NCBI RefSeq assembly: GCF_009765785.1
Contig: NZ_LMUT01000012.1
Location: forward strand, 1,367,239 to 1,431,238
Length of the DNA stretch: 64,000 bases
Direction of reading: 5' to 3'
From: Granulicella sp. L46
GTDB taxonomy: Bacteria; Acidobacteriota; Terriglobia; Terriglobales; Acidobacteriaceae
In this document: positions 1 through 64,000 of the stretch, in pieces
Layout of the letters: every line of letters begins with the position of its first letter
How positions within the stretch are numbered: position 1 is the first letter of the stretch
Program-made: the position numbers and the translations under genes
Notes under the pieces: model-generated
Database searches by the model: none
What the model was told of the DNA's origin: nothing
What the model saw: only the letters and a program-made list of their open reading frames with translations

Positions 1-1291
1 CGTAATTGTTGCCGGTATACAGCTGCACCTGGCCGGTCGCCGTATATCCATTCGCGCCGCGGATAGTCACCACGTTCCCCACGTTGCCCGGCCCACCTGC
101 GCCCGGATCGTCCTCCAGGAATGTCCCTCCGGCGGCAAACTCCTGCTCCTGCTCGCGCTTCCGCGCAATTCCGTACCGCACCAGGTTGTGCCACTTCCCT
201 TTGAACCAGTTCTCCAGCGTCGCGCCGGAATATAGATCCTGATCGGCCTGCCGGTTATCCTGCGATACTCCCTGAAAATCCCAGGCTCCCGGAACGCCCT
301 GAACGGAATCCGCATTGCGGATTGTGAAGCGGATCAGCGTATTGCCGTTGAAGTTAAACCCGACGTTGATCGCCGAGGTGGTTAAGTGATACCTGTCCAG
401 CGGCAGCGCATTCGACGTATCGATTCGCGAGAACGCCCCAAAGTAATCCAGCCTGCTCCACGTACCACCAATCGATGCCCGGTTCTGATACGTGTACAGA
501 TTGCCCGCACTGCCCTCATAGTTCAACTGTGGCACAGGCGTGGTTCCGCGCGTGGTGTCAATCGTAACCACGCCGGCGCCGGCATCCGTACCGTACATCG
601 CGGAATCCGGCCCGCGCACCATGTCGATCTTGCCCACGGCCGTTGAGCTCACCGTGCCGAAATCAAAGACGCCGCCAATGTCATCGGCCGGCACGCCATC
701 GATCAGCACAAGATTTGCCGTCGAGTTCCCACCGCGCATGAACAGGCTTGTAACGCTTCCAAGTTGTCCGGTTTGCACCATGAAGGCGCCCGGTGTCAGC
801 CGCATCACATCCACAACCCCGGTCCGCAAGTCCATCGCCTCCTGTGGAATCACGGTCACCGGAGACGTAAGCTGCGGCAGCGGCGTAGGAATGCCCGTTT
901 CACTGACCGTAATCTCCTGGCGCACGGTGTTGGCTGCAAGCACGACGTCCTGCTGCAGCACATCGTTCACCCCGCCATAAAAATCCGTGCCGATGGCGGG
1001 CAGAAATCCCGCGGCAGAGCCAAGCAGTGTAAACCTTCCCGAGTCCGAGGACCGAATCTCAAACGACCCGTCCGTTTCCGCATAGGCAAAGGCGACAGTC
1101 TTCCCATCCTTCACCAGGCGCACCATGCCGCGCGGCACCGGCTTGCCCAGTGCATCGGTCATGCGGCCACGGATCACTACCGCCTGCGCGCAGGTTGAAA
1201 TCAGAAATCCTAAAAATGTAAGGGCAACGCAGCGAGCGATTCTCGCGCGTATCGATCGACTGGCCGCATAACGGCCCAGAGACGATTGCAT
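1..1291 (-). CDS. TonB-dependent receptor, BtuB-like, C-terminal part beyond left edge
   Basis: The frame stays open from an ATG preceded by GGAGGAG at 6-nt spacing to the left edge, giving about 430 residues. After a hydrophobic leader (CVALTFLGFLISTCAQA) comes a carboxypeptidase-regulatory-like beta-sandwich (roughly residues 30-120). A TonB plug domain follows, with TSPVTVIPQEAMD, the LFMRGG motif, VLIDGVPADD and MVRGPDSAMYGTDAGAGVV, and then the first barrel strands. These are hallmarks of outer-membrane TonB receptors, and the plug most resembles vitamin B12 and siderophore receptors. The upstream leader carries a B12-box element, so cobalamin or a corrinoid is the likely substrate. That assignment rests on the riboswitch, not on a ligand-specific residue. 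The barrel end is outside the window. Confidence 0.88.
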   Translation of the reverse strand, partial: MQSSLGRYAASRSIRARIARCVALTFLGFLISTCAQAVVIRGRMTDALGKPVPRGMVRLVKDGKTVAFAYAETDGSFEIRSSDSGRFTLLGSAAGFLPAIGTDFYGGVNDVLQQDVVLAANTVRQEITVSETGIPTPLPQLTSPVTVIPQEAMDLRTGVVDVMRLTPGAFMVQTGQLGSVTSLFMRGGNSTANLVLIDGVPADDIGGVFDFGTVSSTAVGKIDMVRGPDSAMYGTDAGAGVVTIDTTRGTTPVPQLNYEGSAGNLYTYQNRASIGGTWSRLDYFGAFSRIDTSNALPLDRYHLTTSAINVGFNFNGNTLIRFTIRNADSVQGVPGAWDFQGVSQDNRQADQDLYSGATLENWFKGKWHNLVRYGIARKREQEQEFAAGGTFLEDDPGAGGPGNVGNVVTIRGANGYTATGQVQLYTGNNY

Positions 1292-1301
1292 AGTATTCTC
1301 C

Positions 1302-1440
1302 TCCGCTTCCCCGACGGAAGCGTGGCAGGCACAACAGCAATGGAACCGGTCTCCTGACTGGCGCGATTTCAAAGTCGACCCTTGTCTTGCAGAGAGCGTC
1401 CCTTCCCGATGTCCATTGGACGATCAGTGGGCGCCTCCGG
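1302..1440 (-). promoter_or_regulatory. Probable cobalamin riboswitch upstream of the TonB receptor
   Basis: The transcribed leader contains a good B12 box, CAGTCAGGAGACCGG (plus-strand 1346-1360), preceded by a GGGAAGGGACGC core segment. It is followed by a perfect 7-bp hairpin, CGCTTCC/GGAAGCG with loop GTCGG. This hairpin lies directly 5' of the GGAGGAG ribosome site, the layout expected for a translational switch in which a downstream loop kisses the core. B12-box leaders are established for cobalamin-controlled btuB genes. I identified it by eye; a covariance-model search was not run. Confidence 0.68.
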
Positions 1441-1462
1441 GTCAGCTTCACCTATAAATCCT

Positions 1463-1511
1463 GAAACCAAAAGTCTTGGCTTTTAGATAAATCCCTAAAA
1501 GCTTTGGTTTC
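1463..1511. repeat. Imperfect inverted repeat upstream of the riboswitch
   Basis: The arms GAAACCAAA...CTTTTAG and CTAAAAGCTTTGGTTTC pair across a short loop, with one arm carrying a few extra bases. It lies just upstream of the riboswitch leader. It could be a regulator site or part of the promoter region; no T-tract supports a terminator. Confidence 0.5.
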
Positions 1512-1630
1512 TAGACTTGCAGGTGCGCGCATCACAGTTGCGGGGCAGTGGCGGAGTTTCACCGCGCTTCCCGAACATTCCTTTGCGGTAGCGTGAACAG
1601 ATGGGACGTCGCCTTCGACAGCAGCAACGC

Positions 1631-1652
1631 AGAGACTTCAGCTGAAGTCTCT
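1631..1652. terminator. Perfect 22-bp palindrome at a 3' end
   Basis: AGAGACTTCAG followed immediately by its reverse complement forms a perfect palindrome three bases beyond the stop codon of the DUF6869-like gene. It could form a strong RNA stem and act as a 3' processing or termination signal, although no U-run follows. The remaining bases between it and the inverted repeat at 1463 show no gene. Confidence 0.45.
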
Positions 1653-1655
1653 ATC

Positions 1656-2063
1656 TTATGCGATTAGCTGTAGGAAGACCGCAGGATCAGCGATTGCCTT
1701 AAGCCGCGACCACACTTCTTCCGACATGTGAGCCTTGTAAGAGCTACGGATGACTCCAACGAAGGTCGGGTCGCGCTTCACTTCCGCCTCCACTCGGTCG
1801 ATCAGCGTTGCGCCATAGACCGACATCAGATCCTCGAACACAGCGGCCGCGAGCATCTGTTCAATCACGGTTGTCCGGTTGAGTCGACGAACCGTAAGAA
1901 TCAGCTGCCAGCTTTCTTCCGGTCGATCGATCACCATGTCGTCCACTAAGTTATAAGCCCACTGCAGCTCGGTACATTCGCGGCAGGGACCACCTACCCG
2001 CTCCCAGGCTTCTTGGTAACGGATCCAATTGCGAGCTAAGTCTTGTATCTCGAGGGCCGTCAT
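1656..2063 (-). CDS. DUF6869-like hypothetical protein
   Basis: About 135 residues. It contains a W-IxYQ segment (LARNWIRYQEAWERVGG) and LQWAYNLVDDMVIDRPEESW, then a helical C-terminal half ending in a SYKAHMSEEVWSRLKAI region. This pattern resembles the DUF6869 family of small, probably soluble bacterial proteins of unknown function. I chose the ATG before TALEIQDLA because it matches the usual compact start of such proteins. A GTG nine codons upstream is an alternative. The gene stands alone between oppositely styled neighbours. No function is assigned. Confidence 0.7.
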   Translation of the reverse strand: MTALEIQDLARNWIRYQEAWERVGGPCRECTELQWAYNLVDDMVIDRPEESWQLILTVRRLNRTTVIEQMLAAAVFEDLMSVYGATLIDRVEAEVKRDPTFVGVIRSSYKAHMSEEVWSRLKAIADPAVFLQLIA

Positions 2064-2192
2064 GCCATCAAGATATACCTCTGTAACCACGCCGCATAGG
2101 GTCTATAAGACTTTAGTAATATGCCAAAAGGCGTAGATTTACTGCCTGATACATCACTCAGCGGGTTCCTGGACCTTCCTGCCCGCTCAGTT

Positions 2193-2728
2193 TCAGACAC
2201 TCTTCGTCATTCGGATCACCGGGAGCGCCTCTCCATTCGGCAGAGGAATCGCAATCCGCTCCTGCTCGACATACCCACGCAGGTGGTAAAGCGGTGCCCC
2301 GGTCAGGGTCGATCCCATTTCCAACCGAGTGAATCCCGTCTCCCGCGCCTGCCGTTCACAGTGCGCAAGCATCAGGCTTCCTAACCCCCGACGCGCCCAC
2401 CCTGGATGCACAAAGATCGCGCGAATCTTCGCCGCGTCCGTTGCTGGATTGAGACTGGCTGGCTCTCGACCCGTCATCCCGTCGCTTCCGCACAGCGTCG
2501 CTCGATAGCTCCAACCACCGCTGGCGACCATCTCTCCCCCAACCTCGGCCACAAAGTACGTCCCATCCGTCACCAGTTGCGAATCGAGTCCGAGCGCATG
2601 CCCCAGCGCGCCTCAATCTCCGCCGGACTATAGTCATCGGCCTGCAGCCCTCGCACCGACGCCTCAATCAGCACATGCAACGAGGGTACATCGGCCTCAG
2701 TCGCCCGGCGAATCACCACCCCATCCAT
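2193..2728 (-). pseudogene. GNAT N-acetyltransferase with a frameshift
   Basis: Two adjacent frames together spell one GNAT protein. The first frame starts at an ATG 10 nt after the oxidoreductase stop and reads IRRATEADVPSLHVLIEASVRGLQADDY up to SPAEIE, then hits a TGA (RSDSIRNW-stop). Shifting by one base near 2600-2610 restores ALGHALGLDSQLV, TDGTYFVAEVGGEMVASGGWS and the acetyl-CoA-binding HPGWARRGLGSLM signature. The C-terminal frame alone has a weak GTG start and lacks the first two strands of the fold. Either a one-base deletion has inactivated the gene or the base is a sequencing error. The neighbour and spacing suggest co-transcription with the quinone oxidoreductase. Confidence 0.75.
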
Positions 2729-2738
2729 GCCCACACCC

Positions 2739-3704
2739 CTAAAGCGTCAGCAAAACTTTGCCCGTAGTCTTCCGTCCGGCGAGGTCGCGATGCGCCTGCG
2801 CGGCGTCCTCCAGACGATACGTAGCGCCAATCCTCACATGCAGTTCCCCGCCTACCACCCAACCAAACACATCCGCCGCTCGCCGCTCCAGGTCACTCCG
2901 CCTGCGCACATAATCCTTTAGCGTCGGCCGGGTCAGATAGAGCGAACCCGCCATCAAGCGGATTGGATCCATCGCAGGAACCGCCCCACTCGACGCACCA
3001 TACAGCGCCAACAGTCCGCGCGGCCGCAGACACTTCAGCGAATCCTCAAACGTCGTCTTACCCACCGAGTCGTACACCACCGGCAATCCGTCTCCATCCG
3101 TCTGCCGTTTTACCTCATCCACGAAACTCTCCGTCGTATACAGCACTACCTTATCTGCCCCCGCCGCGCGCGACAACTCCGCCTTCTGCTCGGTCGAAAC
3201 AGTCGTCAGTACCCGCGCGCCCAGACGTTTCGCCATCTGCGTCAGCAGCAGCCCCACACCGCCTGCCCCCGCATGAATCAATACCGTGTCGTCTGCCCTG
3301 ATCGCATAGGTATCGTGCGAAAGATAATGCGCCGTAAGCCCCTGCAGAAGCACGGCCGCGGCCTGCAGGAAACTGATCCCGTCGGGAATCTTCAGCAAAT
3401 CGTCAGCGGGTGCGCAGGCAAACTCAGCATAGGTGCCGCGCGTACCATTCCATGCGACTCGATCGCCTACGGCGAAACCGCTCACACCGCCGCCCAGCTC
3501 CACCACGATTCCAGCCGCCTCCTGGCCGGGAATAAATGGCAACTCTGCCGGATACCGTCCCTCGCGCAGATACGTGTCGATGAAGTTCACGCCTGATGCT
3601 TCAATCTTTACCAGCACCTGTCCCGCGCCGGGTTTGGGAGTTGGAAGCTCGACGACCTCCATCACCTCGGGGCCACCGGTTGTCTTTATCTGTATGGCTC
3701 GCAT
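2739..3704 (-). CDS. Quinone oxidoreductase (zeta-crystallin-like, MDR family)
   Basis: A 321-residue medium-chain reductase. The N-terminal GroES-like fold carries GxNFIDTYLREGRYP and the GQEAAGIVVELG segment. The Rossmann domain holds the nucleotide-binding motif AGAGGVG near residues 145-151. The zinc ligands of alcohol dehydrogenases are absent, as in NADPH:quinone reductases of the QorA group. The family catalyses NADPH-dependent one-electron reduction of quinones in the cytoplasm. Length is normal. The stop lies 10 nt before the GNAT start downstream, and a glycosyltransferase gene ends 20 nt upstream of its start, so the three genes may share a transcript. The true substrate cannot be read from the sequence. 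Confidence 0.88.
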   Translation of the reverse strand: MRAIQIKTTGGPEVMEVVELPTPKPGAGQVLVKIEASGVNFIDTYLREGRYPAELPFIPGQEAAGIVVELGGGVSGFAVGDRVAWNGTRGTYAEFACAPADDLLKIPDGISFLQAAAVLLQGLTAHYLSHDTYAIRADDTVLIHAGAGGVGLLLTQMAKRLGARVLTTVSTEQKAELSRAAGADKVVLYTTESFVDEVKRQTDGDGLPVVYDSVGKTTFEDSLKCLRPRGLLALYGASSGAVPAMDPIRLMAGSLYLTRPTLKDYVRRRSDLERRAADVFGWVVGGELHVRIGATYRLEDAAQAHRDLAGRKTTGKVLLTL

Positions 3705-3723
3705 CGTTATTCCTGTAACCGCC

Positions 3724-4734
3724 CTAGCGGCTCATGCTCTCTTCCGACGGCCGAATCCGCACAATCCGGTCCACCGCATACGGCGTATTCTGCGACTGCG
3801 TGAAGAAATGCCGCACCTGCAGCTCACCCAGCAGACCCACGCCAACCAACTGGATTCCCGCCAGGATCATCACCGCCGCAATCGTAAACAGCGGCGCATG
3901 CTCATCCATTACGTCATGGCCTGAGAGGAGTTTGTGCAACAGCAGCCACGTCGCGATGCCGCCGCCGCCAAACACGCCGAGCGCGCCAAAGGTACCAAAG
4001 AAGTGCAGCGGCCGCGTCATGTACTTCAGCAAAAATCGAATCGTCAGCAGATCAAAGAGGACTCGAAACGTCCTCGAGAGTCCATAATGACTGCGCCCGG
4101 ACTCACGCGCCGGGTTTGTGATAACCACCTCGCAGATGCTCGCGCCATACCAGCTCGCCAACGCCGGAATGAACCGGTGCATCTCGCCATACAACGGAAT
4201 GTTCTGGATCACATCGCGCCGGTACGCCTTGAAGGTAGTTCCGAAATCGTGAATATCCACGCCTGAAAGCCGCGCCATCATCCAGTTCGCCACCGCGGAC
4301 GGCGCGCGTCGCAGCACCATGTTGTCGACCCGCTGGGCGCGCCACCCGCTCACCACGTCGTAGCCTTCCTCCAGCTTGGCAAGGAACATCGGGATCTCCG
4401 CCGGATCGTGCTGCAGATCGCCATCCATCGCCAGGATGTACTCGCCGGACGAATGATCGAAACCCGCGGCCAGCGCCGACGTCTGCCCAAAGTTCCGCCG
4501 CAGCTTTACCAGCAGCACCCGTGAATCCACCGCCGCAATCTCTTCCAGCAGCCGATACGTGCGATCCCGCGAACCATCATCCACGAACACCAGCTCGAAG
4601 CTCGAACCCACCTGCTCCATCACGCCCTTCACGCGGTCATAGAGCTTGGTGACGTTCTCTTCCTCGTTATGAAACGGCACGACGATGGAGTACTTCGGCA
4701 CGGTTTTGATTTTACGCTGCCCCGTCCCCATCAT
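3724..4734 (-). CDS. Family 2 glycosyltransferase, GtrB/ArnC-like polyprenyl-phosphate type
   Basis: 336 residues. The GT-A domain begins with YSIVVPFHNEEENV, continues with VFVDDGSRDRT and has the metal-binding DGD in LAMDGDLQHDP near residue 104. Two hydrophobic C-terminal segments (around 237-258 and 283-305) are the pair of membrane spans typical of enzymes that move a sugar from a nucleotide donor onto undecaprenyl phosphate. The lipid-linked sugar would serve cell-envelope glycosylation. The acceptor and sugar are not identifiable. The start used is the ATGATG pair; the second ATG is equally possible. Confidence 0.88.
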   Translation of the reverse strand: MMGTGQRKIKTVPKYSIVVPFHNEEENVTKLYDRVKGVMEQVGSSFELVFVDDGSRDRTYRLLEEIAAVDSRVLLVKLRRNFGQTSALAAGFDHSSGEYILAMDGDLQHDPAEIPMFLAKLEEGYDVVSGWRAQRVDNMVLRRAPSAVANWMMARLSGVDIHDFGTTFKAYRRDVIQNIPLYGEMHRFIPALASWYGASICEVVITNPARESGRSHYGLSRTFRVLFDLLTIRFLLKYMTRPLHFFGTFGALGVFGGGGIATWLLLHKLLSGHDVMDEHAPLFTIAAVMILAGIQLVGVGLLGELQVRHFFTQSQNTPYAVDRIVRIRPSEESMSR

Positions 4735-4820
4735 CAGCTATTCTCTCCCTGGTTGCCGTCCGCGATACACTAGGCTAGGGTCTCACGGCCGATTCGTCGT
4801 ATCCCCTGACATTGCCAAGT

Positions 4821-4897
4821 GGCCCGGTAGCTCAGTTGCATAGAGCAGCGCACTCCTAACGCGAAGGTCGCAGGTTGGACTCCTGCCCGGGCCACCA
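4821..4897 (+). tRNA. tRNA-Arg (anticodon CCU), atypical
   Basis: A full cloverleaf can be drawn. The 7-bp acceptor stem (GGCCCGG/CCGGGCC) is perfect, the D stem is GCTC/GAGC, the T stem GCAGG/CCTGC, and CCA is encoded. The anticodon loop CTCCTAA gives CCU, reading AGG. Three oddities stand out. D-loop G19 is C and T-loop C56 is G, a reciprocal change that keeps the 19-56 elbow pair. The anticodon stem has only three Watson-Crick pairs (G27-A43 and A31-C39 mismatched). The 3' end is repeated downstream. It may be a functional divergent tRNA or a decaying copy. A weak promoter-like TTGCCG-17-TAGGGT lies at 4753-4781. Confidence 0.78.
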
Positions 4898-5017
4898 AGA
4901 AACCAGAAATGTCTGCTATTGGCTCTGCATCAGGACTCCTGCCCGGGCCACCAAGAAACCAGAAATGTCTGCTATTGGCTCTGCATCAGGACTCCTGCCC
5001 GGGCCACCAAGAAACCC
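4877..5017. repeat. 56-bp tandem repeat made from the tRNA-Arg 3' end
   Basis: A 56-bp unit starting inside the T-loop (GGACTCCTGCCCGGGCCACCA followed by 35 bp of flank) occurs twice exactly, at 4877-4932 and 4933-4988. A third, partial copy follows at 4989-5017. Each unit therefore carries the last 21 nt of the tRNA, including CCA. tRNA 3' ends are common integration sites, and duplicated 3' ends are typical remnants of integration or replication slippage. Beyond 5017 the sequence holds no other recognisable gene until the exported Cys/Met protein. Confidence 0.9.
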
Positions 5018-5122
5018 AACAAACGCCAACAAGCGTAGGTTGCGGCGGCGAATCTGTGAGGCTCTTCAGTAAAAGCGCGTCGGCGAACCGTCACGGTTCT
5101 CAGGTTTTCCGCAATGTGATCC

Positions 5123-5177
5123 GGGACACACATGTCTGGAGCCCAGGGTGGGATACTTATAATCGAAATTGGGACAC
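5123..5177 (+). promoter_or_regulatory. Repeated GGGAYAC boxes upstream of the metal-efflux operon
   Basis: GGGACAC (5123), GGGATAC (5150) and GGGACAC (5171) occur as direct repeats in the 60 bp before the first gene of the efflux operon, with a TATAAT-like TTATAAT between the last two. They could be sites for a metal-responsive activator, or remnants of an element end. No CueR- or CusR-type palindrome was recognised. Confidence 0.35.
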
Positions 5178-5184
5178 TTCTACG

Positions 5185-5550
5185 ATGCATTGGGGCAGAA
5201 AAGTCGCGTTGCTCATACTGGCTGCAGCAGTCTTATGGACTGCGATGCCGGCGTCCGCTTGTGTGCTTATGATGCAGTCCAACGCGCGGCCCGTCTGCTG
5301 CGGTGAGATGGCACAAGGCGGCGCGATGCGCGGTATGAGGATGCATCCTACCTGCTGCCGAATCCGCGGAACTGAGCCCGCTGTCACCCCGGTTCCTCCG
5401 TTTTCTCCTGAGCACTCGCTGAAGCCGCTGTTGGTGGCATATCCAATCCGTTTGGAACGGCCCGCCGCTACTGATGCCGGATGGCACAGCGCTCTCGAAG
5501 CGCCACCGCCCAGGTCATCGCCAGGCGCCATCTCAATACTCCGAATCTAG
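5185..5550 (+). CDS. Small exported Cys/Met-rich protein at the head of the Cus-like operon
   Basis: 121 residues. A signal peptide (basic MHWGRK, hydrophobic ALLILAAAVLWTA, AMPASA) ends just before Cys26. The mature N-terminus has Cys at 26, 38, 39, 57 and 58, Met at 29, 30, 42, 48, 51 and 53, and His54. This gives two CC pairs separated by Met-rich spacing. The second half is Pro-rich and lacks Cys. This composition suits periplasmic Cu(I)/Ag(I) binding, as CusF does in enterobacteria, but it is not CusF by sequence. It lies about 110 nt upstream of the TolC-like gene and reads the same way. The function is inferred from composition and position. The reading frame is open far upstream through the tRNA repeats, but that part is not protein-like. 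Confidence 0.65.
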   Translation: MHWGRKVALLILAAAVLWTAMPASACVLMMQSNARPVCCGEMAQGGAMRGMRMHPTCCRIRGTEPAVTPVPPFSPEHSLKPLLVAYPIRLERPAATDAGWHSALEAPPPRSSPGAISILRI

Positions 5551-5658
5551 AACTCCTCCCTTCGCAGGCTAAACCTTGGCCTTCGTGTATCCCCGTGCGC
5601 CTATGCGCGGAGAAAACGCGCGATGGTCCCGCGAGCCGTGTCTCCGTTGGAGGGAGCG

Positions 5659-7017
5659 ATGAAAGTCTTTGTCTGTACAGTATGTATTTTTGCGTCCGCG
5701 ATAGCCGGCGGTATTTGCCGTGCGCAGGCGGCCGCCGGGAGCAATGACCTCGCGCCCTATGCCGCACTTTTTCAGGACTCAACTCCGGCGCAGGCTACTG
5801 CCCCGCCTCTCACGCTGAACGATGTGGAACAGGTCGCCCTTGCCCGCAGCCCGGAGATCGCGGTGGCGTCGCGACGCGTGGCCGTTGCTGAGGCGCATGT
5901 CCCGGTTGCCGGTGCGCTCGACGATCCAATGGCCATGTATCGCGGGTGGGGAGTTCCGCTGCGGCAGCCGTGGAATTTCAATGACGCACAGAACATGTTC
6001 AGCATCAGCCAGACATTTTCTGGAGCTGGGAAACGGGCGCTGCGAACCAGCGTGGCCGGTTCGGATGTGGACGTGGCCAAGGCGCAGCTCGACGAGGTGC
6101 GACTGGATGTTCGAGTACGGGTGCACAAAGCCTTCGACGACCTATTGCTCGCCCAAAACGAGATGGCGATCCACCATCAGCACGTAGCGATCGCGCGGCA
6201 GGCAATCGAGGCGGCGCGCATTCAGTACACCGTCGGCAAGGGGCCGCAGCAGGACATGTTGAAGGCGCAGGTGGCCCTCACCTTGCTGGCGGAGCACATG
6301 ATCCGCTTCGACCACGACGCCGCTCTGGCGCAGGCACGGCTCAACACGCTGCTGGGCCGTGATCCCGACACGCCGGTCAGCGTTGCCGGACAATTTGCGG
6401 TAGTGGACGCGCTGCCGGAGGCGCGGACACTCGATACCGTGGCCCTCCGGTCGCGGCCAGACCTGATGGCGGCCGAGCAAGCCGCCGCGCGAAGTCACAC
6501 CGAGCAGGCCCTCGCTAAGAAGGCTTATCTGCCGGACTTCACCGTCTCCGGCGGATATATGTTGATGCCTGCCGGCACTCCAACGCGCAACGACTACATG
6601 GTGGAAGCTTCGATCAATCTGCCGTGGCTGAACCGCCGTAAGCACGATGCGGAGATTGCGGAAGCGACGGCGCGCACCACCGAGCAGGACGCTGAACTGT
6701 CGTCACTGCGCAACGTCGCCTTCGGGCAGATTCAGGATGCGCTGGTCGAGGCACAAGCCGCTCAGAAGCTGGCGCATGTGTATCACGATCAGTTGCGACC
6801 TCAGGCCGAAGCCACGTTGGAATCGAGCGTCATAGCTTACGAGAACGACAAGACGAGCTTTCTGAATCTCCTCGACAGCCAGATGACGGTCATCAATGTT
6901 GACCTCGCATGGCTCGATGCGGTCGCGGATTTTGATACCCGCTTGGCGGATCTTGAACTGGCGACAGGCGCGCCTCTTGAACAATCCACGACGCCCGCGA
7001 CTGAGGTGAAACCATGA
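5659..7017 (+). CDS. TolC-family outer-membrane channel of heavy-metal efflux (CusC/CzcC-like)
   Basis: 452 residues from the ATG with GGAGGGAG four bases upstream; an upstream in-frame ATG has no such site and precedes the signal peptide. The leader is KVFVCTVCIFASAIAGGICRAQ. The body is two repeated helical-hairpin modules of the outer-membrane efflux protein family: LTLNDVEQVALARSPEIAVA begins the first, and LDTVALRSRPDLMAAEQAA begins the second. The trimer would form the outer-membrane exit duct for the RND pump. Its stop codon overlaps the next start (ATGA), a strong sign of translational coupling. Confidence 0.9.
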   Translation: MKVFVCTVCIFASAIAGGICRAQAAAGSNDLAPYAALFQDSTPAQATAPPLTLNDVEQVALARSPEIAVASRRVAVAEAHVPVAGALDDPMAMYRGWGVPLRQPWNFNDAQNMFSISQTFSGAGKRALRTSVAGSDVDVAKAQLDEVRLDVRVRVHKAFDDLLLAQNEMAIHHQHVAIARQAIEAARIQYTVGKGPQQDMLKAQVALTLLAEHMIRFDHDAALAQARLNTLLGRDPDTPVSVAGQFAVVDALPEARTLDTVALRSRPDLMAAEQAAARSHTEQALAKKAYLPDFTVSGGYMLMPAGTPTRNDYMVEASINLPWLNRRKHDAEIAEATARTTEQDAELSSLRNVAFGQIQDALVEAQAAQKLAHVYHDQLRPQAEATLESSVIAYENDKTSFLNLLDSQMTVINVDLAWLDAVADFDTRLADLELATGAPLEQSTTPATEVKP

Positions 7018-8591
7018 AGACCCGCATGTATCAAATCTCCCTGGCGGCTGCTGTGGCCGCAAGTCTAGTTCTCGCGGCAGTGCTTGCGTTTACGCTTCTG
7101 CACCGAGCGCCTGCAGCTCCCGCAGCGTCATCCTCGCAGGATCCCGTCGTGGCGCGTGGGCCCGATGTGGGTTCGAATCCCATGCCGCAAGCCGGCGGCG
7201 CCGCGACCGGAGTCGAGGCCGCGCTCGCAACCGTGCAGTTGTCGCCACAACGTCTACAGGAAATTGGCGTAACCACTGCGACGGTGCAGCGCAAGGATGT
7301 CAACGACACGCTGACCGTTCCCGGGAACGTCAACATGGACGAAGAGCGGTTGTCGTATGTGCAGGTACGCTTCCCAGGCTGGATTCAACAGGTATTTGCG
7401 AATGCAACCTACCAGTACGTGCGCAAAGGGGAGCGGCTCTTCACCATCTACAGCCCCGACCTTGTGAGCAGCCAGCAGGAGTATCTGCTGGCCCGTCAGA
7501 ATCAGGACACCTTCGCACCGAATGCGCAGGATATGGCCGCGCAGGAGAGTGGCTGGATGATGCGTGCCGCCCAGGAGCGCTTGCGGCAATTCGATGTTCC
7601 CCAGCAGGCAATCGCGGACCTGGAACACAGCGGCAAGGTGCAACACGATATCGCAATCACTTCGCCGGCCTCCGGCTACATCATCGACCGCACCGCTCTG
7701 CCCAACGCCTACGTGCAGCCCGACACGAAGCTGTACACCATTGCGGACCTCTCAACGGTATGGGTTTACGCCAACGTATTTCAGAACGATGTGGGACGCC
7801 TCAAGCCCGGCGACTCAGCACAGGTCACGGTGGACGCCTATCCCGGTCGCAAGTTCAATGGCTGCATCGACCAGATCCTGCCCGAAGTTGATCCGACGAC
7901 CCGCACCGCGCGCGTGCGTCTGGTATTTCGCAACCCCCGCGTCGAGCTCAAGCCGGGCATGTATGTCAACGTCGCCATCTCGGTTCCGCTCGGCCAGCAA
8001 TTGGTGATTCCCGCCTCCGCGGTCCTGCAGTCAGGCTCACAGGCAATCGCGTTTCTCGACCACGGGAACGGTGTCCTGGAGCCGCGCGTGATCGAACTCG
8101 GACTGCAGCTGGATGACTCAGTGATGGTCCTCGGCGGACTCAAGGCGGGAGATCGGGTGGTGAGCTCCGCCAACTTCCTTGTGGACTCTGAAGCGCAGCT
8201 TCAAACCGCCATGGGAGCGTTTTCACCACTGCCGCAATCGGCCGCCGGATCCAGTAACGCCGTAGTCACGCAGATGCAGATCGACCTGAGCACGCAGCCG
8301 TCTCCGCCGCGCAAGGGCGCAAATACGGTGCAAGTAAAATTGGCCGCCATCGATGGCAAGCCGGTGACAGGCGCGCAGGTGGGCGTGACCTTCACCATAC
8401 CGGCAATGCCCGCAATGGGGATGGCCGCACAGCACGCCGCTGCCACGCTCACCGACAAGGGTAATGGCGATTATGAAGGATCGGTGCAGCTTCCATCCGG
8501 CGGCACCTGGACAACGACCGTCACGGTTCAGCGTGGCGGCAAGGCCATCGCTACCAGGCAACTGAGCGTCGACGCCACGGGAGGAATGTGA
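7014..8591 (+). CDS. CusB-like periplasmic adaptor (HlyD/MFP family) with a C-terminal FixH/YtkA-like domain
   Basis: 525 residues. An N-terminal membrane anchor (LAAAVAASLVLAAVLAFTLLH) is followed by the beta-barrel/lipoyl region (VPGNVNMDEERLSYVQVRFPGWIQ), an alpha-hairpin, the lipoyl half-motif ITSPASGYIIDRTALPNAYVQPD and a C-terminal membrane-proximal domain. This layout matches CusB/CzcB adaptors that bridge pump and channel. After about residue 420 there is an extra immunoglobulin-like segment (VQVKLAAIDGKPVTGAQVGVTFTIPAMPAMGM) that resembles FixH/YtkA domains and is Met-rich. It could hold Cu(I). The start overlaps the upstream stop, and the end overlaps the pump start. Confidence 0.9.
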   Translation: MKTRMYQISLAAAVAASLVLAAVLAFTLLHRAPAAPAASSSQDPVVARGPDVGSNPMPQAGGAATGVEAALATVQLSPQRLQEIGVTTATVQRKDVNDTLTVPGNVNMDEERLSYVQVRFPGWIQQVFANATYQYVRKGERLFTIYSPDLVSSQQEYLLARQNQDTFAPNAQDMAAQESGWMMRAAQERLRQFDVPQQAIADLEHSGKVQHDIAITSPASGYIIDRTALPNAYVQPDTKLYTIADLSTVWVYANVFQNDVGRLKPGDSAQVTVDAYPGRKFNGCIDQILPEVDPTTRTARVRLVFRNPRVELKPGMYVNVAISVPLGQQLVIPASAVLQSGSQAIAFLDHGNGVLEPRVIELGLQLDDSVMVLGGLKAGDRVVSSANFLVDSEAQLQTAMGAFSPLPQSAAGSSNAVVTQMQIDLSTQPSPPRKGANTVQVKLAAIDGKPVTGAQVGVTFTIPAMPAMGMAAQHAAATLTDKGNGDYEGSVQLPSGGTWTTTVTVQRGGKAIATRQLSVDATGGM

Positions 8592-11500
8592 TGATTTCGA
8601 AGATCATTGCCTGGTGCGCGCGCAATCCGTTCCTCGTCCTTGCCGGAGCGCTTCTCCTCGTCTTCGCGGGAGTTTGGTGCATGCGCCGTGTGCCACTCGA
8701 CGCACTGCCCGACATCAGCGACGTGCAGGTCATCATTCACACACCATGGGCGGGGGAGCCGCCGAATGTAATCGAGGACCAGGTCACATATCCGATTGTG
8801 ACCTCGCTGCTCTCCGCCCCCAACGTCAAAAGCGTGCGCGCCCAGACCATGTTTGGCGACTCCTATGTCTTCGTCGTCTTTCAGGATGGCACGGACCTCT
8901 ACTGGGCCCGCTCACGCGTGACCGAGTACCTTCAGCAGATCGCCGGGCGTTTGCCCGCGAACGTGCATCCCGCCATCGGCCCGGATGCCACGGGTGCGGG
9001 CTGGGTCTACGAGTACGCCATCGTCGACCGCACGCATACGAGAAGCCTCGCGGACCTGCGCGCGCTGCAGGACTGGTACCTGCGCTATCAACTCGAAACC
9101 GTGCCCGGCGTGGCGGAGGTCGCAAGCATTGGCGGCTTTGTGCGCCAGTATCAAGTCAATCTCGATCCCAAAAAACTCTTCTCCTACGGCATCTCCGCTG
9201 CCACCGTCATCGACCGCGTCCGGCAGAGCACCAACGAGGTGGGTGGCGACGTGCTCGACATGAATGGCGCCGAGTATATGATCCGCGGCCTCGGCTATTT
9301 GCACAACCTCTCCGACCTCGAAAATGTTCCTGTCGCCACAAAGAACGGCACACCAATTTTGATCCGCAATCTCGGCACAGTCTCCTTCGGTCCCGACGTT
9401 CGACGCGGCGCGGCGGACTGGCAAGGAGAGGGCGAAACCGTCGGTGGCATCGTCGTCATGCGCTACGGTATGAATGCGCTCAACGTCATTGACGGCATCA
9501 AAGCGAAGTTCAAAGAGATCGCACCCTCTCTTCCTCCCGGCGTCGAGATCGTGACTTCCTACGACCGCTCCTGGCTGATCGATCAGTCAATTCACACGCT
9601 CAAACGCGATCTTTTCGCCGAGGCGCTCATCGTCTGTTTCGTCAGCATCGCCTTCCTCTTCCACTTCCGCTCAGCACTGGTGCCTATCCTGACGCTGCCC
9701 ATCGCGGTACTGGCCGCGTTCATCCCCATGTACTTCCTGCACGTCAGTTCCAACATCATGTCGCTCGGCGGTCTGGCGCTGGCCGTCGGCGTGCTCATCG
9801 ATGCCGCAATTGTCATGGTGGAGAACGGCTACCGTAATCTCGCCGAGCGTAACGATGTGCCCAACAATGCAGAGCGACGCAACATCCTCATTCGTTCCGC
9901 GCAGCAAGTTGGCCCTGCGCTCTTCTATTCGCTCATCATCATTGTCGTTTCGTTTCTTCCGGTGTTTCTTCTGGAAGCGCAGGAGGGCCGCATGTTCCGG
10001 CCACTGGCCTGGACCAAGACGCTGGCGCTGATCTTCGCGTCGCTGCTCTCTATCACCCTGGTGCCAGCGCTGATGCCGTTTTGTCTGCGGGGAAAGCTGC
10101 GCCCGGAATCGGCCAACCCCGCCGCCCGCATCACCCAGGCCATCTATCTTCCCGTCCTACGATGGTGCCTGGGACACTGGAAGATTGTGATCGCCCTAAA
10201 CGTGATCTTCCTTGCCGTCACCATCCCTTTGTACTTCCGCCTCGGCAGCCAGTTCATGCCCGCGCTATATGAAGGCTCAGCTCTCTACATGCCGAACGCC
10301 TTGCCGGGCATCTCGATCACGCAGGCAGTCTCGCTCATGCAGGAACAGGACCGCGTCATCCGTTCCTTTCCCGAAGTCGACACCGTCTTCGGCACGGTAG
10401 GCCGTTCCGACAGCGCCACCGACAATGCTCCGCTCGACATGTACGACACCACCATCATGCTCAAGCCACGCGATCAATGGCGCGCCGGCATGACCTACGA
10501 AAAGCTAATTGCCGCAATGGACCAGAAGCTCCAGTTTCCGGGCCTTACCAACTCCTGGACGATGCCTGTCCAGAACCGGCTGGACATGGAACTCACTGGA
10601 ATCAAGACCGCGGTCGGTATCAAAATTCAAGGCCCGGACCTCGCCCACATCGAGCAGATCGGAGCGCAGATGCAACAGATCCTCTCCGCTATGCCCCAGG
10701 CCGATTCCGTCTATGCCGAGCGTGTCGCCCAGGGCTTCTATCTCAACGTCGAGGTGAACCGACTGGAGGCCGCCCGTTATGGTCTTACCGTCGCCGACGT
10801 GCAGCGCGTCGTCACTTCTGAGATCGGTGGAGCGGACATCGCCGAGAATGTAGAAGGCCGCGAACGCTTTCCCATCGCAGTACGCTATCAGCGTGACTTT
10901 CGCGATCACCCCGAGGCACTTTCGCAGGCACTCATTCCTACCTCGTCCGGGGAAGAGATTCCTGTCAGCGAGGTCGCCCGCGTCTACTTCTCGCGCGGCC
11001 CCTCCATGATCCGCGATGAAGACGGCGCGCTGACAGGCTATGTCTATCTCAATCTCAAGACCAACAACTACGGCGGATTCGTTAAGAGTGCGCAAGAGTT
11101 GTTGCAACAGAAACTGGTACTCCCCGCAGGCTATAGCTGGCGTTGGGCAGGAGAGTATGAGTTCGAGATGCATGCTAAGCAACGCCTGGAGATGATCCTG
11201 CCCGTCGTGTTCGTCGTCATCTTCCTTTTGCTTTACCTGGTTTTCAAGTCGGTCATCGAAGCGGCCGTGCTCATCTTTCCGACGCTGTACGCCATGTCCG
11301 GCGGCCTGTTACTGCAGTGGGTCCTCGGATACAACTTCAGCGTCGCCGTGTGGGTTGGATACATCGCTTTGTTTGGGATTGCGGTCGAGACCGGCGTGGT
11401 GATGGTGGTCTATCTTCATGAGGCCTATCAGGAGCGCCTCGCAGAGGCCGCGCCCATGACGGAAGCCGCGCTCGTTGAGGCCGTCATCAAGGGAGCAGTT

Positions 11501-11743
11501 CAACGTCTGCGGCCCAAACTCATGACCGTGACTGCCGTCGTCCTGAGCCTGGCGCCGATCCTGTGGGAGACCGGCATCGGTTCCGATGTGATGAAGCCGA
11601 TCGCAGCCCCGATCGTGGGAGGGATGGTCACATCAACCATTCACGTTCTGATTCTCGTCCCGGCATTTTTCCTGCTCATCAAACGCCGGGCCCTACGTCG
11701 GGTCGCGCTTCCTACCGAACAAAACGAGAACGCTGCGGCCTAA
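8591..11743 (+). CDS. cusA: Heavy-metal efflux RND pump, CusA-like (Cu(I)/Ag(I) type)
   Basis: 1050 residues, the usual length for this family, with two blocks of membrane helices separated by large periplasmic loops. The TM4 motif GVLIDAAIVMVENGYRN matches the Cu/Ag subgroup (HME-4) rather than the CzcA form DFG..VDG. The late GIAVETGVVMVVYL segment is likewise CusA-like. The protein would use proton import to push monovalent copper or silver from periplasm and cytoplasm through the adaptor and TolC-like channel. I chose ATG at 8591 with GGGAGG six bases upstream; a GTG one codon earlier is possible. Metal specificity is inferred from motifs. Confidence 0.93.
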   Translation: MISKIIAWCARNPFLVLAGALLLVFAGVWCMRRVPLDALPDISDVQVIIHTPWAGEPPNVIEDQVTYPIVTSLLSAPNVKSVRAQTMFGDSYVFVVFQDGTDLYWARSRVTEYLQQIAGRLPANVHPAIGPDATGAGWVYEYAIVDRTHTRSLADLRALQDWYLRYQLETVPGVAEVASIGGFVRQYQVNLDPKKLFSYGISAATVIDRVRQSTNEVGGDVLDMNGAEYMIRGLGYLHNLSDLENVPVATKNGTPILIRNLGTVSFGPDVRRGAADWQGEGETVGGIVVMRYGMNALNVIDGIKAKFKEIAPSLPPGVEIVTSYDRSWLIDQSIHTLKRDLFAEALIVCFVSIAFLFHFRSALVPILTLPIAVLAAFIPMYFLHVSSNIMSLGGLALAVGVLIDAAIVMVENGYRNLAERNDVPNNAERRNILIRSAQQVGPALFYSLIIIVVSFLPVFLLEAQEGRMFRPLAWTKTLALIFASLLSITLVPALMPFCLRGKLRPESANPAARITQAIYLPVLRWCLGHWKIVIALNVIFLAVTIPLYFRLGSQFMPALYEGSALYMPNALPGISITQAVSLMQEQDRVIRSFPEVDTVFGTVGRSDSATDNAPLDMYDTTIMLKPRDQWRAGMTYEKLIAAMDQKLQFPGLTNSWTMPVQNRLDMELTGIKTAVGIKIQGPDLAHIEQIGAQMQQILSAMPQADSVYAERVAQGFYLNVEVNRLEAARYGLTVADVQRVVTSEIGGADIAENVEGRERFPIAVRYQRDFRDHPEALSQALIPTSSGEEIPVSEVARVYFSRGPSMIRDEDGALTGYVYLNLKTNNYGGFVKSAQELLQQKLVLPAGYSWRWAGEYEFEMHAKQRLEMILPVVFVVIFLLLYLVFKSVIEAAVLIFPTLYAMSGGLLLQWVLGYNFSVAVWVGYIALFGIAVETGVVMVVYLHEAYQERLAEAAPMTEAALVEAVIKGAVQRLRPKLMTVTAVVLSLAPILWETGIGSDVMKPIAAPIVGGMVTSTIHVLILVPAFFLLIKRRALRRVALPTEQNENAAA

Positions 11744-11869
11744 GGCTTGTATATCGGAAATTTATCACCGAACATCGGCGCCTCGCTCTTAGACTGCTCC
11801 TCAGTGGCCTCATCCTGTATGACCTCCAATGCTCGACTAGAATGCCGTCTCTACAGAGTACGCAAGATG

Positions 11870-12262
11870 TCAGGAGAGGACTTCAACGGCGTCGACACGC
11901 GAAGGATAGAACGCCAAATAATCTTTAATCCTTGAGACCGCCTCATAGGGTTCTTCATACGTCCAAACAGCGAATTCCGACTTTGTACCGCCAATCGGAA
12001 TGCTGTAGTAGGTGCAGTCGCCTTTATACGGACAGTAGGTGTAATGGGTGGTTCGAACAAGCAGGGACATGTCTGCGTCGCGACGCGGCAAATAGAAAAC
12101 CGGGGAATATCCCTTCTCTTCGAGCAGCAGCGTATCGGACGATTCGGCGATGACGCGGTCGGCGACCATTACGCGTACTCGGCCTTCGACCTGGGAGATC
12201 GTGATGGGGTGATCTGGGCCAGGAATTTTGATTTCCTTGCCCGCTCGTGGATTGATTTGCAT
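11870..12262 (-). CDS. DUF427 domain-containing protein
   Basis: 130 residues covering the whole DUF427 fold: VRVMVADRVIAESSDTLLLEEKG, SPVFYLPRRDADMSLL, then the signature THYTYCPYKGDCTYYSI with two Cys, followed by FAVWTYEEPYEAV and an LAFYPSRVDAVEV ending. Proteins of this family are small, cytoplasmic and of unknown reaction. It is a single gene with no obvious partners; the RND operon converges on it across about 125 bp that holds nothing recognisable. Confidence 0.9.
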   Translation of the reverse strand: MQINPRAGKEIKIPGPDHPITISQVEGRVRVMVADRVIAESSDTLLLEEKGYSPVFYLPRRDADMSLLVRTTHYTYCPYKGDCTYYSIPIGGTKSEFAVWTYEEPYEAVSRIKDYLAFYPSRVDAVEVLS

Positions 12263-12332
12263 GTGATCCTCGATTCCCAGTTGCGATCTTCAGGGTTACA
12301 ACTTCGAACTACCATCTACTGGCCTGAATAAC

Positions 12333-13073
12333 CTAGGCATTCGTTCCGCCATCCACCGTCAGGTTTGCTCCGGTGATGTAGGAAGACTCTGGACCCGCGA
12401 CGAACGCAACCAGTGCTGCGACCTCGTCTACATGGCCGTAGCGGTTGAGCGCGGTAGCAGCTTTCTGTGGCGAAGCCCAATCGCCCGCTGCAGGATTCAG
12501 ATCAGTGTCGATTGGGCCCGGCTGAATATTGTTGACCGTGATACCGCGGCTGCCGACCTCTCTGGAGAGTCCCTGGGCGAACATCTTCACAGCGCCCTTG
12601 GTGGCTGAGTACGGAACTAAGCCGGGCGTCATCATGCGCTCGCCAACGCACGAACCGATGATGATGATGCGGCCACCGTCGTTCATGTGCTTCAGCGCGG
12701 CCTGGGTCGTGACGAAGACGCCGCGGATGTTGATGTCGATCACGCGATCCAATTCTTCCAGCGTGGTGTCCTCAAACTTCTTCGGAATCGCCGTGCCGGC
12801 GTTATTCACGAGAATATCCAGCGGTCCCAAGGTTGCGACGGCTTTCTCTACAGCGTTCTTGACAGCTGCCGCATCGGCTGCGTCCGCCTGGATGGCAACA
12901 GCCTTGCCGCCATTGGCTTCGATGGCTTTGACCACGGCTGACGCGGCGGTTGCATCCTTCGCGTAGGTGATCGCCACATTGGCTCCATCCGCGGACAGAC
13001 GCTTTGCGATTGCTGCGCCGATACCACGCGACGCACCAGTAACGAGTGCCACTTTTCCCTTCAATTTGGACAT
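12333..13073 (-). CDS. Short-chain dehydrogenase/reductase, FabG-like
   Basis: 246 residues from the ATG that follows GGTGAGGGAG; longer in-frame starts lack a site and are not SDR-like. The cofactor loop TGASRGIG sits at 12-19 and NNAG at 90-93. The catalytic set Ser141, Tyr155 and Lys159 (YSATK) is complete, and the tail SSYITGANLTVDGGTNA is the classic SDR end. Such enzymes reduce ketones or oxidise alcohols with NAD(P)H; many are labelled 3-oxoacyl-ACP reductase without proof. No fatty-acid genes are nearby, so a general redox role is more likely. A possible operator lies in its upstream region. Confidence 0.9.
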   Translation of the reverse strand: MSKLKGKVALVTGASRGIGAAIAKRLSADGANVAITYAKDATAASAVVKAIEANGGKAVAIQADAADAAAVKNAVEKAVATLGPLDILVNNAGTAIPKKFEDTTLEELDRVIDINIRGVFVTTQAALKHMNDGGRIIIIGSCVGERMMTPGLVPYSATKGAVKMFAQGLSREVGSRGITVNNIQPGPIDTDLNPAAGDWASPQKAATALNRYGHVDEVAALVAFVAGPESSYITGANLTVDGGTNA

Positions 13074-13184
13074 AAGGACTCCCTCACCTCCTGTGAATGA
13101 TTCGCGAGACTGCTTTCTTGTTCGAGTAACGCGACGCCAATGCGAAGTGTATGCGAAGTTCGCCGGACGTCCTCCCATCCTTCG

Positions 13185-13207
13185 GTTAAAAGTAAGATAA
13201 CTTATTG
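13185..13207. promoter_or_regulatory. AT-rich motif upstream of the SDR gene, similar to the ArsR-gene promoter
   Basis: AAGTAAGATAACTTATTG here shares TAACTTATTG with the palindromic promoter element of the ArsR gene at 45.7 kb. It could be a site for a small repressor controlling the SDR gene. The evidence is a shared 10-mer plus partial symmetry only. Confidence 0.3.
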
Positions 13208-13336
13208 CCCGTGGATAGGACTATTCGCTGCTTTAGGCCTGATTACATGCCACAAACGAAGGCATTTTGTATGCCAGCGTCGGGGGTGCGAAAAATAATA
13301 CTATTTGGGGGTCCCAACAGATGCCGGGCTCGACGG

Positions 13337-13663
13337 CTACAGCGGTCGTCGGTCTTTCGGGATCACGATCTCGCGCCGGCCAAAGAGTCTTGCGTCGCAT
13401 GCATAGGCGCCTGGGCCGAGCAGAGACAGCGCAATGCAGAATAACGCCGTCTCGCCGGACTGCCTGAGGTGTGTTGCGTGTGCATCGGCTGCGAGGAAGT
13501 ACGTGACGTAGCCGGCCAGTTGCATAATCGCCGCGGCCATACTGGCTACCGGCGTCAGCAGGCCAATAAGAATCGCAACGCACAATACGATGAGGATCAG
13601 CGCCACAACAGGATGGCTCCAGGCATCGAGGATGAGCTGGCCATCGAGGAGGCAAAGTGCCAC
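13337..13663 (-). CDS. DoxX-family membrane protein, start unclear
   Basis: From a GTG the product is 108 residues with three to four hydrophobic helices (VVALILIVLCVAILIGLLTPVASM, AAAIMQLAGYVTYFLA, LFCIALSLLGPGAYACDARLFGRREI). The GPGAYACDARLFGR ending is typical of DoxX-like proteins in Acidobacteriota. Homologous-looking coding sequence continues in frame upstream (LQRFFSSFPEGWPGLGLLVLRVAV), adding the missing first helix, but no ATG, GTG or TTG opens it before a TGA. The gene may use an unusual start or may have lost its start codon. The role of the family (possibly thiosulphate or quinone-linked redox) is uncertain. Confidence 0.65.
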   Translation of the reverse strand: MALCLLDGQLILDAWSHPVVALILIVLCVAILIGLLTPVASMAAAIMQLAGYVTYFLAADAHATHLRQSGETALFCIALSLLGPGAYACDARLFGRREIVIPKDRRPL

Positions 13664-13840
13664 GGCAACCCGAAGAACAAGCAGCCCAAGGCCAGGCCAA
13701 CCTTCGGGAAAGCTTGAAAAGAACCGCTGCAGCCGAGGCCTCCGAGATCGCGTAGTGCGAAGTGGGCTTAGCCTAAACGTTCTGGTGCCTCATTGAATCC
13801 CCCGATAGAGGTGTTCTCACGCAATCCCGAATAGGAACAG

Positions 13841-14530
13841 TTAGAGCTGGATGATGCCTCGCCGCAGGCCTATAGCTACGGCCTCGGTCCGATCGCGTGC
13901 ATCGAGTTTCTCCATGATGTGCTTTACGTGACCCTTAACCGTCTCTTCCGTGATGAAGAGCAGAGCTGCGATGTCGCTGTTGCGGTTTCCACCAGCGATC
14001 TTTTGCAGCACCTCCAGCTCGCGTTTGCTCAGAGCTTCGTGGCCGAGGTGCTCGGCTAGCTGTGCAGCAACTTCAGGTGGAACGTGCCGCTTTCCGGCAT
14101 GGACTTTGCGAATCATCTCCACGAGTTGCTTGCGGGGCATGCTCTTCAACATGAACCCCTTCGCGCCGGCTTCGAGAGCGCGCTGAATCTCCGCATCGCC
14201 GTCGAAGGTCGTCAACATGATCACTCGCACGTCCTTGAACTCGGTGCGAATGGCGATCAGGGCGTCGATGCCGCTGATGTCCGGCAACCGAAGATCCATC
14301 AGAGTGATATCGGGGCGATGTTTGCGATACTCGGCGATGGCGTCGCGTCCACATTGCGCTTCCCCCACCAGGAGCATGTCCGGTTCATTGCGAATAACCG
14401 CGCCAATGCCTTCGCGCATCAGCGGATGATCGTCCACGCAGAACACTCGGATCGGTGAGGTTGGGGTCACGTGAGGCCTGAGCTCCTTTCGTCTTTGCGC
14501 GGGCCCGTGAAACGCTCTCGATTGAGCCAT
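13841..14530 (-). CDS. NarL/FixJ-type response regulator
   Basis: 229 residues. The receiver domain starts RVFCVDDHPLMREGI, has the phosphoacceptor Asp79 in LMDLRLPDISG, a Thr in MLTTFDG and a Lys in FMLKSMPRKQL. The LuxR-type helix-turn-helix follows: LSKRELEVLQKIAGGNRNSDIAA to VKGHVKHIMEKLDARDRTEAV. It should bind DNA as a dimer after phosphorylation. No histidine kinase gene adjoins it, so it is an orphan here. An internal GTG 20 codons in (VTPTSPIRVF) is an attractive alternative start because the first 20 residues are not family-like. Confidence 0.92.
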   Translation of the reverse strand: MAQSRAFHGPAQRRKELRPHVTPTSPIRVFCVDDHPLMREGIGAVIRNEPDMLLVGEAQCGRDAIAEYRKHRPDITLMDLRLPDISGIDALIAIRTEFKDVRVIMLTTFDGDAEIQRALEAGAKGFMLKSMPRKQLVEMIRKVHAGKRHVPPEVAAQLAEHLGHEALSKRELEVLQKIAGGNRNSDIAALLFITEETVKGHVKHIMEKLDARDRTEAVAIGLRRGIIQL

Positions 14531-14669
14531 GATAATGGGCGAGATGTCGAACGCTGGCTTGCCTTCTGAAATTTAATCTTACCCGACATCACCAGTTCCA
14601 TTTCCGGTCCGGCGCCAAGGCTGCTTCGGTTCTATCATCATTTGATCACTTCCGGCGACGGGCAATTTA

Positions 14670-15635
14670 CTAGATAGCTCCTGCTTGTTGGAGATCTTTT
14701 TTCATCCCTTCCCAACTCCTGACGGACGAAGCCTCCGGTGTCCCACCACCTTTCCAATGCGTCTCCAGATTGACCCCATTGGCGTAGCCGATCCCTTTGA
14801 GCGCCTTGAACTGCGCGACCCAATCGATATACCCAATGTCTACCGGCGACCAAACGATCTTGCCCGTCGCATCCTTAACCGCATTCTTCACGTGGCAGTG
14901 ATGGATGCGATCCTTGGGCAGGGCGTCCCATCCTCCGGGGTAGGCGTCAAGCTCACCGCGCATGACGGCATTGCCCGGGTCCCAATTGAGCGCAAGATTT
15001 CTCGAAGGAACGCCAGCAAGCGTAGCTGCAGCCTCGCGGCCCGTCGCCGTGTTGCATTCAAATTCATTCTCCAACACCAGCATTACATCTTGCTTCGCAG
15101 CAAACTCCGCTGCTTCCTGCAGCTTGGCATTGATGGCCTTCCGATACGGCTTGACATCGTCGATGCGCCAGAAATCGAAGCAGCGAACCTTATTCGTCTT
15201 GAACTGCTTTGCCAGGGAGATAGACCGTTCCAGCACCTCCTGTTGCTGGTTGAACTTGGTTTCATCTGCTCCATGAAGGTCTTCTTTGGAGCCGTATTGC
15301 GAGTGCGGAGCCTCAGGCCAGTCGACCTTATAGAGCGGACTGCTGATGTCCGTCACCTCGAGATCGTACTTCGCGAGGATCTTCTGCGCCCTCGCGATTT
15401 CGTCGTCCGAAACCGTCTGTAGATTCTTTCCCCAGATCTCGCGCAGCTCCACCCAGTGAAGTCCAAACTGCTTGCTGATTACATAACACGCATGGTCGAA
15501 ATCTTCTGACACTTCATCGGAGATCACACCGATCTTAAACTTCGATCCGGCAGCCCAGGCACGCAGCGGTAATAGGGAGGAAGCAACAGTTGCGACTGAA
15601 AGCTCGGCAAATTGGCGTCTGGAAAGCGTTTGCAT
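14670..15635 (-). CDS. Tat-exported sugar phosphate isomerase/epimerase-like TIM barrel (AP endonuclease 2 family)
   Basis: 321 residues. The leader LSRRQFAELSVATVASSLLPLRAWA has a twin-arginine motif and an Ala-rich cleavage region, so the folded protein should go to the periplasm. The rest is a xylose-isomerase-like barrel: KIGVISDEVSEDFDHA opens it. Metal ligands of the family are visible as VLENEFECN (Glu), LNWDPGNAV (Asp), HHCHVKNA (His) and VNLETHW (Glu). Relatives isomerise sugars or cleave 3-keto-glycosides. It lies in a run of Tat substrates with a Gfo/Idh/MocA oxidoreductase, which supports a periplasmic sugar pathway. Substrate unknown. Confidence 0.85.
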   Translation of the reverse strand: MQTLSRRQFAELSVATVASSLLPLRAWAAGSKFKIGVISDEVSEDFDHACYVISKQFGLHWVELREIWGKNLQTVSDDEIARAQKILAKYDLEVTDISSPLYKVDWPEAPHSQYGSKEDLHGADETKFNQQQEVLERSISLAKQFKTNKVRCFDFWRIDDVKPYRKAINAKLQEAAEFAAKQDVMLVLENEFECNTATGREAAATLAGVPSRNLALNWDPGNAVMRGELDAYPGGWDALPKDRIHHCHVKNAVKDATGKIVWSPVDIGYIDWVAQFKALKGIGYANGVNLETHWKGGGTPEASSVRSWEGMKKDLQQAGAI

Positions 15636-15699
15636 CGATCGAACCCCTCAATGGTTATCAGTGTGACGAAGGTTGGAGCCGTAAAGATGCGAATAATCG

Positions 15700-16167
15700 C
15701 TAGGCGATCGCCCTCTGCAGTCCCACCGCAACAACGAAGTAACTCGCAGGACCCGCGCCCACGTTCTTCAGGCTATGCAGTACCGCCGAGGCGGTAAAGA
15801 CGACGTCGCCCGCATGCACGATGCCGCGTTGGCCATCACTATCGACCTGCAACTCCCCTTGGCGGATCAACAGCAGCTCCGAGTGGGCATGGCGGTGCGG
15901 CGGATGCGGCATCTCGCCGGCAGGCAACATCGTTTCGTGCACCTCGATGAACTCGCCTGTGGCAAGCGTCCCCTGCACGACCGCACGCGACGTCATGCCA
16001 TTCGGTGCTGTCTTGACCGGTAACTTGTCATACGAAAACAACTCCGAGTGGGCCAGTTTTGGAACATCTCCCGCCGACGCACCGATCTGCGCCTCTCCGG
16101 AGAGACTGCCCAGCATCGCAAATGCCGACAACGTCAAACCTAACTCACGACGATTCATCTGACTCAC
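15700..16167 (-). CDS. Tat-type leader cupin-domain protein
   Basis: 155 residues. The start MSQMNRRELGLTLSAFAMLG resembles a twin-arginine leader. A single cupin follows. Motif 1 is PHPPHRHAHSELLLIRQGEL, with three His and a Glu for metal, and motif 2 is GDVVFTASAVLHSLKNVG, with the fourth His. The barrel ends with SYFVVAVG. Small cupins bind a metal and often a sugar or act as dioxygenases or isomerases. Its place between the two isomerase-like genes, with small gaps on both sides, suggests it acts on the same substrate in the periplasm. Confidence 0.83.
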   Translation of the reverse strand: MSQMNRRELGLTLSAFAMLGSLSGEAQIGASAGDVPKLAHSELFSYDKLPVKTAPNGMTSRAVVQGTLATGEFIEVHETMLPAGEMPHPPHRHAHSELLLIRQGELQVDSDGQRGIVHAGDVVFTASAVLHSLKNVGAGPASYFVVAVGLQRAIA

Positions 16168-16198
16168 AGTTCACTCCTTCGCGACTAGCTGTGCCGAG

Positions 16199-17074
16199 TT
16201 ACATCTGCTTCTGATAACCCATGCCCGCCAGCACGCCGCGCATGTAGGCGAAGCTGTAGCTCACGCCAGGCATAGGGTCGTCGGCATGGATCTCGTACTC
16301 CAGGTCAACGAAGCCCTTGTATTTTATTGCGACCAGCGCCTCGAAGATGCCGCGTACGGGCATCAATCCTTCGCCCACGGCAACCTGGCTATCCTTCGCT
16401 GTCGCGTTAGCGAGATCCTTCATGTGCATATTAAAGAGCCGCGGCCCCACCGCATGAATAGCGTCAACAGGATTCACGCCCGCACGCATGCAGTGTCCCA
16501 CGTCGATGCAACAACCCATGCGCGGATCCATAGTGCCTACGGCCTTCAAGACATCCAACGGCGAATGCCAAATCTTGTCTTCCGGTCCGTGGTTGTGAAT
16601 CGCGAAGCGAATGTCATACTCCTTCACAAATTTCTCGATACGCGGAAGCGTCTCGGGCGCAGGGTCTCCGGCAACGATCACCGAAACGCTAGCCCGCTTG
16701 CAGTAGTCGAACTTACTGCGAATGTCATCATCCTCGTCCTTGGGAAAGTAGATGGCTCCCAAGGCATGTAGTTGGATGCCCGCGGCAGTATAGTCGGCCA
16801 CCGCTGTCGCTTCCTGGGTCGGATCCATCGGCAGGTGATCTTTCACGTCCTTTGCATTCAAGGCAGTGAGATTCAGTTGCTTCATGTACGTGATCAGCTG
16901 TGCTCTCGTAAAGTTGCGAAAGGTATAGCTCGCTAGACCCAGCTTGATGCCGGTAGCCTGTCCCTCCAGCGCGTAGTTCTGGGCGGCAGCAGAGATCGCA
17001 CCGCCGCAGGAAATAGCCGTCGCAGCCAGCGCCCCACTGCGGAGAAAGTTTCGACGTGACCTATCGTGGTTCAT
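16199..17074 (-). CDS. Tat-exported sugar phosphate isomerase/epimerase-like TIM barrel, second copy
   Basis: 291 residues with a clear twin-arginine leader (DRSRRNFLRSGALAATAIS) and a cleavage region near ISAAAQ. The barrel carries IKLGLASYTFRNF, FAIHNHGPEDK, the CCIDVGHCMRAGVNPVDA segment and NMHMKDL. It then has the late Glu in GFVDLEYEIHADDP, a set compatible with divalent-metal binding. It differs from the other isomerase-like gene in the cluster and so is a paralogue, not a duplicate. The stop lies 17 nt upstream of nothing shared, but spacing to the oxidoreductase gene is only about 17 nt, so they are probably co-transcribed. Role inferred: keto-sugar isomerase, epimerase or lyase. Confidence 0.87.
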   Translation of the reverse strand: MNHDRSRRNFLRSGALAATAISCGGAISAAAQNYALEGQATGIKLGLASYTFRNFTRAQLITYMKQLNLTALNAKDVKDHLPMDPTQEATAVADYTAAGIQLHALGAIYFPKDEDDDIRSKFDYCKRASVSVIVAGDPAPETLPRIEKFVKEYDIRFAIHNHGPEDKIWHSPLDVLKAVGTMDPRMGCCIDVGHCMRAGVNPVDAIHAVGPRLFNMHMKDLANATAKDSQVAVGEGLMPVRGIFEALVAIKYKGFVDLEYEIHADDPMPGVSYSFAYMRGVLAGMGYQKQM

Positions 17075-17091
17075 GGAACTCCTCTCACTGA

Positions 17092-18408
17092 TTACAGTTG
17101 CGGTGCCCAGCCCTTCTCATACTCGCGTCCCCACATCTTCATCGCAGTTGGATCGCCGAGCACCTTGCCGTTCACCGCGTCCAAATGCAACTCGCGGTTG
17201 ACCTCCCACGCAATATTCGAGAGCTGCAGCATCGTAACCGCGACGTTCCCCTGCGCAATCGGCTGATGCAGCTTTTCTCCCTTTTGAATTCCGGCGATGA
17301 AATTCGCAAAGTGCGCATCGGTCATTGAATCGCGGCCAACAAGATCCGACGAGCTGGTTGCCGTCTTGTCCGCCTTGTACTCGCTAAGCTTTTTGCCGTT
17401 CAGGTCGTAAATTTCATAGCCGTCCCGGTCCACGATCACCGAGCCCGTCGTCCCCATCACCTCGATGCCGCGGTCGCGATTGAAGTACTTCATGCCGTTG
17501 CAGCACTTGCCTTCCCAGGAAAGCATCGCGTCATCATAAGCAAAGCTCGTCACCATCGTGTCGTAGAACTGCCAGTCGTCCTTGAACTGATACCGCCCCG
17601 CCGTCGAGGTCACGCTGTTCGGGTACTCCACACCAAGCGCCCAGCGCGCCACATCCACCTCGTGCGTTCCATTATTCAACGACTCACCCGTGCCCCAGGT
17701 CTTGAACCAATGCCAGTTGTAGGGCTGCACGTTGTCCTTGTACTCCTGACGCGGAGCGGGTCCCTGGAACAGGTCCCAATCCAGCGTAGCCGGAACCGGA
17801 ACAACCTTTCCGTAGCCGATAGACTTGCGCACGTTGGAATACCAGGTCTTGGCGAAATAGGCGCGCCCGATCAGTCCATCGTGAATCTTGTTCACGATCT
17901 CGATGGTGTGCGGTGACGAGCGTTGTTGCGATCCCATCTGCACCAACTTGCCGTACTTCTTCTGTGCCTCGATCAGGAGCGCACCTTCGGCAGGATTGTG
18001 GGAGCAGGGTTTCTCAACATACACATTCTTTCCCGCCTGTAGTGCCAGGATCGCTATCGGAGTGTGCCAATGGTCAGGTGTCGCGATCGTAATCGCGTCA
18101 ATTTCTTTCATTGCAAGGATGTTCCGAAAGTCCTTCTCGCCGACAGGCTCTTCGCCCATCATTTGTGAAGCGCTGCTCACATACTTCTTCAGAATATTGC
18201 TCTCGACATCGCACACATGCGAGATACGCGCATTGGCCTTGTTTGCCCTCAGCGCGGATAAGTGTGCATACGCGCGGCTGTTCAGCCCAATCACGGCGAA
18301 ATTCAGGCGGCTATTCGACCCGAGAATCCGTGCATAGCTTTTCGCCGTACTGCTGATTGCCAGACCTGCGGCCCCAAGGGTATGGATGAAGTGACGACGT
18401 GTGATCAT
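17092..18408 (-). CDS. Tat-exported Gfo/Idh/MocA-family oxidoreductase
   Basis: 438 residues from the ATG with GGGAGG five bases upstream. The leader ITRRHFIHTLGAAGLAISSTAKS is a twin-arginine signal. The Rossmann domain has LNFAVIGLNSRAYAHLS and the typical YVEKPCSHNPAEG segment, whose Lys belongs to the family's catalytic set. The C-terminal alpha/beta domain contains WHWFKTWGTGESLNNGTHEVDVARWAL, with a His-Asp pair near the active site. Exported members keep NAD(P) tightly bound and oxidise or reduce sugar hydroxyls. It neighbours GH2 and isomerase-like genes in the same orientation. I infer oxidation of a glycoside hydroxyl, possibly at C3. Confidence 0.9.
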   Translation of the reverse strand: MITRRHFIHTLGAAGLAISSTAKSYARILGSNSRLNFAVIGLNSRAYAHLSALRANKANARISHVCDVESNILKKYVSSASQMMGEEPVGEKDFRNILAMKEIDAITIATPDHWHTPIAILALQAGKNVYVEKPCSHNPAEGALLIEAQKKYGKLVQMGSQQRSSPHTIEIVNKIHDGLIGRAYFAKTWYSNVRKSIGYGKVVPVPATLDWDLFQGPAPRQEYKDNVQPYNWHWFKTWGTGESLNNGTHEVDVARWALGVEYPNSVTSTAGRYQFKDDWQFYDTMVTSFAYDDAMLSWEGKCCNGMKYFNRDRGIEVMGTTGSVIVDRDGYEIYDLNGKKLSEYKADKTATSSSDLVGRDSMTDAHFANFIAGIQKGEKLHQPIAQGNVAVTMLQLSNIAWEVNRELHLDAVNGKVLGDPTAMKMWGREYEKGWAPQL

Positions 18409-18520
18409 TGACCCTCCCAAAGGTCTCGAGCTGATTCTCGCTTAGTTCGGCCAGCACCACAGCTGAAGATATCTATCTCTATATGAGACGGACAAGTCCA
18501 CTGACTTGTTGCTGGTGTCG

Positions 18521-20446
18521 TCAAGGCTTCTCTCCGCGAACTTTCTCGCCTGGATTTCCCGCAGGACGCACTTCAGAGCCAGAGGCATCGGGAGCCGCCG
18601 GAGCCGTTTGCAACGAGAGGGAAGGACCGCCCCCATGGCCAGCCCAATCCCTGTAGGTCTTCTGCAGAACGAAGAATGCTTCCTTTTTCCCGCCCGTGTT
18701 GGAGATCAGACCCTTCCGGTTGAACCCATCCTGAAGACCCGGCAGTTGTCGCATGGGCGACCTGAAGTCCACGAGAATCCATGGACTCAACCCGCGAAAC
18801 TGGGGAATCTTCGCCAACATCGGCAACTGATGCTCGAAGATACTTGCCTGGTATTCTTCAGTCCATCGTTGAGTGGCAGCGCCATGCAATCCCGCCTTTG
18901 CGTCGCCTCCGAACTCACTGACAATTAATGGTTTGTTATAGCCAATGTGCCAGTGGGTGAGGTCGGCGTCCGCGGGTGATTGCTCGTACCAGCCAATATA
19001 TTCATTCATGCCAATCACATCGAGCGCCTCGCCCAGCGGGTCGTCGACATACTTGTCGTGTCCCTCGGATCGGACCAGAAGTGCTGCCGTCACCAGCCTC
19101 GTGGAATCGAGCGCACGCACATCTCCTGCAAGTGTCTTAAGGAAAGCTGTTCGCTCTGGAGTGAGAGGTGTTTCATTCGCGATCGACCACAGCACCACCG
19201 ACGCCTTGTTTCGATCTCGGCGAATCTCCTCTTCGAGCTGTCCTTGCGCCTTCGCGAGCACAGTAGGGCTGCCGAAGTCCTCAGCCCAGTAAACCGGAAT
19301 TTCAGACCACACCATCAGCCCAAGACGGTCAGCCGCACGAGTCATGCGTTGGTCATGCGGATAATGCGCAAGCCGGACAAAGTTGCAACCAAGCTCCTTG
19401 GCCCAGCCCAGCAGCGTGGCTGCATCCTGGTCGTTATTGGCCCTGCCCCCACGCAGCGGCGCTTCGCCATGAATAGAGATGCCGCGAAGAAACACAGGCT
19501 TGCCGTTCAGCAGGATGTCGGTTCCGCGAACTTCAATCGTTCGAAATCCCATTTCGTCATCGAGACTATCTTCACCAGACACCAGATGAACCTTGTAAAG
19601 CTTAGGATGTTCGGGGCTCCACAAGGCAACATCCTTCGCCGCGAGCGAAATGGTCCCACGTTGATCGTTGCCAAGTTTGGCGGACACGCTGCGGCCCAGT
19701 TCCGGAAGCGAAATCGTGACCTCGTCTCCTGCAATCGCGCCTTGCACGTGCACGCTTCCCACAATCGCAGTGCGTTCGCGATTCAAATGCAGGTCGTAAT
19801 CGTCGATATATTTGGCCGGAACATCGACCAGCGAGATGTCGCGGGTGAGTCCGCCGTAGTTCCACCAATCCGTGTTTAACGTTGGTATACCATCCGCCAG
19901 GCGCGTGTTGTCGACTGCAATGACAATGAAGTTCTTACCCGCGCGAATGCTGCTCGAAACATCACAGTCAAAATCGGTGAAGCCTCCCTCGTGGCTACAT
20001 ACTTTCTGCCCGTTCACCCATGCGATGGACTTGTAGTTGGCTGCCCCAATGTGCAGAAATGTCTTGTGGCCGGCCGGCTGGGTATAAGTAAAGTTTCGCT
20101 GATACCACAACAAACCTTCGTAATAGAAGAGTGAGTCATGCTGTGTGTTCCAATCCCCTGGAACCTTCAACGTGGGCGATTTACCGAAGTCGTACTCGAC
20201 CAACCCCTGGCTATCGGTTTCCGGAGCCCCGTTGAGAAAGAATCCATCCTTTCGTATCTCTCGGTGAAAGTTGTACAGTCCGCCGTCATATGGGTCGACG
20301 ATGTAGTGCCAGTCACCATTCAGCGTGACCATCTTTCGATGGTCGGCATTAACCAGAACGGTAGTGGACTGGGTTTGCCCGTGCGCGCCGACGGTAAGGA
20401 CGGCGGCAAACGCCGCTGCCAGAAGTACGCGAAGCTGAGGTTGCAT
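18521..20446 (-). CDS. Glycoside hydrolase family 2 (beta-glucuronidase/beta-galactosidase-like), exported
   Basis: 641 residues. A signal peptide (VLLAAAFAAVLTVGAHGQ) precedes the sugar-binding jelly roll (LNGDWHYIVDPYDGG, VPGDWN, WVNGQKVCSHEGGFTDF). An Ig-like domain and the catalytic barrel follow. The acid/base Glu425 lies in LWSIANETP and the nucleophile Glu511 in PLIVSEFGGD. GEAPLRGGRANND and RLAHYPHD are further GH2 signatures. The overall size fits beta-glucuronidases better than large LacZ enzymes. It would cut a terminal beta-linked sugar from a glycan in the periplasm. The gene lies between the receptor and the oxidoreductase in the same direction. Confidence 0.9.
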   Translation of the reverse strand: MQPQLRVLLAAAFAAVLTVGAHGQTQSTTVLVNADHRKMVTLNGDWHYIVDPYDGGLYNFHREIRKDGFFLNGAPETDSQGLVEYDFGKSPTLKVPGDWNTQHDSLFYYEGLLWYQRNFTYTQPAGHKTFLHIGAANYKSIAWVNGQKVCSHEGGFTDFDCDVSSSIRAGKNFIVIAVDNTRLADGIPTLNTDWWNYGGLTRDISLVDVPAKYIDDYDLHLNRERTAIVGSVHVQGAIAGDEVTISLPELGRSVSAKLGNDQRGTISLAAKDVALWSPEHPKLYKVHLVSGEDSLDDEMGFRTIEVRGTDILLNGKPVFLRGISIHGEAPLRGGRANNDQDAATLLGWAKELGCNFVRLAHYPHDQRMTRAADRLGLMVWSEIPVYWAEDFGSPTVLAKAQGQLEEEIRRDRNKASVVLWSIANETPLTPERTAFLKTLAGDVRALDSTRLVTAALLVRSEGHDKYVDDPLGEALDVIGMNEYIGWYEQSPADADLTHWHIGYNKPLIVSEFGGDAKAGLHGAATQRWTEEYQASIFEHQLPMLAKIPQFRGLSPWILVDFRSPMRQLPGLQDGFNRKGLISNTGGKKEAFFVLQKTYRDWAGHGGGPSLSLQTAPAAPDASGSEVRPAGNPGEKVRGEKP

Positions 20447-20558
20447 CAGAACTCCGTTGCCCTAAAGTTTGGCGATCGGCCGACCACGCCGATCGCCCTT
20501 GAGAACGTCCAGCCATTGTATTTCGAGCAAGATCAGGCCTGACGAAAAGTCAGAGTGA

Positions 20559-20597
20559 GGGCAGGTGCGAGCGCTCTACTGGCGCCAGCACCTGCCC
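20559..20597 (-). terminator. Intercistronic hairpin after the TonB receptor
   Basis: GGGCAGGTGC and GCACCTGCCC form a perfect 10-bp stem with a loop of about 19 nt, starting 10 nt beyond the receptor stop. A second small hairpin (TGAC-GAAAA-GTCA) follows at 20540-20552. Together they could lower read-through into the GH2 gene or protect the receptor transcript. No U-tract follows. Confidence 0.5.
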
Positions 20598-20606
20598 CGC
20601 GTCCGC

Positions 20607-23600
20607 CTAGAACGTCAACCTGCCACCCAGTTGGATGACCCGCTGGGTGCCGGCGGCCGAAGTGATGGTTGCTTGAGAGGCCGACGTGATGTTTCCAGAG
20701 GATGGGTTGTTAAGACTCACCCAGTTCATGACGTTCGTGATTTCGGCGCGGAACTGGAACACGATTCCCCGCGGGAAGGAAATGTCCTTGAACAGGCCCG
20801 CATCCATGTCCTTCAGCCCAGGCCCGACCAGGGAGTCGCGTCCCACGTTACCATCCGCGCCGCCAGGACCGATGCCACCGGGCAAGCCGGGGCCATTGGC
20901 CGTGAACGCTGCATTGTTGAACCACGCCTTTGTGACACTGTTGGTGGCGCAAACCCGGCAACGATTCGGATTGAGCTTGGGGCTGACTCCAGGAACCGCG
21001 TTCGGACGGCTCTGGCCCAAACTGTCTAAGTTCTTATTGGATCCCGTCGACACTGTAAAGGGGCCGCCGCTCATGAAATAGGCGACCGACGAGACCTGCC
21101 AGCCGTTAACCAATTCCTTTACGACTTTGTTCGATCCGGTGTAGTAGCTGAGCTTCCAGATACCGGAGATCGCAGCATTGCTGTTGTGGTTCTGATCCAT
21201 CAGTCCATACTCTTCCCGAAGGCCGCCGCCGACCGCGCCCAGGGAGTTGTTGGACGGGGTGAAGGGGCCGCCAAGTACACCGAAGTCCTGCGCGTTCATC
21301 AATCCATTCTCCACCGGGTTGGAGCTTTCCAGCGCGCGACTCCAGACATAGAAACCGCTGAGACTGAAGCCGTGTGCCATCGTTTTGGTCGCCGAGATTT
21401 GCAACCCGTTATAGTTTGAGCTTTGGTTTGAGATCAGCTCGGTAATCCCGGTCAGCGTGCCAGGTGCTCCTGGAGCGCCCGCATCGTACTGGCGACGGAT
21501 GTCGGTGCTGGACGCCGCCGTGCTGGGCTTGCCGAAGACGGTTGAATACGGCGCGTAGTTAGCGTCAACGAAGGTTTGCAGGTGACGACCAAGGGTGCCT
21601 ACATACGCTACCGTCGTGCTTATTTTGTAAGGTAATTGCCGCTGCACGCTCACGTTGTACTGGTACACCGACGAATATTTAACATTCGGATCGATAGCTT
21701 CGATGCTGGTGTTCGGGTAGAACTTCGGAGCGGCCGGCGTAAAGGTGTACGGGAAGATTCCTCCGCCGGGAGCGGTGCTGGGAAAGTTGTAAGCGGGACC
21801 TCCATAAACATTTGTCAGCGATGGAGTAGGACCAAACCCGTTGCGAATGGAGAATGGGGCGGCGTTGCCGGGCTGGTTCCATTCGTTACCGCTCGGAGTT
21901 CCGAAGAAGATGCCCGCTGCAGCGCGAATCGAGGTCTTGCCGTCCCCAAATGGATCAAATGCAAAACCAACGCGAGGCGAAATGTGATTGAACTGCGTGC
22001 TGATGATGCCGCGCCCGATTCCCTTGTCCCCAGGGAACACTTGGCCCTCCGGCGCATTCGGAGTAACGGTGGATTGCTGGTAGGGAACAAAGGAAGCCGT
22101 TCTGTCATGCGCATCGACAGGAGGCGTATCGATGTCCCAACGGATTCCGAGGTTGGCGGTGAAACGGGGCGTAATGCGGTAATTGTCCTGCACAAAGCCG
22201 GCAAAGTGCCAAGTGCTCAGATGCGTCACGTACGTCGAGTCCTGCTCAAATGCGCTGGTTTGGCCGGCGACAAAATCCGCAATCGCATTCCCCGTAGTGG
22301 TGGGCGCAGAGGTCGAGAAGGTCACATCGCCATAATTATTCAAATTCGCAAGGAACATCGTCTTGTCGAGAGCGAACTCAGCGCCAACGGAAAGATTGTG
22401 TCTGCCTCTGGTGATGCTGACCACGTCGCGTAACTCATAGTTGTCGGAACCCGTGACCGGGCCGGCATTCGGGTTGCCCGTGTTGAAGGCGCCGCTGATA
22501 TTCAGATAGGGCAGTCCCGCCGGTCCCTGGATGGTGAAGTTCGAGCCGAAACTCCCGAGTGTCTGATTGCCTGGGCCGGTCACGGGAAGGAGAGTGCGTC
22601 CGCCCATCGCCCGTGTGAAAGTGAGCCAAACCTGGTTCGTCGTGCTGGGGCTGAAGGTGTGAGCATCGGCCACAACGGCATTCGTCTGGCCGGCATGCGA
22701 CTGAACCCCAGTCCAATTGATGTTGCCGCCTCCGCTGGGAGTTGACGTGGTATTGACGTAAAAGTAGGTGACGGTCACATGGTCCGCGTTGGCGATGTTC
22801 TGGTCGTACTTGGCCAGGTACTCGTCCGAGTCTGTCGGCGTGTCATATACGCCGATGTACGCCCCACCGCCGCTCGACGGCGCGGCTGCGCCCGTCGGCA
22901 GCGGAACGGATACGCCAATCTTGTTGTTTACGTTCAGGAAATTTGCAGCCGTCGGGTCCAGGAGGGATGTGGGCATGCAGTTCAGCGTGGGAATCGCGCA
23001 GTTGGGACTACTATTTGTTCCATCTACCTGGGTATGGGTACCCGGCATGTAGACCTTGAAGGTGTCCCCAGTAAAATCGCCCATGCGCTCGGCGGCCGTG
23101 GGTGTCAGAGCGCCTGAGACCGTTGCCCCCTGTATCTGGCGCAAACCGGCATAGCTAAAGAAGAAGAAGGACCGATCGCGCTTGATGGGCCCCCCGAAGG
23201 CTGCGCCAAAATTGTTGCGGTGATACGGGTTCTTCACCAAGGTATGGGTAAAGGCGTTGGGCGCCGGATTCCAGCTAAACGCGTTGAAATCGGTGTTGCG
23301 GTTGAACTCAAACACCTCACCGTGGAACTTGTTGGTTCCTGACTTGGTCACCACGGTCACCACGGCGCCGGAGAATTGCCCATACTGCGCTCCGAACGCG
23401 TTGGTCTCTACGCGGAACTATTCAAGTGCGGAAGGGTTGGGAGCCGAGTTGCCGTAGTTGCGCATACCGGTAATGTTGTTGCCGCCATCCAGGTAAAATG
23501 CGACATTTCCGTTGCCCGAATCGAGCGAGCCGTTGACCTGAACGTCCGCCGACGGCAGTCCAACGGTAAAATTTGGGGTGCCGCCGGGATTCGTGGTGGG

Positions 23601-24140
23601 ACTGCTGCTGTTGGCCATCACGCCCGGTGTCAGCGATAGTTCAGCGTAAGCGTTGCGATTGACCAGGGGCAGGCCCTGGATCTCCTGCGAGGTCACAACT
23701 CTCCCCAGTTCGGAGGTTGAGGTGTTGATCAAAGGTGGCGCACTCGTGACTGTGACGGTCTCCGTCGCAGCACCGGCAACTAACGGGACTTCAAGCGTCA
23801 ATGTTTGATCGACGGTGAGGTCGATATTTTGTTGCGTGAAGTGTTTGAAAGATTTAGCTACCACTTCGACGGTGTAGCTGCCGACCGGAAGAAAATCGAT
23901 GCGGTACTCTCCGAGACCATTTGTCTGCACCGCTCGCGAGAACCCGGTTGCCACGTTCGTGGCCGTCACTGTCGCCGTGCTCACCACGGCCCCGGTTTGA
24001 TCCTGGACGGTACCAACAATGGTGCCGGTAGTCTGTTGCGCGTGAACTCGGGCAAAGCTGGCAGATAAGAGTAGAACGCCGATCAGGCACAAAAGGTATC
24101 TTGCGTGGCGGAGAGTATGGTTCGTAATTGCGGTCTTCAT
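20607..24140 (-). pseudogene. Oar-like TonB-dependent receptor interrupted by an in-frame amber codon
   Basis: One reading frame of 1177 sense-plus-amber codons encodes an acidobacterial SusC/Oar-type receptor. It has a signal peptide (YLLCLIGVLLLSASFARVHA), a carboxypeptidase-regulatory domain (GTIVGTVQDQTGAVVSTATV), a TonB plug (QEIQGLPLVNRNAYAELSL, VAFYLDGGNN) and a long barrel ending in IQLGGRLTF. After NPSALE the codon TAG (23418-23420) stands where the family has a Glu or Gln in the LEEFRVET motif, and the frame resumes at once as FRVETNAFGAQYGQ. No other lesion was seen. So the gene has either a single recent nonsense change, a base error, or stop-codon readthrough. If intact it would import oligosaccharides for the neighbouring enzymes. 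Confidence 0.85.
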
Positions 24141-24495
24141 CTAGCCTCCAAAAGTGTTGATTCCTCTACATCGCTTTCCCGCCAGCACGTGGGTTGGTGT
24201 CTGTATCTGGCAATCGAGGTGATGTGAGTACGGCAGCCACACTATGGCCAGGAAGATTGCTTTGTCTTGTGAATTGCGAGTGAATGCAGGTTAGCTGCAA
24301 CCCATGCAACTTGACCGCCAAGCCGCGGCTGGAAAGACCTTTAGGCTCAGCACTTTCCAAGAGCGCCGCTAACATTTGTTAGTGGTTGTTAGCGATCAGT
24401 GTCGGCGGCTTTGGCGCAGACAGCAATGCAATGGAAGGAAGCCGCCAACACCCTTCACTCGCGCGCAAGCGATCTGTTATCTTTAGGATCACCGA
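24141..24495. promoter_or_regulatory. Divergent promoter region between receptor and malectin-domain regulator
   Basis: This 355-bp stretch holds no gene I can support. It serves as the common 5' region of the leftward receptor and the rightward regulator. The part near the regulator contains a cluster of CTAAC/GTTAG half-sites (listed separately). Short reading frames inside it lack ribosome sites. Confidence 0.6.
24367..24394. promoter_or_regulatory. Candidate operator with CTAAC/GTTAG half-sites
   Basis: CGCTAAC and GTTAGCG enclose a central GTTAG. TAACATTTGTTA inside is a perfect inverted repeat, and the two GTTAG copies are exactly 10 bp apart, so they face the same side of the helix. 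The cluster lies about 100 bp before the regulator start and about 230 bp before the receptor start. A site for the adjacent regulator is the natural guess. Confidence 0.45.
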
Positions 24496-26022
24496 ATGGG
24501 AACGTCTGCGGCATCTGCCGGATTGGATTTCACGGAACGTGCAGAGCTCGACTGGCTGCTGGAGTCCGGAGCTCTCGGTCGCTCTGCGAACCTGATTAAA
24601 GTATTGCGTTACGTTTGCGACGAGACTGCCGCCGGCCGAGGCGACCACATCAAGGAGTACTCGATCGCCGTCGAAGCCCTTGGACGCAAGGCAAACTTCG
24701 ACCCCCAGACCGACACCATTGTTCGCGTGACGTTTCACACTCTGCGCAAGCGTCTGCAGGATATCTACGAGACCGGCGAAGGCATGTCCCACACGGTCCG
24801 GATTGTCATTCCCACTGGGGGGTATGCGGCACAGTTCGTGCATCTGCAGGAAGCTGGTCGTGCCTCCCACGTCCCGGGCGCGGAACCCGGGGGAAGCTTG
24901 CCCATTGGGTCGCCGCTCGCGTCCTCGGCGCCCGAGCCTCCGTTTCCGTTGTCTCCCGCGCCGACGCGGCATTTCCCCTGGTTGTGGCTGGGCGCTCTCG
25001 TGGCGGTCGCCTTGGTAGCCGTCGCTCTCTGGCGCCAATCGCACTCATCTCACTCCAGCCTGATGGAAGCCTTCTCACCCGCAGCCCCAGTCACCATTAG
25101 CGGACCTACCCACATTCTCTTCGGGAAGGGGAGGCACCCCTACACCGATCGCTCCGGAATCCGCTGGGAACCAAAGCCTGCATGCGAGGGTGGAGAGTCC
25201 GTTCCGCCCACCGGCGTAGCGTTTTCGGGGACCGAAGACTCGTACATCTACGATGGCGGTATTCGTGGAATTGTCCGGTGCATCTTTCACGCGCCGCCCG
25301 GGCTTTACGAACTGCGGCTCCATTTCGCTGAGCCTGGCAATCTCGAGCCCGCCCACCGGGTCGTATCTCTTGCCGTAAACGCCGGCCCCACTCAGTCTGT
25401 CGATGTAGTTGACCGCGCAGGCGGAGATCACGCCGCCACTACCTTCACCATTCCGGGTATCCGCCCGGAGAACGATGGCACCATCCACTTGGATTTCACA
25501 AGTGAGGTATCGCCCGTCAATGCAATCGAGATCCTGCCCGCACCCACGGTTCAAGCGCTTCCGCTTCGAATCGTTGCGGCATCGACTCCATTCAAAGACG
25601 ACGCTGGAAACGTCTGGCTCTCTGACCGATACTTCCGCGGAGGCCGCCACGGACAGCCCCCCGATCAGGAACATCGTCCGAGTCTCGGTCTCTACTCCTC
25701 CGGCCGCATCGGCACATTTCAATACTCACTGCCCGCTCCCAAAGGCAGTAAGTACCGCGTGACCTTATATTTTCGCGAGCAATGGTTCGGACAGGAGAAT
25801 GGAGCGCCCGGCGGCGTAGGAAGCCGCGTCTTCAATGTCTACTGTAACGGGCAGAGTGTTCTGCAGGACTTTGACATCCTCGCAGATGGACACGGGCAGT
25901 CGGTCACCAAAACGATCGACGGCGTCTCTCCCACAGCCCAGGGCGAGATCAATATTGCATTTGTCCCTGTCACGAACTATCCGCTCGTCAACGCCATCGA
26001 GGTCACGCCGGAGAATCCGTAA
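24496..26022 (+). CDS. Membrane-anchored one-component regulator with two periplasmic malectin-like domains
   Basis: 508 residues. The N-terminal ~115 residues (LLESGALGRSANLIKVLRY, GDHIKEYSIAVEALGR, NFDPQTDTIVRVTFHTLRKR, RIVIPTGGYAAQF) match the winged-helix-like domain that begins many acidobacterial regulators. A Pro/Ala-rich linker and one membrane span (WLWLGALVAVALVAVAL, about 163-180) follow. Two malectin-like beta domains complete the protein: one from about 199 (LFGKGRHPYTDRSG, then GTEDSYIYDGGIRG) and one from about 350 (DDAGNVWLSDRYFRGGR, then YRVTLYFREQWFG). Malectin folds bind di-glucose or related glycans. The layout is ToxR-like: sugar sensing outside, DNA binding inside. It diverges from a receptor/GH2 cluster, its likely target. 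Confidence 0.8.
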   Translation: MGTSAASAGLDFTERAELDWLLESGALGRSANLIKVLRYVCDETAAGRGDHIKEYSIAVEALGRKANFDPQTDTIVRVTFHTLRKRLQDIYETGEGMSHTVRIVIPTGGYAAQFVHLQEAGRASHVPGAEPGGSLPIGSPLASSAPEPPFPLSPAPTRHFPWLWLGALVAVALVAVALWRQSHSSHSSLMEAFSPAAPVTISGPTHILFGKGRHPYTDRSGIRWEPKPACEGGESVPPTGVAFSGTEDSYIYDGGIRGIVRCIFHAPPGLYELRLHFAEPGNLEPAHRVVSLAVNAGPTQSVDVVDRAGGDHAATTFTIPGIRPENDGTIHLDFTSEVSPVNAIEILPAPTVQALPLRIVAASTPFKDDAGNVWLSDRYFRGGRHGQPPDQEHRPSLGLYSSGRIGTFQYSLPAPKGSKYRVTLYFREQWFGQENGAPGGVGSRVFNVYCNGQSVLQDFDILADGHGQSVTKTIDGVSPTAQGEINIAFVPVTNYPLVNAIEVTPENP

Positions 26023-26055
26023 TTTCCTTCCGTGCCATCAATTCAGGGAGCAACC

Positions 26056-26463
26056 ATGGTCGCTATCCAAGTTGAATATCAGGGAGACCTGCACTGCAAA
26101 GCCGTGCATGGTCCCTCCGGAACCGAACTCAACACCGACGCCCCCAAGGACAATCAGGGTCGCGGCGAGAGCTTCTCACCTACAGACATGGTAGCCACTG
26201 CGCTCGGCACCTGCATGCTCACCGTGATGGGCATCATGGCTCGCACGCTGGAGATCGATATCGCCGGAACCACGGCGACAGTGGAAAAGGAGATGACCGC
26301 CACCGCCCCGCGCATGATCAAGAGCCTGGCCGTCAAGATCCACGTACCGCATTCTCTAAGCCCCGAGAACCAGCAGAAACTCGAACGCGCCGCACACACC
26401 TGCCCAGTTCACAAGAGCCTGCATCCCGACGTCCAGACCCCCATCGAATTCACCTGGGGTTGA
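26056..26463 (+). CDS. OsmC-family peroxide-detoxifying protein
   Basis: 135 residues from the ATG with GGGAG seven bases upstream. The fold is the OsmC/Ohr type. The two redox Cys are present: one in MVATALGTCMLTVMG on the central helix, the second in AAHTCPVHKSLHPDV. With the GESFSPTDM segment this matches the YhfA/OsmC branch. Family members reduce organic hydroperoxides using thiols in the cytoplasm. It follows the regulator gene by about 30 nt but has no obvious functional tie to it. Length and motif order are normal. Confidence 0.9.
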   Translation: MVAIQVEYQGDLHCKAVHGPSGTELNTDAPKDNQGRGESFSPTDMVATALGTCMLTVMGIMARTLEIDIAGTTATVEKEMTATAPRMIKSLAVKIHVPHSLSPENQQKLERAAHTCPVHKSLHPDVQTPIEFTWG

Positions 26464-26470
26464 TCCCGAC

Positions 26471-27469
26471 TCACAGCGTGACGACGATCTTCCCGACCTG
26501 CGCGTTGGATTCCATATAACGATGCGCTGCCACAATCTCAGCAAACGGAAATGTCTTATCGATCAACGGCCGGAACGCACCTGGAGCCAGGTGGTCGAAG
26601 ACGTATTGTTTGGCCTTAGTGAAAACCGGATCAGCAGTCAGCTCAAACAGCGTGTAGGCCCGTATCGTGAGACCCTTTGCCAGTGCCGTGAACAGCGGGT
26701 ACGGCGTCGGTTCAGCCGCCAGCGCTCCATATTCCAGAATGATGCCGCGGTAGGCCATCGCCGCGGCGAGCGACTCGAGGATCGGTCCCCCAATCGGATC
26801 GAAGACCACGCGCGCTCCCTTGCCTGAGGTGATCTCGTTAATCCGTGCAACCAGATCTTCCTCGTCGGTGACGATCACATGATCCGCTCCCAGCTTGAGA
26901 AGCTGTGCTTTTTTTGCTGCCGTACGAGTGACGGCGATGCTGATCGCGCCCTCCACCTTCGCCATCTCAATCGCGGCGAGGCCTACGCTGCTGCTGGCCG
27001 CGGTGATGACAACAAAATCCCCCTTCGCCACTTTAGCCAGCCAGATCAGCGCACCATACGCAGTCAGATACTGCATCCATATCGACGCCCCCTGCTCAAA
27101 CGAGAGGCTCGGCGGATATTCGGCGATTCCCTTCAGCGGGACGACCGCCACTTCGCCATAAACCCCGTGGCTGTTCAACTTGAAAGTCCCCGGAACCGTG
27201 CTCACGGTCTTCCCAATCCAACTGGAATCGACATCCGGGCCAACGGCGTCGATCACCCCAGCAGCCTCGTAACCGTTCTTCGACGGAGAGACCGGTGTCT
27301 CCAAATATTGGCCGTTCCGAAACATCACCTCGGCGCGGTTCAGTCCGAGAGTTCTAACACTCAGCCGAACCTCGCCCGGGCCGGGATCAGGAAGTGGCAG
27401 TTCATCAAACTGAAGAACTTCAGCAGGTCCGGTCTTGTGGAAGCGAACAATCTTTACCGTCTTGGGCAT
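26471..27469 (-). CDS. Alcohol dehydrogenase/quinone reductase-like MDR protein
   Basis: 332 residues. The N-terminal domain contains LGLNRAEVMFRNGQY and NGYEAAGVIDAVGPDVD. The nucleotide-binding region is ITAASSSVGLAAIEMAK, an AxxSSVG variant of the usual GxGxxG. No structural or catalytic zinc ligands are visible, so it resembles the zinc-independent quinone or enoyl reductases. FDPIGGPILESLA and a final QVGKIVVTL are typical. It converges with the OsmC gene (7-nt gap). Substrate cannot be predicted. Confidence 0.88.
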   Translation of the reverse strand: MPKTVKIVRFHKTGPAEVLQFDELPLPDPGPGEVRLSVRTLGLNRAEVMFRNGQYLETPVSPSKNGYEAAGVIDAVGPDVDSSWIGKTVSTVPGTFKLNSHGVYGEVAVVPLKGIAEYPPSLSFEQGASIWMQYLTAYGALIWLAKVAKGDFVVITAASSSVGLAAIEMAKVEGAISIAVTRTAAKKAQLLKLGADHVIVTDEEDLVARINEITSGKGARVVFDPIGGPILESLAAAMAYRGIILEYGALAAEPTPYPLFTALAKGLTIRAYTLFELTADPVFTKAKQYVFDHLAPGAFRPLIDKTFPFAEIVAAHRYMESNAQVGKIVVTL

Positions 27470-27672
27470 GGGGCTGACTCCTGAACTACAAACTCCCAGT
27501 TGGATGACCGTGAAAGTGTAGAGGGCGCAGAATTCCGAAATGTATAGCTTTTCCCATTAGTTTCACCATGAACCCCCTGTCACAACTCGTCAGAAAAAAA
27601 CATTTGCCTTCCCGGCAAGTAACCCACATACTGGCCGCCATGAACCCCTTACCCCAGGCTAGGAGATCTCCC

Positions 27673-28917
27673 ATGAACCCCCGCAAAGCGACCGCCGTAG
27701 TCGCCCTTTTACTAATCCACCAGCTAGCCTTCGCCGACGCCAGCTATCAATCGACGACCCAGATCACCGGTGGCTCCCTCGTGGAGACCATGCAGAAAGT
27801 CAGCTTCCTCAGCCATTCCATCAAGGACATGCTCGCCCCCATCAGCACCACCACCATGGTCCACGGCAATCAAAAAGCCGTCGTCAGCAAGGACAGCACC
27901 GAGATCACCGACCTCGACCGCGAGTGCATCATCCGTATCGATAACGTAAAGAAGACCTACACCGTCATCACCTTCGCCGAGATGCGCCAAGCCTTCATGA
28001 ACATGCCCAAGCAGATGGACAAGATGCAGGCCCAAATGAAGCAAGCCCAAGCCAACCAACCCCAGCAGCCCAGCGACATCAAGACCACCTTCGACGTAAA
28101 GGTCAACAACACCGGCATAACGAAGGTAGTCAACGGCCTAGAGGCGCAGGAGCAGGTCATCACAATGACCATGAAGGTCACCATGACCACCCCCCCGCCA
28201 CCCCCTCAGGGCCAACCCGCAGACCCCAATGCGCCCAACTCCATGGACTACACCGTCACCACCGACACCTGGGTCGCGCCCGACCCGCCCGAGATCAAGG
28301 AGATCGCCGACTTCGACATCCGCTTCGGCCAGAAGCTCATGCAAGGCGTCGACATGAAAGAGTTCGCCGAACAGATGAAGCAGATGCAGGCGGCCGGCAA
28401 CGCAGCGACGGCTCAACTCCTCGGCGGCCAGCCCGGCGCAGGCGACGCCATGGCACAGATGGCCAAAGAAATGGCCAAGCTCAAAGGCACCCGCGTTCTC
28501 GAGGTCACCAGCATGGGCGGTCTCGCTCCGGCAGGCACCGCCACCGCATCGGAATCGACGACGCCACCGCCCAGCGGCCAATCCGTCGCCGGCGACGTCG
28601 CCACCAACACCGCCACGCAGACTGCCAGCGGCGAAGCCAGCACCGTTAGCGGCAAGACAGGCATCTTCACCAACGCTCTAACCAGCTCCGTCCTGGGCGG
28701 CTTTCATCACAAGAAGGCAGCGCCCACCCCCTCTCCCGCCCCAGCCGCTCCTCCCCCGACCACTGCGAACGGCACTCCCGCCATGCAGACCGTCGTCCTC
28801 ATGTCCACCACGACGCAGAAGTCCAACTTCTCTCAGTCATCTGTCCCACTCTCCGCCTTCCAGATCCCACCCGGCTTCCGGAAGGTTCCCTCCCCCATGG
28901 CGAACATGGGCCAGTAG
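27673..28917 (+). CDS. Secreted Met/Gln-rich hypothetical protein
   Basis: 414 residues from the ATG after AGGAG (7-nt spacing). Two further in-frame ATGAACCCC starts lie 105 and 33 nt upstream. A signal peptide (ATAVVALLLIHQLAFADA) leads into a conserved-looking domain (YQSTTQITGGSLVETMQKV, MVHGNQKAVVSKDSTEITDLD, TYTVITFAEM). A Met/Gln-rich predicted helix follows (MPKQMDKMQAQMKQAQANQ), then a second like it (FAEQMKQMQAAGNAATAQL) and a Pro/Thr-rich low-complexity tail. The first part resembles exported proteins that read out a lipid- or metal-bound state, but I cannot name a family. Location: periplasm or outside. Confidence 0.75.
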   Translation: MNPRKATAVVALLLIHQLAFADASYQSTTQITGGSLVETMQKVSFLSHSIKDMLAPISTTTMVHGNQKAVVSKDSTEITDLDRECIIRIDNVKKTYTVITFAEMRQAFMNMPKQMDKMQAQMKQAQANQPQQPSDIKTTFDVKVNNTGITKVVNGLEAQEQVITMTMKVTMTTPPPPPQGQPADPNAPNSMDYTVTTDTWVAPDPPEIKEIADFDIRFGQKLMQGVDMKEFAEQMKQMQAAGNAATAQLLGGQPGAGDAMAQMAKEMAKLKGTRVLEVTSMGGLAPAGTATASESTTPPPSGQSVAGDVATNTATQTASGEASTVSGKTGIFTNALTSSVLGGFHHKKAAPTPSPAPAAPPPTTANGTPAMQTVVLMSTTTQKSNFSQSSVPLSAFQIPPGFRKVPSPMANMGQ

Positions 28918-28925
28918 CGCCCACC

Positions 28926-28951
28926 GGCGCGCGGACCAACGTCCGCGCGCC
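28926..28951. terminator. Perfect GC-rich hairpin after the Met/Gln-rich gene
   Basis: GGCGCGCGGAC and GTCCGCGCGCC make an 11-bp perfect stem around a CAAC loop, 9 nt past the stop codon. It has the position of a terminator stem but no T-run. A second hairpin follows at 29001. Confidence 0.5.
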
Positions 28952-29000
28952 ACGCATCCTCTCCGCGTGCTACCCTTCCTGCCAACAAAAATCTTGTCTC

Positions 29001-29023
29001 GGCCGCCGTCGCGAACGGCGGCC
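29001..29023. terminator. Second GC-rich hairpin
   Basis: GGCCGCCGT and ACGGCGGCC form a perfect 9-bp stem with loop CGCGA, between the first hairpin and the small downstream gene. It could act with the first as a 3' boundary, or sit in the leader of the following gene. Confidence 0.4.
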
Positions 29024-29053
29024 GGCATCTCAATTCTGTAGAGGTTCCCGCGC

Positions 29054-29299
29054 ATGATCGATACCGATCTCATCGTTAAGCTTCTTCGCGAGCACGGCCA
29101 CAAGGTCGAGTCCGTCTTCCATGTCCCTGAAAATGCCGGCGAGTACGAATTTTCAGTGGATGGAACTCTCCTCACCCTCTCTGAAACCCGTCAACTGCTT
29201 GAGCGCGAAGATGATCACGAGGAAGTCTCCGCGCAATCCATCGCCGACGCCGACCGCCTTCCTCCCTGGGACCGCCCCGGAACACCCCTCGACAGCTAA
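29054..29299 (+). CDS. Small acidic hypothetical protein
   Basis: 81 residues, soluble and acidic, with no signal peptide. A first half of helix-strand-type sequence (TDLIVKLLREHGHKVESVF) is followed by YEFSVDGTLLTLSETRQLLERE and a Pro-rich end. It is preceded by GAGG at about 9 nt and lies 34 nt before ispG in the same direction, so it may be co-transcribed. I recognise no family. Coding is supported by codon bias and position rather than by motif. Confidence 0.6.
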   Translation: MIDTDLIVKLLREHGHKVESVFHVPENAGEYEFSVDGTLLTLSETRQLLEREDDHEEVSAQSIADADRLPPWDRPGTPLDS

Positions 29300-29333
29300 T
29301 AACATCGCCCTAAACTGCTAAAATCTAAGGTGT

Positions 29334-30566
<1,233 letters not shown>

Positions 30567-30610
30567 CGTCGGTCTTTTTCCCGACCAACGGAAGGACCCC
30601 GCGAAGCAGT

Positions 30611-30629
30611 AAAAAGGCGTGCGAACGCC
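30611..30629 (-). terminator. Rho-independent terminator of the glycosyltransferase/MFS unit
   Basis: On the minus strand GGCGT-TCGC-ACGCC is followed at once by TTTTT, about 27 nt after the glycosyltransferase stop. A second stem (CCCAC/GTGGG) stands between it and the stop. This fits the end of the leftward transcript; the convergent ispG ends nearby. Confidence 0.6.
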
Positions 30630-30655
30630 CGCCCCACGCGCAGTGGGCCTTTGCC

Positions 30656-31969
30656 TTAGCTTTTCTTCTTCTTCTCCGCCCGCTCCGCCAGTTTCCTCAC
30701 CACCCGTGCGGTCCGTATCTCCTCATCCCGTTTCTTCCGCGCCTCGCGTTCCCAAACAAACGGGCTGTTATGTTTGCGCAGATCGCGCAACGGATACAGC
30801 GTTCCCCGCCACATCACGCCGCGCCGTGCCAGCACCACCACCATCGACCGCAGCATGGCAAAGATCATCGCCACGGCACCCAGCGGATACAGCCAGGCAT
30901 AGCGCGCATCAATCAGGCTGGCCCTCCCCATCACCCGATACAACGCGCCGATGCAGCACACGATTAACAGCGCCTGCACCACCGTTCCCCACCACACCAG
31001 CCCAGCCAGCGGCAGCAGGAAAAATACAAAGATCCAAAGACACATCAGCAACACCAACAACGGCTGAAATCCAAACGCCGAAAACAGATTTTTCGTCATA
31101 TTGACCAGCAGTCCATGCCCACCCTTTGCCCAGTGCACCAGCACCATGCCCGGAGCAAACGCCATTCGCTGCCGCATCCCCGCAGCGCGCATCCGCCGCC
31201 CTAGCGTAATGTCCTCCAGCACCGCCAGCCGCTGCGGAATCCATCCGCCAATCTCATTCAGCGCATCCCGACGCACCAGGTTGAACGACCCAATCCCCGC
31301 CACATCCCGCCGCGCCTTTGGCTCCTCCACCATCCACGGACGTGTCGCCCAAAGGCTCATCACCTGCATAAACCCCAGCACAATCCCCTCTCCGCGCGAC
31401 TTCACCTCCACCGTCGGCAGCACCACCAGGTGATCGGCCTGCGTCTCCTGCGCACACACCAGCGCACGCCGCAATACCGACGGCGAAAACAAAATATCCG
31501 CATCCGTGAACAGCAAATAGTCCGATTCACTATTCTCCGTCGCAACCATCAGCGCGAACGTCTTGCCCAGCCAGCCCTCCGGCAACTCCGTTACGTGGAT
31601 CGCGCTCAGCGCACCAGGCCTTCGCACGGCATACTCCTCCACATACGCGTCCACAATCGCGCCAGTCCCATCGGTGGACCGGTCGTCAACCACCAGCACG
31701 CGCACGCCCACATAATCCGCCACCATCAACGCATCGATGGTCGCCGCAATTTTCTCCGCTTCATCGCGAGCCGGCACCACCACTGTCAGCGTCGGCGTCC
31801 CCACCGGCAGCGCATCCCAATCCGGCATCGTAAGGTCGGGCAACGTTGGAAGAAGGTGCACCGCGTCGTACGTCCGCAGCACCCAGGCCAGCGTCAGCAG
31901 CCACCATACTGTCCTGATAATTTCGCGCCAGGACTCCGTCACATGGAAATGCAAGCCGTGCCAGTTCAA
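30656..31969 (-). CDS. Family 2 glycosyltransferase with C-terminal membrane helices (HpnB-like)
   Basis: 437 residues. A hydrophobic N-terminal stretch (WWLLTLAWVLRTYDAV) precedes the GT-A domain: LTVVVPARDEAEKI, VLVVDDRSTDGT, ELPEGWLGKTFAL and the DxD in LLFTDADILFS. VLEDITLGRRM carries the acid region. Three or more membrane spans follow, and a Lys-rich tail ends it. The pattern of LPEGWLGKT plus late spans resembles the hopanoid-associated transferase HpnB, but no hopanoid gene is nearby, so the acceptor is open. It overlaps the MFS start by 4 nt (ATGA), hence co-translation. Confidence 0.87.
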   Translation of the reverse strand: MNWHGLHFHVTESWREIIRTVWWLLTLAWVLRTYDAVHLLPTLPDLTMPDWDALPVGTPTLTVVVPARDEAEKIAATIDALMVADYVGVRVLVVDDRSTDGTGAIVDAYVEEYAVRRPGALSAIHVTELPEGWLGKTFALMVATENSESDYLLFTDADILFSPSVLRRALVCAQETQADHLVVLPTVEVKSRGEGIVLGFMQVMSLWATRPWMVEEPKARRDVAGIGSFNLVRRDALNEIGGWIPQRLAVLEDITLGRRMRAAGMRQRMAFAPGMVLVHWAKGGHGLLVNMTKNLFSAFGFQPLLVLLMCLWIFVFFLLPLAGLVWWGTVVQALLIVCCIGALYRVMGRASLIDARYAWLYPLGAVAMIFAMLRSMVVVLARRGVMWRGTLYPLRDLRKHNSPFVWEREARKKRDEEIRTARVVRKLAERAEKKKKS

Positions 31970-33228
31970 ACCGCCGCACCCTCCAGCGAATGCGTCAACG
32001 GCGGCGCAAACTTCGACCCCACAAAGAAAATGACCGCCGCCACCACAAACGTGATCAACGTAATCGCTAGTCCCATCCTCAAGTTCGAATGATCACTGAC
32101 GATCCCGATAATCTTGGGCGAAAACGCATCGCCAAACACATGCAGCGCGAACAACTGTCCCGCCATCGCAGTCGCTCGCAGATGTGCCGGCACTGCATTC
32201 AGCGTCGCCGCATTCACGGGCCCCGTTCCTAGGAACACCAGGAACACGGCAACCCCCAGAGCCGGCAACGTCACACTCTTCGGCCCGAAGAACGCCAGCA
32301 CCGCCGGTGGCACCGCCAAAATCGCACTCAGCGCCGGCACCAAATACAGCGCCTTCGAAGTCTTCTTCGACCACCAATGCGCCAGCAATCCGCCCGTCAC
32401 TGTTCCACCCAACCCACACACCACCGTGATGCCGCCCATGATCGTCCCCGCCGCCTCCATCGACCGCCCATCCACGCGATTCAAAAATGACGGCATCCAC
32501 CACGAAATCCCACCCAGCGAAAACGTCACCGCCGCATACCCCATGATCGAGCACAGATAAGCCTTGTTCGATAGCAGGGACATCACCGAAGCCTTATCTA
32601 CCTTCTTCCGATCCTTCGCCTCCGCCCGTTGCGGCTCGCGCATGAAAAACAAAATTAGCAGCGCAATCAACGCCCCAGGAATCGCCGACACAACAAACGC
32701 CATCCGCCATCCATGATGCGCAGCCACCACTCCGCCCGACAAATATCCCAGAGCCGCCCCCACCGGTATCGCCACATTAAAAATCGTCAGCACCGCATTG
32801 CGCTTATCATCGGCAAAGTAATCCGCCAGCAGCGCCGGCGCAAAGATCCCGAAGCTAGCCTCGCCAATCCCCAGCGCCGCATGCCTCAAATTCAGCGACA
32901 GATAGCTATGCACGCCCGCCGTCCAAAAATTCATCGCCGCAATCATCAGCGCCGCCACCACAATCATCGGCTTACGCGGAAACCGATCCCCCAGCCATCC
33001 CGTCAACGGAGACGACAGCACATACGCCACAAAAAACCACAGCGTCAGCGACCCAATCTGGCTATCCGAAAGATGAAACTCGCGCTTGATCTGCTCCTGC
33101 ACCGCCGGCAGAATATACCGATCCAGGTAGTTGACGAAGTTCATCGCAGTCAACAGGCATAGCGCCACCACGGCTCCCTTGACCGATCGCGTTTTAGGCT
33201 TCGTTGCCGTCTTCGGGGCCATCGACAT
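31966..33228 (-). CDS. MFS transporter, spinster-like
   Basis: 420 residues with about 12 predicted helices. MNFVNYLDRYILPAV in helix 1, the loop 2-3 motif GWLGDRFPRKP and LGIGEASFGIFAPALLADYF in helix 4 mark the spinster-type major facilitator branch. These are secondary transporters of organic solutes, some of lipids or sugars. Coupling by a 4-nt overlap to a membrane glycosyltransferase suggests the pair handles one envelope or export substrate, which I cannot identify. The start precedes a short basic N-terminus (APKTATKPKTRS). Confidence 0.9.
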   Translation of the reverse strand: MSMAPKTATKPKTRSVKGAVVALCLLTAMNFVNYLDRYILPAVQEQIKREFHLSDSQIGSLTLWFFVAYVLSSPLTGWLGDRFPRKPMIVVAALMIAAMNFWTAGVHSYLSLNLRHAALGIGEASFGIFAPALLADYFADDKRNAVLTIFNVAIPVGAALGYLSGGVVAAHHGWRMAFVVSAIPGALIALLILFFMREPQRAEAKDRKKVDKASVMSLLSNKAYLCSIMGYAAVTFSLGGISWWMPSFLNRVDGRSMEAAGTIMGGITVVCGLGGTVTGGLLAHWWSKKTSKALYLVPALSAILAVPPAVLAFFGPKSVTLPALGVAVFLVFLGTGPVNAATLNAVPAHLRATAMAGQLFALHVFGDAFSPKIIGIVSDHSNLRMGLAITLITFVVAAVIFFVGSKFAPPLTHSLEGAAV

Positions 33229-33319
33229 ACTGAGCCGAGAATATCAGGCCCAACCAATCACCGTCGCTTCTCACCCCGCCAGCACATCCCGCGCCTTCAA
33301 CAAAATCCCAAGCTGCCCG

Positions 33320-34666
33320 CTACTTCTCCTCCGACAGCCGATACATCAGCAACGCCATCCGCTTCGCCTGCTTTGGAATCGAGTCCAGGTACACCACCTC
33401 GCCCACCGCATGCGCCCCTGTCCCCATCGCGCCCACACCCACCAGCCCCGGCACATACGGAGCCACAAACGAAATATCCCCCGCACCACCCCCAGCCGGA
33501 TCCGTCACCTCTTCCACCCCAAACCCCAGCGTCGCATTCACATCCTGCAGCTGAGCCAGCAGCGCCTCCGAAGCCGGAGTCACGGCCATCGACGGATACG
33601 CCTCATCAAACGAAATCTTCGCATCCGTCAGCGCCAGGTGCTGCGCAACAATCGCCTCCATCTTCGCCTTCACCCGTGCCGTCTGTTCCTCACTCACCGT
33701 CCGCAGATCCCCATTCGCCAACGCCGTAGCCGCAACAATATTCGACTTCCCCGTAGCCGTCCCGCCCGTCTTGTCTTTATCCATCACCGCCTTCCCGCCA
33801 CCCAACACCAGCCCCACGCTGTACGTCAGCCCCGGCTCCCGCAGCTGCGTACGAAACGCCTCCACAATCCTCGCCAGCTCATAGATCGCCCCATACCCCA
33901 GCCTGTCCCCAAACACCAGCGACGAGTGCCCACTCTTCCCACTCGTCTCCAGGTGCCACGTATTTGAACTCCTCCGCCCAATCCTCACTGCATCGACGCC
34001 ATCCACGCCGCCATCGCGAAACGCATTCTCAAACTCCAACGCCACATCGCTATGCTTGGCCGCATCAATCATGTCTTTTCTACTGATCGCGATCGGCCGT
34101 GCCGCATCCTCTTCATCGCCGCTCAGCACGATCGTGATTTCGGTGTCCTTCAACACCCCCGCTGCCTGCATCGCGCGGAGCGAATCCAGCATCACCACCA
34201 GCCCGCCCTTCATGTCGCACGTCCCAGGCCCGGTCGCCACGCGCCCATTCGTCCCCGGCACAATCTCGTACTTCTGAAACGGCGAGCCAGCATCGAACAC
34301 CGTATCCATATGCCCAATCAGCAGCAGCCGCTTGCCGCACTTCCCCGCTCTCAACGGACAAGGATGCTCCGCCACCAGATCCCCCGCGCGCCCAACCTTG
34401 TCCATCGGATTCCACCGCACCGTAAACCCCAGCGCTTCAATCTGCGGCGCGATCACATCCTTCACCCGCACCACGCCCGCAAGATTCATCGTCCCGCTAT
34501 TGATGTCCACCAACTTCTCAAGCAGCTCCACTGCCCCCGGCGTAGCTGCATCAACGGTCTTCACCATCGCCGCTTCAGTCGGCGATGGAGCACTCTGCCC
34601 ACCGGCCATACCGCCCAGCGCCAAAACAAAACCCACCATCCACAAACGCGCTACACAAGTTTTCAT
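33320..34666 (-). CDS. Exported M20-family peptidase, glutamate carboxypeptidase-like
   Basis: 448 residues from the ATG of MKTCVARLWMVGF; the extra 13 upstream codons do not resemble a signal peptide. The leader ends at GGMAGGQ. The metal site is complete: LLIGHMDTVF (His), GPGTCDMKGGLVV (Asp), ILSGDEEDA (Glu-Glu), EFENAF and a late MGTGAHAVGE (His). The lid dimerisation domain sits in the middle. The family hydrolyses C-terminal glutamate or similar amide bonds, as carboxypeptidase G2 does with folates. Export implies scavenging of peptides in the periplasm. It is followed 45 nt upstream by queF in the same direction. Confidence 0.9.
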   Translation of the reverse strand: MKTCVARLWMVGFVLALGGMAGGQSAPSPTEAAMVKTVDAATPGAVELLEKLVDINSGTMNLAGVVRVKDVIAPQIEALGFTVRWNPMDKVGRAGDLVAEHPCPLRAGKCGKRLLLIGHMDTVFDAGSPFQKYEIVPGTNGRVATGPGTCDMKGGLVVMLDSLRAMQAAGVLKDTEITIVLSGDEEDAARPIAISRKDMIDAAKHSDVALEFENAFRDGGVDGVDAVRIGRRSSNTWHLETSGKSGHSSLVFGDRLGYGAIYELARIVEAFRTQLREPGLTYSVGLVLGGGKAVMDKDKTGGTATGKSNIVAATALANGDLRTVSEEQTARVKAKMEAIVAQHLALTDAKISFDEAYPSMAVTPASEALLAQLQDVNATLGFGVEEVTDPAGGGAGDISFVAPYVPGLVGVGAMGTGAHAVGEVVYLDSIPKQAKRMALLMYRLSEEK

Positions 34667-34711
34667 GATGGCCGGAGAATAGCATTTACCGGCCGCCCGC
34701 CCCAAGCCGCT

Positions 34712-35119
34712 CTACCGAAATTCTTCACTCCGCGGATACCGCGCCGTCACCACAGTCGAGATCCCGCCCCGTGGCCGAAAATCTCCCTTGATCTCCGCCC
34801 ACACCGGATCGGTCGCCTTCACCACATCGTCCAACACCTGGTTCACAATATTCTCCTGAAAGATTCCCAGGTTGCGATACGTGAACAAATATTCCTTCAA
34901 GCTCTTCAGCTCGAGACACTTCTCCCGCGGCATATACCGAATCGTCAGCACACCAAAATCCGGCAACCCGGTCTTCGGACAAACGCTCGTAAACTCCGGA
35001 TCATCAATCAAAATCTCATACGCTTTGAACTGATTCGCCCAAGTCTCAATCGCCGGAAACTTTGTCTCCAGCCCCGCCGCAGCGTGGTCATCGGTATAGC
35101 CTGTCGTGTGTTCTGCCAT
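34712..35119 (-). CDS. queF: NADPH-dependent 7-cyano-7-deazaguanine reductase
   Basis: 135 residues, the short unimodular QueF type. The catalytic Cys lies in EFTSVCPKTGLPDFG, and the NADPH-binding motif ELKSLKEYLFTYRN follows. The end, PRGGISTVVTARYP, is typical. It reduces preQ0 to preQ1 in queuosine tRNA modification. No other queuosine gene is in view. Its start (MAEHTTGY) overlaps the leader region of the divergent PQQ-repeat gene only slightly. Family assignment is firm by motif and size. Confidence 0.95.
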   Translation of the reverse strand: MAEHTTGYTDDHAAAGLETKFPAIETWANQFKAYEILIDDPEFTSVCPKTGLPDFGVLTIRYMPREKCLELKSLKEYLFTYRNLGIFQENIVNQVLDDVVKATDPVWAEIKGDFRPRGGISTVVTARYPRSEEFR

Positions 35120-35225
35120 CCCTCTAGTTTATCTCCGCAGCCCCCATCCTCCAACAATCAACCCCAAACGAAAAACTGTTCTCTGCGTCCATCAGCCTAT
35201 GCGAACATTTCGCCGAGGGTCTCTC

Positions 35226-36815
35226 ATGCCAAACCGTCGTGCCAGCTTCTTCCTCTTTTGCATGGTGTTTGGAATCCAGATGTTCGAATTGCAGGCAGCA
35301 ACCCACGCTCAGGTCCTCACCGCCCAATACAACAACGCTCGCACCGGCGCAGACCTCCACGAGAAAATCCTCAAGCCCTCGAACGTAAACACCCGCACCT
35401 TCGGAAAGCTGTACACGCGCACGGTCGACGGCGATGTTTTCGCCCAACCTCTCTACGTTCCCTCGCTCACAATCCCCGGCCTCGGCAAGCGCAACGTAGT
35501 CTTCGCCGCCACCGAGCACGACAGCGTCTACGCCTTCGACGCAAACAGCACGCGCGACACCCCACTCTGGAAGACATCCTTCATCGACCCCGAGCACGGC
35601 ACAACACCCTTGTCCGACCGCGACGTACAGTGCCCCTTCATCACCCCCGAAGTAGGCATCACCCCAACACCCGTCATCGACCCAACCACCCGCACCATGT
35701 ACGTGCTAGCCCGCACCAAAGAGCACGGCGTCTTCGTACAAAAGCTGCATGCCCTCGACATCACCACCGGCAAGGAACGCCCCAACAGTCCCGTCATCAT
35801 CACAGCAACGATCCCCGGCAAAGGCGACGGCTCCATCGACGGCAAGGTCACCTTCGACGCACAGAAAGAAAATCCCCGCGCCGCGCTCCTGCTTCTCAAC
35901 GGCGAAATCTACCTCACTTGGGCCTCGTCCTGTGACGTCGCTCCCTATCATGGCTGGGTGATGGCCTACGATGCCCACACCCTCCACCAACACGCCGTCC
36001 TCAATACCTCACCCGACGGCGACGACGCTGGCATCTGGCAGTCCGACGCAGGCCCCGCCGCTGATGACGCAGGTAACATCTACGTCGCCACAGGCAATGG
36101 AAACTTCAACGCAAACAAACAGGGCGGCCGCAACTTCGGCGACACCCTCCTGAAGCTGCACCTCGACGGATCCAACCTCGTCATCCGCGACTATTTCACT
36201 CCGTCCAACCAGAAAGTCATGGACGCCCACGATTGGGACCTCGGCAGCCAGGGCCCCGTTCTCCTTGCGCCCCAGCCCGGCCCGCATCCGAATCTACTGG
36301 TCCTCGCAGGCAAAGAAGGCAAGCTCTACCTCCTCGATCGCGACCACCTGGGCAAGTTCCACGAAGGCTCCGACCCCCAGGTCCTGCAATCCATCAAAAC
36401 CAAGGACGCCTACGGAGCAGCGGCCTATTGGAACGGCAACGTCTACTTCACCGATCGAAGCGACATCACCCGCCAGTTCGCGCTGCTGAACGGTCTCCTC
36501 ACAGAGAAAGCCGCAACAACGCTCATGCCCTCTCCCGCAGCCACGCCCATCGTCTCAGCCGACGGCAACGCAGACGCGATCCTGTGGGTAGCCTCCACCA
36601 AAGAGTGGGACGAGACGCAGATCGACCGGGCCGCCATCCTCCACGCCTACGACGCCACCGGCATCACCCACGAGCTCTACAACAGCGAACAGAACAGCGC
36701 CCGAGACCGAGGCGACAACACCGTTCGTTTCGCCATCCCCACCATCGCCGACGGCCGCGTTTACCTCGGTACCCGTGGCCACGTCGACGTCTACGGCCTC
36801 TTGCCCCAGAAATAA
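35226..36815 (+). CDS. Exported PQQ-repeat-like beta-propeller protein
   Basis: 529 residues from the ATG of MPNRRASFFLFCMVFG, which begins a plausible signal peptide ending at ATHAQ; an ATG nine codons earlier is possible. QYNNARTGADLHEKILKPSNV is a common opening in acidobacterial secreted proteins. The body has repeating blades: FAQPLYVPSLT, VVFAATEHDSVYAFDA, LFVLAGKEGKLYLLDRD and GRVYLGTRGHVDVYG. This fits an eight-bladed quinoprotein-type propeller, though no PQQ-binding residues could be placed. It may bind or scaffold rather than oxidise. Located in the periplasm or outside. Confidence 0.85.
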   Translation: MPNRRASFFLFCMVFGIQMFELQAATHAQVLTAQYNNARTGADLHEKILKPSNVNTRTFGKLYTRTVDGDVFAQPLYVPSLTIPGLGKRNVVFAATEHDSVYAFDANSTRDTPLWKTSFIDPEHGTTPLSDRDVQCPFITPEVGITPTPVIDPTTRTMYVLARTKEHGVFVQKLHALDITTGKERPNSPVIITATIPGKGDGSIDGKVTFDAQKENPRAALLLLNGEIYLTWASSCDVAPYHGWVMAYDAHTLHQHAVLNTSPDGDDAGIWQSDAGPAADDAGNIYVATGNGNFNANKQGGRNFGDTLLKLHLDGSNLVIRDYFTPSNQKVMDAHDWDLGSQGPVLLAPQPGPHPNLLVLAGKEGKLYLLDRDHLGKFHEGSDPQVLQSIKTKDAYGAAAYWNGNVYFTDRSDITRQFALLNGLLTEKAATTLMPSPAATPIVSADGNADAILWVASTKEWDETQIDRAAILHAYDATGITHELYNSEQNSARDRGDNTVRFAIPTIADGRVYLGTRGHVDVYGLLPQK

Positions 36816-36833
36816 AGCATCCCACGCAACACG

Positions 36834-37925
<1,092 letters not shown>

Positions 37926-38022
37926 GGGAACTCCACCAAAAGGCTTCGCATTCAACCAGCACGCCTGCTCTGCATTGTAGTAGTCCCGGCCGCGCGAAGC
38001 TAAACCCAATCGCCCGCCGGCA

Positions 38023-38442
38023 TCACCAGGTGTTATACGTCGTCCCATCACTCGCCAACGCCTGCGATCCCGAGTGCACATCGTCCATCCCACCCTGCGT
38101 CTCATTAATATCCGTCATGGTGTCCGACATCCCCGTGATCCATGTTTCATTACTGCTCGTAATCGGATCCACCGGGATCGACTTCAGATACCCCGCCTGC
38201 ACCAGATCGTCCAGCGTCTCCGGAGCCTTTTCTTTGTCCACCGTATAGCTGTCGATCGCCGTCCGCATCGTATGCAGATCTTCCCGGAGCGTAGCTTCCT
38301 TCGCTCTCTGCAGCGTCCGCACATAAATTGGAATCGCAATCGTCGCCAGGATCATAATGATCGCCATAACGATCATCAGCTCGACGAGCGTAAACCCGCC
38401 CTCGCCCGACTTCCTAACCCGCATTGTTCCAATCCCAGCCAT
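38023..38442 (-). CDS. Type II secretion pseudopilin, GspG-like
   Basis: 139 residues. The prepilin cleavage site is GEGGFTLVELMIVMAI with Glu5 of the mature pilin, followed by the long hydrophobic helix and NKEATLREDLHTMRTAIDSY-like helix continuation. The C-terminal half has SIPVDPITSSN and the ending DGTTYNTW, which is shared with the next upstream gene. GspG forms the pseudopilus shaft pushing substrates through the secretin. The GspG calcium-loop DPWG form is not obvious. The start has GGAG four bases upstream; a later ATG (MRVRKSG) is possible. Confidence 0.88.
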   Translation of the reverse strand: MAGIGTMRVRKSGEGGFTLVELMIVMAIIMILATIAIPIYVRTLQRAKEATLREDLHTMRTAIDSYTVDKEKAPETLDDLVQAGYLKSIPVDPITSSNETWITGMSDTMTDINETQGGMDDVHSGSQALASDGTTYNTW

Positions 38443-38493
38443 TCGACTCCGCCAACAAATCCCTGCGACTTGATTCCTATTTCCGAGACTTCA

Positions 38494-39003
38494 TCACCAG
38501 GTGTTGTACTTCGTTCCGTCCAGCGCCGTTCCTTGGCTCTTGCTATAGACGTCGTACACATCCTGCCCGCCAAAACTATCCGAATCAGGCGGATCCTGAT
38601 TCGATCGCAATCCCCAATCCGTAGTGCCCGACATCGGGTCCACGGGAATCGCCCGCAAAAACCGCATCTTCTTGTCCTTCACATCCACGCCGTTTACCAG
38701 CGTCTGCAAATCCGGTGGATAGTTGTTCGAGTCCGCCTTAGTCTGAATTCCACCCAGATCCGCAACGTCCTTGTACATATCGATCGCCCGGCGCATCTCC
38801 CAAAGATCAGCCCGCAACTGCCGCTCCTTGGTTCGCTTCACCTCAAACTTCACCGCCGGAATTGCCGCCGTCGCGAGTACCGAAAGAATGGCGAGAACGA
38901 TGATCAACTCCATCAGAGAGACGCCACGTTCTCCGCTGCGCACCCGCGACCGCAGTCGCTCCGTGCCGCATTCCCTGGCGTCGGACTCTCTCTGGTCGAC
39001 CAT
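38494..39003 (-). CDS. Type II secretion pseudopilin, second GspG-like
   Basis: 169 residues with an unusually long basic leader (about 27 residues) before ERGVSLMELIIVLAIL. The cleavage Gly and Glu5 are present, with Val in place of the usual Phe after the Gly. Mature protein: FEVKRTKERQLRADLWEMRRAIDMYKD, PVDPMSGTTDWG and a DGTKYNTW end like that of the neighbour. Excellent ribosome site GGAGGGAAG. Both pseudopilins follow the secretin gene in one direction, with about 30-50-nt gaps, so a single operon is likely. Confidence 0.88.
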   Translation of the reverse strand: MVDQRESDARECGTERLRSRVRSGERGVSLMELIIVLAILSVLATAAIPAVKFEVKRTKERQLRADLWEMRRAIDMYKDVADLGGIQTKADSNNYPPDLQTLVNGVDVKDKKMRFLRAIPVDPMSGTTDWGLRSNQDPPDSDSFGGQDVYDVYSKSQGTALDGTKYNTW

Positions 39004-39033
39004 CTTCCCTCCTTCCTTCGACGCCCCCGATCT

Positions 39034-41745
39034 TTATTTGACGTGCACGACACCCTGGTTGCCAACCGACACAATCCGGTTCTGCTGGCTGTCCCTGGTT
39101 CCAATCCGCGTTAGCGCCAGCGTCGAATCACCCGTGCCAATCGCCTTGAACGTCAACGTGCAGATCGATCCCTGCCCATCGACACCCTTCGTCCCCGGCG
39201 GCCGCGTCGCCGAGATCGTTACGGCTCCGTTGCCCTCATCGCGATGTACCAGCGCCACGGACTGTCCGTCCTTGCCCAGCAGATCGCCAGCATCCACATT
39301 CACGAGCGACAGCACCTTGGGATCGAACTGTATCTGCAGCGGCACAGCAAACAGATCATGTGCATTCTGCGCAACAATCGACACCTGGAACGTCGCACCA
39401 ACCGTCTGATTCGTGCTGCCCGGCGTTACCGCCAGCGTCAGCGGCGTTGCAGACATCGTCCCGTCCGGCGACATATGCATGTTGGCCATCGTCGCCGGCG
39501 TCACCGGCTTGCTATCCGCCGCCATCTTCGCAATCATCGACGAGGCCGCATTCGCCGCCGAGGTCTTCGGCAACGAGTTTGCCGCTGGCGCTCCCTCCGA
39601 GCTCTCCACCGTCACTGGTGTGCCCGGTGCCTTGCGCAGCAACTCCACCGATTGGCTTGTGCCCGTGTAAATCGCCCGCGTATTCTCGTCCGTCAAAATC
39701 GACTCGCGCACAATATGCGGAATAATCAGGAACACGATATCGTCGCTCGACTGCGTCTTGTCCGTGCTCGCGAAGAAGTACTTCAGAATTGGCAACTCTC
39801 CCAATCCCGGCGTTCCGTTCACGTTCTTCGAGTCCTGCACCTGCATCAGCCCTGCCAGCAACGCCGGCTCGCCGTCCTTCAGCTGAATCACCTGGTCCGC
39901 AACCCGCTGCGAGATGATCGGCTCCTGCACACCCGAAATCGTCACCGTGTTGCTTTGCGCCGACACCTCGACCTTCAGCTTCAGCGAGATCTCGCCGTCA
40001 TAATGCACCGTCGGCGTCATATCGATGTTCACGCCCACATCGAGGTACGTGAACTGCGTCTGTACTCCCAGCGACGCAGTCGTAATCGCCGTACCCGCCG
40101 AGTACGATCCCGTAGCAATCGGGATCTTCGATCCAATCTTCAGGGTCGAATGCTGGCCATCGGTCGCACGTATGCGCGGGTTTTGCAGAATGCGCGTGTC
40201 CGAGTCAGCCAGCAGCGCATTCACCGTTCCGCCGCCCACAGTCACCGCGAAGTTCGTCGCATTCAAATTGCCCAGCGTGTTCAGCGTCAGGCCGGAAGTC
40301 GTCGTCGACGAGCCGCCGGCCGCCGTCGTCGTCGAGGTCGTCGTAATATTCGCATTGCTGTACTGCGGCGTCAGGCCAAAACTCGTGGGCAGCGTGATAC
40401 CGATGTCCCTCTCCAGCGACCGGCTCACTTCCAGCTCCGCCACATCCACCACAACCTCTGGCTTGGTGCGATCGAGGTCATTAATAATCTTTTCCGCCAG
40501 GATCAGCTCGTCCGGCGTTCCACGAATAATCAGTGCGTTCTGACTCGCCACCAAATAAATCTTCAGCCCCGGATCCAGCAAATTGCGGATCGCCACCATA
40601 ATCTCGTTCGCGTCATTCTGCTGCGACACGTTGGTCAAATAAAACGTCTGCACCGCCAGGTCATCGACCTCTGTCCGTTTCGCCCGCGTATTCTGCGCCA
40701 CAAAAATCGTGTTGCTCGTCACCGGTTTCCAGAACGTCCCACTCAGCACACCAACAATGTGCAGCGCCTGCTCCAGCGATACATCATTCAAATCCACCGG
40801 GATCCGCTTCGGCACATACTCCGGATCGAAGATCACGTTCAGACCCGCCGCCCTGCAGATCGCCTGGTACACCACCTCGGTATCTTGCTGCGCCATGTGC
40901 AGCGTCAGCGGGTCGTCCGACACCGGCTGTAGCGTCACTGGCCCACCCAGTGTCGAGATCTCGCTCTGCATCTGTCGTTGATACGGCGTCTCTTCCCCCA
41001 TCCCCGGCACCAACGGTTTTCCCGGTGAACCCCCTGCCGCCCCTCCGGCTTGCCCCGGCGCACCGGCCGGCCCGCTGTTTGACCCCGATCGCTTCTCCAT
41101 GACCTGCAGCTCTTGCGCCGCCGCCTGGTTGCCCGGATCGATCTGCAACGCCCGCGCAAATTCGTTGATCGCGCCGTCCACGTCGCCCGACTGCCGCAAT
41201 ACCCGGCCCCGATCCACATGCATGTTCGCTGCCTTGAAGCGCATGGTCTCGAAGCTCGTCCGGTACTGCAAATCATTCGGTTTCTTCAGATGTGCCTGGC
41301 GATAATCCTCGAACGCCGCATCGTAGTCATCGCGCGCCTCGGCCTGCTGCCCCTTCTTATTCCACGCGCTCGCCGACTGCGCATGCGCACTGCTCACCGC
41401 CATGCCGGAAAACAGCATCACGCCCAGCATCCACGCCATCGGTACCGCTTCCAGCCGTCGCCGGCGAGCCCGCAACGCTTCCCCGCAAAAAGCGACCCAG
41501 AGCCCCATCATGCTTCGCCGTACGCTTCGATAGATTCCGTCCACTGGCCGTTCCTGCATGCGTGCAACCCGCTCCCCTGCAATCCGATACAAGATGCCTC
41601 GGACACCGGTCTCCCACCCCCGTCCGGCCATCACCCGCGTCCCGTTTTCTGGGCAAATCGGATCGGCCATTGCTGAGGTTTCGAGCGGTTGATCGGGCTC
41701 GTTTGATGATACAGCCATTATCCGTCGCTTCACTAGTCTCTCCAC
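39034..41745 (-). CDS. Secretin (GspD-like) with N-terminal TPR region and C-terminal cohesin domain
   Basis: 903 residues from a GTG; later starts up to residue 80 are possible because the hydrophobic leader AWMLGVMLFSGMAVSSAHA begins only near residue 104. After it come two or three TPR-like helices (YDAAFEDYRQAHLKKPND, VDGAINEFARALQIDPGN), an N0/STN-type domain, N1 (NALIIRGTPDELILAEKII) and the secretin barrel (VEVSAQSNTVTISGVQEPIISQRV, GLMQVQDSKN, PILKYFFASTD). From about residue 760 a cohesin-like beta-sandwich is fused (FQVSIVAQNAHDLFAVPLQI). It forms the outer-membrane gate of type II secretion; the added domain suggests surface or substrate binding. Confidence 0.9.
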   Translation of the reverse strand: MERLVKRRIMAVSSNEPDQPLETSAMADPICPENGTRVMAGRGWETGVRGILYRIAGERVARMQERPVDGIYRSVRRSMMGLWVAFCGEALRARRRRLEAVPMAWMLGVMLFSGMAVSSAHAQSASAWNKKGQQAEARDDYDAAFEDYRQAHLKKPNDLQYRTSFETMRFKAANMHVDRGRVLRQSGDVDGAINEFARALQIDPGNQAAAQELQVMEKRSGSNSGPAGAPGQAGGAAGGSPGKPLVPGMGEETPYQRQMQSEISTLGGPVTLQPVSDDPLTLHMAQQDTEVVYQAICRAAGLNVIFDPEYVPKRIPVDLNDVSLEQALHIVGVLSGTFWKPVTSNTIFVAQNTRAKRTEVDDLAVQTFYLTNVSQQNDANEIMVAIRNLLDPGLKIYLVASQNALIIRGTPDELILAEKIINDLDRTKPEVVVDVAELEVSRSLERDIGITLPTSFGLTPQYSNANITTTSTTTAAGGSSTTTSGLTLNTLGNLNATNFAVTVGGGTVNALLADSDTRILQNPRIRATDGQHSTLKIGSKIPIATGSYSAGTAITTASLGVQTQFTYLDVGVNIDMTPTVHYDGEISLKLKVEVSAQSNTVTISGVQEPIISQRVADQVIQLKDGEPALLAGLMQVQDSKNVNGTPGLGELPILKYFFASTDKTQSSDDIVFLIIPHIVRESILTDENTRAIYTGTSQSVELLRKAPGTPVTVESSEGAPAANSLPKTSAANAASSMIAKMAADSKPVTPATMANMHMSPDGTMSATPLTLAVTPGSTNQTVGATFQVSIVAQNAHDLFAVPLQIQFDPKVLSLVNVDAGDLLGKDGQSVALVHRDEGNGAVTISATRPPGTKGVDGQGSICTLTFKAIGTGDSTLALTRIGTRDSQQNRIVSVGNQGVVHVK

Positions 41746-41971
41746 TCCAAACCTGCTGCCGTTACCCGTCCGCGGAGAGCTTCCTTCGTCCCTCGCAGCG
41801 ATCCTGCTCCCTCACGCCATGCACGCCTGCATCAGCGCCCAAAGCCACGAAGTTGAGTCCCAGCACCTTCGCCCGCATCTATCCTCTTGATACCATCACC
41901 TACGGGCCTATCTGCTAGCATCACACTCTTGGACGTATCACCGTCCATTTCGTAGCCAGCAGTAACCGAAT

Positions 41972-42010
41972 CCTAATCATTAGGCCTAATTCTGTCCCCT
42001 AATCCTTAGC
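41972..42010. repeat. Three tandem 13-bp repeats before smpB
   Basis: CCTAATCATTAGG, CCTAATTCTGTCC and CCTAATCCTTAGC stand head to tail at exactly 13-bp steps. The first is itself a perfect inverted repeat. They lie just upstream of smpB and about 230 bp from the secretin start, within an otherwise featureless intergenic region (41746-42021), and could be a regulator-binding array. Confidence 0.6.
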
Positions 42011-42021
42011 CCCTGTCCTTT

Positions 42022-42561
42022 ATGCCCCGCTCGCTCTCCAATCCGACCGTTCCCGCCCCACCCAAGCCCTCCGCCAAGGAGAAGGATCGCGATCCCGTGG
42101 CCGCCGGCAAGCGCGATGCTGCCTTCAACCGCTCGGCCAGCTTCAACTACTTCCTTTCCGACCGCTTCGAGTGCGGCGTAGCCCTCCGCGGTACAGAGGT
42201 CAAGTCCATCCGCGAAGGCAAAGCCAATCTCAAAGACGCCTACGGCCTCCTCAAGGACGGCGAGGCCTTCCTCCTCAACGCCCACATCGGCCCGTTCTCG
42301 CACGGCAACGCCATGAACCACGAAGCGTTACGTACCCGGAAACTCCTGCTCCACAAAAAAGAGATTGAAAAACTCGAAGGTTTGACGAAGCAAAAAGGCT
42401 ACACCCTCATCCCCGTCAAACTTTATTTCAAGAACGGCCGCGTCAAGTGCGAAATCGCTCTAGCCAAAGGCAAGCAGGACTGGGACAAGCGCGCCACCGA
42501 ACGTGCCCGCGAAGGCGACAAAGAAGCCAAAGCCGCCATAGCCCGCTCCCAGCGCACCTAG
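42022..42561 (+). CDS. smpB: SsrA-binding protein SmpB
   Basis: 179 residues, longer than the usual 150-160 through an N-terminal Pro/Lys-rich extension of about 25 residues. Core motifs are intact: NRSASFNYFLSDRFECGVALRGTEVKSIREGKANL, AHIGPFSHGN, RKLLLHKKEI, and GYTLIPVKLYFKNGRVKCEIALAKGKQDWDKR with the basic tail. It binds tmRNA and helps it enter stalled ribosomes for trans-translation. The tmRNA gene itself is not in the window. The tandem repeats just upstream may control it. Confidence 0.95.
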   Translation: MPRSLSNPTVPAPPKPSAKEKDRDPVAAGKRDAAFNRSASFNYFLSDRFECGVALRGTEVKSIREGKANLKDAYGLLKDGEAFLLNAHIGPFSHGNAMNHEALRTRKLLLHKKEIEKLEGLTKQKGYTLIPVKLYFKNGRVKCEIALAKGKQDWDKRATERAREGDKEAKAAIARSQRT

Positions 42562-42585
42562 CCACCACCAGCCTGCTTTTCGTCG

Positions 42586-42720
42586 TCATCCTGGCCCTGA
42601 GCTTGCCGAAGGGGAAGGATCCCTGCCTTCGCCTCCGCTTTTGCCGTTGTTCTTGCCCTTGCCTTTCTGTCTGTCATTCCGAGCGCAGCGAGGAACCTGC
42701 TTCCCGAGCGCAGCGCGCCC
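42586..42720. repeat. REP-like intergenic repeat region
   Basis: Between smpB and the next gene are GTCATCCTGGCCCTGAGC-type and GTCATTCCGAGCGCAGCGAG-type sequences; GAGCGCAGCG recurs at 42681 and 42706. Such 'CATTCCGAGCGNAGCGAGG' elements are widespread short dispersed repeats in bacterial genomes of this kind. No gene was seen in this stretch. Confidence 0.5.
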
Positions 42721-42787
42721 GTTCTTGCCTTTCGCTAAAAGCTAGAAGCTGCCATCAACCTCCCCGTGCTAGGATTCCCCCAATCCC

Positions 42788-43432
42788 ATGAGCCCCCTCA
42801 CAACCACCCTCGCCCTGCTCCTCGCCGCGGCCCTACCCCAATCCACCGCCACACCGAGCAACCCCACCGCCACCTTCCATAGCGACGCCCTGCACCTCGA
42901 TTACACCTACAGCAGCTTATTCAAAGCCCTGCCCGCCGTCGCCGACCAGACCCTTCAGTCCGAGAAAGATAAGGCCACCGGCGCGGTAGCCAAAGCCGCG
43001 GTAACCTGCATCTCGCTGCCACTCACCGCCACCGACTCCACCAACGGATTCCGCATGATCAGCATCATGCGCCTCGACGGCACCTGCCTCGGCCGCCCCA
43101 CCACCTCCGGCGAACTCGCCGCGCTCGCCACCACTTCCCTCACAGACTCTCTCAAGCGTTTTGGCGATCCGCAGATCGGCAGCACTGCCTACTTTCAGAT
43201 CGCCGATCATTCCGCTGCCGTCCTCTCCGGTTCAGTAAGGTCTGAAAAGTATGGCACCGCCTTCTACGGGACGGTAAGTTGTCTCATCCAGGGCACCGAC
43301 GCCGTCTGCTGGGAGTTCATGGCCAGCAAGTGCTCCGCACTCCCTGAACTCCTGGCCTACCCCATCCAGTTCGAAGGCCAACCCGCCCAACCCCTCATCC
43401 CAGCCAAGTTCGCCCAGGCCTGCAATCCCTGA
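42788..43432 (+). CDS. Exported hypothetical protein
   Basis: 214 residues with a signal peptide (TTTLALLLAAALPQSTA). The mature part has YSSLFKALPAVADQTLQSEK, then strands such as RMISIMRLDGTCLG, VLSGSVRSEKYGTAFYGTVSCLI and VCWEFMASKC, with four Cys that could pair as disulphides. Similar small exported proteins are frequent in Acidobacteriota, but I recognise no named domain. It stands alone between repeats and a convergent NTF2-like gene. Confidence 0.72.
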   Translation: MSPLTTTLALLLAAALPQSTATPSNPTATFHSDALHLDYTYSSLFKALPAVADQTLQSEKDKATGAVAKAAVTCISLPLTATDSTNGFRMISIMRLDGTCLGRPTTSGELAALATTSLTDSLKRFGDPQIGSTAYFQIADHSAAVLSGSVRSEKYGTAFYGTVSCLIQGTDAVCWEFMASKCSALPELLAYPIQFEGQPAQPLIPAKFAQACNP

Positions 43433-43465
43433 CGCCGCCGCTGGCCTACTCGGTCGCCCCTGGCC

Positions 43466-43849
43466 TTACTGGTCGTAGTTCGCCCACACCCCGCGGATCT
43501 TTCCCGCCTCGCTTATCAACATCACCTCCGCGGTCTTGCTGCCGCGAACATTATTCACATACGAGATCACGATCGTCTCTATCCCCCAAAGCGTCTCCAC
43601 CAGCTCAAATCGCAGATGCGGATACGCCTTCAGGCCCAGCTCGAAGTACTCCCGCAGCGCAGCCTTGCCGCGCACCCTTCCATCTCCCTGCAGCAGCTTC
43701 ACCGCGACCGGCGAGCGCAGTTCCACATCCTCTTCGTAGTGCGTCAGGATGAGTTCCAGATCGTGGCTGTTCCACGCCGCAATCCATTCCTCGGCAAACG
43801 CACGCGCAAAGCCAGCTTGTAACGGAAAGATCGAGTCATTCAGATCCAT
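43466..43849 (-). CDS. NTF2-like (SnoaL-type) protein
   Basis: 127 residues with the cone-shaped NTF2 fold. AFAEEWIAAWNSHDLELILTHYEEDVELRSPVA is the classic opening helix-loop, followed by GKAALREYFELGLKAYPHLRFEL and ending in a strand pair. Members are ketosteroid-isomerase-like enzymes or binding proteins; the pocket residues do not fix a reaction. It lies 9 nt after the methyltransferase gene in the same direction and so probably shares its transcript. Confidence 0.87.
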   Translation of the reverse strand: MDLNDSIFPLQAGFARAFAEEWIAAWNSHDLELILTHYEEDVELRSPVAVKLLQGDGRVRGKAALREYFELGLKAYPHLRFELVETLWGIETIVISYVNNVRGSKTAEVMLISEAGKIRGVWANYDQ

Positions 43850-43858
43850 AGTCGCTCC

Positions 43859-44680
43859 CTAGCGCCGCCGCGCCACAACTTCTAGATACTCATTCTTCAC
43901 CAGCGTCCGCTCTTCCGGATTCTCCGCCACATTCGCTCCCGTCCACAATTCCAGCGCCTCAGCGAACTTCGCCTGCCCCGCCTCATCCAGCCGCCCAAAC
44001 GCCATCTGCGTCGGCCCAAAATACTTGCGGAAGAATGCCACCGCCCCCGCAGCATTCACCGGCATATCAAAATCAACCGGAATCAGCTCCGTCCGAATCG
44101 CATCGAACTTCTCCCCGAGCCGCTCACGCACGGTCACCTCATCACCCCACAACACGGGCGCCACCAGCCCCGGCGGCGGAGGCGCGTGCATGCTTCCCAC
44201 CTTGAACATCTTGCCCGTAAAACTCGCCGGATTCCAATTCGCCATCGCCAGCAATCCACCCGGCTTCAATACCCTTGCCAACTCCGAAGCCACCACCTCC
44301 GGCCGCGGCGCAAACATCGCCCCGAACATCGTCACCACCGCGTCAAACGAACCATCGGCATACGGCAACTGCTCTGCATCCCCCTCATCGAACTTCACGG
44401 CCAATCCCTCCGCAGCCGCACGCTCGCGCCCCTGCACAAGGAGATTGGTCGCAATGTCCACGCCCGTCACCACCGCCCCCATTCGCGACAGCGGCAACGC
44501 CGCATTCCCCGTTCCACACGCGACATCCAGCACCCGCATCCCTGGCACAATCGGCAACCGCTCCACAAACGTTTCGGCTGCCCCTGAAACGGTCTTTGCG
44601 ACCACCCCGAAATCTCCCGCCATCCAGGTCGCGCGCATCGACGCCTTGATCTGTTCCATCGGTAGTCCGGAACTCGCCAT
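43859..44680 (-). CDS. Class I SAM-dependent methyltransferase
   Basis: 273 residues. The SAM-binding motif MRVLDVACGTGNAALPL is followed by VTGVDIATNLL, VKFDEGDAEQLPYADGSFD and the post-motif VTMFGAMFAPRPEVVASELARVLKPGGLLAMANW. This is the UbiE/COQ5-like Methyltransf_11 layout. A C-terminal subdomain may bind the substrate, which is unknown. Neighbours downstream are NTF2-like; upstream are AHSA1 and ArsR genes in the same orientation after a 167-bp gap that holds no visible gene. Confidence 0.9.
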   Translation of the reverse strand: MASSGLPMEQIKASMRATWMAGDFGVVAKTVSGAAETFVERLPIVPGMRVLDVACGTGNAALPLSRMGAVVTGVDIATNLLVQGRERAAAEGLAVKFDEGDAEQLPYADGSFDAVVTMFGAMFAPRPEVVASELARVLKPGGLLAMANWNPASFTGKMFKVGSMHAPPPPGLVAPVLWGDEVTVRERLGEKFDAIRTELIPVDFDMPVNAAGAVAFFRKYFGPTQMAFGRLDEAGQAKFAEALELWTGANVAENPEERTLVKNEYLEVVARRR

Positions 44681-44847
44681 AACCAGCTCTCCCTAAATGA
44701 CTTTCCACCACAATCCTTCACAGCCTCAATGAAGTCAAGCCAAAACTTCCTCGCCCGCATGCCACCGCCAGGACCCACGGCTCGACCTAAGCCGGCACAG
44801 GCCATCGCCCTGGATCAAACCGCCCACGTGCGCCCTGCCCTCACCGC

Positions 44848-45330
44848 TCAGATCATCCCCTCCAGCCGCACGTAGCTCGCTTCCATTCCCCGCTCCATCC
44901 CGGAAGCCAACATCATCGCACGCGTCTGCACATCGGGCAGCGTCATCCGCATCGTCATCAACGTTCCCGCACCGTCTTTATCGAACCGCGTCTCAACCTG
45001 ATTGTCAGGAGTCGGATCCGGTATGTGCATTCGCTCCACGTGAACAATCCGGTGTTCCGGCCCCATCTCCAGGATCTCGCCCGTAATGAAAAACCCCTTA
45101 CTCCCATCAACCTTCGTCCACTCGTAGCGAATCTTCCCACCGGGCCTCCCCTCGTAGATGCAGACCGGCATCACCCATCCCTCCGGCCCCAGCAGCCATT
45201 GCTGGATCAACTTCGGATCCGTGTGCGCCCGATACACCGCTTCAGGAGAAGCGGCGAACCGCCTCGTTACGATTACGTGAGTCTCACCTTCCGTCTCCAG
45301 CGTCATTTTGTTCAGCGTCGATTTGCTCAT
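44848..45330 (-). CDS. AHSA1/SRPBCC-family protein
   Basis: 160 residues of START-like helix-grip fold. VTRRFAASPEAVYRAHTDPKLIQQWLLGPEGW is the family's opening, then YEGRPGGKIRYEW and the acid-rich middle strands, ending in the long amphipathic helix RAMMLASGMERGMEASYVRL. Such proteins bind small hydrophobic molecules and commonly pair with an ArsR regulator. Here the start overlaps the regulator's stop (ATGA), so the two are translated together. Confidence 0.9.
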   Translation of the reverse strand: MSKSTLNKMTLETEGETHVIVTRRFAASPEAVYRAHTDPKLIQQWLLGPEGWVMPVCIYEGRPGGKIRYEWTKVDGSKGFFITGEILEMGPEHRIVHVERMHIPDPTPDNQVETRFDKDGAGTLMTMRMTLPDVQTRAMMLASGMERGMEASYVRLEGMI

Positions 45331-45674
45331 CGTCTCTTCTCCTTTTTAGGTTTCTCCATCGCGGCAAGAACGTCATCCAGCCGCTCATAGCTCTTCTCCA
45401 GACCCTTCCGCAGCATTGCAAGCCACTCGTCCATCGCCTCAATCCCCGCCCTCTCCAGCCGGCGCGGCCGCTTCGTACCCTCCGCCCGCTGCGAAATCAG
45501 CCCCGCCTCTTCCAACACCTTCAGGTGCTGAGAGATCGCCGGCTGCGTCATGTCGAACGGATCCGCCAGCTCCGACACCGTTGCTTCCCCTTTCGCAAGC
45601 CGTGCAAGAATCGCTCGCCGGGTCGGATCAGCAAGCGCGGAAAAAGCACCGTCAAGATTGAGAGCAAAATTCAT
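45327..45674 (-). CDS. ArsR-family repressor paired with AHSA1 protein
   Basis: 115 residues from the ATG of MNFALNLDGAF; an ATG two codons earlier is possible, while longer frames cross the palindromic promoter. The winged helix is clear: FSALADPTRRAILARLAKGEATVSELADPF then MTQPAISQHLKVLEEAGLISQ and RAEGTKRPRRL. No Cys metal site is visible, so this is the small-molecule-sensing, metal-free group that controls AHSA1 partners. Its operon probably starts at the palindrome just upstream, giving autoregulation. Confidence 0.92.
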   Translation of the reverse strand: MNFALNLDGAFSALADPTRRAILARLAKGEATVSELADPFDMTQPAISQHLKVLEEAGLISQRAEGTKRPRRLERAGIEAMDEWLAMLRKGLEKSYERLDDVLAAMEKPKKEKRR

Positions 45675-45682
45675 AAGCATCA

Positions 45683-45704
45683 ACTTATATAAGTAATAAC
45701 TTAT
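45683..45704. promoter_or_regulatory. Palindromic operator candidate for the ArsR gene
   Basis: ACTTATATAAGT is a perfect 12-bp palindrome, and ATAAGT-AATA-ACTTAT overlaps it, giving three ACTTAT half-sites. It starts 9 bp upstream of the chosen start and is strongly AT-rich against a GC-rich background. This is typical of ArsR-type operator placement. Confidence 0.6.
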
Positions 45705-45809
45705 TGTCAAGTCAGAATTATTTGGCTCCGCCCTGCCCACCCGACCCACCAGCCATGTGAGCAATACGGCACATCCACTTTCTTCACCAAAGCAGACAAT
45801 CACTTAGGT

Positions 45810-47054
45810 GTGTTCGAGGAACCGCACGTGCCGGAACTACAGATCCAACCGCAGACGCGAGACTCCGAGCAAAATTTGTCAGTAGAAATCAACGAGCGCA
45901 TTCGGACGGACAAAATCCTCCTGAAAGCCGGCGCCCTGCAGCGCGCCATCCTCAACAGCGCCAACTTTTCTAGCATCGCCACCGACGCCCACGGCGTCAT
46001 CCAGATCTTCAACGTCGGCGCCGAACGCATGCTCGGCTACACCGCCGCCGAAGTCATCAACAGAGTCACACCCGCCGACCTCTCCGACAGGTTCGAGCTC
46101 ATCGCCCGTGCCGCCGCCCTCAGCATCGAATTCGGAACCAACATCACCCCCGGCTTCGAAGCCCTCGTCTTCAAAGCCTCCCGCGGCATCGAGGACATCT
46201 ACGAGCTCACCTATTGCCGCAAGGATGCCAGCCGCTTCCCCGCCGTCGTCTCCGTAACCGCACTCCGCGACGCCCAGGACATCATCATCGGCTACCTCCT
46301 CATCGGCACCGACAACTCTGCCCGCAAGCAAGCCGAAGAAGCCCTCCTGCGCAGCGAGATGTTAGCCAGCGCCGGCCGCATGGCCGCCAGCATCGCCCAC
46401 GAGATCAACAACCCGCTCGAGGCCATGATGAACACCCTCTACCTCGTCCGCTCAACACCCGACCTCCCCGACCAGGCGCGCCTCTACCTCGACATCGCCG
46501 ACGGCGAACTCATGCGCATCGCCCACATCACCCGCCAGACCCTCGGCTTCTATCGCGAGTTCTCCGCCGCCACCAGCAACTCCGCCTGCGATCTTGTCGA
46601 GTCAGTCGTCGACCTCCTCAAATCCAAAATCCAGGCCAACGGCGCCACCGTCGAACAGCAATGCGACAACCCGCTCAACATCCTCGGCATCGCCGGCGAG
46701 CTTCGCCAGATCCTCGCCAACCTCCTCGCCAACTCGCTCGACGCCGTCGGTCACGACTGCCGCATCATCATCCGCACCTCCGCATCCCTCGACCCTGCCA
46801 GCGGCAAAAGCCGCATCCGCGTCTCCGTCTCCGACTGCGGTCATGGCATCACCACCGCCACCGCCAAGCAAATGTTCGACCCCTTCTTCACCACCAAGGG
46901 CACGGTCGGCACCGGCCTCGGCCTCTGGGTCTGCAAGCAGCTCGTCGACAAAAACGGTGGCACCATCCGCGTCCGCTCTAGAACCCACGGCCCCAAACAC
47001 GGCACCACCTTCTCCATCACCCTCCCCCACGCCCCCGCTCTCGCCACGGCGTAA
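45810..47054 (+). CDS. Soluble PAS-domain histidine kinase
   Basis: 414 residues without membrane spans. A PAS domain (AILNSANFSSIATDAHGVIQIFNVGAERMLGY) is followed by a PAC-like segment. The dimerisation helix has the phosphoacceptor His197 in ASIAHEINNPLEAMMN. The ATPase domain has ILANLLANSLDAV (N box), SVSDCGHGI (G1), FFTTKGTVGTGLGLWV (G2 region) and ends in GTTFSITLP. It resembles NtrB/ZraS-type kinases. It starts at a GTG. No response regulator is adjacent; a NarL-type orphan lies 31 kb away and is of a different class, so the partner is unknown. Confidence 0.9.
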   Translation: MFEEPHVPELQIQPQTRDSEQNLSVEINERIRTDKILLKAGALQRAILNSANFSSIATDAHGVIQIFNVGAERMLGYTAAEVINRVTPADLSDRFELIARAAALSIEFGTNITPGFEALVFKASRGIEDIYELTYCRKDASRFPAVVSVTALRDAQDIIIGYLLIGTDNSARKQAEEALLRSEMLASAGRMAASIAHEINNPLEAMMNTLYLVRSTPDLPDQARLYLDIADGELMRIAHITRQTLGFYREFSAATSNSACDLVESVVDLLKSKIQANGATVEQQCDNPLNILGIAGELRQILANLLANSLDAVGHDCRIIIRTSASLDPASGKSRIRVSVSDCGHGITTATAKQMFDPFFTTKGTVGTGLGLWVCKQLVDKNGGTIRVRSRTHGPKHGTTFSITLPHAPALATA

Positions 47055-47055
47055 A

Positions 47056-47106
47056 GTTGGGTGCCCAATTCATGACGCCACCATAGTCATGAGTGGGGTA
47101 GCCAAC
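47056..47106. repeat. Dispersed hairpin repeat, copy A
   Basis: GGGTGCCCAATTCATGAC and GTCATGAGTGGGGTAGCC form an imperfect hairpin with a perfect TCATGAC/GTCATGA core, starting 2 nt after the histidine kinase stop. Copies B (48571) and C (52999) share the GGGTGCCC start and a GAC...GTC core. Confidence 0.7.
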
Positions 47107-47225
47107 CCGGTTGACCGCCTACTCCCTATACAAGTCCTAGCAAGCTCTACGGTCTATTTGCGCCTTGGCCTCCCGCCTCATCACAGATTGCAGTAAGTCC
47201 CGGGTCTGGGCTATGTTCAAACAAC

Positions 47226-47240
47226 TTGCACGCTGCAAGT
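47226..47240. promoter_or_regulatory. Short inverted repeat before the first RibD_C gene
   Basis: CTTGCA-CGC-TGCAAG lies 18 bp before the start codon and just upstream of the AGGAGG site. It could be a repressor site or a leader stem. The remaining 47107-47225 shows nothing recognisable. Confidence 0.35.
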
Positions 47241-47257
47241 AGAAATCAGGAGGCAGT

Positions 47258-47839
47258 ATGGCCAGGCTCATCTTCGGCATGATGCAATCTCTCGATGGCT
47301 ATGTCGCCGGACCTTCCGGCGGCCCCAGTTCGGAAGGAGTCTTATCCGCGCAGGCAGCCGCCGAAATGCCGCCACCGGGCCCAACCAGCTTCCGCCATTT
47401 CGTCGACAACGTCCGCAGCCTGGACGGCATGCTCTACGGCAGACGCATCTATGAGGTCATGCGTTACTGGGATGAAGACAAGCCGGATTGGGACGACCAT
47501 GAGCATGAATTCGCCGCCGCTTGGCGTCCCAAGCCAAAGTGGGTCGCCTCCCGTTCCCTGAAGTTCGTTGGCCCGAACGCCACCCTTATCCAAGGTGATG
47601 TAATCGACTTTGCCCGAAGCCTCAAGGCCGAACGAAAGGGAGACATCGACGTCGCCGGCCCCGAGATTGCCAACGTCCTCTCCGCCGCAGGTCTCATCGA
47701 CGAGTACCGCCTGTACTTCCGCCCCTACATCCTTGGCGGCGGCAAACCCTACTTCGCCGGCCCTCGCCCTCCGCTCCGCCTTGTCAACCACGAGCCCATC
47801 GGAGAAGACGCAGTCCGCCTAACCTACGTCCCCGCCTGA
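47258..47839 (+). CDS. Dihydrofolate reductase-like (RibD C-terminal domain) protein
   Basis: 193 residues. LIFGMMQSLDGYVAGPSGGP is the typical opening of RibD_C reductases, then GRRIYEVMRYW, KPKWVASRSLKFVGPNATLI, DIDVAGPEIANVLSAAGLIDEYRLYFRPYILGGG as the NADPH-side signature. A strong AGGAGG site precedes the ATG. The domain reduces pteridine- or pyrimidine-like rings in riboflavin enzymes, but stand-alone proteins of this size are of uncertain substrate. A second family member follows 53 nt downstream. Confidence 0.9.
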   Translation: MARLIFGMMQSLDGYVAGPSGGPSSEGVLSAQAAAEMPPPGPTSFRHFVDNVRSLDGMLYGRRIYEVMRYWDEDKPDWDDHEHEFAAAWRPKPKWVASRSLKFVGPNATLIQGDVIDFARSLKAERKGDIDVAGPEIANVLSAAGLIDEYRLYFRPYILGGGKPYFAGPRPPLRLVNHEPIGEDAVRLTYVPA

Positions 47840-47892
47840 TCACGCCGACTCAACCAGGCCTGACGCACATTCATCGTTAGCAAGGAGCATCC

Positions 47893-48537
47893 ATGTCAAA
47901 GGTTCGTGTCGCGGGGTTTGGTATTTCACTGGACGGTTTTGGAGCAGGCATCGAGCAGAGCCTGGAGTATCCGCTGGGTAAGCGAGGTCCGGAAATCTTC
48001 CAGTGGTTCTTCCCTACCAAAACATTCTGCACCATGGTCGGGAAGGAAGGCGGATCGACCGGCCTGGACGATACGTATGGACGGCGGTCGATGGAAAACT
48101 TTGGCGCGTTCATCCTTGGTCGCAACATGTTCGGTCCGGTGCGTGGCCCATGGCCGGACGACTCGTGGAAAGGATGGTGGGGGCCCAATCCGCCATACCA
48201 TGCGCCCACCTTCGTTCTGACCCACTACCCGCGCGAGCCCCTCGTGATGGAAGGTGGAACGACCTTTTACTTCGTCACCAGCGGGATCGAAGAGGCACTG
48301 AGGCTCGCGAAACAAACAGCGGGCGACAAGGACGTCAAGATCGGAGGCGGTGTCTCCACTGTGCGGCAGTATCTGCAGGCAGGGTTCGTTGATTCCGTCC
48401 ACCTGGCAGTTGCACCGGTTCTGCTCGGTCAAGGGGAGGCACTCCTCACCGGTCTTGATCTGCCGGCTATGGGATTCTCCGTAACAGAGCACGAGGCGAC
48501 GGAACACGCGACCCACGTGGTACTCACGAGAAGCTAA
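47893..48537 (+). CDS. Dihydrofolate reductase-like (RibD C-terminal domain) protein, second copy
   Basis: 214 residues. VAGFGISLDGFGAGIEQSLEYPLG, FGAFILGRNMFGPVRGPW, FVLTHYPREPLVMEGGTTFYFV and VKIGGGVSTVRQYLQAGFVDSVHLAVAPVLLGQGE mark the same fold as the upstream gene, but with clearly different loops. The two are thus old paralogues or separate subfamilies placed in tandem. GGAG precedes the start. Function not assignable beyond NADPH-dependent reductase. Copy B of the dispersed hairpin repeat follows its stop. Confidence 0.9.
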   Translation: MSKVRVAGFGISLDGFGAGIEQSLEYPLGKRGPEIFQWFFPTKTFCTMVGKEGGSTGLDDTYGRRSMENFGAFILGRNMFGPVRGPWPDDSWKGWWGPNPPYHAPTFVLTHYPREPLVMEGGTTFYFVTSGIEEALRLAKQTAGDKDVKIGGGVSTVRQYLQAGFVDSVHLAVAPVLLGQGEALLTGLDLPAMGFSVTEHEATEHATHVVLTRS

Positions 48538-48570
48538 ATGAAGAACCCTCGCTTTTTGTTAGCTGCCCGG

Positions 48571-48612
48571 CCGGGTGCCCATTCATGACAGCCCCATCGT
48601 CATGATTAGGGT
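48571..48612. repeat. Dispersed hairpin repeat, copy B
   Basis: CCGGGTGCCCATTCATGAC followed by AGCCCCATC and GTCATGATTAGGG repeats the structure of copy A, with core CATGAC/GTCATG. It starts 33 nt after the reductase stop. Confidence 0.7.
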
Positions 48613-48624
48613 CTGCAGCGGCCT

Positions 48625-48739
48625 CTAGGTACCCCAAGGCTTTAGCCTTGGGTCTCATAACGCCAGACCGAAGCTCCTTTCCTCGTTGCCGCAGGCCGGA
48701 GTGAAGCCGCAGGCGAAACGACCAAATTGCTTTCCTCCT
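48625..48739. repeat. Long dispersed repeat, copy 1
   Basis: About 113 bp beginning CTAGGTACCCCAAGGC and ending AAATTGCTTTCCTCC. It is near-identical to 53137-53249. It contains the stem CCAAGGC/GCCTTGG and a CCGCAGGCCGGAGTGAAGCCG block. It is non-coding and lies upstream of pepA. Confidence 0.85.
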
Positions 48740-48790
48740 GCTGCCCACACGAAGTGCCGCCACGCGAAGCCACGCGGTCCGTGCAGGACC

Positions 48791-48811
48791 CGCTGTCCGC
48801 ATCGGACAGCG
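48791..48811. other. Leader hairpin just before pepA
   Basis: CGCTGTCCG and CGGACAGCG form a perfect 9-bp stem with loop CAT, ending 14 nt before the chosen GTG. It follows a segment (GCCACGCGAAGCC, then GTGCAGGACCCG) that recurs near 53430. It may be a repeat-derived stem that now sits in the pepA leader. Confidence 0.45.
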
Positions 48812-48825
48812 TTACCATAGACAGT

Positions 48826-50349
48826 GTGACCACCACTCTGCTTCACCAGTCCCCCGCCGACGTCGCCACCCCACTCCTCGTAGTCTTCGTCACCGACACC
48901 GCAAGCCCCGCACCCGGAATCAAAGACTCCCCCGCCGCCCCCACCCTCCTCACCACCAACGCCGCAATCCAAACCGCCGCGACCCCCTGGCTAACCTCCG
49001 GCGACTTCAAAGCCACCCTCGGCGAGACCTTCCTCCTCCCAGCCCCCACCGGCCTCAAGGCCCAGCGCCTCCTCCTCATCGGCCTCGGTAAGGCCGACAA
49101 ACTCACCCCCCACGAGCTCCGCAAGGCCGCCGGCGTAGCCATCCGCTTCGCTCGCCCCCGCACTCTCCGAACCCTCGCCCTCACCCTCCCCGAACACCCA
49201 CTCCTCCCACCCGGTCCGTGCATCCGCGCCATAGCCGAAGGCGCCATCCTCGCCGATTTCGACATCGACTTCTACCGCGCCGACCGCAAAGACCTAAGCA
49301 TCGAAAGCCTTACCGTCCTAACCCCCACCCCCATCACCGACGCCCTCCAAACCGCCTTCAACGAAGGCGTCATCGTAGCCGAATCCCAGAACTTCGCCCG
49401 CACCCTCATCAACGAGCCCGGCAACATCCTCACCCCCACCGAGCTAGGCAAGCGCACCGCCGCCATGGCCGCCGAATTCAACCTCGCCTGCGAAGTCCAC
49501 TCCATCGAGAAAATCCTCGAGCTAAAAATGGGAGCCTTCGCGTCCGTAACCCAAGGCTCCCCGCAACCCCCCGCCCTCATAGTCCTTCGCTACGAACCCC
49601 CAACCCCACCACCCGCCAACGCGCCCGTCATCGGCCTAGTCGGCAAGGGCATCACCTTCGACACCGGCGGCATCTCCATCAAGCCCGCCGCCGACATGGA
49701 CAAGATGAAATACGACATGGCCGGCGCCGCCTCGATGATCGCCTCCATGCGAGCCATCGCCCAGCTCAAGCCCAACGTCCGTGTCCTCTGCGTAATCTGC
49801 TCCTGCGAGAACATGCCCGACGGCCACGCCTTCAAACCCGGCGACGTCGTCACCGCTATGTCCGGCAAGACCATCGAAATCATGAACACCGACGCCGAAG
49901 GCCGCCTCGTCCTCGCCGACGGCCTCCACTACGCCCAAACCCTCGGCGCCACCCACCTCATCAACGCCGCCACCCTCACCGGCGCCATCGGTACCGCGCT
50001 AGGCCAAATCAACGCCGGACTCTTCAGCAACAACGACGAGACCACGGGTAAGTTTTTCTCCGCTGCCTGGAACGCAGGCGAAAAGTTCTGGCAGATGCCT
50101 TGCACCGACGACTACCGCGACCAAATCAAATCCCAAATCGCCGACATCCTCAACAGCACCGGCAGCCGCTACGGCGGAGCGACCACCGCCGCCATGTTCC
50201 TAAAAGAATTCGTAGGCGACACTCCCTGGATCCATCTCGACATAGCCGCCGTAACCTGGCTAGACGACGCCAAGCCCTGGCAATCCAAAGGCCCCAGCGG
50301 CGTAGCCATCCGCACCATCACCGAATGGATCCGCTCCTACGCCAGCTAA
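48826..50349 (+). CDS. pepA: Leucyl aminopeptidase (M17 family)
   Basis: 507 residues from a GTG (VTTTLLHQSP); the in-frame ATG 33 codons upstream lies in the dispersed repeat and is rejected. The N-terminal domain is divergent. The catalytic domain has GKGITFDTGGISIKPAADMDKMKYDM with Lys and Asp ligands, and the signature NTDAEGRLVLADGL. ENMPDGHAFKPGDVVTAMSG and GDTPWIHLDIAAV complete the set. It is a cytoplasmic two-metal hexameric aminopeptidase releasing N-terminal residues. It heads a run of five same-strand genes with small gaps. Confidence 0.93.
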   Translation: MTTTLLHQSPADVATPLLVVFVTDTASPAPGIKDSPAAPTLLTTNAAIQTAATPWLTSGDFKATLGETFLLPAPTGLKAQRLLLIGLGKADKLTPHELRKAAGVAIRFARPRTLRTLALTLPEHPLLPPGPCIRAIAEGAILADFDIDFYRADRKDLSIESLTVLTPTPITDALQTAFNEGVIVAESQNFARTLINEPGNILTPTELGKRTAAMAAEFNLACEVHSIEKILELKMGAFASVTQGSPQPPALIVLRYEPPTPPPANAPVIGLVGKGITFDTGGISIKPAADMDKMKYDMAGAASMIASMRAIAQLKPNVRVLCVICSCENMPDGHAFKPGDVVTAMSGKTIEIMNTDAEGRLVLADGLHYAQTLGATHLINAATLTGAIGTALGQINAGLFSNNDETTGKFFSAAWNAGEKFWQMPCTDDYRDQIKSQIADILNSTGSRYGGATTAAMFLKEFVGDTPWIHLDIAAVTWLDDAKPWQSKGPSGVAIRTITEWIRSYAS

Positions 50350-50355
50350 CCCACC

Positions 50356-51297
50356 ATGCGCCGAGTCCTCCTGCTCTTCAATCCCGCATCAGGACGCCGC
50401 CGCACCAAACGCCTGCGCACCATCGAACAAATCGCCCAAGCTCTTCGCACCCGCGGCATCGACGTCTCGACCCAACCCACCGAAGCCCCCGGCACCGCTG
50501 CCCGCCAGGCCTCCGAAGCATGCCTTCAGGGAATCGATACGATCTTCGCCTGTGGTGGCGACGGCACCATCCACGAAGTTCTTCAGGGGCTGATCTTTCA
50601 TCCCGACGCCACGCTAGGCATCATCCCTCTAGGCAGCGCAAACGCACTTGCAAGACATCTGCGCCTTCCACTCGACCCAATCCGAGCAGCCCTGCAGCAG
50701 CTCGACTATCAGCCCCAAACAATCCCGCTCGGCAAAGTTACTTTCGAAACGCCGACCAGCGAAGCTTCGCGATACTTCATCGTCATGGCAGGCGCAGGCC
50801 CCGACGGCACTCTCGTATACAAGATGCTGGCAAGCGGCAAACACAGCCTCGGCCGATTGATGTACTACCTGCGCGCAGCACTCCTCTTCTCCACGCATCA
50901 CTTCTCGTCTTTCACCATTACCCACACGCTTGCCGGCGCCCCAACCACACAGCAAGCCGTCAGCGCCATGTCGGTCCGCGTAGGAGATCTCGGCGGCCTT
51001 TTCAGCCCACTAATTCGCGGCGCCTCCATCGAGCATCCACACTTCACCCTGTCCATCGCTGCGGACCCAGCTCGCATCTCGCTACCCGCATGGTTCGCCC
51101 TGAGCTGGGCACATCTGCACCGCTGGAACCGCTTTGTTCAAACAGTCCACGTAGACACCTATCATTGCGGCGCTGGCAAGACCGCACGCGTGCAAGTGCA
51201 GGCGGACGGAGAATGGCTCGGCACCACCCCAATGACCGTCACACTGGTACCGGACGCGGTGCGGATTCTCATGCCGATTGGAATCCGCCTAAACTAG
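50356..51297 (+). CDS. Diacylglycerol kinase-family lipid kinase (YegS/DagK type)
   Basis: 313 residues. RVLLLFNPASGRRRTKRL is the family opening, and CGGDGTIHEVLQGLI is the nucleotide-binding GGDGT signature. LGIIPLGSANALARHLRLP follows, with the late VQADGEWLGTTP strand. These kinases phosphorylate diacylglycerol, sphingoid or undecaprenol-like lipids at the membrane. The exact lipid cannot be told. It starts 6 nt after pepA and ends 3 nt before the sirtuin gene, so all are likely one operon. Confidence 0.92.
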   Translation: MRRVLLLFNPASGRRRTKRLRTIEQIAQALRTRGIDVSTQPTEAPGTAARQASEACLQGIDTIFACGGDGTIHEVLQGLIFHPDATLGIIPLGSANALARHLRLPLDPIRAALQQLDYQPQTIPLGKVTFETPTSEASRYFIVMAGAGPDGTLVYKMLASGKHSLGRLMYYLRAALLFSTHHFSSFTITHTLAGAPTTQQAVSAMSVRVGDLGGLFSPLIRGASIEHPHFTLSIAADPARISLPAWFALSWAHLHRWNRFVQTVHVDTYHCGAGKTARVQVQADGEWLGTTPMTVTLVPDAVRILMPIGIRLN

Positions 51298-51300
51298 CTC

Positions 51301-52002
51301 ATGCCCTTCTCAGCCACTGACCGCCTCTTCGTCCTCACCGGCGCGGGCATCTCCGCCGAAAGCGGCCTCGCCACCTTCCGCGGATCCGGAGGCCTCTGGA
51401 ACGGCCATCGCGTAGAAGACGTCGCCACGCCCGAAGCCTGGCACGCCGACCCAACCCTCGTGTGGCGCTTCTACTCCATGCGCCGCCGCGACGCCCTCGC
51501 CGCCCAGCCCAACGCCGGCCACCTCGCCCTCGCCGAACTCGAACGCCAGATGCCCGGCCGCTTCTACCTCTGCACCCAGAACGTCGACGACCTCCACGAG
51601 CGCGCCGGCTCGCACCACATCCACCACATGCACGGCAGCCTTTTCCAATCCCGCTGCACCCGCTGCAACGCCCCCTTCCCCGACGCAGCCACCTACGAAA
51701 CCACCCTCCCCACCTGCAAAGTCTGCGGCCACCCCGTCCGCCCGCACATCGTCTGGTTCGGCGAAATCCCCCTCGCCTTGGAAGAAATTTATGCCGAACT
51801 AGCTCGCGCCACCGCCCTCCTCGTCGTCGGAACCTCCGGCTCTGTCTACCCCGCCGCGGGCCTCGTCCACATCGCCAACCAGCGCGGCATCCGCACAATC
51901 TACGCCGGCCCTGAAGCCCCGCTAAACGCCGAAGCCTTCGACGAAATCCTCCTCGGCCCCGCCACCGAAGTCCTTCCCACCCTCGCCGCTTCCCTAAAAT
52001 AA
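51301..52002 (+). CDS. NAD-dependent protein deacylase (sirtuin, CobB-like)
   Basis: 233 residues. LTGAGISAESGLATFRGSGGLW binds NAD, TQNVDDLHERAG carries the conserved Asn-Asp, and the catalytic His is in HHMHGSLF. Four Cys for zinc lie in SRCTRCNAPF and TCKVCGHPV. FYSMRRR supplies the Tyr-x-x-Arg pair that favours succinyl or malonyl lysine in class III sirtuins. RPHIVWFGEIP and VVGTSGSVYPAAGLV are typical. It removes acyl groups from lysine with NAD consumption in the cytoplasm. Confidence 0.94.
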   Translation: MPFSATDRLFVLTGAGISAESGLATFRGSGGLWNGHRVEDVATPEAWHADPTLVWRFYSMRRRDALAAQPNAGHLALAELERQMPGRFYLCTQNVDDLHERAGSHHIHHMHGSLFQSRCTRCNAPFPDAATYETTLPTCKVCGHPVRPHIVWFGEIPLALEEIYAELARATALLVVGTSGSVYPAAGLVHIANQRGIRTIYAGPEAPLNAEAFDEILLGPATEVLPTLAASLK

Positions 52003-52051
52003 TCTGATCCGTCTTCCTTCGCCGAGCACTCAAAGAGTCATTGAGCTCACC

Positions 52052-52399
52052 ATGAATATTCAAATCAAACGCGTTTACGAAGAGCCCACCCCCAACGACG
52101 GAACGCGCATCCTCGTCGACCGCCTTTGGCCGCGAGGCCTTACGAAGGAGAAAGCCAAGGTCGATCTCTGGCTAAAGGATGTCGCCCCCAGCACCGACCT
52201 GCGCAAGTGGTTTGCCCACGATCCCGCTCGATGGACAGAATTCCAGACGCGCTATCGCGAGGAACTCAAGCACAACCCTGAGCCCCTCTCGCTCCTGAAA
52301 GAAGCAGCCGCCAAGGGACCGGCAACATTAATCTACGGCGCCCGCGACCAGCAGCACAACGAAGCCGTAGTCTTGCAAAAACTCCTGAAGTCGAAATGA
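52052..52399 (+). CDS. DUF488 family protein
   Basis: 115 residues. IQIKRVYEEPTPNDGTRILVDRLWPRGLTKEKA is the highly typical opening, then DLWLKDVAPSTDLRKWFAHDPARWTEF and the end TLIYGARDQQHNEAVVLQKLL. These are small cytoplasmic proteins of unknown reaction related to YeaO. It stands 49 nt after the sirtuin gene and 21 nt before the glycosylase gene. Confidence 0.92.
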   Translation: MNIQIKRVYEEPTPNDGTRILVDRLWPRGLTKEKAKVDLWLKDVAPSTDLRKWFAHDPARWTEFQTRYREELKHNPEPLSLLKEAAAKGPATLIYGARDQQHNEAVVLQKLLKSK

Positions 52400-52420
52400 A
52401 TTCGCCCTTATTCCCTGCCT

Positions 52421-53035
52421 ATGCCCACCCTCCTTCCGCGTAGCTTCTATCTCGATTCACCCGACATCGTCGCACGCAACCTGCTAGGCAAGCTCATCAC
52501 CCGCAATCTCAACGGCGAGCGCCTCACCGGACGCATCACGGAAATCGAAGCCTACCTCGGCCTCTCCGATCCCGCCTCCCACTCCTTCATCGGCAAGACA
52601 GCGCGCAACGCAGTCCTCTTCGGGCCGCCCGGTTTCTCCTACGTCTATTTCATCTACGGAATGCACTACTGTCTGAACTTCTCATGCCAACCGGAAGGCG
52701 AACCCGGCGGCGTGCTCATCCGCGCCCTTCAACCCGTCGCAGGCCTCGACACGATGGCCCGCCTTCGCGGACTCGCCTCTCCCGTAAAACCAAAGCTCCT
52801 CTGCTCCGGCCCCGGCCGTCTCTGCGAGGCATTAGGAATCACCCTCGCCGAAAATGGCCTCGACGTCACCCGCGCCAAATCGCCCCTGCGCGTCCTCGAC
52901 GACGGCTTTCGCCCCACCTCCATCACCGCCACCCCCCGCATAGGCATTAGCAAGGCAGTCGACATGCCCCTCCGCTTTCTCATGACCGCGCCGGACCCGG
53001 GTGCCCTATCTTCGCGACGGTCCCATCGTCACTAA
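52421..53035 (+). CDS. DNA-3-methyladenine glycosylase (AAG/MPG family)
   Basis: 204 residues. FYLDSPDIVARNLLGKLI, the catalytic-Glu motif RITEIEAYLGLSDPASHSFIGKTARNAVLFG and YVYFIYGMHYCLNFSCQPEG identify the AAG fold, and RIGISKAVDMPLRF ends the conserved part. It flips out and excises alkylated purines in base-excision repair. The last dozen residues (DPGALSSRRSHRH) are not family-like: they are encoded by copy C of the dispersed hairpin repeat, which also supplies the stop codon. Confidence 0.93.
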   Translation: MPTLLPRSFYLDSPDIVARNLLGKLITRNLNGERLTGRITEIEAYLGLSDPASHSFIGKTARNAVLFGPPGFSYVYFIYGMHYCLNFSCQPEGEPGGVLIRALQPVAGLDTMARLRGLASPVKPKLLCSGPGRLCEALGITLAENGLDVTRAKSPLRVLDDGFRPTSITATPRIGISKAVDMPLRFLMTAPDPGALSSRRSHRH

Positions 53036-53043
53036 AGTGGGCA
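52999..53043. repeat. Dispersed hairpin repeat, copy C, overlapping the aag 3' end
   Basis: GGGTGCCCTATCTTCGCGAC then GGTCCCATC and GTCACTAAAGTGGGC show the same plan as copies A and B, with core GACG/CGTC. It begins inside the glycosylase gene and provides its final codons. Confidence 0.65.
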
Positions 53044-53136
53044 TCGCGCGCCAGCGCGACCGCTCCCGCCCCTGTCCAAACTCATCTTCACGACGGCCTC
53101 AAGGCTCGCATGGGAGGGCAGCCCCGCAGTGAGCTT

Positions 53137-53249
53137 CTAGGTACCCCAAGGCTTCAGCCTTGGGTCTCATAACGCTGGGCCGAAGGCCCTTCCTCGCTGC
53201 CGCAGGCCGGAGTGAAGCCGCAGGCGTAGCGACTAAATTGCATTCCTCC
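53137..53249. repeat. Long dispersed repeat, copy 2
   Basis: The second copy of the ~113-bp element at 48625-48739, differing at scattered positions (for example TTCAGC for TTTAGC). The match covers the CCAAGGC stem, TGGGTCTCATAACGC and the CCGCAGGCCGGAGTGAAGCCGCAGGC block (given here in part). Confidence 0.85.
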
Positions 53250-53557
53250 ACCTCGCCACAAATCAACTCGCCGCCAAAACGTGTCAAGCCCCCTCCGACC
53301 CCTAAAACCGCCAAACCCCGCATAAACACTGGCGATTAAATCTTCAAAAACTTGGCATAGTTACCCTATCCAACTCGCTACAATAGAAGTAGACCCAAAT
53401 CCACTCACAGCCCAGCACCCTCGCAAGGACAGCCACGCGAAGCCCTTCGCCGTCCGCGCAGGACCCGGGCTTTCGCATTTAACGCGGAAACGGCCAAATC
53501 CGACCGATTCCCCTCAACACCGTGCGCCCAAAAAGTATCCGGGGGGAGCCCCCACCC
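53250..53557. other. Repeat-derived intergenic stretch without a gene
   Basis: The sequence holds an AT-richer part (53330-53400) with no motif I can name. Near 53430-53480 is a GCCACGCGAAGCCC, then GCGCAGGACCCGGG, segment matching 48763-48794. No coding region is supported here. The small CxxH gene begins just after it. Confidence 0.5.
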
Positions 53558-53755
53558 ATGACAACCATCCCAGCACCCACCTGCCACCATCTCTTCCCCG
53601 ACCACCACCGCTGCGGCTCTCCCGCCCTCCGCAACGAACCCTTCTGTTACTTCCACCACCCCGAGCGCAAACCAACGCGCGCACCCCGGCGCATCTACCG
53701 TGGTCTACCCTCGCCCTCAAGCTCCCTGAATGCACCACTTACAGCCTCTCTCTAG
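53558..53755 (+). CDS. Small Cys/His protein (CX9CX10CX2H)
   Basis: 65 residues from the second in-frame ATG (MTTIPAPTCHHLF); 12 further codons upstream are possible. Cys9, Cys19, Cys30 and His33/His34 are spaced as in a small zinc knuckle: TCHHLFPDHHRCGSPALR then FCYFHHPERK, followed by a basic PTRAPRRIYRG tail that could touch nucleic acid. Short proteins with CGSPAL...FCYxH are, from my memory of the phylum, common and multi-copy in Acidobacteriota, with no known function. It sits in a repeat-rich island, which hints at a mobile or repeat-linked unit. Confidence 0.62.
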   Translation: MTTIPAPTCHHLFPDHHRCGSPALRNEPFCYFHHPERKPTRAPRRIYRGLPSPSSSLNAPLTASL

Positions 53756-53784
53756 CCCATTCAGATACTTTGGCAACTAACCCC

Positions 53785-53922
53785 AACCCCCTGAGTACTT
53801 TGCGCGAAAAGTCCCGCAGGCCGAGACCTTGGCCCTTTATCCCCAAGCCTCTCAACACTTTGCGGGCAGAAGCGTGGCGCAGACTTTACTCCCTAACATC
53901 AAGCCGCTGAAGCCTTTAGCCA
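53785..53922. repeat. Three degenerate ~60-bp-spaced repeats
   Basis: AACCCCCTGAGTACTTTGCG (53785), AAGCCTCTCAACACTTTGCG (53845) and AAGCCGCTGAAGCCTTTAGC (53901) recur at 60- and 56-bp steps. They lie between the CxxH gene and the argS 3' end, followed by a G-rich run near 53940. No coding sequence was seen. Confidence 0.6.
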
Positions 53923-53964
53923 AAAAGTAGTACAGGAGGGTCTGGGGGGAGGGGGGCCCCCACC

Positions 53965-55965
53965 CTACATCGCGCTGGGCACCACAATCCCCAACCACCC
54001 CAGCACCCGAACCAACTCCCGCCGAGCCACCGCCGCGGTCGCCAGTAGCAGCATCTTCCGAGCCTCATCGGTCTCAGTCAAAATGTGATGCCGGTGATAA
54101 AAGTTATTGAACTGCTGTGCCAGCGCAAACGCATACCGCGCCAGCATAGCCGGCTCCGCCGCCGCGATCGCCTGCTCCAGCACCAGCGACAGCCGCGACG
54201 CCGTCAGCCAAACCTCCCACACACTCGTCCCCTCATCACCGACGAGCATCTCTGCCAAATCCAAATCAGCGACAGCCGCCATCGCGGCTTCTTCGCTCAC
54301 ACCAGCCTTACGAAAAATATTCGCCGCCCGCACAGCAGCATACTGCGCATACGGCCCCGTCTCTCCATCGAACGCCAGCGCATCCTGGTAGTCGAACGCG
54401 ATCACCGTATTGCGCGTAAACCGCAGCAGGAAAAACCGCAGCGCGCCCACACCAATCGCCTCAGCAATCTGCGCACGCTCGGCTTCCTCCAACTCCGGAT
54501 GCCGCGCTTCCACTTCCTTTCGCGCAGCCGCAATCATGCGATCGATCAAATCATCGGCCTTCACGCCGAAGCCCTTGCGTCCGCTCACCTCAATAAAATT
54601 CTTAGCCTTATCTTCATCGCTCAGCACATAGCCAAGATCTTCCGCAGTCCGCGCAGTCAGCCCCACAAACGCATAGTTCAAATGCGTGTACCGATCGCTC
54701 TCATCGACATAACTCAGCGCCCGCAACGACTCCTTCACCTGCGTCTGAGGATCATCCTGTCGCGAATCGATCACGTTATAAATCGCGTCCGCATGCCCGA
54801 AGCTCGGATGAGGATCTTCACCATGCGTAGTCGAAATCCAGCAAGTATGTGTCGCATACTCGCGAAATTTCGCATACCCAAAATCTTTCCCCAGCAGCCC
54901 ATACTTCCAAAGGTGATACGCAATGTCCTTCCCCACATACGTCACGGTCCCATTCGACCGCACAATAATCTTCGCGTCCTCGTCTGGTCCACTCTCCGAC
55001 AACTCAACACCAGCAGCCGCCGAGATCGCCCGCCGCATCACCCAGCAACCCTTGTTCTTCCCTTCCGTCTCGAGATACAGCACACCGCGCTCCACCATCA
55101 GCGCGCGCGCAGTCTCCCAGAAGTGTAAGTGCAGAATCTCGCTCTCGCGCGGCAGAAAGTCATACTCAATCCCCAACCGCTCCATCGTCTCCAAATGCCG
55201 CCGCAGCACACCAGTAGCGATCAGCTCCGCGATCTCTGCCTTCTCATTTCCACCAGCCTCAATCGCATGCAGTGTATCCAACCGCAGCTGCCGACGCTCC
55301 CCCACGCGCGGCGCATCCGCCTCATACCACTGCGAAACCTCCGCATACAGATCCCAGCATGCATAATCCAACCGCTTGCCCGCGGCCTGCAACTCCGCCA
55401 TCCACGCGCGCACATCCGCCAACGACATACCCTGCAACTCCGTCATCGCCACCACAATATCGGCCACCTGCACGCCAGTGTTGTCGATGTAGTTCTGCAC
55501 GCCGGTATCCCAACCAGCCTTGTACTCATCCTTCTTCAGCATCCGCGCAAAGCTGTCGCCCAGGATCGCGTTCCGCAGATGCCCTACATGCGCAGCCTTG
55601 TTGGGATTGATACTCGTATGCTCGACCAGCCGAAACCCACCGCCGCCCACCGCCGCATGTTCATCCGCCGCCATGCGCTTCACCATCGCCGCGCGATCCA
55701 GCTTCACATTCAAATAACCCGCGCCGGCAATCTCCACCGCAGCCACACCGGGAGTTGCGGCCAACTCCGCCTGCAACTCCTGTGCAATCGCACGCGGAGC
55801 CTTCTTCAGCCGCTTCGCCAACTCGAAAGCAACCGGAAGCGCCATCTCTCCAAACTCAATCTTCGGCGGCAACTCGACCGCAAGATTCGCCAGCGAAATC
55901 TCGTAGCGCTCCATCAACAGCGCCTCGATCCGTGCCTGCAACTGCAATTGCAATGTTCTATACAT
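53965..55965 (-). CDS. argS: Arginyl-tRNA synthetase
   Basis: 666 residues, longer than most bacterial forms. The order is N-terminal Add-1 domain, then the class I HIGH variant in SINPNKAAHVGHLRNAILGDSFAR, a Rossmann catalytic core, and VSGRKGFGVKADDLIDRM in place of a canonical KMSK, as is usual in many ArgRS. An anticodon-binding DALR domain closes it (LARYAFALAQQFNNFYHRHHIL). It charges tRNA-Arg, including presumably the odd tRNA-Arg(CCU) at 4.8 kb. The start codon follows a weak site; downstream of the stop is the repeat island. Confidence 0.95.
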   Translation of the reverse strand: MYRTLQLQLQARIEALLMERYEISLANLAVELPPKIEFGEMALPVAFELAKRLKKAPRAIAQELQAELAATPGVAAVEIAGAGYLNVKLDRAAMVKRMAADEHAAVGGGGFRLVEHTSINPNKAAHVGHLRNAILGDSFARMLKKDEYKAGWDTGVQNYIDNTGVQVADIVVAMTELQGMSLADVRAWMAELQAAGKRLDYACWDLYAEVSQWYEADAPRVGERRQLRLDTLHAIEAGGNEKAEIAELIATGVLRRHLETMERLGIEYDFLPRESEILHLHFWETARALMVERGVLYLETEGKNKGCWVMRRAISAAAGVELSESGPDEDAKIIVRSNGTVTYVGKDIAYHLWKYGLLGKDFGYAKFREYATHTCWISTTHGEDPHPSFGHADAIYNVIDSRQDDPQTQVKESLRALSYVDESDRYTHLNYAFVGLTARTAEDLGYVLSDEDKAKNFIEVSGRKGFGVKADDLIDRMIAAARKEVEARHPELEEAERAQIAEAIGVGALRFFLLRFTRNTVIAFDYQDALAFDGETGPYAQYAAVRAANIFRKAGVSEEAAMAAVADLDLAEMLVGDEGTSVWEVWLTASRLSLVLEQAIAAAEPAMLARYAFALAQQFNNFYHRHHILTETDEARKMLLLATAAVARRELVRVLGWLGIVVPSAM

Positions 55966-56032
55966 GATTGTCTTTCTGAACCTTTAGCTAAACGTCCAAG
56001 CATCGCAACGCAGAAACTGCACACCCAAAGCG

Positions 56033-56545
56033 CTAGCGCTTGAACGAGAACTTCTTATGCGCAAAGTAGCTGTAGCACGCAATGATTACCGAGTTCACAA
56101 TCCCCGCCAGAAACGGAGCGTAGGGATGCGTCAACGCAGGCACCAGAAACGCCTTGGTCGCCAACGGCAGAATGATCAACTCCGCTGGCGTACTGATTCC
56201 ATACACGGCGAAACACTTCAACCATTCTTTTAAATAGTTGCCTTTTGTGCGAAACACAAAATGCTTGTAGCAGAGAAACGCGACCGTGATCGCCAGGGGC
56301 TTCGACACGATTTGCGCAATATCCGCGATCAGCGGTTTCCCGTGGTGCGGGAGCAGATACCCGAACAGGATCACAAATCCCGAATAAAGCCCCAGTGAGA
56401 TCAGCGTATTGGATCCGCCGACGAGCAGGAATCGAATGACCTCGCCCGACGGCAAAACCCGCCGAAGCGCAGCAAAAGGGCCATGTGCGCTGGGATCGGG
56501 CGGCGTCTCGGCTTCGAGTAGGGAGGGTTTGTGGCTGGACAACAC
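56033..56545 (-). CDS. GtrA-family membrane protein
   Basis: 170 residues from a GTG. Four helices are clear: VIRFLLVGGSNTLISLGLYSGFVILFGYLL, KPLAITVAFLCYKHFVFR, AELIILPLATKAFLV and LAGIVNSVIIACYSYFAHKKFSF. The FLLVGGSNT opening and YKHFVFR turn are GtrA signatures. These proteins are thought to help flip or transfer polyprenyl-linked sugars with a GtrB partner; a GtrB-like gene lies at 3.7 kb, not adjacent. The start is uncertain: the frame is open further upstream, but that part is basic, not membrane-like and overlaps the divergent gene. Confidence 0.83.
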   Translation of the reverse strand: MLSSHKPSLLEAETPPDPSAHGPFAALRRVLPSGEVIRFLLVGGSNTLISLGLYSGFVILFGYLLPHHGKPLIADIAQIVSKPLAITVAFLCYKHFVFRTKGNYLKEWLKCFAVYGISTPAELIILPLATKAFLVPALTHPYAPFLAGIVNSVIIACYSYFAHKKFSFKR

Positions 56546-56641
56546 ACCTCTTATTCTAGCCGCAACTCGCGAGGCGCGAACACAAACTCGCTCCCTCGAT
56601 CGTCGCTTCGCATTTGGTTGTATCGTCAACCTCAGAACAAA

Positions 56642-58237
56642 ATGATTTCCTCGACGCGGCCAGACCCCAACTTGTCCCCCAGGCTTCTTCCGCCCTGGTC
56701 CATTCACCTTGCCGTGGTCGCATTAGCCGTCCTCACACTTCTCCTCAACGGCTATCACCCGTTGGCCGAAGACGGTGGCCTCTACGTAGCAGGCGTACAA
56801 CTAACTCTCAACCCAACCCTGTTCCCTCACTACACCGTCTTCGTCAGTGAGCACCTACACTTCTCCGTCTTCGCCCCCGTCCTCGCCTTCCTAGTCCACC
56901 TGACCCACTTCTCACTAGCCTGGGTTTTGCTGCTCACCGATCTCTTCAGCCTTTGGCTTACCTTCTACGCTGCTCATCGCATCTTGCGACACGCCATCTC
57001 CAGCGAACCCGCGCGCTTCGCCGGCCTCTGCCTTCTCGCTGCCTTCTGGACCCTCCCCATCGCAGGCACCTCGTTACTACTGATGGACCCATACGTCACC
57101 GCGCGCAGCCTCTCCACACCGCTCTCCCTGCTGGCCGTTGCCTTCGCCCTTGAGGACCGTCCCAGCTTCCACCCACTCGTCTGGTCTACCCTCTGCCTCA
57201 TCCTCGCAGCAGCCTTCCACCCTCTGATGGCCGCGTACGCCTTCGCCTTCGTCCTCGTCCTGCGCCTCTCCCACCTGCGCCGGCGTTACATCGCCTACGC
57301 AATCCTCGCGCTCTCCGCACTCACGCTCGCGACGATTCTTCAAACCATCGCCCCCACCGAAACCCCCACCATCATCGCCGCGGAGAAATCCCGTTATTAC
57401 TGGTTCCTCTCCCAATGGCAATGGTTTGAGCTCCTCGGACTCGTCGGTCCGCTAGCCGTTCTCGCCGCGCTGCTCACCCGCTATCGCAAGCAATCCGACC
57501 CACTCAACGCCGCCGCTGCCGCTCTCTGCCGCGCCTGCATCGCCATCGGATGCATCGCAACCCTCGTCGCCCTTCTCTTCGCGCACGAAGGCAGTCGTTC
57601 CCACCTCGTGGCCCGCATGCAGCCTCTGCGCGTCTTCCTTCTCATCTACGCGATCATGACCCTACTCCTCGGCGCAACCCTCACCGAGATCGCGCTCGAA
57701 ACCCGCCGCCGCCTGCAATCGCAAGTCGGCCGCACTGCACTCGCAGTCCTACCCGCGATCCTCATCCTGGCCCTCGCCGGCACCATGTTCTACGTGCAGC
57801 GCCAGACCTTCCCCACGTCCGAGCACCTCGAGTTCCCCTGGCTCGCGCAGCAGAATCCCAACCCCTGGGTTCAGGCCTTTCTCTGGGCTCGCGACAATAC
57901 CCCACCCGACGCACTCTTCGCCCTCGACACCAAGTACGTCAACGAGGACGGCGAAGACGCGCAAACCTTCCGCCCCATCGCTCTCCGCAGCGCCGTCCCT
58001 GACTTCTCCAAGGACGGCGGCGAAGCGGCCATCACACCCTCCCTCGCCACGCAATGGCTACAGGGAGCGGACGCCCAAACCAACCTCTCCACCGAAACCG
58101 ACGCCGTCCGCGATGCGCGTCTACTCCCCCTCGGCGTTACCTGGATGGTTCTTCACGCCGCAGCTCCAACCGCGCACGAATGCCCTTATAACAATGGCGT
58201 CATCAAGGTGTGCAGCCTCGTAGCTGCGCGCCCGTGA
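56642..58237 (+). CDS. Polytopic membrane protein, function unknown
   Basis: 531 residues from MISSTRPDPNLSPR. About ten hydrophobic helices follow (LAVVALAVLTLLLNGY, FAPVLAFLVHLTHFSLAWVLLL, LVGPLAVLAALL, FLLIYAIMTLLLGATL, TALAVLPAILILALAGTMF). A periplasmic C-terminal part has ARDNTPPDALFALDTKYV and FRPIALRSAVPDF. NTPPDALF before a second soluble domain resembles the DUF6798/oligosaccharide-transferase-like class, but I would not go beyond that. It diverges from gtrA, which could point to a shared envelope-glycan task. Confidence 0.75.
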   Translation: MISSTRPDPNLSPRLLPPWSIHLAVVALAVLTLLLNGYHPLAEDGGLYVAGVQLTLNPTLFPHYTVFVSEHLHFSVFAPVLAFLVHLTHFSLAWVLLLTDLFSLWLTFYAAHRILRHAISSEPARFAGLCLLAAFWTLPIAGTSLLLMDPYVTARSLSTPLSLLAVAFALEDRPSFHPLVWSTLCLILAAAFHPLMAAYAFAFVLVLRLSHLRRRYIAYAILALSALTLATILQTIAPTETPTIIAAEKSRYYWFLSQWQWFELLGLVGPLAVLAALLTRYRKQSDPLNAAAAALCRACIAIGCIATLVALLFAHEGSRSHLVARMQPLRVFLLIYAIMTLLLGATLTEIALETRRRLQSQVGRTALAVLPAILILALAGTMFYVQRQTFPTSEHLEFPWLAQQNPNPWVQAFLWARDNTPPDALFALDTKYVNEDGEDAQTFRPIALRSAVPDFSKDGGEAAITPSLATQWLQGADAQTNLSTETDAVRDARLLPLGVTWMVLHAAAPTAHECPYNNGVIKVCSLVAARP

Positions 58238-58252
58238 CCCTCCTGCCCGCGG

Positions 58253-60286
58253 TCAGTTTCCGCCCGACGCAGCAACCGCCGGCGCGGTCTTAAGCACCAC
58301 GCTCTCCTGGTCTTTACTCTCGAACTGGGTATAAAACTTGCGCAGGCTGTCATAGTCCTTCGGCATGACCAGCAACTCACCCTGAATGTAGTTCCGTCGC
58401 GTAGTAAAACCTTTTGCATCGCCGGTAATCGCAAGGGTGTAAGCCTCCTGCTTCGGAAGATCGAACCTCGCCGTGTCGGGCAGCGCTTCCACACTCATCG
58501 TCGCCGGCAAATTAATTCGCTGTGCATCCTGCACATACCGGGGATAGTGGAAATAGACAGACTGCTGCCGCTTTACATCGGCGAAGGGCGCCGACTCGCC
58601 ACTCAGGAAGATATCCGAGGGCACAAGGACGCGTTTTCCCGTACGCGTTCCCAGCGTTCCAGTCACATCGTAGCTCACCTTCAACGGCTGCTCATAATCC
58701 GCAACATTTTCTATCTTGTCGACCTTTACCTGCAGCGACCTCGGCACCATGTCTTCCAGATGCGTCCGCAGCGCGTGGTTCAGACTCTCCTCGTCCCCGC
58801 TCAATGCCCTATGCCGCCACTCCACTGCGTTCGCTCCCATAAAGGCCAGATCGATCGTGCCCGTAATCTGGCCGGCCTCATCCATCTTCAAGTTCGCCAC
58901 CCGTGTCAGTTCGTTGAATTTGTAGTCGTCGCTGGAAGTTCCGCCAAATTCAGTGCCCTTATCGAACTGTCGCAAACCCTGCACCAAGGTATGCTCCCAC
59001 GCAAGGTGACCATAGGCACAGTATCTGCATCCCGGATCGAAGTACTTCTCTGTGCCGTCCACATTGACAATCGCAATCACGTCGTCGAACTGTCGAAAGC
59101 TCAGCCAGCCCTGAAGAAAGAGCTCCTCGCTTCTATCCGGCACCAGCATTAGGTAAGCCTTCATACCCGCCGCCCTCGCCATTCCCACAAACAGCTGGGT
59201 GATCTGTGTCTCGCTGCCTCGTTTGTGGTTCAGCACGTCGGCTGCGTTCTTTATCTGATGGCCGCCCTCGGCTTTATCTTCTTGCTTATCGTGAGCTCGG
59301 GTGTAACGCGTATTTTCCAGCTGCATCACCGCCGCATAAATCTTTTGCAGCTTCTGATCATCGCTCGTAGCTCCAACGGTAATGTCCGCCGTCTTCTTCT
59401 TCAGATCCGAGTTCGGATCTGCGAAGGAGTCCATTCCCTTCGACCAGTCCTTGCCTTCATCCTTCCACCACTCTGCTGCCGTATGTTCCGCCGTGAAGTT
59501 GAACAGAACCCGGTAGCTGAAACTCGCGATAGGAGGCATATAGGCCTCTTTCACCTCCGGCGGAACATCCTTAATCGTCAACTCGAAGACCTGAATTGGT
59601 TCATGCGTAAATTCGGAATGCGGGACATCGCGACGCTCGATTTTGGCATCCGCCGGAAGTATCGGAAGCCAGGTAATCGTCGTAATACTGCCGTGACTAT
59701 CTTCAAGTTCCCTGGATGTCGGGTACCAAATGTAATGCGCCTGCTTCACATACAAGTCTCCCTGGATGATCCATTGGGGTGCCTCATAAATGTTATCGGC
59801 GATCCGCGTTGCATAGCGGTACTCAATAATGCTTCCCACCTCAACATCCGGCAGCGTGAACACTCTCTCCTGCACCTTCACGTCCTGGGCCTTCTCCAGT
59901 ACTTTCAGATAGGGCTTGCCCGTGAAAGGAATGATCGTGCCATCCGCGTGGATCGTCCGTCCTGTAATGTCTTCCAGCGTCTTGTCATCGCCAGTGAGGG
60001 ACGATTCGTTCTGTGCGACGGTGACAAAGGGTAGCGTCACATTCGCATACTTCTCCCCATCTTTGGTCAGAATCTTGATGCGTTCGTAATGGAACACTCC
60101 GTGAAGATCGTCCTTGGTACTCTCTTCACGATTCAGCACCACCGCTGCCGCTCCTGGGTATCCCGGCAACGAGGTCATCGATAGCTCTTCCGGCGTCGGT
60201 GGCATGAAACTCGCCTGTTGCGCACACGCCACGCCGCTCACTGCCACGGCCGTCAATATCCATGCACCGATCGTTCTCGTCGTCAT
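58253..60286 (-). CDS. DUF3857/transglutaminase-like protein with degenerate active site
   Basis: 677 residues with a signal peptide (GAWILTAVAVSGVACAQ). A DUF3857 beta domain spans about 50-230, with VEVGSIIEYRYATRI. A transglutaminase-like region follows. At the place of the catalytic Cys (the GDCKDKA motif of the paralogue downstream) this protein has RGSETQITQLF, and where the His stands it has FDDVIAIV. The late Asp remains in KYFDPG. So the Cys-His-Asp triad is lost and a binding or structural role is more likely than catalysis. The upstream gene in the same direction is the intact paralogue. Confidence 0.87.
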   Translation of the reverse strand: MTTRTIGAWILTAVAVSGVACAQQASFMPPTPEELSMTSLPGYPGAAAVVLNREESTKDDLHGVFHYERIKILTKDGEKYANVTLPFVTVAQNESSLTGDDKTLEDITGRTIHADGTIIPFTGKPYLKVLEKAQDVKVQERVFTLPDVEVGSIIEYRYATRIADNIYEAPQWIIQGDLYVKQAHYIWYPTSRELEDSHGSITTITWLPILPADAKIERRDVPHSEFTHEPIQVFELTIKDVPPEVKEAYMPPIASFSYRVLFNFTAEHTAAEWWKDEGKDWSKGMDSFADPNSDLKKKTADITVGATSDDQKLQKIYAAVMQLENTRYTRAHDKQEDKAEGGHQIKNAADVLNHKRGSETQITQLFVGMARAAGMKAYLMLVPDRSEELFLQGWLSFRQFDDVIAIVNVDGTEKYFDPGCRYCAYGHLAWEHTLVQGLRQFDKGTEFGGTSSDDYKFNELTRVANLKMDEAGQITGTIDLAFMGANAVEWRHRALSGDEESLNHALRTHLEDMVPRSLQVKVDKIENVADYEQPLKVSYDVTGTLGTRTGKRVLVPSDIFLSGESAPFADVKRQQSVYFHYPRYVQDAQRINLPATMSVEALPDTARFDLPKQEAYTLAITGDAKGFTTRRNYIQGELLVMPKDYDSLRKFYTQFESKDQESVVLKTAPAVAASGGN

Positions 60287-60320
60287 CGCCAGCCGTTCAC
60301 TCCCTCTTAGTCTGTGTCCT

Positions 60321-62375
60321 TTAGTTTCCGCGCTTCAAAATTGCCTGACTGTCTTCATCCGCAGCAATAGCTGCCGCCAGTTGCTGTACCGCTTCATACT
60401 TTGTCGCCGGCACCGTCACCTGTCTCACGGTGTAGGTCCGGCTATAGTGCAATACGCGCCCATGCAACTCAGTTGAGCTCACATAGCTCGCAAATCCAAC
60501 GTCGATCTTGACCGGATCCGGCAGTTCATCCACCACGTACCCCTGTGGCAGCTCGATGTCATACTCATCGGTGCCCTGCATCGTCTGCTCCAGATCGATC
60601 TCCACATGGCGGGGCTTACGATCCACGTCCAGCCCATAACTTCCCAGCACTCGCGGCCGAACCATCAGCAGTGGCCCCGTAAAACTCGCGAAGTGGCTCG
60701 CCTGCAAATCGAACGTGGTCGTCAAATCCTTGTTGAGGGCATCCACATTCTCCACCTTCAAACCAGTCATCGACGCCCCCGTAAAATCCTGCGCGATTAC
60801 CCGGTTCATATACTCTGTCTGCTTCTTTTCGCCCTCGCTTGAGAACACCTGCCGCCTCGTCTCCGCCAGATCCCCGAACCGCAGGTCCGTAACCGATCCC
60901 TTCAGCGTCCCATCCGCACTCAGCTCAAACTTCCCTGAGCGCCGGATCGTGTTCAGCTTCGGATCCATCACCGGCAGCTCGATGATCTGGCTATCCTTGC
61001 CTTCCATCAGCACGCCATAGCTGCCCTGCAGGTTGTCCTCCAGCTGCCCGAACGGTGTCATATCCCACGTCGGATCAAAAATCAGATACCGCCTGCCCGT
61101 CTTCGCCGTCACCACACTGTGCAGCTTCGCCGATTCATACCCATTCGGAATTTCGATCGCCGCAATCATGTGGTCGCCCCAGATCGAAGGCGCATCCGGA
61201 TCGATCACGCCCCGCTCTACATCCACCATCAGCAACGCGCTATGAATCCCTACGCTCGAGAGCATCGCCGACAGCAATGTCGCCTTGTCCTTGCAGTCAC
61301 CATACCGTCCACGATAGATATCCTCCGCCGCATGAGGCTGATAGCCGCCAACTCCCATCTTGATCGCGACGTATCGGATCTTTTGCTGCACGAACTCTCC
61401 GATAGCCTCTGCCTTGTCGAAGAAATCCGTCTTACCCGCCGTCAACTCTGCAGCCTTCGCCGCGATGTCTGGCGCAGACTCCACTCGGCCGCGCTCCAAT
61501 CCCTCATACCACTCGCCAATGCCCTGCCACGTGCCATCCTGCGGCTCCATCAATCCGGGCCCTGCATAGTGCACCGTCATGCGCGCCGCCTGGGATCCCT
61601 CACCCGGCGCCATCGGTACGTGATCCAGGTCAATCGCCGACTCGTTATTCATCTCCCAGCGATAGGAATGATTTTCCAGATCGATCCCATCCACCTTCGC
61701 ATGCCGAGCCCACGTCGTTGTGTACGTGTAGCCCGGAGGTAGCGCCAGTGTGAAGCTTTGTTGGATTCGCGGGAGATCGTCCTGAAAGCCCCAATTCGTC
61801 TCTGCCAGGTACGGCCGCTCGCGCTTCTCGTACTCATATGCGATGATGCCGCCCGGATCCCGTCCCGGCGGATCCGCGGCCTTCGCCCTGTCATCCGAGT
61901 ACAACTCCCCACTCCCCCCGGGCGCTCCTAGATCCACAATCTCGTTGTCCTTCATCGTGTACTCGTGACCTGCCGCGTCAATGCTCCACACATGCAGCGA
62001 AAGTACCTTCGAGTCCTTGTCGTACGACACCCACGGGTACCCATAATCCCGTCCCTGCGGCCGCAGAATCTTCACCACCCTGCGCACATGCTCAACCGCC
62101 TGCCCCTTCTGGTCGACCGTATACGTCGTCTCCTCGAGCAGCACCACCGCCTTGGGATTTCCGTGGAACTCCGGTAGCTTCTGTTGCGCCGCCGTCTTCA
62201 CCCAATCCGGCACCGGCTGCGACCCAAAAAGGTTTCCAGCCCGCGCTCGAACACCACTCCCGAGCGCCACCGCGCCCACCAACAGAATCGCCAGTCGACC
62301 GCCCGCGCGACCGCGATCTACTGCAACTCTCGACTGCATGGCGGCAGCTCTGTGTGTCCCGCCTCCCACTTTCAT
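60321..62375 (-). CDS. DUF3857/transglutaminase-like protein with intact triad
   Basis: 684 residues; the leader LAILLVGAVALGSGVRARAG implies export. DUF3857 covers the first third (TYTVDQKGQAVEHVRRVVKI, PWVSYDKDSKVLSLHVWSID). The transglutaminase core has catalytic Cys in RGRYGDCKDKATLLSAML, His in SIWGDHMIAAIEI and Asp in YLIFDPTWDM. Such exported cysteine proteins may cleave or cross-link peptides. The end of the protein is a further beta domain. Its stop lies about 35 nt before the degenerate paralogue's start, so they form a pair. Confidence 0.9.
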   Translation of the reverse strand: MKVGGGTHRAAAMQSRVAVDRGRAGGRLAILLVGAVALGSGVRARAGNLFGSQPVPDWVKTAAQQKLPEFHGNPKAVVLLEETTYTVDQKGQAVEHVRRVVKILRPQGRDYGYPWVSYDKDSKVLSLHVWSIDAAGHEYTMKDNEIVDLGAPGGSGELYSDDRAKAADPPGRDPGGIIAYEYEKRERPYLAETNWGFQDDLPRIQQSFTLALPPGYTYTTTWARHAKVDGIDLENHSYRWEMNNESAIDLDHVPMAPGEGSQAARMTVHYAGPGLMEPQDGTWQGIGEWYEGLERGRVESAPDIAAKAAELTAGKTDFFDKAEAIGEFVQQKIRYVAIKMGVGGYQPHAAEDIYRGRYGDCKDKATLLSAMLSSVGIHSALLMVDVERGVIDPDAPSIWGDHMIAAIEIPNGYESAKLHSVVTAKTGRRYLIFDPTWDMTPFGQLEDNLQGSYGVLMEGKDSQIIELPVMDPKLNTIRRSGKFELSADGTLKGSVTDLRFGDLAETRRQVFSSEGEKKQTEYMNRVIAQDFTGASMTGLKVENVDALNKDLTTTFDLQASHFASFTGPLLMVRPRVLGSYGLDVDRKPRHVEIDLEQTMQGTDEYDIELPQGYVVDELPDPVKIDVGFASYVSSTELHGRVLHYSRTYTVRQVTVPATKYEAVQQLAAAIAADEDSQAILKRGN

Positions 62376-62502
62376 GGAGACCCGCTAGGTAAGAGATTTA
62401 GTGGTTGATTTATACGTGTCTTCTCGGCGCCATGCAAGTCCGAATCGAATTCCACCGCCACCGCAACGAATACTGCCCTTCGTGCTACCTTAATCAAGGA
62501 GC

Positions 62503-62578
62503 GAGCGGGTAGCTCAGTTGGTAGAGCATCGCCCTTTTAAGGCGTTGGTCCTGGGTTCGAGCCCCAGCCCGCTCACCA
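62503..62578 (+). tRNA. tRNA-Lys (anticodon UUU)
   Basis: A canonical cloverleaf: acceptor GAGCGGG/CCCGCTC, D arm GCTCAGTTGGTAGAGC, anticodon arm TCGCC-CTTTTAA-GGCGT, T arm CTGGG-TTCGAGC-CCCAG, discriminator A and encoded CCA. The anticodon TTT reads AAA/AAG. Unlike the tRNA-Arg at 4.8 kb it has the normal G18-G19 and C56. Confidence 0.96.
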
Positions 62579-62675
62579 CCTCACCATCCCACCTACAAAT
62601 GAGCGCAATAGTCTCTGCAGCAGGCAGGAGTAGCCCTCGTCCTCACCGACGAGCCCGAACACTGACTTCGCGCTC

Positions 62676-64000
62676 TTATTCGCTCGCCTTCAGCTTACGC
62701 ACGATGTTCGACGTAGAAAATCCCTCGACCGTCGGCACAATCTCCACGCGTCCTCCGGCGGCAATCACCTCTTCATGCCCCACGACCGTCTCGATGGAAT
62801 AATCCCCACCCTTCACCAGCACGTCTGGCCTCACCGCCCGAATCAGCTCCAGCGGCGTGTCTTCCTCGAACACCACCACCGCATCCACCGCCGCCAGCGC
62901 TGCCATCACTCGTGCGCGTTCGTTTTCTCCCACCACCGGTCGCGTCGGCCCCTTCAGCCGGCACACACTCGCATCGGCATTCAATCCCAGCACCAGCTTC
63001 GTCCCAAATCGGTGGCACTCTTCCAGCAGCGTCACATGCCCCACGTGCAGCAGATCGAAACACCCGTTCGTGAACACGATCGTCTCGCCCGCAGCTCTCC
63101 ACTCCGCCACGCGCTTGGCCAGCCGCTCGCCATTCAACACCTTCTCGTCGCCGCGAATTCCGCTCGACGGCGTCATCGCCGCCACCAGCTCATGCCCCGC
63201 GATCGGTACCGTGCCCATCTTGCCCACAACGATCCCCGCTGCCAAATTCGCCAGCTCCACCGCTGTCTCAATCTTCAACCCACCAGCCAGTGCCGCGGCC
63301 AGCGTAGCAATCACCGTATCGCCCGCGCCCGACACGTCAAACACCTCGCGAGCCCGAGCCGGCGAATGATACGACCCGCCATCCCACAGCACGCGAATCC
63401 CCTTCTCGCTCATCGTCACCGTCAGATACTTCAGCCCACACTTCTCGCGCTGCGCTTCGCCAGCCTCCAGCAACGCTGCGAGCAGATGCGAACTCACGCC
63501 GGTCGCCAGCGCCAACTCCTGCAGGTTCGGACACACCATCGTCGCCCCCGCATACTTACCAAAGTCTGGAGTCTTCGGATCAGCCAGCACGGGAATCCCC
63601 GCCACCTTCGCCGCCGCAATCACTGCCGCGCACAACTCCGCCGACACCGCACCCTTCGCATAATCCGACAACACCACCGCGTGCACCTTGCTGACCAGCT
63701 GCTCCGCAAGCTCCCGCAGCCGCTGCTGATCCTCCGCACCCGGCGCGTCTTTGCTTTCGATGTCCAGCCGCAGCAACTGCTGCTGCCGCCCCACAATCCG
63801 CGTCTTCGAGATCGTCGGCAGCTTCGTCGTCACCACCCCCACCGTATCGATTCCCGCAGCCTCCACCAGCGCGGCCAGCTCGTCCTTATCCTTGTCCTCA
63901 CCCCAGAATCCCGCGAGCACCGCCTGGCACCCGAGCCCCGCCAGGTTCATCGCCACATTCGCCGCACCGCCCGCACGCTCATAGTGCTGCGCATGCCGCA
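62676..64000 (-). CDS. hldE: Bifunctional heptose-7-phosphate kinase/heptose-1-phosphate adenylyltransferase, 5' end beyond right edge
   Basis: The frame is open to the right edge (ERAGGAANVAMNLAGLG continues upstream of the first in-window ATG), so the start is missing. The ribokinase-type domain has VVLSDYAKGAV, ILADPK-like VLADPKTPDFGKYAG and the catalytic DVSGAGDTVIATLAAAL. After about residue 300 the nucleotidyltransferase domain has the HIGH motif in TNGCFDLLHVGHVTLLEE, then VLVKGGDYSIETVVG. The enzyme makes ADP-heptose precursor for lipopolysaccharide core, evidence for a Gram-negative envelope. Confidence 0.95.
   Translation of the reverse strand, partial: RHAQHYERAGGAANVAMNLAGLGCQAVLAGFWGEDKDKDELAALVEAAGIDTVGVVTTKLPTISKTRIVGRQQQLLRLDIESKDAPGAEDQQRLRELAEQLVSKVHAVVLSDYAKGAVSAELCAAVIAAAKVAGIPVLADPKTPDFGKYAGATMVCPNLQELALATGVSSHLLAALLEAGEAQREKCGLKYLTVTMSEKGIRVLWDGGSYHSPARAREVFDVSGAGDTVIATLAAALAGGLKIETAVELANLAAGIVVGKMGTVPIAGHELVAAMTPSSGIRGDEKVLNGERLAKRVAEWRAAGETIVFTNGCFDLLHVGHVTLLEECHRFGTKLVLGLNADASVCRLKGPTRPVVGENERARVMAALAAVDAVVVFEEDTPLELIRAVRPDVLVKGGDYSIETVVGHEEVIAAGGRVEIVPTVEGFSTSNIVRKLKASE

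Follow-up and report, generated by a model that had tools for sequence, protein, structure and literature searches.

The closest described relatives in function are membrane regulators in which one polypeptide carries both the sensor and the DNA-binding domain. SusR of Bacteroides is a membrane regulator with a periplasmic sugar sensor that controls the adjoining TonB-dependent receptor SusC and glycosidases; its DNA-binding domain is C-terminal, the family is described as unique to Bacteroidetes, and the predicted SusR-like motifs are direct repeats with a long spacer (PMC3878776). CadC has been proposed to target a quasi-palindrome in Cad1 (PMC5430869), and a census of transmembrane transcription regulators relied on Pfam DNA-binding models (PMC10269533). 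A literature search covering titles and the starts of abstracts, chiefly outside subscription journals, found no membrane regulator with a malectin sensor. Here we describe a gene from Granulicella sp. L46, contained in a stretch of 64,000 nucleotides that was analysed as a whole (the window), whose product is best explained, and in our judgement likely, as a one-component regulator that spans the membrane and controls an Oar-based locus for glycan utilisation, similar to ToxR/CadC or to SusR.

The gene and the parts of its product are as follows, the placing of the malectin domains in the periplasm being a prediction.

24496..26022, + strand: regulator open reading frame with an ATG start, encoding 508 aa, with an N-terminal DNA-binding-type domain, one membrane span and two malectin domains
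24523..24849, + strand: N-terminal domain, residues 10-118, probably an OmpR-type winged helix without the N-terminal sheet
24973..25029, + strand: membrane span, residues 160-178, from hydropathy
25096..25533, + strand: malectin domain 1, periplasmic, about residues 201-346, sugar-site aromatic pair absent
25555..26013, + strand: malectin domain 2, periplasmic, about residues 354-506, W430/F431 kept and I405 at the place of Y89

The initial annotation of this DNA had proposed a single membrane span followed by two tandem malectin domains, and both proposals were borne out. The Pfam Malectin family (PF11721) matches the 508-aa protein with 71.4 bits against a cut-off of 23, over two stretches, and residues 160-178 form the one strong hydrophobic peak (Kyte-Doolittle mean 2.31; next peak 1.24). 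No Pfam family reached its cut-off in the first 200 residues, and the Pfam scan found no histidine kinase, receiver or other kinase domain in the regulator. With this topology the N-terminal domain would be cytoplasmic and the malectin pair periplasmic.

The regulator faces a set of genes on the opposite strand across a gap of 355 bp, a distance that had been claimed earlier and is confirmed by the two starts (24140 for the Oar gene, 24496 for the regulator).

20607..24140, - strand: Oar-type TonB-dependent receptor, CarboxypepD_reg plug and OMP_b-brl_4 barrel (636 bits), divergent from the regulator
18521..20446, - strand: GH2 enzyme, with a signal-like N-terminus by eye and an intact frame
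17092..18420, - strand: Gfo/Idh/MocA oxidoreductase, from Pfam/NCBIfam
14670..17074, - strand: genes for two xylose-isomerase-like TIM-barrel proteins (AP_endonuc_2) flanking a cupin gene, the probable rest of the cluster

These genes had been read as an Oar/GH2/Tat-enzyme cluster, and the Oar receptor, the GH2 enzyme and further enzymes on the same strand are indeed there; the Pfam TAT signal appears in two of the proteins, but only below threshold. In NCBIfam the GH2 enzyme is best matched by beta-glucuronidase (249.5 bits, cut-off 544) and the oxidoreductase by the glycoside 3-dehydrogenase BT_2158_fam (132 bits, cut-off 750); both matches fall below cut-off and serve as leads only. The genes at 14670-18420 beside GH2, with their oxidoreductase, two xylose-isomerase-like proteins and cupin, possibly form a 3-keto-glycoside route.

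The Oar gene is in two pieces, the plug at 24140-23418 and the barrel, whose open frame covers 23363-20607, with an in-frame TAG at 23420-23418 between them; because of this stop, a working Oar receptor under control of the regulator is doubtful in the source genome. The broken gene, together with an end branch of 1.27 for the window protein in the tree described below (0.13-0.58 for the six other members of its clade), could mean that the locus is decaying in this genome and that selection has relaxed on the regulator, by now a relic that is free or put to another use. We consider this decidedly unlikely: the regulator frame is intact, with E54, R77, R84 and the promoter repeat all present, the barrel and GH2 frames are intact as well, and the lone TAG may have arisen recently or reflect a sequencing error. 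The Oar gene of one close relative (L091) is likewise in two open frames, of 448 and 732 aa, which may itself be chance or a sequencing matter.

The same architecture was searched for elsewhere, as suggested for a check on the initial annotation: of 150 family genomes scanned, 27, the source genome included, gave matches with E values no higher than 1e-25. From 32 genome stretches and 79 named loci we drew 60 distinct proteins in which the N-terminal domain is joined to malectin, all of them acidobacterial and including members from Granulicella, Bryobacterales, Solibacteraceae and Silvibacterium bohemicum (L097, the same as L043); judged from sequence, an architecture recurring in this way is far beyond chance. 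Two of the 60 (L072 and L117) are incomplete, and the tree was built without them. Duplicates were dropped (L097, L118 and L123, of L043, L066 and L072, respectively), as were L067 (N-terminal frame unread), L070 (GH16 in place of malectin), L071 (contig end), L120, L122 and L124 (frame unread or partial) and L140 and L147 (no frame from the ORF caller), and loci in which the N-terminal domain comes without malectin were not counted among the 60. Two irregularities may be mentioned here. L109 and L116 hold near-identical regulators on contigs labelled as two acidobacterial taxa, one of these metagenome bins probably being mislabelled, and at L045:8114-10633 an NAD-binding epimerase-like sequence upstream runs without a break into the regulator frame, giving an 839-aa open frame that is either a fusion or merely an open frame.

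When neighbours were counted as ORFs of at least 150 aa, or ORFs matching one of four profiles, Oar was the first upstream gene in 27/59 relatives (26 divergent, one co-directional) and the first downstream gene in 7/56, compared with 9/328 positions three or more genes away. In the 59 rows of the tree, the next gene on one side is Oar in 34; the other 25 comprise 11 with a TPR protein, five with a malectin-bearing neighbour and nine others, some of them near contig ends, and a universal link to Oar is rejected on these numbers. Within the window's own clade of seven rows (support 100/100) Oar adjoins all seven. The 11 regulators that face a TPR protein all belong to one well-supported clade of 13, and this partner is itself conserved, at 247-314 aa (L047:11176-11946 and equivalents in 10 more counted loci). 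The association with Oar was also seen when malectin was disregarded: of the 52 genes in seven genomes that carry the N-terminal domain, at least 28 have an Oar match no more than 3.5 kb away (3.1 expected), 21 of the 28 divergently, and in the source genome this holds for at least six of eight such genes and five of the seven paralogues. These counts are lower bounds, the Oar matches entered being part of the 313 in six genomes and the best 50 of 69 from the source genome.

Behind the divergent Oar gene, 10 loci have further co-directional genes within reach. They encode 27 proteins, of which 25 were scanned by HMM (L111:3029-4015, L115:2680-3993 and L115:452-2665 against NCBIfam only); L096:3856-5685 rests on blastp and L111:1087-3045 stood outside the scan. 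Glycoside hydrolases were found in seven of the 10, and the contents behind Oar are as follows.

L048: GH31 and GH3
L052: GH10
L055: GH42 and GH39
L093 and L096: GH2
L103: GH130/GH32-like and MGH1-like proteins
L115: xylanase/feruloyl esterase and arabinofuranosidase, below NCBIfam cut-offs
L049: ricin-type lectin
L106: enolase-superfamily and RraA-like enzymes
L111: TPR and cytochrome-like proteins

The expected link of homologues to glycan clusters was thus found: in different genera the regulators have Oar and glycoside-hydrolase genes as neighbours. Enzymes related to the window's GH2 stand beside the same type of regulator in L091, L093 and L096 (69%, 50% and 50% identity, respectively); in L091 the regulator, the two Oar frames and GH2 are co-directional, and in L093 and L096 Oar is divergent. 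Since, among the operon neighbours of the relatives, the window's isomerase-like and cupin proteins have no match and its Gfo/Idh protein has a single partial one (L114, 37%), the cluster beyond GH2 appears from these comparisons to vary between loci. In L043 and L044 neighbouring enzymes carry a malectin domain with fn3, and one enzyme per locus also carries GH16.

The N-terminal domain occurs in eight genes of the source genome (5.48 Mb, 39 contigs), the window's and seven paralogues, and E54, R77 and R84 are invariant in an alignment of 38 rows. Its AlphaFold2 model (pLDDT 85.7) has helices at residues 12-24, 31-45, 54-61 and 75-93 and strands at 101-104 and 113-116, an order that in the model fits the helices and wing of an OmpR-type winged helix minus the N-terminal sheet. 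The initial annotation had proposed a winged-helix-like domain, and on this point the evidence is divided. A Foldseek search of the model against the PDB returned no significant structure (best E 2.5), the CadC DNA-binding domain appearing in that same non-significant list at rank 20 (E 6.6), and the single match of the profile to PDB sequences (E 1.2) was taken as chance. In the Pfam scan Trans_reg_C (PF00486) was above cut-off in 0/38 members; below threshold it was found in 6/38 (best E 0.082), the most members for any family, and AAA_assoc_C in 4/38 with a better E value of 0.0045. An hhalign comparison of an alignment of 112 N-terminal sequences with 16 Trans_reg_C domains from the source genome (L084, with an internal stop, excluded) gave a score of 23.4 and E 0.002, at a probability of only 13.7%. 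It aligned residues 30-88 with the Trans_reg_C helices, so that the sequence LRKRL coincides with the corresponding end of the recognition helix, whereas the controls, namely GntR, penicillinase repressor, malectin and TPR alignments (excluding L180-L182 from GntR and L185 from Penicillinase_R) and eight column-shuffled alignments, scored 16.4 or less. The domain also heads TPR proteins in Alphaproteobacteria, one of them with a sub-threshold TolB_N match, and an acidobacterial AAA-like (sub-threshold)/TPR protein. The head of such proteins is a place commonly taken by Trans_reg_C. On the profile comparison, the sub-threshold matches and the domain context, we consider the domain to be probably a winged helix. 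Five further loci (L002, L004, L007, L008 and L156) combine it with a different periplasmic part of about 230-300 aa; those of L002 and L156 have no Pfam match.

A putative operator had been pointed out at 24367-24394 in the initial annotation, and a real, conserved promoter motif does fall there, as a candidate only where binding is concerned.

24369..24392, + strand: candidate operator, CTAACA-TT-TGTTAG overlapping a direct repeat

The direct repeat in this promoter reads TTGTTAG-TGG-TTGTTAG and has a 10-bp period. For comparison we assembled 46 promoter regions, those with a divergent first upstream ORF at a distance of 60-700 bp, L116 being dropped as a near copy of L109. These divergent regulator promoters contain 201 copies of GTTA, or 7.28 per kb-strand, about 3.5 times the density in control regions from the same loci (2.26 in 40 other divergent regions and 2.09 in 146 other intergenic regions, the 40 being also among the 146), and GTTA direct repeats of 10/11 bp were found in 14/46, compared with 1/40 and 2/146 of the controls. 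A check on redundancy with one region per similarity group (n=39) gave a density of 7.22, and 37/39 of these representatives exceeded the control mean as against 55/146 controls. In the same 39 groups 56/91 GTTA pairs are in helical phase, within windows chosen after the GTTA distances had been seen, and 0/2000 positional shuffles reached as high a figure; of 136 tetramers GTTA ranks first for 10/11-bp repeats (12/39 regions; next tetramer, 6). The sites are most frequent 50-125 bp upstream of the regulator's start. Inverted GTTA repeats were rejected as the family signature, their spacing being scattered and the direct repeats in helical phase clearer.

The enrichment is present with Oar, TPR and other partners alike, so that the regulator gene is the element that these promoters have in common. 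The idea that GTTA goes with the N-terminal domain in general was rejected: the promoters of the paralogues in the source genome have 1.96 copies per kb-strand against 2.09 in the controls, and 40 genes with the N-terminal domain but no malectin, mostly from Alphaproteobacteria, have 3.38. The lack of GTTA enrichment at the promoters of the seven paralogues would fit a clade-specific recognition. A wide regulon in the source genome is unsupported, since the repeat with at most one mismatch has 7 matches, the window's included, against 17 for a reversed-pattern control. The exact repeat occurs there only once, in the window, pointing to what may be a local switch with autoregulation.

Both sets of results bear on a further reading, in which the N-terminal domain does not bind DNA, GTTA belongs to another regulator, and signalling occurs by contact with that regulator. 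The domain has no Pfam or PDB match above threshold, and the missing motif at the paralogues' promoters agrees with such a reading; that the motif accompanies the regulator gene whatever its partner does not, and neither does the profile, which of the sets tried comes nearest to Trans_reg_C and aligns in register at the recognition helix, nor the position of the domain at the head of TPR and AAA-like/TPR proteins, the usual place of Trans_reg_C. We regard this reading as very improbable and retain an N-terminal domain that would bind DNA.

The model of the periplasmic part, residues 194-508 (pLDDT 89.1), has as its best PDB matches the ectodomains, likewise tandem malectins, of the Arabidopsis proteins ANXUR and FERONIA (for the ANX2 ectodomain E 3.8e-17, TM 0.48 over the query), and human malectin matches at E 5.6e-8. 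The malectin sugar site includes Y89, Y116 and F117 among other residues; the 27-residue spacing from Y89 to Y116 agrees with a count on the malectin sequence. At these places domain 2 of the window protein has I405, W430 and F431, and domain 1 has no aromatic pair. Across 61 rows, 59 of them readable at the columns concerned and compared at the Y89, Y116 and F117 places only, the pair is found in domain 2 of 22/28 members with Oar at -1, the window's included, and in domain 1 of 7/11 members with TPR at -1. CrRLK1L ectodomains, according to one study, are without the canonical sugar site, and no tested sugar was bound (PMC6038381). Because they are without the site and the regulators keep the pair, the malectin regulators would seem to be closer to malectin than to the CrRLK1Ls in their sugar-site aromatics, a protein ligand being possible.

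Such a ligand defines an alternative in which the regulator is the same but its malectin pair senses a protein or peptide, be it the inner part of Oar, the TPR partner or a cell-wall protein. The fold itself suggests it, the best matches being those CrRLK1L ectodomains that bound no tested sugar and FERONIA-type ectodomains being binders of RALF peptides; candidates are at hand in the TPR protein of one clade and in the N-terminal CarboxypepD_reg domain of the Oar partner, a domain that is usually periplasmic, and domain 1 of the window protein has lost its aromatic pair. The pair retained in domain 2 of most Oar-associated members, unlike in the CrRLK1Ls, argues the other way, as do the neighbouring operons rich in glycoside hydrolases, the malectin-bearing enzymes of L043 and L044, and L070. 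In this relative (8197-10050) the same N-terminal domain and span precede a GH16 domain (49.9 bits, cut-off 22), in which the motif that we take to be catalytic reads GSVTLAE, compared with GELDMME and GEIDIME in the GH16 enzymes of L043 and L044; from these residues, the sensor place of L070, a single case, is occupied by what appears to be a GH16 domain without two of the three catalytic acids. We therefore think a protein ligand unlikely, if the least so of the alternatives weighed here, and a glycan as ligand of the malectin pair to be partly supported, on the basis of the partly retained site aromatics and the neighbour genes.

We regard as established the architecture, the conserved partner genes, the conserved promoter motif and the malectin fold, and from there we infer DNA binding, ligand, direction of control and dimerisation of the regulator. 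Our working hypothesis is that the cytoplasmic N-terminal domain binds the GTTA repeats in the gap from which the regulator and Oar genes diverge, and that the tandem malectins bind a periplasmic oligosaccharide let in by the Oar receptor, perhaps one containing glucuronic acid at the window locus, judged from the type of GH2 enzyme. The signal would pass through the single helix and a flexible linker, probably by dimer rearrangement, and both the Oar/GH2 operon and the regulator's own promoter would be switched without a phosphorelay. A one-component glycan switch of this kind had been put forward in the initial annotation; the membrane span, the missing kinase and receiver, the Oar and glycoside-hydrolase neighbours and the promoter motif support it in part, but the Foldseek search for a winged helix was not significant and the Oar gene carries a TAG.

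More broadly, we lean towards the view that Acidobacteriota have their own large, uncatalogued class of Oar-dedicated membrane one-component regulators, built on a domain without a Pfam model and forming the counterpart of SusR and of hybrid two-component systems. In this joint proposal the domain also precedes TPR parts, in Alphaproteobacteria and others, tandem malectin and inactive-type GH16 serve as interchangeable periplasmic sensors, and the GTTA operator is peculiar to the malectin branch. There are dozens of Oar receptors per acidobacterial genome; the source genome has 69 PF25183 Oar matches, some of them parts of one gene, and two matches besides the window's contain a stop (C15:61571-64255 and C5:331485-334277). 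A readable sensor and operator beside the receptor would make it possible to match each Oar receptor to its substrate through binding assays, and would allow regulons to be predicted from sequence. The family also suggests that glycan-binding and worn-out enzyme domains have been turned into transcription sensors outside Bacteroidota.

Among known systems, the regulator shares with the CadC/ToxR-like proteins an N-terminal DNA-binding-type domain, a linker, one span and a C-terminal periplasmic sensor, with no phosphorelay and with a site near the target operon; it differs in that its N-terminal domain falls outside Pfam Trans_reg_C, an extra helix replacing the starting beta sheet in the model, and in that its sensor is a malectin pair. 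It belongs, moreover, to the same general class as the proteins of the transmembrane regulator census, which combine a DNA-binding domain with a membrane span (PMC10269533), yet window-type regulators were probably missed by that census because their N-terminal domain has no Pfam model, and the family is probably invisible to Pfam-based surveys of membrane regulators in general. The hybrid two-component systems have a histidine kinase and a receiver, both absent from the window regulator by Pfam. With the CrRLK1L proteins FERONIA and ANXUR, its best fold match, it has in common a tandem malectin ectodomain on one membrane helix, but it has no kinase, its output is of the DNA-binding type, and two sugar-site aromatics are present in domain 2. 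Animal malectin (PF11721) offers the same domain family, fold and aromatic pair as domain 2, whereas the window's domains are tandem, bacterial and part of a regulator, with Ile at the place of Y89. The likeness to SusR lies in a membrane regulator beside a TonB-dependent receptor and a glycosidase, and in a direct-repeat motif; the window regulator nevertheless stands outside that family, with its DNA-binding-type domain at the N-terminus, a repeat period of 10 bp, a malectin sensor, an Oar receptor as partner and relatives in Acidobacteriota.
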